Positions 1 through 20,604 of a stretch of DNA of 20,604 bases are shown piece after piece. Position numbers and translations under genes: made by a program. Positions within the stretch are counted from its first letter, which is position 1, and every line of letters starts with the position of its first letter. Under the pieces are notes generated by a model. It did not search any database. It had not been told where the DNA came from and was given only the letters and a program-made list of their open reading frames with translations. Source of the stretch: Pseudomonadota bacterium (GTDB taxonomy: Bacteria > Pseudomonadota > Gammaproteobacteria > Steroidobacterales > Steroidobacteraceae); assembly GCA_021792815.1 (NCBI GenBank), contig JAJYTX010000008.1, positions 1 to 20,604 on the forward strand, given 5' to 3'.

Positions 1-853
1 GCCCGGGGTCAAAGCGGATGGATCGCGGTTCATCGAAGAATCCAGTACTGCTGCCATGAGTGATACTACCTTGGACTGTAAATTCCAGAAGGCAGGTGTT
101 CCAGGTCACATTGGCACAGGGGGCAACCAGCGCCCGCAGCGCCTTCGTGTCGTCGGAAATCAGTGCGCGCAGCGCGCCACCCTCAACTAGGAGGCCATCC
201 GAGGACCGAATCAGCCGCTCCGCGGCTGTGTTCATGAACAGGACCCGCCCGTCTCCCGTCACGAGAAGGACCGGAGCCGATAGGCTGTTCAGGACCGCTT
301 CCAATGCGTGCCCGCGAGCTTGGCTCGCTGCCAGATGCATATGCATCTTGAGCCCCCGCTGCAGGTGGGGCATCAGATTGCTGAAAAGAGCGAGGTCATC
401 CTCGCCGTAGGGTGGCCGATCGTCGCCGGCGCACACGCAAATATTGGACGTTGTAGTCCGGTCCTGGTGGATCGTCGCCCCTAGAATCTGGCCAATATTC
501 TGCGGACGGCAATAGTGGGCATACCATTCGCTCCGCAAAAACTCTCTCCGCGTACACATGTCGTTGCTCGACCGGACGATCCCCGGTCGAAGGAGATCAC
601 GGTCGACTGCGCCCTTGACCCATACGTTTCGTTTGCAGTAATACTCTCCGTATTCTCGGAGGAACTTTTCGTCCATACCGACCGATACCGCGAGAGACCC
701 GCCATGGTTGATCGGATCGACGAAGAACAGGCTTGGAAAGCGGCTGTCGAGGGCGTTAGAAAGAGAGAGGAGGAAGCTATCCCAGCTGGTTGAGCCAAGC
801 GCCGCCTCGTAAATCTTCTGGATCAGCGATTCTAAAAGCGTCTCGCTGTACAT
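1..853 (-). CDS. LuxR-type transcriptional regulator, N-terminal part (cut by left edge)
   Basis: From the ATG at 851-853 the minus strand stays open for 284 codons and runs off the left edge. The order of features is that of LuxR-family regulators with a long sensory N-terminus. First comes a helical start (LIQKIYEAALGSTSWDSFL), then an RREFLRSEWYAHY stretch, then the LFSNLMPHLQRGLKMH helix near residue 170. A PAS-like segment follows from about residue 190 (APVLLVTGDGRVLFMNTAAE). The C-terminal DNA-binding helix-turn-helix expected for the family would lie outside the window, so DNA binding is inferred from family resemblance. The ATG has a GGAG seven bases upstream. That start region sits in the loop of a perfect inverted repeat, described separately. 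Ligand and targets are unknown. It is the last recognisable gene on the left of a probable accessory region. Confidence 0.8.
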   Translation of the reverse strand, partial: MYSETLLESLIQKIYEAALGSTSWDSFLLSLSNALDSRFPSLFFVDPINHGGSLAVSVGMDEKFLREYGEYYCKRNVWVKGAVDRDLLRPGIVRSSNDMCTRREFLRSEWYAHYCRPQNIGQILGATIHQDRTTTSNICVCAGDDRPPYGEDDLALFSNLMPHLQRGLKMHMHLAASQARGHALEAVLNSLSAPVLLVTGDGRVLFMNTAAERLIRSSDGLLVEGGALRALISDDTKALRALVAPCANVTWNTCLLEFTVQGSITHGSSTGFFDEPRSIRFDPG

Positions 854-875
854 GGAATATCTCCAGCGAGACGCT
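837..875 (-). promoter_or_regulatory. Inverted repeat enclosing RBS and start codon of the LuxR-type gene
   Basis: AGCGTCTCGCT at 837-847 and AGCGAGACGCT at 865-875 are perfect 11-bp reverse complements separated by 17 bases. In the minus-strand mRNA the loop holds the GGAG ribosome binding site and the AUG; the downstream arm is codons 3-6. It could act as an RNA stem affecting translation or as a DNA operator for autoregulation. The symmetry is directly visible; the function is inference. Confidence 0.5.
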
Positions 876-1708
876 GTTGTTTCCGGACGAGCCGGGCCCG
901 GTCGCTCGGGCCGATGAACCAGGGCATGGCCGGCGTCAAACGAGCTGATACGAACGGCGGCGCGGGCCACTTCGAGGGGAGTTGCTGCACCTTCCCCTGG
1001 AGCGACCCCCTTGAGCTCCGCACGCAATGGTCGACAGAGTCCCCACGGTTCCGGTGAGGCCGCGACCTTGGTATTGCCGCTATCCTCCTGACAGCGGCAG
1101 ACTCCCAATTCATCCAAGCGTCTTCTTGATGCGATCGCCTTGGGGGGCGAGTCTACACCGCATTGAGTGCTGGACGCCAGCGCGAGGATAGATGGTCCAC
1201 ACGTCAACGGGGCGTGCTCCGGCGCTCACGGAACCTGACCCATCCTCCCTCGCGGGAACGGACCCTCGCCGCACCACACCTGCCACGCTTGAGCATTGGC
1301 TCGCCTGCAGACGGGCAATACACTATTGACCCGGCGTAATTGAAGTGGACTTACGCGGCATATCTGATGTGGCGATGGTCAATATTCCACGCCGGTTCAC
1401 AGCCATCACCCACTTCGACGGTTTCCTGCGGAGGAATGGCTGCATTTCGCGTTGCCGAATGGCGCTCACAACTTCGCCCCCCCCAACGGACGATCCTCTG
1501 GCAAAAAAGCACAGGCATCGCCTCTGCAAGTTGGCGCAGTTCGGCCCTGGCGCGCACCTCCGCTGTCCTACCTGCGGCGTGTCGTTCCGGACCGTCTCCA
1601 GGGAGGCGAATCGAGGACACGCGAGGCGAAAATCAAATCACAAGGAGGTAACCTGCGAACAAACTCGTCATGTCACTACGGAACACAGCCGTAGAGTAAA
1701 CGCGGCGC
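876..1708. other. About 830 bp with no convincing gene
   Basis: All reading frames here are short, overlap one another on both strands, and resemble no family I recognise. A strong Shine-Dalgarno-like AAGGAGGT lies at 1642-1649, but no start codon follows at usable spacing; the next ATG is about 20 bases on and opens only nine codons. The stretch would contain the promoter of the LuxR-type gene on its left side, but I could not pick a convincing -35/-10 pair. It may be decayed accessory DNA. Confidence 0.4.
1676..1694 (-). terminator. Weak hairpin just downstream of the protease-TonB gene
   Basis: CTACGG at 1676-1681 and CCGTAG at 1689-1694 form a 6-bp stem with a 7-base loop, 14 bases past the stop of the minus-strand gene ending at 1709. 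No T-run follows on the minus strand, so intrinsic termination is doubtful. Confidence 0.2.
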
Positions 1709-4624
1709 TCACGGCGTGAACGGCAGTTGGCTCAGAGCGAAGTTGACTGGTTGCAGGGCCGTGTATGGAATGGCGCGACCGTCGCGCTCAGCCGGCAGAT
1801 AAGATGCGCTCTGCACCCAGCGCAGAGCGGCCTGGTCGAGTCTGTTGGATCCGGAGGATCCTGCGACTGCCATCGCCGTGACGCACCCGGTTGCGTCGAT
1901 GCGAATCTTCAGTATGACGGCGCCCTCGATTCCGGCGCGCTGCATCGACGATGGATAATATTTGTACAGTGCTCCCGTGTGCGCGATTGCCGGCGCGTCG
2001 TGGCCGGACGTCGAAGCAGCCGGCGCCGGGCACTTAATGGTGCGCGGCTGCAAGCGTCCCGAGAATTCGTTTGCTCGCTTGCTGGCGATCAGGTCGCGCT
2101 CGGTAACGTAAGCGTCGTCGAGTGAGATGGCAAGCTTCGCCCATTGCGAGTCCGGCTCACTCCCTGCAAGTTCCCGGCGTAACGCCGCTTCCGCCGCAAG
2201 TACCCTGGGACCGTGTGGTGTTGCCGGGGGCATGTTGTTGCGCGCCAGGAATGAGGGCCATAAGTCGCGGTTGCGCATCATCGCCGGCACGACTCTCCAG
2301 TAGCCCTGGAGAGCACGATACCGCCCCGCCAATTTCTCGTAAACGCTTGCGATGCCGTCTGTCAAGGGTGACGACTTGGTGGTGCTCGCCGAAGAGGAGG
2401 TTGAGTTCACCGACTTGCGGACAGCAGCGACAATGTACTCGTCGACGTCCTGACTGAACGAACGTCCGAGCAGGTCCTTCCCAGCCAAGGGGTCGAGGAC
2501 GACCGCCATTTGCTGCAGGCGCACGACCTCATCTTCGAGCTGCGCCTTGAGATCCGGCGCCGGCGTCGTGAGCGATGCGTTCGCACCAATGCCGTGCTCG
2601 AGGATGTGCGTCGAAGCCACGGCGAGCATCTGCTTCTCGCTGATGTCGCCAACTGATACCTCACTCTGGAAGCCGATCGTCAAGCCGTACAGCACACCCG
2701 CCGAGGCGGTTCCCGGCCTGCTTCCCGGAGCCTGCAATACGGTTGTGCTCGTTACCTCATCAGGAGCAACACGGATCAGCTGTCCGTTGAAAGGGCTGAT
2801 GCGCCTCTGCATGTTAGCATAGGTATATTGCAGTGACCGCCGCGTTGCCCTGGGCGGGCGCGGCTGACGCCACAGGCCGACATACGTTCTTTTCTCGGCG
2901 CCCCGGTACCACCACGCGCCAGCCACCTCCCAGGACGCCCGAGGCATCTGAGCGGCATAGCTCATCGCCAGATAGAGCATGCTACGTTGATCCAGTTTGA
3001 CAAGCGCTGGCGGCACACTCATCTGGAAACGGGGGGTCCGTAAGGTCCAGGTCGGAGCCGATACGAGCGACAAGTGTGCCAGCGCATCGGGCAGCAACGC
3101 GCGGCGCTTGAGGAACGCGCTCCACTGCGCGAGAGTGCCCTGATAGACGAGATTCACCTGATTGGCGAGCAGCTTCAAGTCTTTTTCAGCTTCCCCGAGA
3201 CTCACCGAGGGACTGTAACGAATGAGACCGACATATCCGTCCGGCGTGGGAAGCAGCAAGGCGATGAGGTAACTGTCGAGATAGGGCAGCGGCCAAACCC
3301 TCTGTTGCCATTTTCGGCCATAGCGATCCGTCCATAGGAGGTCGGACAACGCCGGGCCCAATGAGGTCACCCGATCGGCTACGGGGCCTACCTGCCGACG
3401 GATGACGAGCCCTTTCAGCGCCTCATTCATGAATTTCCGGGAATCGCGGTAGAATGCGCCGCCGTCGGCGCCGTTACCGCGCACCAGCCGCAAGAACGTC
3501 GCGCCGGCCAGGCTTGCCACGGAGACTTTGCCGTTACCGGGGAGATCGGTGGACTCGAACGAGGGCTGCTCGAATTTCCATTCGCCGCTGTTCTGCTGAA
3601 CAATCACGCTCACGGCCGGCTGGGGCTGAACAGTCGAGTACACGATGGCATCCGAGCCGTTGCCCCTTGGAAACATGGTGTCCGCATAGGCGGTGAGGAA
3701 ATCCGCCAGCGCCTGATCGGTGTCGCGTTCGACGACACGCTCGTAGGCATGCTCGAAGGCGGTCCATCTCAGGGGCAACGCAAACCCGCCTTTCAGGGTG
3801 TGGACCGTGTAACCCTGCATGAACGGCAGCCTCACGACGTAACGGTTGTCGAAGCGGGCTTCCTCGGGGGCACGGAGCACGATGCCGATCGGCAGAGCGT
3901 AATTGAGATTCTCATCGGGCGACTTGGCGATCACCACCCCGATGACCTTGCCACGCGCATCGAGGAGCGGTCCACCGCTGTCGCCTGGCGAGGCGGGAGC
4001 GGAGAAACGGATCCACTGCCAACGGCCGGCCTGGGTCTCGGGCGTCTCGGAGGTGTACAGCCCACTGCGGATGACGATGCCCTCGCCAAGCGCGTTGCCC
4101 ACGGCGAAAACCGGCTCGTCGAGCTGCGGGCTCTGGTTCCATTTCAGACGCGCGGGCGGGGGAGCACCTTTGAGAGTGAATACCGCATAGTCCTCATCCA
4201 TGGAGAATTTTACGATCGAAGCGACAGGATAAACCGTGCCGTTCGGGCCACGAAGCGCGGGATTGCCGTACTGGCTATCCACGGCGGCCTCTAGAACGTG
4301 TGCGGCCGTGACGTAGGTGCCGGAGCCCAGCGCGAACGCCGTACCGACCTGTCGGTATTTGTCCGTGCGCTGCTGATATGGTATCAGCTCACGCGGCAGT
4401 GGTTTTGCGTAGCTGAGCGGATCGTGAGCCGGCTTACGGAGAACGACCTCAAAGGTTGCAGCTGCGACCGCCCGCTGGATCTGAGGCGTCACGCCTGCCC
4501 GGACGCGCACGCTCAGGGAGAGCGCCAGCAGCGCGACGATCCGCAGTTTCCCGAGGCGGCGATTACGACTCAACCGTGGAATCCCAATAGCATGCGTCGA
4601 AGAGCGCGACTGAACTTCTAACAC
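1709..4624 (-). CDS. Exported trypsin-like serine protease with C-terminal TonB domain (971 aa)
   Basis: The protein starts at a GTG (4622-4624) preceded by AGGGGG nine bases upstream. Residues 25-43 form a basic-then-hydrophobic leader, so export to the periplasm is likely. Residues 85-250 are a trypsin-like S1C/HtrA-type protease domain with the full triad: His109 in VTAAHV, Asp145 in SMDEDYAVF and Ser216 in SPGDSGGPLL. Residues 890-966 match a TonB C-terminal domain (YPSSMQRAGIEGAVILKIRI, then SSGSNRLDQAALRW). The roughly 640 residues between are not recognisable to me. There is no PDZ domain that I can see, which separates it from DegP/DegS. TonB C-terminal domains contact TonB boxes of outer-membrane receptors or act as stand-alone modules. 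A protease joined to one suggests cleavage or quality control at the envelope, but that is inference. It stands alone between an empty stretch and decayed element genes. Confidence 0.8.
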   Translation of the reverse strand: MLEVQSRSSTHAIGIPRLSRNRRLGKLRIVALLALSLSVRVRAGVTPQIQRAVAAATFEVVLRKPAHDPLSYAKPLPRELIPYQQRTDKYRQVGTAFALGSGTYVTAAHVLEAAVDSQYGNPALRGPNGTVYPVASIVKFSMDEDYAVFTLKGAPPPARLKWNQSPQLDEPVFAVGNALGEGIVIRSGLYTSETPETQAGRWQWIRFSAPASPGDSGGPLLDARGKVIGVVIAKSPDENLNYALPIGIVLRAPEEARFDNRYVVRLPFMQGYTVHTLKGGFALPLRWTAFEHAYERVVERDTDQALADFLTAYADTMFPRGNGSDAIVYSTVQPQPAVSVIVQQNSGEWKFEQPSFESTDLPGNGKVSVASLAGATFLRLVRGNGADGGAFYRDSRKFMNEALKGLVIRRQVGPVADRVTSLGPALSDLLWTDRYGRKWQQRVWPLPYLDSYLIALLLPTPDGYVGLIRYSPSVSLGEAEKDLKLLANQVNLVYQGTLAQWSAFLKRRALLPDALAHLSLVSAPTWTLRTPRFQMSVPPALVKLDQRSMLYLAMSYAAQMPRASWEVAGAWWYRGAEKRTYVGLWRQPRPPRATRRSLQYTYANMQRRISPFNGQLIRVAPDEVTSTTVLQAPGSRPGTASAGVLYGLTIGFQSEVSVGDISEKQMLAVASTHILEHGIGANASLTTPAPDLKAQLEDEVVRLQQMAVVLDPLAGKDLLGRSFSQDVDEYIVAAVRKSVNSTSSSASTTKSSPLTDGIASVYEKLAGRYRALQGYWRVVPAMMRNRDLWPSFLARNNMPPATPHGPRVLAAEAALRRELAGSEPDSQWAKLAISLDDAYVTERDLIASKRANEFSGRLQPRTIKCPAPAASTSGHDAPAIAHTGALYKYYPSSMQRAGIEGAVILKIRIDATGCVTAMAVAGSSGSNRLDQAALRWVQSASYLPAERDGRAIPYTALQPVNFALSQLPFTP

Positions 4625-4711
4625 TTCAACGTTCCCCCTGCTATTCTCCGTTGCTGCGCAGCTTAGAACCGTGCCATAGCCTCTGGCGAGGACGCCTGAG
4701 CATCATCCGCC

Positions 4712-5097
4712 TCAGCGGCAAGTGTTACGACAATACTCTCGCAGGAAGTCAATTCTACATAGACTTGAATCCGTTCGATACACATCCACGAACGCGACTT
4801 CGAGTTGATTTATGCGGACAAGTGCATACTCGTCGCCCGGCTCCGATTCGGGGTTCGAGATGCGGTTCCGGCCTCCCTCGCGCTCGGCCTGGCCGGCGCT
4901 TGCCTTGTGCTCCCCGGCATCCCGCATGGCAGGCCAAGCCCCGGTACAGGTAGTAGTCGGACGGACTTACCGAGTCGCAGCGGGAGGCCTGGTTCGAGCT
5001 CGCTGAGATCGACGAACGACAGCGGCACCCGCTCGCAGCCGTCACACTCATGGGTGATCTGCAACACGGCGATCAGGCCGACAATGGCGCGTAGCAC
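4712..5097 (-). pseudogene. Possible decayed small zinc-ribbon gene of an integrated element
   Basis: Three minus-strand frames in succession look coding but none is complete. The first starts at an ATG (5095-5097) and carries ITHECDGCERVPLSFVDLSE with a CxxC pair. The next frame carries SDYYLYRGLACHAGC with a second cysteine pair, and the third continues as GEHKASAGQAEREGG and ends at 4712. Joined by two frameshifts, these give a small protein with paired cysteines 30-40 residues apart, as in zinc ribbons of phage-type small proteins. It diverges from the DUF4224 relic, with 20 bp between the starts. The family is unknown, and the joining of frames is my inference. Confidence 0.35.
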
Positions 5098-5117
5098 CGT
5101 GACGAGGGGCGATGGCC

Positions 5118-5364
5118 ATGTTCCTCACCGCAGATCAGCTCGCAGGACTCACCGGTTATCAGATGCCATCGGCACAAATCCGCTGGCGTCGTGACCAGGG
5201 ACTCCGACACTGGGTCCGAGCGGACGGCAGGCCAGCGGTGTCCGTCGCCTCGATCGACGGACCTGCGCCGATCCCGGCCCACCCACAGCCCACAGCCCAA
5301 TTTTGCGGCGATCCGCAAGGGGGGCTCGCAGCATGCCCGTGGGCCGCCGCAGGACGCGCGATAA
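5118..5364 (+). pseudogene. DUF4224 gene, frameshifted by a 7-bp duplication
   Basis: The start of the frame (MFLTADQLAGLTGYQMPSAQ, then IRWRRDQGLRHWVRADGRP) is a textbook DUF4224 domain, a small protein commonly encoded just ahead of phage and island tyrosine integrases. The typical tail PNFAAIRK is present but in another frame. A tandem copy of CCCACAG at 5282-5295 accounts for this exactly: taking out one copy joins PIPAHPQ to PNFAAIRK and gives a 79-residue protein ending at TAA 5362-5364. The restored gene would overlap the integrase start (5333), the usual layout. An in-frame ATG six bases upstream (5112) is an alternative start. The function of the family is not established; an accessory or excision role near the integrase is a guess. 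Confidence 0.75.
5282..5295 (+). repeat. 7-bp tandem duplication (CCCACAG x2)
   Basis: Two adjacent copies of CCCACAG followed by CCCAA. Removing one restores the DUF4224 reading frame into its family-typical tail, so this looks like the inactivating mutation. Confidence 0.8.
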
Positions 5365-5608
5365 GCATTTGCCTCGGGGGGGGGGTGTACCTCCGGGCAC
5401 GAGCATATTGGCGCCGCCGATCGTCCGGTACGCGACGGGTCTCGCGCTGTCGTACGGCACGGATCGCCCGGCGGTCCTCGCGCTCGAGCAGCGGCACCTC
5501 ACCGATGCGGGACTCGTATTCGCCCGGTGCAAGACGGGGCGCGGTAAATCAGCCGGCGGAGCGACGATCTGCGGGCGACTGCTGGCCGCCCCACGCCCAA
5601 AATGCTGA
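5333..5608 (+). pseudogene. Tyrosine recombinase (phage-type integrase), internally deleted and frameshifted
   Basis: The ATG at 5333 begins MPVGRRRTRDKHLPRG, the characteristic N-terminus of integrases that follow DUF4224 genes. The expected continuation VYLRARAYWRR is present but in a different frame after a run of ten G (5376-5385). Soon afterwards, in the first frame again, comes a piece of the catalytic domain (RYATGLALSYGTDRPAVL, then EQRHLTDAGLVFARCKTG). That places the first part of the catalytic core next to the N-terminal arm, so roughly 150 residues are missing between them. The catalytic His-x-x-Arg and Tyr region is also absent, so the enzyme cannot work. It lies about 60 bp from the 3' end of tRNA-Asp, the usual relation between an integrase gene and its tRNA attachment site. 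Confidence 0.75.
5376..5385 (+). repeat. Homopolymer run of ten G inside the integrase relic
   Basis: Ten consecutive G lie between CCTC and TGTACC. A run of nine would keep the integrase start in frame with VYLRARAYWRR. Such runs slip readily in replication and in sequencing, so the length should be verified. Confidence 0.85.
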
Positions 5609-5626
5609 ACACTCGGGCCGGATATG

Positions 5627-5652
5627 AGACAGCCCCGTTCACGGGGCCGTCT
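5627..5652 (-). terminator. Hairpin downstream of tRNA-Asp
   Basis: AGAC-A-GCCCCG, loop TTCA, CGGGGC-C-GTCT: a 10-bp GC-rich stem with one mismatch and a tetraloop, 14 bases beyond the tRNA 3' end. On the minus strand no clear T-run follows, but stem strength and position fit a terminator or processing structure for the tRNA transcript. Confidence 0.5.
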
Positions 5653-5666
5653 AAGTCATTGAAATC

Positions 5667-5743
5667 TGGCGGAGCGGACGGGACTCGAACCCGCGACCCC
5701 CGGCGTGACAGGCCGGTATTCTAACCAGCTGAACTACCGCTCC
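5667..5743 (-). tRNA. tRNA-Asp (GTC)
   Basis: The minus strand reads GGAGCGGTAGTTCAGCTGG at the 5' end and GGGTTCGAGTCCCGTCCGCT toward the 3' end. There is a 7-bp acceptor stem GGAGCGG/CCGCTCC and an encoded CCA. The anticodon arm is CCGGC-CTGTCAC-GCCGG with anticodon GTC, so it decodes aspartate GAC/GAU. Length is 77 nt including CCA. Its 3' end faces the integrase relic, which makes it the probable integration site of the element to the left. The gene itself is intact. Confidence 0.97.
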
Positions 5744-5759
5744 ACGGAAAGGGGGGCGC

Positions 5760-5788
5760 ATCCTATCGGACGGCGCATGGGATGTCCA
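5760..5788 (-). promoter_or_regulatory. Sigma70-type promoter of tRNA-Asp
   Basis: The minus strand has TGGACA (5788-5783), a 17-base spacer, then TAGGAT (5765-5760), ending 16 bases before the tRNA 5' end. The discriminator is GC-rich (GCGCCCCCC), as in stable-RNA promoters under stringent control. Stringent control itself is inference. Confidence 0.6.
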
Positions 5789-5906
5789 TCGGGAATCAGC
5801 CCCCGGCCCGGGATGGCCGGTCCGGGGCGTCATGCCAGGCTGCCCGGCCCTGCCCGGGCGACGTCCAGCCGTTCAGTCCCGGTACACTCGGGTCTGCCAT
5901 AATTTG

Positions 5907-5938
5907 TTGCAGGTTTCCGCTGCGGGCACCGCTATAGT
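5907..5938 (+). promoter_or_regulatory. Possible promoter of the DUF2844 operon
   Basis: TATAGT at 5933-5938 resembles a -10 box, with TTGCAG at 5907-5912 as a loose -35 at 20 bp spacing. The -10 ends six bases before the ATG at 5945, and no Shine-Dalgarno is visible. A transcript from here would therefore be leaderless or nearly so. Confidence 0.3.
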
Positions 5939-5944
5939 TGCGCC

Positions 5945-6418
5945 ATGAAACCCATTCCACTGTCTCTTGCGGCCAGCCTCCTGCTCGGCGCCGGGCCGCT
6001 CCTCGGATCTGCTTCCCCGCCCGCCCACGCCGGTCTCGGGCAACCCGCCGCCTCGGTCTCCACCGATCGGGCCAGGATGAAGGGGCAGCTGCGCCAGAGG
6101 TCCGGCATCGGTTACACGGTCCAGGAGATCACCCTGCCCTCCGGCACGCTCGTGAAGGAATTCGTCTCGCCCGCCGGCATCGTCTTTGCCGTCAGCTGGC
6201 GCGGGCCGACCATGCCGGATCTCGCACAACTCCTCGGCAGCCCGTACTTCGGCCAGCTCAAAGCGGCGCAGAAGACCCAGCGCTTCGGCCATAATCACCT
6301 CGAGGTCACCGGCCCGACATTCGTGATGCACGCCGGCGGCCACATGCGGGCGTTCTTCGGGGTGGCCTACGTGCCCTCGCTCCTGCCGCCGAACGTCACG
6401 CCTTCCGACCTCCATTGA
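5945..6418 (+). CDS. DUF2844 exported protein
   Basis: A 157-residue protein with a signal peptide (MKPIPLSLAASLLLGAG..., probable cleavage after AHA, residue 29). The mature part has the DUF2844 signature: YTVQEITLPSGTLVKEF, then VSPAGIVFAVSWRGP, then PDLAQLLGSPYFGQL at residues 57-105. Family function is unknown to me. The gene is 17 bases ahead of the DUF3443 lipoprotein gene, and the two families are commonly found side by side, so they probably act together at the cell envelope. There is no Shine-Dalgarno ahead of the ATG; a -10-like TATAGT lies just upstream, hinting at a leaderless start. The mature protein has no cysteines and no membrane segment beyond the leader. Confidence 0.85.
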   Translation: MKPIPLSLAASLLLGAGPLLGSASPPAHAGLGQPAASVSTDRARMKGQLRQRSGIGYTVQEITLPSGTLVKEFVSPAGIVFAVSWRGPTMPDLAQLLGSPYFGQLKAAQKTQRFGHNHLEVTGPTFVMHAGGHMRAFFGVAYVPSLLPPNVTPSDLH

Positions 6419-6435
6419 CCACAGGCAAAGGCGCC

Positions 6436-7758
6436 ATGCGCTCACGATCGCTCATTGGGATTGGGCTCCTTCCGCTGCTGCTCGCGCTCGCCTCCTGCGG
6501 CGGGGGGGGCGGCTCGAGCATCGCCACCAGCCCGGGCACCTCGGGCGGTTCGGGCGGCGGGCAGACCATCACCACCTCCGGCGCCAATGTCGTCACGATG
6601 ACCGTCGATGCCGGTCCGCCAGGCGTCAATGCCGCCGACATTCCCTACATCACGGTCACCGTCTGCAACCCCGGCAATACGTCCCAGTGTCAGACCTTCG
6701 ATCACATCGAGGTCGATACCGGCTCGTACGGGTTCCGGATTCTCGCCGATGCCACGGACACCTCCGGCAACGCCTACGGCCTCAGCCTGCCGCCTGAAAC
6801 CGACAGCGGGGGCAACCCTCTGGCCGAGTGCACGGCGTTCGTCGACGGCTACAGCTGGGGCCCGGTGGCCACCGCCGATCTGCAGATCAGCGGCGAGGCG
6901 GCCAACGGCGTACCAGTGCAGGTGATCGGCGATCCCGGCTTCCCGGCGGCCCCCTCGAGCTGCAGCACCAACGGCACCGGGACCGCGGAAAACACGGTCA
7001 GCGCCTTCGGCGCCAACGGCATCCTCGGCGTCGGCCCGTTCACGCACGACTGCGGATCAGGCTGCGTCGGCGCGGCCAACGTCGGTAACGGCGTCTACTA
7101 CACCTGTCCGCCGGCCGGCTGCCAGGAGACCGCCCTCAGCAGTACCGACCAGGAGGTCTCCAACCCGGTGCCCGGCTTCCCGACCGACAACAACGGGGTG
7201 ATCATCGAGCTGCCGCCCATCGCCTCCAGCGGCGCGCCGACGGCCACCGGCTCCCTGGTGTTCGGCATCGGCACCGAAGGCAACAATGGCCTGAGCGCCG
7301 TGAACGTGCTCACCGCGGACAGCAACGGCTATGTCACCACCTCCTTCAACGGCCAGTCGCTGCCCCAGTCGCTGTTCGACACCGGCTCGAACGCCTATTA
7401 CTTCGATGACCCCTCGATCCCGACCTGCACCGCCTCGGGAATGAGCAGCTGGTTCTGCCCGTCCTCCCCCCTGACCCTCGGCGCGACCAACTACGCGGTG
7501 GACTCGAGCGGCACGATGACCGGGCAGAGCTCCAGCGTGACGTTCTACGTCGACAACGCCCAGACGCTGTTCAACAGCAGCAACACGGCCTTCAACGACA
7601 TCGCGGCGAGCAGCGGCAGCCAGGCCGCCTACTGCCAGAACGGCAGCAGCAACTGTTCGTTCGACTTCGGGCTGCCGTTTTTCTTCGGCCGCGATGTGTA
7701 CGTGGCCATCTCCGGGGCGAACACCCCGGCGGGCCTGGGCCCCTACTTCGCGTACTGA
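6436..7758 (+). CDS. DUF3443 lipoprotein with pepsin-like double DTGS architecture
   Basis: A 440-residue lipoprotein. The signal peptide (MRSRSLIGIGLLPLLLALAS) ends in lipobox LAS-Cys21, followed by a Gly/Ser-rich linker, so it is probably anchored in the outer or inner membrane. I use the ATG at 6436 because it puts the leader first; a TTG seven codons upstream overlaps the previous stop. The body matches DUF3443. It shows DTGS at 94-97 (IEVDTGSYGFRIL), GILGVG at 195-200, a second DTGS at 315-318 (SLFDTGSNAYYF), and a closing strand LPFFFGRDVYVAISG with GLGPYF after it. These landmarks fall in the order and rough spacing of the two lobes of pepsin-type aspartic peptidases. Twelve cysteines besides the lipid-anchored one could form disulfides. 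Enzymatic activity is inference. Co-transcribed with DUF2844 and probably the GST gene 32 bases on. Confidence 0.85.
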   Translation: MRSRSLIGIGLLPLLLALASCGGGGGSSIATSPGTSGGSGGGQTITTSGANVVTMTVDAGPPGVNAADIPYITVTVCNPGNTSQCQTFDHIEVDTGSYGFRILADATDTSGNAYGLSLPPETDSGGNPLAECTAFVDGYSWGPVATADLQISGEAANGVPVQVIGDPGFPAAPSSCSTNGTGTAENTVSAFGANGILGVGPFTHDCGSGCVGAANVGNGVYYTCPPAGCQETALSSTDQEVSNPVPGFPTDNNGVIIELPPIASSGAPTATGSLVFGIGTEGNNGLSAVNVLTADSNGYVTTSFNGQSLPQSLFDTGSNAYYFDDPSIPTCTASGMSSWFCPSSPLTLGATNYAVDSSGTMTGQSSSVTFYVDNAQTLFNSSNTAFNDIAASSGSQAAYCQNGSSNCSFDFGLPFFFGRDVYVAISGANTPAGLGPYFAY

Positions 7759-7790
7759 CCACCGCGGCGAACCGGCACGAGGGCCCGTCC

Positions 7791-8495
7791 ATGAGCGATC
7801 TGTCCGCCTTTCCGATCTGCCGCAAATGGCCCGCGCGCCACCCCGATCGGCTGCAGCTGTACTCGCTGCCGACGCCGAACGGCGTCAAGGCGTCGATCCT
7901 GCTCGAGGAAACGGCCCTGCCCTACGAGGCGCACCGGGTGAGCTTCGAGGCGCGGGAGCAGCTCTCGCCGGAGTTCCTCTCGCTCAATCCCAACAACAAG
8001 ATCCCCGCGATCCTCGATCCCGACGGCCCGGGCGGCCGGCCGCTGCCGCTGTTCGAGTCCGGCGCGATCCTGATTTATCTCGCCGAGAAGACCGGCCGGT
8101 TTCTGCCCAGCGAACCGGCCGGGCGCTACCGGACCCTGCAGTGGCTGATGTTCCAGATGGGCGGCATCGGACCGATGTTCGGCCAGCTCGGATTCTTCCA
8201 CAAGTTCGCCGGCAGACAGATCGAGGACAAGCGCCCGCTGGAGCGTTACGCCGCCGAATCCAGGCGCCTGCTCGGCGTGCTCGAAGGACAGCTGCGCCAG
8301 CAGGCCTGGGTCGCCGGCGACGAATACACTATCGCCGACATCGCCATTTTCCCCTGGGTGCGCAGCCTCGTCGGCTTCTACGAGGCGGGTGATCTGGTCG
8401 GCATCGGAGATTTTCCACACGTGACACGGGCGCTCGATGTCTTCACGGCCCGTCCGGCGGTGGCGAGGGGACTGCAGATCCCCGCGCAGGACTGA
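7791..8495 (+). CDS. Nu-class glutathione S-transferase family protein (YfcG/YghU-like)
   Basis: A 234-residue soluble protein. The N-terminal thioredoxin-fold half has LYSLPTPNGVKASILLEE with the Thr28-Pro-Asn30 motif that binds glutathione in YfcG/YghU. This is followed by NPNNKIPAILD (the cis-Pro loop, residues 66-76) and LFESGAILIYLAEKTG, where Glu89-Ser90 bind the glutamyl part. The helical C-terminal half includes LQWLMFQMGGIGPMFGQ and VAGDEYTIADIAIFPW, both typical of the class. Known members reduce disulfides with glutathione rather than conjugate it. It follows the DUF3443 gene by 32 bases on the same strand, with AGGG ten bases before the ATG, so it is likely the third gene of that operon. 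No signal peptide is seen; the enzyme should be cytosolic. Confidence 0.9.
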   Translation: MSDLSAFPICRKWPARHPDRLQLYSLPTPNGVKASILLEETALPYEAHRVSFEAREQLSPEFLSLNPNNKIPAILDPDGPGGRPLPLFESGAILIYLAEKTGRFLPSEPAGRYRTLQWLMFQMGGIGPMFGQLGFFHKFAGRQIEDKRPLERYAAESRRLLGVLEGQLRQQAWVAGDEYTIADIAIFPWVRSLVGFYEAGDLVGIGDFPHVTRALDVFTARPAVARGLQIPAQD

Positions 8496-8497
8496 GC

Positions 8498-8534
8498 GGC
8501 GCGGAGCCCAAGCGCCTCGCTCGGGCACCGCGCC
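8498..8534. terminator. Hairpin between converging GST and ATPase genes
   Basis: GGCGCGG-A-GCCC (8498-8509) pairs with GGGC-A-CCGCGCC (8523-8534): an 11-bp stem with one A/A mismatch in the 58-bp gap between two stop codons. There is no T-run on either side. It may stop transcription from both directions, but that is inference from position. Confidence 0.35.
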
Positions 8535-8553
8535 ACCGTGACGATCGGCGGCT

Positions 8554-11118
8554 TCAGCGGGCGGATGCGCCCGGGAGCGCCCGCGCCGCACCCGGCCCGG
8601 AGCCGCTGCCCGCGCCGCCCTCCCGGCCTCCCGCGCCGCCCCTGCCCTGCAGGGCACGGTACACGCGCAGCTTCAACTCGTCCTCGATGACAATCCACGC
8701 GAGCGCATACGCCCACACCAGGCCGACATCGAGCCAGGGGATCTTCGCGACCAGCCAGCCGAATCCGACGATCAGCGCCGCGACCGACTGCGTGGACAGC
8801 ACCGCGACGAGCAGCACCGGGGCCGGCCGCGGCGGGTGAAAGAACCGCTGCCGGGTGCGCGCCACCAACAGCGTCAGATGGCCGGCCACCGCGAGCTTGA
8901 GGAAGATCAGAGACTGCAGCTGCGGCTGCGTCAGCCGCAGGTAGTGCAGCGCAATGACCATCAGCCCGAAGGTCTCGACGACACCGATCACGCCGAGCGC
9001 GGAGGCGACGGCGAGCACTCGCCGCATGTCCCAGCGGACCGGGACCGGGCTGAGCGCGGTGCGATCGTAGGCGATGGTCATGATCGGCAGATCGTTCAAC
9101 AGCGCGAGCAGGATGATGAGCAACGGGGTGATCGGAAAGAACCGATACACCGCGATCGCGACGACCACGAACAGCATGATGCGCAGCGTCTCGGTGATCC
9201 GGTAGATCGCGTACGAGGTCATCCGCTCGAAGATGCGGCGCGCCTCCTCGACGGCCCGGATGATCACGCCGAGACCCGGCGCCGTGAGCACCACGGCCGC
9301 CGCCGCGCGTGCCGCGTCCGTCGCGCCGGACACGGCGATGCCCACTTCGGCCTGCCTCAGCGCCGGGGCATCGTTGACGCCGTCCCCGGTCATGCCCGTG
9401 ATGTGCTGCCGGCGCTGCAGCGCCTGGACGATGGCGAACTTGTGCTCGGGCGCCACTTCCGCGAAGCCGTCCGCCGCGTCGATTCCGCGCTCCGCCTCGG
9501 CATCGAGCCCACCCTCCCGGCCGATTCCGGCGAGCGATTCGGCCGCCAGGATGCGGCTGCCGAGGCCGATCCGGGCGGCGATCTGCCGGGCGATCGCCAC
9601 GTTGTCGCCCGTGACCATCTTCACCCGCAGGCCATGGCGCTGCGCCTGCGCGATCACCTCCCGGGCATCGGCCCGCGGCGGATCGGCGAGCGGCAACAGG
9701 CCGAGGAAGGTCCAGTGTTGCCCGTCGGCGCTGCGCGCCACCCCGAGCGTGCGATCCCCCTGCCCGGCGAATCGCTCGATGTGCGCCTGCGCCTGCCCGT
9801 TCAGCGTCGGATCGGGTCGGGCCAGGCCCAGAATGACCTGGGGCGCGCCCTTGGTGACGGTGAACGAGCGGCCCTGCGGGTCGATGACCCGCGCCTCGGT
9901 GCGCTTGCGCACCGGATCGAAGGGCACGAAGCCCTGCTGGTGATAACGGCCGAGCACGGCCGGATCGGCGAGTCCCTTGATCACCGCGACATCGATGGCA
10001 TCGCCGTCATCGAGCGGCGACGCCAGCGCGCCGGCCAGGATGAGCTCCTGAGCGGAAATCCCGCCGAAGCACACCGGCTCGCCGAGCGTCAGGGTGTTCT
10101 CTGTGAGCGTACCGGTCTTGTCCGAGCACAGGACATCCATGCCCGCCATTTCCTCGATCGATTCCAGCCGCGAGACGATCGCCTTCATCCTGGAGAGCAC
10201 CAGCGCTCCGACCGCCATCGTCACCGAAAGCACCGCCGGCATGGCGACCGGAATGGAGGCGACGGTGAGGATGAGCGCGAACTCGATCACTCGAAACGGC
10301 GCCGTGTGGCGCCAGAGTTCCACTGCGATCAGGATCGCGGCCAGCACCACGCTGAGAGAGATGAGATACCGCCCGATGGCGGTGACGGCCTTCTGAAAGT
10401 GCGAGACGGGATGGGCGGTGCCGACGAGCCGGGCCGTCTCGCCGAAGAAGGTGTCCATGCCGGTCGCCACGACGAGTCCGAGCATCGTGCCCTGCCGGGC
10501 GATCGAGCCGGAGTACGCGACGTCACCGGGTTTCTTGTCGACCGGCAGAGACTCTCCGGTGAGGGCCGACTGATCGACGCTCAGGTAATCGCCTTCGAAG
10601 AGCTTGATGTCCGCCGGCACGATCCTGCCGAGATGCAGCCGGACGACGTCGCCGGGCACGAGTTCCCGGGCATCGAGTTCCTGCCACCGGCCGTCGCGAA
10701 GCACCCGGGCCCTGAGCGCCAACGTCTTCTTGAGCTGTTCGATGGCATTGCCGGCCTGGAACTCTTCCCAGAAGCCCACCACGCCGTTGAACACCAGCAG
10801 CACCAGGATGATGACGAGATCGGCCCAGTGGCGGATCAGGGCCGAGAGCAGCGCCGCGGCTTCGATCATCCAGGCGATCGGCCCCCAGAAGTAGCCGAGG
10901 AACTTGCGCAGCGGGCGGGCGCGCGTCTCGCGCAGCGCATTCGGGCCGGAGCGCTCCAGGCGCGTGCGCGCTTGCGCCGTGCTCAGCCCCTGCGGTCCGC
11001 TCTCGAGCGCCTGGAACAGCGCCGCGGCGCTTTCGGTCTGGAACCGGCTGCGGCGCAGGGAGGTTTCCCCGGAGACCTCCTCCCGGTGATCGGTCCCCCG
11101 GCTCGTGACGTCAGCCAT
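8554..11118 (-). CDS. P-type proton-translocating ATPase (P3A, plasma-membrane H+-ATPase type)
   Basis: An 854-residue pump, started at the ATG 11116-11118 because GAGGAG lies nine bases upstream; a longer frame exists but has no such site. In order it has an N-terminal cation-ATPase segment, TGES (187-190) of the actuator domain, and PVAMPAVLSVTMAVGA in M4. Then come the phosphorylation site DKTGTLT (Asp333), TGDNVAIA, and the hinge TGDGVNDAP (577-585). Residues typical of proton pumps are present: Asp676 in LLNDLPIMTIAYD of M6, the position of the proton acceptor in plant H+-ATPases, and Asn111 in M2. It should export protons at ATP cost, setting membrane potential or cytoplasmic pH. The Gly/Ala-rich tail after residue 825 is low complexity. 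It faces the GST gene tail to tail. Confidence 0.92.
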   Translation of the reverse strand: MADVTSRGTDHREEVSGETSLRRSRFQTESAAALFQALESGPQGLSTAQARTRLERSGPNALRETRARPLRKFLGYFWGPIAWMIEAAALLSALIRHWADLVIILVLLVFNGVVGFWEEFQAGNAIEQLKKTLALRARVLRDGRWQELDARELVPGDVVRLHLGRIVPADIKLFEGDYLSVDQSALTGESLPVDKKPGDVAYSGSIARQGTMLGLVVATGMDTFFGETARLVGTAHPVSHFQKAVTAIGRYLISLSVVLAAILIAVELWRHTAPFRVIEFALILTVASIPVAMPAVLSVTMAVGALVLSRMKAIVSRLESIEEMAGMDVLCSDKTGTLTENTLTLGEPVCFGGISAQELILAGALASPLDDGDAIDVAVIKGLADPAVLGRYHQQGFVPFDPVRKRTEARVIDPQGRSFTVTKGAPQVILGLARPDPTLNGQAQAHIERFAGQGDRTLGVARSADGQHWTFLGLLPLADPPRADAREVIAQAQRHGLRVKMVTGDNVAIARQIAARIGLGSRILAAESLAGIGREGGLDAEAERGIDAADGFAEVAPEHKFAIVQALQRRQHITGMTGDGVNDAPALRQAEVGIAVSGATDAARAAAAVVLTAPGLGVIIRAVEEARRIFERMTSYAIYRITETLRIMLFVVVAIAVYRFFPITPLLIILLALLNDLPIMTIAYDRTALSPVPVRWDMRRVLAVASALGVIGVVETFGLMVIALHYLRLTQPQLQSLIFLKLAVAGHLTLLVARTRQRFFHPPRPAPVLLVAVLSTQSVAALIVGFGWLVAKIPWLDVGLVWAYALAWIVIEDELKLRVYRALQGRGGAGGREGGAGSGSGPGAARALPGASAR

Positions 11119-11783
11119 GCGGCCGTTCTCCTCGGCGGACAGAGGCCACCGCCGCGCACACGAAACACTGCGCACACGGCGGCATAGGATGCAACGGCCC
11201 GGGCCCGCGGCAAATCCGCGAAACTACGCAACGGCGGCCACTCCGGCATGGGCTCGATCGGGTGCCGCGGCACCGTGCCCGCCGCCATCGTGCCGCGGGC
11301 ACACGCAGGCCTGGAACGCGGAACCACAGCGCTTCGGCACACCGCTTCACCTGTCGAGGCTGCGCCGCGTTCATCCGAACCGTCGTCCAGCCTATCCCCG
11401 GCACTTGACGGACGGCCGGGCGGATGCCCGATACCCGGTGCGCCGAACGCGCCAGAACGACGGACTGTGCGAGCCGGACCAGAACCGGCACCCCGTCACA
11501 ATTTCCCTCCGGGTCCGAACAGGCACCTGCCGAAAACATTACGGTAGGCGTCACGAACCCGATGCGATGTGTCTCCGTTGGCGGACATGCAGCAGAGGCG
11601 GAAATTTTATGTCAAATTTTCACCCCTGTATCACGACCGGCCGTTGCTCAACTACGCGCAACATCCCCAGGGTCTGCGGACTATCCTTGTCATCTATTCT
11701 GAAGGACCGACGTTGAACGTCATGTCGTGAAGGAAATTGCGTCAAAGGGACAGACATACTTTGATCACCGGAGATCCGTGACC
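11119..11783. other. 665-bp intergenic stretch; short palindromes, no gene seen
   Basis: This lies between two divergently read genes, so both promoters should be here. I see no frame that looks like a known protein. Structures present are a perfect palindrome GTGCCGCGGCAC (11262-11273), an 8-bp inverted repeat GTGCCCGC/GCGGGCAC (11275-11282 and 11295-11302), and GACGTT-G-AACGTC (11709-11721) in the leader of the DUF4382 gene. The part from 11590 on is notably richer in A and T (for example AAATTTTATGTCAAATTTTC), which fits a promoter area or upstream element. Confidence 0.4.
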
Positions 11784-12725
11784 ATGAGACACTTTATGCA
11801 GCCCATGCACCGCTGGAAACGTTTGCGAACGGCTGTCCTCGTATGCCTTGCCCTGCCGCTGGCGGCATGCGGCGGAGGCGGCGCTTCATCTCCGGCCACC
11901 CTGAATCTCGGCATCACCGACGGCCCGGTCGATTCGGCCAGCTCGGTAACGATTTCCTTCACCGGCGTCGAGCTGCAGCCAAGCAGCGGCGGCAATCCCG
12001 TCACCTTCAACTTCAATACGCCACAGACGATCAACCTGCTGAACGAGCAAAACGGCAATGAGGCATCGCTTCTCAATGGTGCCGCCGTGCCGGCGGGCAA
12101 TTACGCCTGGATCCGTCTGCTGCTCAATGTCGCTGCGGACGGCACCGTGGCCAATTCGTACATCGAGATCAACGGCGCCCAGTACCCGCTGATGATCCCG
12201 AGCGGCGCCCAGACGGGGCTGAAGCTGGTTCAAGGCTTCACCATGACGGCCAACCAGGTGGCCAACTTCACCATCGACTTCATGCTGCAGCAGTCGATCA
12301 CCGCCCCAGCGGGGCAGACCAGCGGCGGCACACAGGATTACATCCTGCGACCGGCGCTGCGCTTGATCAACAATGTCCAGGCCGGAACGATCAGCGGCAC
12401 CGTGGCACTCTCGACCTTGCAGAGTAATTCGGCGTGCCTGAACGGATATTCCGGGAGCGGCCCGCTGCCCAATGCGCACGTGTACGTCTTCTCCGGAACC
12501 GCGACTCCCTCGAGCAGCCTCACCCCGGTGGTGGAACCGCAGATCACGCTGTCGTCCTCGGGCAGCTACTCCTACGACCAGCCGTTCCTGCTCGCCGGCA
12601 GCTACACGCTCGCGGTCGCCTGCACGAGCACATCGACTACGGGCTCGACCACGGTAGCGTTCCTGCCATCCGCGGGAATCTCCGCCACAGTAACCGCCAA
12701 TCAGACGACGACGGTAAATTTCTGA
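11784..12725 (+). CDS. DUF4382 lipoprotein
   Basis: A 313-residue lipoprotein. The ATG at 11784 has GGAG ten bases upstream; a GTG 19 codons earlier is possible but would push the leader inward. The leader RTAVLVCLALPLAAC ends in a lipobox with Cys29, followed by GGGGA. Residues 38-196 show the DUF4382 pattern (LNLGITDGPVDSASSVTISF, then GVELQ, then VPAGNYAWIRLLL). The tail from about residue 200 (GTISGTVALSTL... ending TTTVNF) resembles a carboxypeptidase-regulatory or Ig-like beta domain. It is probably anchored in the envelope facing periplasm or surface. Family function is unknown. It shares the Cys-Gly4 anchor style with the DUF3443 lipoprotein upstream but is a separate unit. Confidence 0.85.
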   Translation: MRHFMQPMHRWKRLRTAVLVCLALPLAACGGGGASSPATLNLGITDGPVDSASSVTISFTGVELQPSSGGNPVTFNFNTPQTINLLNEQNGNEASLLNGAAVPAGNYAWIRLLLNVAADGTVANSYIEINGAQYPLMIPSGAQTGLKLVQGFTMTANQVANFTIDFMLQQSITAPAGQTSGGTQDYILRPALRLINNVQAGTISGTVALSTLQSNSACLNGYSGSGPLPNAHVYVFSGTATPSSSLTPVVEPQITLSSSGSYSYDQPFLLAGSYTLAVACTSTSTTGSTTVAFLPSAGISATVTANQTTTVNF

Positions 12726-12743
12726 GCCACCCGTGAGCCACTA

Positions 12744-12776
12744 GCCTACCGATCGGGATGCACCCGGTCGGTAGGC
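12744..12776 (+). terminator. Strong hairpin after the DUF4382 gene
   Basis: GCCTACCGATCGGG (12744-12757), loop ATGCA, CCCGGTCGGTAGGC (12763-12776): a 14-bp stem, perfect apart from one T-G wobble, 18 bases past the stop. No T-run follows, so it may be a Rho-assisted or 3'-end-protecting terminator. Confidence 0.5.
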
Positions 12777-12929
12777 ATAACGGCGGCCCCGACCCTTCGC
12801 GAACCAGAACCACCGCACGGGCAGCGACTTTGGCGGCAGCCCCGGCCTATCGGGGGACTTTCACACTCCCATCCATACCGCGCACCGCGGACCTTCACCG
12901 GACGTCTGCACCGACCGTTTGAAGGCCGG

Positions 12930-12935
12930 TATACT
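12930..12935 (+). promoter_or_regulatory. Possible -10 box for cobQ
   Basis: TATACT lies about 105 bases ahead of the cobQ start, in otherwise GC-rich DNA. The best -35 at 17 bp (TGCACC) is weak. I looked for a cobalamin riboswitch in 12777-13040 and could not find its conserved B12-box or core. Confidence 0.3.
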
Positions 12936-13040
12936 CACTCGCCTCGTCGACACACCAGGCGGCCGGCACTTTGCCTCTGGTCAGGACGCGCCGCGGGGAC
13001 GTCCCAAGCGCGCCCCGGAGGCCCACCCGGAATTTCCCTC

Positions 13041-14546
13041 ATGACCGCGCGCACACTCATGATCCAGGGCACGAGCTCCGATGCGGGCAAGAGCACGCTG
13101 GTCGCGGGCCTGTGCCGGGTGCTGCGACGCCGGGGTGTGCGCGTCGCGCCGTTCAAGCCGCAGAACATGTCACTGAACAGCGCGGTCGCGAGCGACGGCG
13201 GCGAGATCGGACGCGCCCAGGCGCTGCAGGCACTGGCGGCGGGCATTGCTCCGACGACGGACATGAATCCGGTCCTGCTCAAACCGGAAAGCGACCGTGG
13301 GGCGCAGGTGATCATTCAGGGCCGACCGATCGGCGCGCTCGATGCGGCCGGCTACCACGCGTACAAGCGGATCGCGCGCCAGGCGGTGCTCGAGTCCTAC
13401 CAGCGACTGGCGTCTGCCTACGAGCTGATCGTGGTCGAAGGCGCGGGCTCTCCGGCCGAAATCAACCTGCGCGCCAACGATATCGCCAACATGGGATTCG
13501 CCGAGGCCATCGACTGCCCCGTGGCGCTGATCGCGGACATCGACCGCGGAGGGGTGTTCGCGCAGCTGGTCGGCACGCTGGCGCTGCTCAGCGAGTCCGA
13601 GCGCGCGCGCGTCACCGGCTTCGTGATCAATCGCTTCCGCGGCGATCGGGCACTGCTCGATCCCGGGCTCGAGTGGCTCGAGACGCACAGCGGCAAGCCG
13701 GTATTCGGCGTGCTGCCGTACCTCGAGAACCTGCACCTCGACGCCGAGGACGGCATCCGCCGCGAGCCGGACCCACCCGCAACGCAGGCGGCGCGGCTGC
13801 GCGTGGTCGTACCGGTCACGCCGCGAATCTCCAACCACACCGATTTCGATCCGCTGCGCCAGCACCCGCAGATCGACTTCCGCTACACCGTGGACCCCCA
13901 CGACGTAACCGGCGCCGATCTCATCATCCTGCCCGGCTCGAAGTCCGTGTGCGCCGATCTCGCCTGGCTGCGCGAGCGCGGCTGGGGCGAGCGCCTCGCA
14001 CGACACCTGCGCTACGGCGGACGGCTGATCGGCATCTGTGGCGGCTTGCAGATGCTCGGCGAGACGATCGCCGATCCGCATGGCGTCGAGGGATCGGTGG
14101 GGACCCGCCCGGGCTTCGGCTGGCTCACTCTGCACACCACGTTGGACAGAGAAAAACAGCTGCGCAACGTCAGCGGCCGTCTGACGCTGACGGGCGCCGT
14201 GGTCCGCGGCTACGAGATTCACATGGGCCGCAGCAGCGGCGCGGCGCTCACCCGCCCCCTGATCGAACTCGAGGACGGGCGAACCGACGGCGCCCTGTCA
14301 CCGGACGGACAGGTGCTGGGCACTTACGTGCACGGGTTGTTCGAAGAGCCGGACGCGTGCCGCGCACTGCTCGCCTGGGCCGGGCTCGCCGCGCCCATAC
14401 CGCTCGATCATCGCGAGCGACGCGAGCACGCGCTCGAGCGCCTGGCGGATGCCGTGGAGAATTCCCTGAACCTCGGGCAGTTGCTCGGCGACATCGGACC
14501 GGTGCTCCCGCCGCCGGGTCCACCGGACCCGGCCACGCGGCGATAG
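13041..14546 (+). CDS. cobQ: Cobyric acid synthase CobQ
   Basis: A 501-residue enzyme that amidates side chains of adenosylcobyrinic acid a,c-diamide to cobyric acid, using glutamine and ATP, late in the corrin ring pathway. The N-terminal dethiobiotin-synthetase-like half has the P-loop [10 protein letters not shown] (10-19), then [11 protein letters not shown] and [12 protein letters not shown]. The C-terminal class I glutamine amidotransferase half has the nucleophile Cys333 in [10 protein letters not shown] and His431 in YVHGLFEEP. Length is normal for the family and both halves look intact. The start is set by the family N-terminus ([19 protein letters not shown]). No other corrin genes are in the window, so it is separate from any cob cluster. 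Cytosolic. Confidence 0.95.
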
Positions 14547-14570
14547 CGCAGGGATCCACGGGCCGGATGT

Positions 14571-14744
14571 TCAGGGCAGGACCGACTGCGCCGACAGCCC
14601 CAGCGGATCGAGCACCCGGGCAAGTCGCTGAGACACCGGAGCCGGCACGAGGACTCGTGGCGGCATGCGGCCTTCGCGCCACGCCTCACGCGCACGCCGG
14701 ATCAGCACTCCACGCCTGTCCGCTACCGGGACCCCCGACCCCAC
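14571..14744 (-). CDS. Possible small unrecognised protein
   Basis: A minus-strand frame open from 14789 down to the TGA at 14571-14573, with a GTG at 14744 as a possible start (57 residues). The reading VLIRRAREAWREGRMPPRVL then VPAPVSQRLARVLDPLGL looks protein-like, with GC-rich third positions. I recognise no family and see no good ribosome binding site. It lies between cobQ (converging) and hicA (diverging). It may be a remnant or chance. Confidence 0.2.
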   Translation of the reverse strand: MGSGVPVADRRGVLIRRAREAWREGRMPPRVLVPAPVSQRLARVLDPLGLSAQSVLP

Positions 14745-14822
14745 CTGACGGCGGCGGACACCGGATGGGCCTTTCAGCGCCCGCGCGCCTCACGGGCGAT
14801 GCGACCGGGTCTACTTTTCGAT

Positions 14823-14844
14823 ATGGTACCACTAGTGGTACCAT
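14823..14844 (+). promoter_or_regulatory. 22-bp perfect palindrome, probable hicAB operator
   Basis: The centre ACTAGT is flanked by GGTACC on each side, and the symmetry extends outward to AT...AT, giving 22 bp of perfect dyad symmetry seven bases before the hicA GTG. It can also be read as two TGGTACCA copies. HicB here has a ribbon-helix-helix type tail, which binds such palindromes, so autorepression of hicAB is the likely role. Confidence 0.7.
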
Positions 14845-14850
14845 GCCTTC

Positions 14851-15108
14851 GTGGCTTCCGTGGACAAGATCCGCGAGCAGATGCGCCGGGAGCCGGCCAA
14901 TGTCCGGTTCACCGATCTCCTGAAGGTCTGCGAGAGGTACTTCGGCAAGCCTCGCCAGCATGGCACCAGCCATGCCATCTTCAAAACACCGTGGGCGGGA
15001 GACCCACGGGTCAATATCCAGAATGCCAAGGGACGCGCCAAGCCGTATCAGGTTCGGCAGGTCCTGCAGGCGATTCAGAAATTGGAGGACCAGAGCCATG
15101 CGAACTGA
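14851..15108 (+). CDS. hicA: HicA toxin (mRNA interferase)
   Basis: An 85-residue HicA-family protein. It has the double-stranded-RNA-binding-like fold signature VRFTDLLKVCERYFGKPRQH at 18-37, then GTSHAIFKTP with the conserved catalytic His41, and VNIQNAKGRAKPYQVRQVL toward the end. HicA toxins cleave mRNA and stop translation when not bound by HicB. The start is a GTG at 14851; a second GTG three codons on is equally possible. It overlaps hicB by 11 bases, so the pair is co-transcribed and co-translated. The palindrome just upstream probably controls it. All family landmarks are present, so it appears functional. Confidence 0.9.
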   Translation: MASVDKIREQMRREPANVRFTDLLKVCERYFGKPRQHGTSHAIFKTPWAGDPRVNIQNAKGRAKPYQVRQVLQAIQKLEDQSHAN

Positions 15109-15421
15109 TCACTACACCTACCGGGTCACCTGGTCGGCCGAGGACCAGGAGCACATCGGGCTCTGCGCCGAATTCCCCTCGCTCTCCTGGCTCGCCAAGA
15201 CCCCCAATGCCGCATTGCAGGGAATCCGCCGAGTGGTGGCGCGTGTGGTCACGGATATGAAGGCGAACGGCGAGACCGTTCCGCCCGCGCTCGCGGAGCG
15301 ACACTTCAGCGGCGAGTTTCGCGTGCGCATCCCCCCCGAAGTGCATCGGGCACTCTCCATTGAGGCGGCCGAGCAGGGGGTCAGCCTCAATCGCCTGGTG
15401 AGTGCCAAACTGGTCGCCTGA
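15098..15421 (+). CDS. hicB: HicB antitoxin
   Basis: A 107-residue protein. The N-terminal part (YTYRVTWSAEDQEHIGLCAE, then FPSLSWLAKTPNAALQGI) is the partial RNase-H-like fold that blocks HicA. The C-terminal part (EFRVRIPPEVHRALSIEA, then AEQGVSLNRLVSAKLVA, about 73-107) is a ribbon-helix-helix DNA-binding segment. The ATG at 15098-15100 overlaps the last codons of hicA; AGGAC lies about ten bases upstream. It should neutralise HicA and, with it, repress the operon at the 14823-14844 palindrome. The last 35 bases overlap the tail of the opposing higB relic frame. Confidence 0.9.
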   Translation: MRTDHYTYRVTWSAEDQEHIGLCAEFPSLSWLAKTPNAALQGIRRVVARVVTDMKANGETVPPALAERHFSGEFRVRIPPEVHRALSIEAAEQGVSLNRLVSAKLVA

Positions 15422-15650
15422 TCCCGGCCGGCACCGACTTCGAGGCGAGACGGGGTTCCTCGGAGTTCCCCGCTTGGCAAAATCGCCAGCCGAGCATCTT
15501 CATATCTTCCGGGCAGGTCGCCCCGTCCAGGCGGCCAGGCTGCACATTCAGCCGCTTGGCGTGCTCGGGCCGGATGCCAGCCCTGGAGCCCGTCCTGAAG
15601 AATCGTTCGAGTCCGTCGTGCCGGAAGCTTCTGATCCTGTCACCGTACAT
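15387..15650 (-). pseudogene. higB: HigB/RelE-type toxin remnant, C-terminal half lost
   Basis: From the ATG 15648-15650 the minus strand reads RIRSFRHDGLERFFRTGSRA, then GIRPEHAKRLNVQPGRLDG and EDMKMLGWRF. This is a clear match to the first ~57 residues of HigB-type ribosome-dependent mRNA interferases. The expected second half (KGDRKG...NGNWR..F) is missing; the frame instead runs through unrelated residues to a stop inside hicB. No higA follows, since its place is taken by hicB on the other strand. It is therefore a broken toxin gene without its antitoxin. A deletion when hicAB arrived is possible but not shown. Confidence 0.7.
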
Positions 15651-15753
15651 CGCGTAACGACACACGATGCAATGACGGGAGCAAGCCTCGGACGATCCAG
15701 GCAGCACCCGCCGGTCGCCGCAACGGCACGACGGCACGGCGCCGGCGCCTGCA

Positions 15754-16032
15754 TCACCCGGGGTCCAGAGGACTCCACTCGGCCTGCTCCACGGCCGGAT
15801 GCTCCGCGAGCTTCGCCCCGATCACGGCGAGCTGATGAGGGCTGAGGCCCCGGGTCTCGACGCGGATGTGCTGCGCGCCGCAGCTGTCCAGCTCTGCCAC
15901 GACCCGCTGCGGCACGACGTTCAGGATCTGAAAATAGCTGAGCACGCGTGCGAGCGCTGCAGGATCGGGCTGGGCGAGCACCCGCAGACAGAGCGCGGCG
16001 AAACAACCCGGCGCTTCGTGCCCAGCGTTCAC
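15754..16032 (-). CDS. Small ACT-like domain protein
   Basis: A 92-residue protein that is nearly all one ACT-like fold: a first strand AALCLRVLAQPDPAALARVL, a helix-to-strand turn SYFQILNVVPQRVVAELDS, a middle strand HIRVETRGLS, and a helix QLAVIGAKLAEHPAVEQAEW. The pattern resembles small regulatory subunits such as IlvM. No acetolactate synthase gene is nearby. Start chosen at GTG 16030-16032 (MNAGHEAPG), since the fold begins shortly after; the ribosome binding site is poor. It lies 76 bases after the dipeptide epimerase on the same strand, so it may be the last gene of that operon. Its ligand is unknown; an amino acid is the family expectation. Confidence 0.6.
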   Translation of the reverse strand: MNAGHEAPGCFAALCLRVLAQPDPAALARVLSYFQILNVVPQRVVAELDSCGAQHIRVETRGLSPHQLAVIGAKLAEHPAVEQAEWSPLDPG

Positions 16033-16108
16033 CCCGGGCGCGCCCCGCTCGTCCGACCTGCGGACCGCGATGCCCGGCTCCGACGTGCCGCGCCCACCGC
16101 AGCCGCAC

Positions 16109-17110
16109 TCAGCCCGCGGCGCGGTGATCGGCGGGGAAGCCCCACACCTGCGGGCAGCATACCGTGCCATCACGGTAGACCGCTGCCGGAGCGCGGTCCT
16201 CGCGAAGAAACAGCGGTGCGTCCAGATCGACCAGATCACACAACTGTCCGAGGACACACGCCGGCGCAATCCCGAGTGTCGTGCTCGACATGCATCCGAC
16301 CATCGGCCGCATCCCGAGTCGGCGGATCTCGCGCACCATCAGCAGCGCCTCGGTCAATCCGCCGCATTTGTCGAGTTTGATGTTGACGACGTCGAAGATA
16401 CCGTGAGCGCGGGGAAGGTCGGCCATCGCCTGGACGCTTTCGTCGGCCGCGAGCGGAATCGGCGAGCGCAGGCCGTGCAATTGCGCCTCTTGCCCCACCG
16501 GCAGCGGTTGCTCGATCAGCTGCACCCCCAAGGCATGCAGATCCGGCAACAGTGCCTCGAGCGAGGCGCGTCTCAGTCCCTGATTGGCATCAATGCCGAT
16601 CCACGCCTCCGGTCGGGCGGCGCGCACGGCCTGCACGCGCTCGAGGTCGTCCTCGCCGGTGAGCTTCAGTTTCAGCCGCGGCGCCGCGGCGAACTGCCGT
16701 GCCGCCTGGGCCATGCGCTCCGGCGAGTCGGCGCCGAGGGTGTACGTCGTTGGGAGCGCGCGCGGAGCGCCGGCGTTCGCGCGCTGGTACACCGAGACGC
16801 CCGAGCACTTGGCCTCGAGATCCCACAGCGCCGCATCGAGCGCCGCCCGTGCCCCGCCCGGAGGCAGCACCTCGCGCAGCGCGGTGCGCGACATGCCGGA
16901 CTCGAGCCGTGCGCGCACCCGCTCGATCTGCTCGGCCATCCGCTGCGGATGCTCCTCGTGGTAGTACACGCCGCTTGCCTCTCCACGCCCGAGGATGCCG
17001 TGGCGCTCGATTTCGACCACCAGGACGTCGAAATGCGCGAACACGTAGCCGGAGATGCGCACCGGCTCTTTCATGGGCCAGCGCTCCGGGACGACGCTGA
17101 TCTTCAACAT
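16109..17110 (-). CDS. Dipeptide epimerase (enolase superfamily, L-Ala-D/L-Glu epimerase type)
   Basis: A 333-residue enzyme started at the ATG 17108-17110, which has GAGG a few bases upstream. It carries the enolase-superfamily set. The catalytic lysines are in LKLKLTG (Lys147/Lys149) and in NIKLDKCGG (Lys245). The metal ligands are Asp174 (IGIDANQG), Glu200 (LIEQPLP) and Asp223 (AADESV). Asp295-x-Asp297 (VDLDAPLFL) is the motif by which dipeptide epimerases hold the substrate amino group. It should interconvert L- and D- residues at the second position of dipeptides, as in murein peptide recycling; exact specificity cannot be read here. It follows the D-aminopeptidase-like gene by 108 bases on the same strand. 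Cytosolic, no signal peptide. Confidence 0.9.
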   Translation of the reverse strand: MLKISVVPERWPMKEPVRISGYVFAHFDVLVVEIERHGILGRGEASGVYYHEEHPQRMAEQIERVRARLESGMSRTALREVLPPGGARAALDAALWDLEAKCSGVSVYQRANAGAPRALPTTYTLGADSPERMAQAARQFAAAPRLKLKLTGEDDLERVQAVRAARPEAWIGIDANQGLRRASLEALLPDLHALGVQLIEQPLPVGQEAQLHGLRSPIPLAADESVQAMADLPRAHGIFDVVNIKLDKCGGLTEALLMVREIRRLGMRPMVGCMSSTTLGIAPACVLGQLCDLVDLDAPLFLREDRAPAAVYRDGTVCCPQVWGFPADHRAAG

Positions 17111-17218
17111 GGAGACCTCATCGGCCCACCCCTGCGCTGAATTGGCGAACCCATCGAGCCGGCCCGTTCCGTCTGACGGAGCTGCGGAACCCATTCCGTT
17201 CGTGTCGTGGGGACACGG

Positions 17219-18802
17219 CTATGCCGCCCGCAGGAAGCGCACGTTGCGCATGCGATCGGCACTGAGCGTAAATCCCTCCGCGTGCTCTGCGAACGTCAGC
17301 ACGCCACCCATCGGGGAAAGCGGATCGAGCGCCTGGGCCTGCCAGACGTCGGCACTGAGCGGCCTCAGCGCATACCGGGCCTCGCCGAAACGGCCCTCGG
17401 TGATCAGGCGCGCCTCCCCGCCCTCCTCCAGGACCTGCGCCGTCACCGCCAGTCCGTCGCACCGGTAGCGCCCCCGGTACGGTTCGAGCACTGCGGCGCT
17501 CGCCGGCACCAGTGGCTCGAGCACGTCCTCGGCGCCGAACTCGCGGAACACGAGGCGGCAGCCCTCGGTACGGACCGACTGGCCGAGGAACGAGAACATC
17601 GGCGAGAGCCGCCAGGCGCCCGGTCCCGCAGCGCTCAGACTCATGGGCATGCCGCCGTCGACCCGAAGACAGGCGCGCCCGTCGAGCGCCATCAGTTCCA
17701 GGATTCGCCCGGAATTCGGCGAGCGGTAGACGCCGCAGATGCTCGGATCGATGGAGCCGTCCGCGGCCGCGTCCAGTCCGGGCACACAGGCATCGATGAC
17801 CTGAAAGGCCAGATCGATCGCATTGGCATCCGCCCGGTTCGCCGCGATGGAAATATCCAGGCCTGCCGCGGGCACCTTGATCATCTGCGAGTTCCCGCCG
17901 AAGACCCCGCCGGCGTGCGAGAGCGTCGCGACGCCTCGATAGCGCTCCGCAACCAGTCCGAAGCCGTACGACGTGGGAGTACCGTCCGCAAGCGCACCGG
18001 GCGAGCGCAGCGCGCGCCAGGTGGCCGGCGAGCCGATCACGGGAGCGTCCATGTGGGTCAGCCAGCGTACCATGTCGTCCATGGTCGAGACGACGCCGCC
18101 GGCGCCCGTGAGCTCCATGCCCATCGTTACCTTGGTGTATCCGTGGCGCGGATCGACCATGTGCAGCGCGGCGCTGTTGGGCAGGAAGTCGCTGTCCCAG
18201 CGACGCAGACGAGTGTCGTACATGCCGACCGGCGCGAAGATCCGCTGCTCGAGCACGTCCTCGAGCCGCTGTCCGGTAATGCGCTCTATCGCCGCCGTCA
18301 GCAGAAGATAGCCTCCGTTGTTGTAGCTCCAGCCGGCCCCGGGAGAAAATTCCCGATCGTCGATCTGCCGGTAGCATTCCAGCAGCTGCGCATCGCTGAT
18401 CGTGCGGCCGATGCCGTGCATGAACATCGACACCTGGAAAACATCGCGCAGGCCGCTGGTGTGGCCCATCAGCGCGCGCATCGTCACGGCGCCATTCACG
18501 GGATGCAGCTGCGGAACGTACTCCCCGACCTGCGCCTCGAGGCTGGCGCGCCCGTCTTCGCACAGAAGCAGGAACGCGAGCGCGGCGAAGTGTTTCGTGG
18601 TCGAGCCGATGCGCATGCGCGTCGCCGGCGTGAGCAGCACGGGCAGTTCCATGTTGGCCAGCCCGAAGCCGCCCCGATAGACCGGCCGACCGTCGATGGC
18701 AACGGCGACGGCGACGCCGGGCAGCCGGCACTGATCGTACGGTGCGAAGATTGAATCCAGTGCCTTCGGATCGCAGACGGCCGGATGCGTATGCTCGATC
18801 AT
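17219..18802 (-). CDS. Serine hydrolase of the D-aminopeptidase type (family S12)
   Basis: A 527-residue protein with the penicillin-recognising fold. The three active-site motifs are SxxK (Ser67-T-T-Lys70 in RIGSTTKHF), YxN (Tyr160-N-Asn162 in WSYNNGGY) and HxG (His296-A-Gly298 in LSHAGGV). Their spacing, the overall length and two extra C-terminal beta domains follow D-aminopeptidase DAP rather than a beta-lactamase or carboxypeptidase. DAP-type enzymes remove N-terminal D-residues from short peptides. There is no signal peptide, so it should act in the cytosol. GGGAG lies six bases before the ATG. Upstream on the same strand are a broken permease gene and a TonB-dependent receptor, downstream a dipeptide epimerase, which supports a peptide-catabolic role. 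Esterase activity is an alternative. Confidence 0.8.
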   Translation of the reverse strand: MIEHTHPAVCDPKALDSIFAPYDQCRLPGVAVAVAIDGRPVYRGGFGLANMELPVLLTPATRMRIGSTTKHFAALAFLLLCEDGRASLEAQVGEYVPQLHPVNGAVTMRALMGHTSGLRDVFQVSMFMHGIGRTISDAQLLECYRQIDDREFSPGAGWSYNNGGYLLLTAAIERITGQRLEDVLEQRIFAPVGMYDTRLRRWDSDFLPNSAALHMVDPRHGYTKVTMGMELTGAGGVVSTMDDMVRWLTHMDAPVIGSPATWRALRSPGALADGTPTSYGFGLVAERYRGVATLSHAGGVFGGNSQMIKVPAAGLDISIAANRADANAIDLAFQVIDACVPGLDAAADGSIDPSICGVYRSPNSGRILELMALDGRACLRVDGGMPMSLSAAGPGAWRLSPMFSFLGQSVRTEGCRLVFREFGAEDVLEPLVPASAAVLEPYRGRYRCDGLAVTAQVLEEGGEARLITEGRFGEARYALRPLSADVWQAQALDPLSPMGGVLTFAEHAEGFTLSADRMRNVRFLRAA

Positions 18803-18805
18803 CGG

Positions 18806-19077
18806 TTACTCCCGAGGGAACCCTGGTTGTGGCCGCCGCAGGTGTGCAGCGCTGCCGGAGCGCCCACACCCGGCGAAGCACAGCGCGGCGACCGCGCTCA
18901 GATCGGCGAGCCCCCCCTGCACGTCGGTCAGGTGCCGCAGCCGTTTCATCGGGTCGATGAACGGCCCTGAGACCTCCTGGTCCATGGCCGAGACACTCGC
19001 GACGGCCACGAGGATGCCCGCGCCCGTCCACCCCCGCCAGGGTGCGGGTACGTCCCGAGATCCTCCACAGGCCTCAT
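18806..19077 (-). pseudogene. MFS permease gene reduced to its first helices
   Basis: One minus-strand frame reads PAPWRGWTGAGILVAVASVS, then AMDQEVSGPFIDPMKRLRHL, then TDVQGGLADLSAVAALCFAG. This is the start of a spinster-like major facilitator: helix 1, the Asp-containing turn, the cytoplasmic DPMKR...LTD.Q..L segment, and helix 2. It then becomes nonsense and stops at 18806. The likely start (ATG 19075-19077, MRPVEDLG) is in a different frame, so there is a frameshift as well as loss of about ten helices. It lies exactly between the receptor and the D-aminopeptidase-like gene, where an inner-membrane peptide importer would be expected. The match is by pattern and short, so moderate confidence. 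Confidence 0.5.
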
Positions 19078-19088
19078 GTGCTTGCCGT

Positions 19089-20604
19089 TCAGAAGTGCAG
19101 CGTGACGAGTGCGCCGATCGTTCGCGGCCGCTGAATGGTGATTTCAGTGGGCCCGAACGCCGTGGTTGCCGCGAGTTCCGCCCGGTCGTTGGTCACGTTG
19201 TCGACGTAAAGCATGACATCCGTGTCGCCATCGTTCAGCCCTGCGCGCAGATCGAGGAGCGTGTAGGACGGCAGGACGTAATCGGGAATCTGCACGCTCG
19301 AGGTGAATCCGGAATGCCGCGAGCCGTCATATTTCGCGGTGGCGCCGAAGTCAGCCTGCCAGCGGCCCCAGGCATGCACCCGGTAGTCCGCGGACAGCGA
19401 CCCGCTCCAGCGCGGGTCATACGGCAAAGGATCCCCCGCAGCCAGCGCGCCGGCCGCCGCCGCGTCGGCCTGGGTGATCTGCGCGTGGGCTTCGGCCAGC
19501 GTCAGGTTGAAGGTCAGCGCGCGAACCGGCTCGAGCATCAGATCGGCCTCGACGCCGTAGGACTCGGCATTGCCGCCGTTGCCGAGCCCGGAGACGCTGT
19601 GCGCGGAGATCGGCACCAGAATGCCGTCCCACTTCATGTAATAGGTGGTCAGGTCGAGCGCCCCCTTGCCGCGCCAGAAACCGGACTTCAGGCCGAGTTC
19701 ATAATCCTTGGTCGTGTCCGGCTGAAAGGCCGGCGGCAAACCGTTGACCCGGGCATTCGGGCCACCCGGGCGGAACCCGGTGGCGAACCGCGCGTAGACC
19801 ATGGTGTGCGGCGTGAAATGGTAGCGCGCAGTCACCAGGTAGTTGGTGATGTTCTGGCTCGAGCGGGTGAGCGGAATGCTGTAGGGCGTCGCGGCGCCGC
19901 CGAGGACGGTCAGTACGAAGTTGTAGGCTGCCGCATCGCTGCCGCCGAAGGTCTGCGCATACGCCTGCTGGATGTGCCCGAGCCGGATCCCGCCGGTCAG
20001 CGAGAAGGCCCGCGTGATTTCGTAGGTCAGATCGCCGAAGCCGGAGTATTCCCGGTAATGGGCGAGGATATCGAAGTAAATGGCAGGATTCAGATCGGCG
20101 AGAACGGTACCGGAGGCGCTTCGCCCGATCATGGGCTCCTGGTCGGCGTCGCGCTCATCGGAGTAATACCCACCCACCAGCCAGCGCCACGGACCCGGGC
20201 CGTTGGAGTTCAGCCGCAGCTCCTGGGTGAATTTCCGCACGCTGCCGCCGGTGCCCATGGCCAGGGCTCCAGGAGGCGGAAACGGCTGCCCGCCGAAGGC
20301 CGGCAGCAGACCGAGCACGGTGGCGAGCCCGCCGCCGGTCCCGTTCAGCACATCGGCTGTCTGAATGCGCTGATAGGAAGTCACGGACGTCAGGGTCGCG
20401 GCGGACATCCGATAGTGGACGTTCGCCAGGCCGACGCGGATCTGCTTGTTCGAGGTCGGATAGACGTACGCATCGTAGGCCAACCCTCCGGCCAGGGGCT
20501 GATGCGTCTTGGGGTCGTAGATCACCTTGTCCGGCACGGCATTGAAGTTCTGGAAGAAGCCGGTCAGCATGATGCTGAGCGCCTCGGTCGGCCGGTAGAG
20601 CGCC
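19089..20604 (-). CDS. TonB-dependent outer-membrane receptor, C-terminal barrel part (cut by right edge)
   Basis: The minus-strand frame is open from the right edge (ALYRPTEALSIMLTGFFQNF) for 504 codons to the TGA at 19089-19091. It is a run of alternating beta strands typical of a TonB-dependent receptor barrel: VHYRMSAATLTSVTSYQRI, SVRKFTQELRLNSN, MVYARFATGFRPGGPNARV, LGLKSGFWRGKGALDLTTYY and DVMLYVDNVTND. It ends in aromatic Phe (GALVTLHF), the outer-membrane insertion signal. The plug domain, TonB box and signal peptide lie outside the window, as does the true start. Such receptors import nutrients too large for porins, driven by TonB. Its genetic partners (permease relic, D-aminopeptidase-like enzyme, dipeptide epimerase) suggest a peptide ligand, by inference only. 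Confidence 0.92.
   Translation of the reverse strand, partial: ALYRPTEALSIMLTGFFQNFNAVPDKVIYDPKTHQPLAGGLAYDAYVYPTSNKQIRVGLANVHYRMSAATLTSVTSYQRIQTADVLNGTGGGLATVLGLLPAFGGQPFPPPGALAMGTGGSVRKFTQELRLNSNGPGPWRWLVGGYYSDERDADQEPMIGRSASGTVLADLNPAIYFDILAHYREYSGFGDLTYEITRAFSLTGGIRLGHIQQAYAQTFGGSDAAAYNFVLTVLGGAATPYSIPLTRSSQNITNYLVTARYHFTPHTMVYARFATGFRPGGPNARVNGLPPAFQPDTTKDYELGLKSGFWRGKGALDLTTYYMKWDGILVPISAHSVSGLGNGGNAESYGVEADLMLEPVRALTFNLTLAEAHAQITQADAAAAGALAAGDPLPYDPRWSGSLSADYRVHAWGRWQADFGATAKYDGSRHSGFTSSVQIPDYVLPSYTLLDLRAGLNDGDTDVMLYVDNVTNDRAELAATTAFGPTEITIQRPRTIGALVTLHF

Follow-up and report, generated by a model that had tools for sequence, protein, structure and literature searches.

DUF3443, a bacterial lipoprotein family with a predicted two-lobed pepsin fold and conserved catalytic aspartates, usually encoded beside DUF2844

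Results

The DUF2844-DUF3443 locus

The window analysed here is a stretch of 20,604 nucleotides from a Steroidobacteraceae bacterium (contig JAJYTX010000008.1 of assembly GCA_021792815.1), in which two neighbouring genes on the plus strand form the subject of this study. The first gene of this two-gene module (5945..6418) encodes a DUF2844 protein of 157 amino acids (PF11005, E 1.1e-37), whose N-terminus carries a signal-peptide-like stretch. After a gap of 17 bp, a second start codon opens a frame of 440 amino acids in translation (6436..7758), which belongs to DUF3443 (PF11925, E 2.4e-122) and is predicted to be a pepsin-fold lipoprotein. Its match to PF11925 reaches 408.8 bits against a curated cut-off of 25, and it is a full-length family member; in NCBIfam, nothing scored above cut-off for this protein. 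The reading frame, its coordinates and the motifs that a first-pass annotation had listed from the DNA letters (two DTGS, GILGVG, FGIGTE, LPFFFGRDVYVAI and AGLGPYF) are all present in the translation.

Upstream of the pair, the stretch 5112-5743 holds a DUF4224 gene (PF13986, E 4.7e-11) and, after it, a minus-strand tRNA-Asp gene at 5667-5743, about 200 bp before DUF2844. DUF4224 is a domain of integrase neighbourhoods, and this stretch may be left over from an element that had integrated at the tRNA gene. Elsewhere in the window, on the minus strand (1709-4624), a 971-aa protein combines a trypsin-like peptidase domain (PF13365), placed near the N-terminus, with a TonB C-terminal domain (PF03544) at the other end, which looks like an unusual combination. 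A DUF4382 gene at 11727-12725 (PF14321, E 6.6e-29) is a second lipoprotein-like gene, with a Cys-Gly-rich N-terminus resembling that of DUF3443.

A predicted lipoprotein with a pepsin fold

DUF3443 starts with a lipoprotein signal peptide (6436..6498, plus strand) that reads MRSRSLIGIGLLPLLLALASC followed by GGGG, the lipobox L-A-S-Cys21 and the four glycines together occupying residues 18-25. A regular expression found a lipobox in 115 of the 120 best DUF3443 homologues, and the remaining five look N-terminally incomplete. Because of this signal and its recurrence among the homologues, we concur with the first-pass annotation that DUF3443 is a lipoprotein. The chain continues as a Gly/Ser-rich tether (residues 22-49; 6499..6582, plus strand), in which a pepsin-like prosegment is not apparent, and the domain starts at about residue 50. 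In the structure model, residues 1-39 are the only segment with a pLDDT below 50. At four other loci (L028, L044, L072 and L075), the peptidase domain is preceded in the frame by an additional TLTWSTTNATSCTASGAWAG-type stretch, which may be a small Ig-like domain.

The AlphaFold2 model of the window DUF3443 protein (pLDDT 89.7, pTM 0.89) has the two lobes of the pepsin fold in one chain, and the PDB structures listed as matches to it are pepsin-type peptidases. The structure alignments with solved pepsins, at 10-18% identity, cover the closing LPFFFGRDVYVAI region; the superpositions that Foldseek itself produced are poor, with a query TM of 0.39-0.47 and an rmsd of 6.7-13.7 A. PE_PGRS16 (4EHC) is absent among the 50 structure matches listed, which is uninformative in either direction. 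We consider it almost certain that DUF3443 has a pepsin fold.

Searches of the PDB by sequence gave no match up to E 10, with either the single sequence or a 102-row DUF3443 profile, and PF00026 matched neither the window protein (E ≤ 1) nor any of the 102 members (E ≤ 0.1). For comparison we used a profile of 34 bacterial A1 peptidases, all of which match PF00026; the best 60 of the 137 PDB sequence matches of this set are beta-secretases. With hhalign, the 102-member DUF3443 profile aligned to the 34-member bacterial A1 profile with a probability of 70.8 (E 3.8e-5), and both DUF3443 aspartates were paired with the two DTG/DSG aspartates of the bacterial pepsins, in line with the pepsin-type reading of the first-pass annotation. 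This alignment ends at residue 381, so that only the structure comparison pairs the closing LPFFFG motif. In a separate profile comparison on first-row columns the score was 39.4, with a probability of 40 and an E-value of 0.0003; 60 column shuffles averaged 16.2 (s.d. 3.1, maximum 23.6), and the reversed profile reached 17.6. In the reverse direction, the DUF3443 HMM picked up 19 of the 34 bacterial A1 members (E ≤ 0.1, the lowest being 9.1e-6), and the match of one of them, P0206, lies at model positions 44-108 and includes the first motif. The relationship to bacterial pepsins is therefore visible in sequence as well as in fold, and the two-lobed pepsin-type landmarks initially read from the translation are borne out both by the predicted structure and by a profile score well above the shuffles.

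Weak matches of Asp_protease_2 to two of the 102 members (best 4.2e-4) and of PE-PGRS_C (PF20729) to one (7.5e-5) likewise point to a sister family of the pepsin fold; in nine members rescanned at E ≤ 0.01, DUF3443 alone was found, without PF20729 or Asp_protease_2. When the profiles of the two lobes of DUF3443 were compared with each other, a 26-column DTGS segment alone aligned (probability 4), so that an internal duplication is not visible in the sequence.

Conservation of the active-site motifs

The landmarks follow one another along the plus strand. The first catalytic motif, D94-T-G-S (6715..6726), is aligned to D76 (DTGS) of the bacterial A1 peptidases. Then come the flap hairpin region ECTAFVDGYSWG (residues 131-142; 6826..6861), where hhalign places F135 on Y108 and W141 on W114, and the psi-loop of lobe 1, GILGVG (residues 195-200; 7018..7035), aligned to GILGLA. 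Early in lobe 2, FGIGTE (residues 276-281; 7261..7278) is aligned to LGGGEE, and the second catalytic motif, D315-T-G-S (7378..7389), starting 221 residues after the first, is aligned to D295 (DSG). The psi-loop of lobe 2 and the following strand, LPFFFGRDVYVAI (residues 413-425; 7672..7710), include hydrophobic-hydrophobic-Gly at 416-418, and AGLGPYF stands at residues 432-438.

Conservation was assessed in 235 sequences (120 best proteins together with 115 domains taken from the loci, after removal of short or weak matches), 225 of them distinct; 80 loci had been fetched with peptide patterns free of DTG motifs. D315 is present in 225/225 distinct sequences and D94 in all 224 that have letters there, one fragment being cut before it, and remote members could differ because all the sequences compared are recognisable DUF3443 (with plasmid copies as low as about 31% identity). 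Realigning the conservation set separately with MAFFT (229 distinct) gave the same outcome for both aspartates, whose conservation the first-pass annotation had singled out as a check of its proposal. Apart from a single DAG, the second motif reads DTG or DSG throughout, and LFDTGS fits the motif definition of family A1. The first motif is looser: it reads EVDTGS, residue 92 being Glu in the window and in 39 of the 102 members (Leu in 33, Gln in 19), and 15/224 sequences have Gln, Ala, Glu or Met in place of its Gly. Ser97 is kept, and residue 318 is Ser or Thr in 224/225. Both glycines of the psi-loop motifs I196-L197-G198 and F416-F417-G418 occur in 102/102 members (G198 in 225/225), so that DUF3443 has the psi-loops expected of A1.

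The flap tells a different story. F135, aligned to the flap tyrosine of A1, is Phe in 218 of 224 sequences, Tyr in 5 and Leu in 1, and most DUF3443 proteins thus lack that tyrosine, which is Tyr75 in pepsin. Y108 of the bacterial A1 set is invariant there and is aligned to a BACE2 Tyr shortly before a conserved Trp; W141 is conserved in DUF3443. Arg101, seven residues after the first aspartate, is found in 224/224, and the pepsin residue at this position is Trp39. Since the flap Tyr is Phe, Arg101 is invariant and PF00026 does not match, we do not file DUF3443 in family A1; rather, it looks like a sister family of the pepsin fold. The pepsin-type reading of the first-pass annotation holds for fold and motif order, but formal A1 membership does not follow, as PF00026 gives no match and the flap tyrosine is replaced. 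Finally, Cys77, 85, 132, 176, 206, 210, 224, 229 and 341 are each present in at least 220 of 225 sequences, and these at least nine near-invariant cysteines suggest, on residue conservation, disulphides that would fit an oxidising periplasm.

Distribution and the DUF2844 partner

PF11925 was found above cut-off in 10/398 genomes from the phylum of Collimonas, in 3/274 from its class and in 3/297 from the phylum of a genome titled Acidobacteriota, all samples that include the query genomes themselves. PF00026 was above cut-off in 6/398 genomes from the phylum of Collimonas; set beside the 10/398 for PF11925, this makes the rarity that the first-pass annotation ascribed to bacterial two-lobed A1 peptidases a relative one. 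Neither family was found in any of 14 control genomes. One protein search returned 7156 DUF3443 relatives at E ≤ 0.001 among 7996 scored, and genomes with the DUF2844-DUF3443 unit carry the labels Pseudomonadota, Acidobacteriota and Myxococcales.

In 74 of the 80 DUF3443 loci, the gene is preceded on its own strand by a DUF2844-like ORF. Among the six loci without it, the DUF3443 frame starts at the contig end in two (L008 and L017), and three (L045, L066 and L076) have at least 3.6 kb of upstream sequence with no DUF2844; the sixth (L013:1-2155) holds two tandem DUF3443 copies, the upstream one cut by the contig end. By coordinates, the 13 DUF3443 and 13 DUF2844 genes of six whole genomes form 13 adjacent pairs, and the Paraburkholderia phenazinium genome (L054) has seven such pairs, whereas Collimonas sp. 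OK307 has one gene of each kind. DUF3443 is present at thirty loci numbered L090-L119 (some repeat earlier loci), 28 of them with DUF2844; the two without, L100 and L117, have the lowest scores of the thirty. These are divergent plasmid copies of DUF3443 (Caballeronia and Burkholderia vietnamiensis), each immediately following a TAXI family TRAP transporter solute-binding gene, which is possibly a second type of partner. All unpaired copies keep both aspartates, save that the cut L013 fragment does not extend to the first.

In L101, from a plasmid of Burkholderia glumae, the pair has cheZ on one side and a VOC-family gene on the other, and the VOC-family gene is followed by flhB, flhA and flhF. 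On plasmid pBN2 of Paraburkholderia aromaticivorans (L118), the genes flanking the pair are those for a site-specific integrase and for replication initiation. When ORFs of the 80 loci and the window were clustered by blastp, no other neighbour exceeded 21/81 among the first 45 clusters listed, counted after those of DUF3443, its antisense frames and DUF2844; several of these clusters look like overlapping frames. Across 66 loci, the similarities of DUF3443 and of DUF2844 correlate with a Spearman coefficient of 0.36, which carries no weight because linked genes correlate anyway.

DUF2844 is predicted to be a compact domain (pLDDT 81.6). Foldseek found no match to its model at E ≤ 0.001, and in the structure comparison all Z-scores were 7.3 or below, inside the background range given for models that lack a clear match; the top three rows (4ifa, 4h0a and 9a4o) are proteins other than the PepSY/BLIP type. 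No PepSY-type Pfam family matched any of 74 DUF2844 members at E ≤ 1, and the DUF2844 profile showed no relation to the bacterial A1 profile (probability 0.1) or to the DUF3443 profile. In these structure comparisons, no known fold gave a significant match to DUF2844.

Discussion

Our results point to DUF3443 as an active, lipid-anchored, two-lobed aspartic peptidase of the pepsin fold, a reading to which we give a probability of about three in four. The fold, the motif order, the aspartate conservation, the lipoprotein signal and the gene pairing were computed here, and from these we infer the activity. In the mechanism that we propose, DUF3443 would be an exported protein that bears its lipid on Cys21 and is kept at the membrane by its Gly/Ser tether, with no apparent prosegment and with the catalytic domain probably facing the periplasm or the cell surface. 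Each lobe would contribute one aspartate (D94 and D315), the two together activating water, and peptide bonds would be cut pepsin-style under the flap hairpin formed by residues 131-142. By analogy, activity would be expected at acidic to weakly acidic pH; the residue that follows the second D-T-G is a weak guide to pH, because shewasin D is acid-active even though Ala occupies this position in the marine homologues. The near-invariant cysteines would form disulphides in the oxidising periplasm. Finally, the small secreted DUF2844 may act on DUF3443 in trans as inhibitor or chaperone, or may be its substrate.

The pepsin fold could instead have been kept as a membrane-tethered module that binds DUF2844 or another ligand without catalysis, just as plant xylanase inhibitors retain it as a binding module. 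The change of the flap Tyr to Phe, the first-motif Gly gone in 15/224 and the invariant Arg101 would suit such a pseudo-peptidase, and the bacterial A1 set matches the TAXi_N and TAXi_C models too. However, every sequence with letters at these positions has both catalytic aspartates, as do all seven paralogues found in a single genome, and Ser97 and Ser/Thr318 are retained, whereas A1 non-peptidases are recognised, in the available text of one survey, by non-conserved active-site aspartates (PMC2761423). A loss of catalysis therefore seems to us quite unlikely. That the motifs arose by chance in an unrelated beta-rich lipoprotein is hardly credible: the low identity to solved pepsins and the lack of a PDB sequence match would allow it, but we rejected it in view of the pepsin fold, the invariance of the aspartates and the shuffle controls.

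With an active peptidase as the preferred reading, the part played by DUF2844 can be imagined in several ways, a role other than the two set out here taking the remaining probability. It might inhibit or chaperone DUF3443 in trans, replacing the missing prosegment, a tentative idea against which stand the low Z-scores, the lack of a Foldseek match and the lack of a PepSY-type Pfam match in its 74 members. DUF2844 could also be a dedicated substrate that the tethered peptidase cuts, so releasing or activating it at the envelope. The close adjacency in 74/80 loci and 13/13 pairs would fit, and so would PecA, which by the account available cleaves itself and co-secreted PE_PGRS proteins (PMC6819658). 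We nevertheless find this unlikely, as DUF2844 is predicted to be a compact domain and DUF3443 genes without it exist (L045, L066, L076, L100 and L117). The fullest version, in which the two genes form a self-contained exported proteolysis module, a PepSY/BLIP-like DUF2844 supplies the prosegment in trans and the family is a large branch bearing on the origin of pepsins, appears somewhat unlikely as a whole.

In the open-licence literature, we found no paper naming DUF3443 or DUF2844, and one characterised precedent for exported two-motif bacterial aspartic proteases, PecA, as far as its available text describes it (PMC6819658). A pepsin fold with both catalytic aspartates kept suggests overlooked membrane-tethered bacterial peptidases, usually with a small secreted partner. 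If active, DUF3443 would gain a function for a large unannotated family and DUF2844 a candidate role. It would also bring a broad branch of bacterial sequences into the rooting of the pepsin superfamily, where, in the portion available of Rawlings and Bateman (PMC2761423), prokaryotic homologues might settle whether one-lobed or two-lobed forms came first.

Relation to known systems

Like family A1 (pepsin, cathepsin D, BACE; PF00026), DUF3443 has two lobes, with D-[TS]-G and hydrophobic-hydrophobic-Gly in each, and a flap region; unlike A1, it has no PF00026 match, carries Phe in the flap, is a lipoprotein without apparent prosegment and has DUF2844 as its partner. Retropepsin-like bacterial proteases, of the family A2 type, share the DTG aspartic chemistry and the fold class. 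A retropepsin has one lobe per chain in the available text of PMC2761423, whereas DUF3443 has both lobes and both motifs in one chain, and the retropepsin arrangement of a single lobe that has to dimerise is thus not found in it.

The PecA / PE_PGRS16 C-terminal domain (PF20729) resembles DUF3443 in carrying two motifs, DTG and DSG, within one chain, and PecA is likewise placed at a bacterial surface, that of mycobacteria, as an aspartic protease, in so far as the available text goes (PMC6819658). It differs in being a mycobacterial PE protein of type VII secretion, and the window DUF3443 protein has no PF20729 match at E ≤ 1.

A further comparison is with the bacterial pepsins. Shewasins A and D are, like DUF3443, bacterial and two-lobed, and they lack a prosegment, of which none is apparent in DUF3443; shewasin D is described, in the available parts of the report, as mainly cytoplasmic, free of a signal peptide, pepstatin-inhibited and acid-active (PMC4814920). 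In the same text, marine-bacterial pepsin homologues have Ala after the second D-T-G, where 224/225 DUF3443 sequences have Ser or Thr. Rawlings and Bateman (2009), in the text available, recorded homologues of A1 in seven genomes of bacteria, and these had no signal peptides (PMC2761423). The 34 bacterial A1 peptidases used here are likewise bacterial and two-lobed, with detectable sequence similarity to DUF3443, and a lipobox occurs in 0/120 homologues of this type, in contrast to 115/120 DUF3443 proteins. DUF3443 thus stands beside these peptidases as a family that is predicted to be exported, lipid-anchored and two-lobed, with a detectable sequence link to them.
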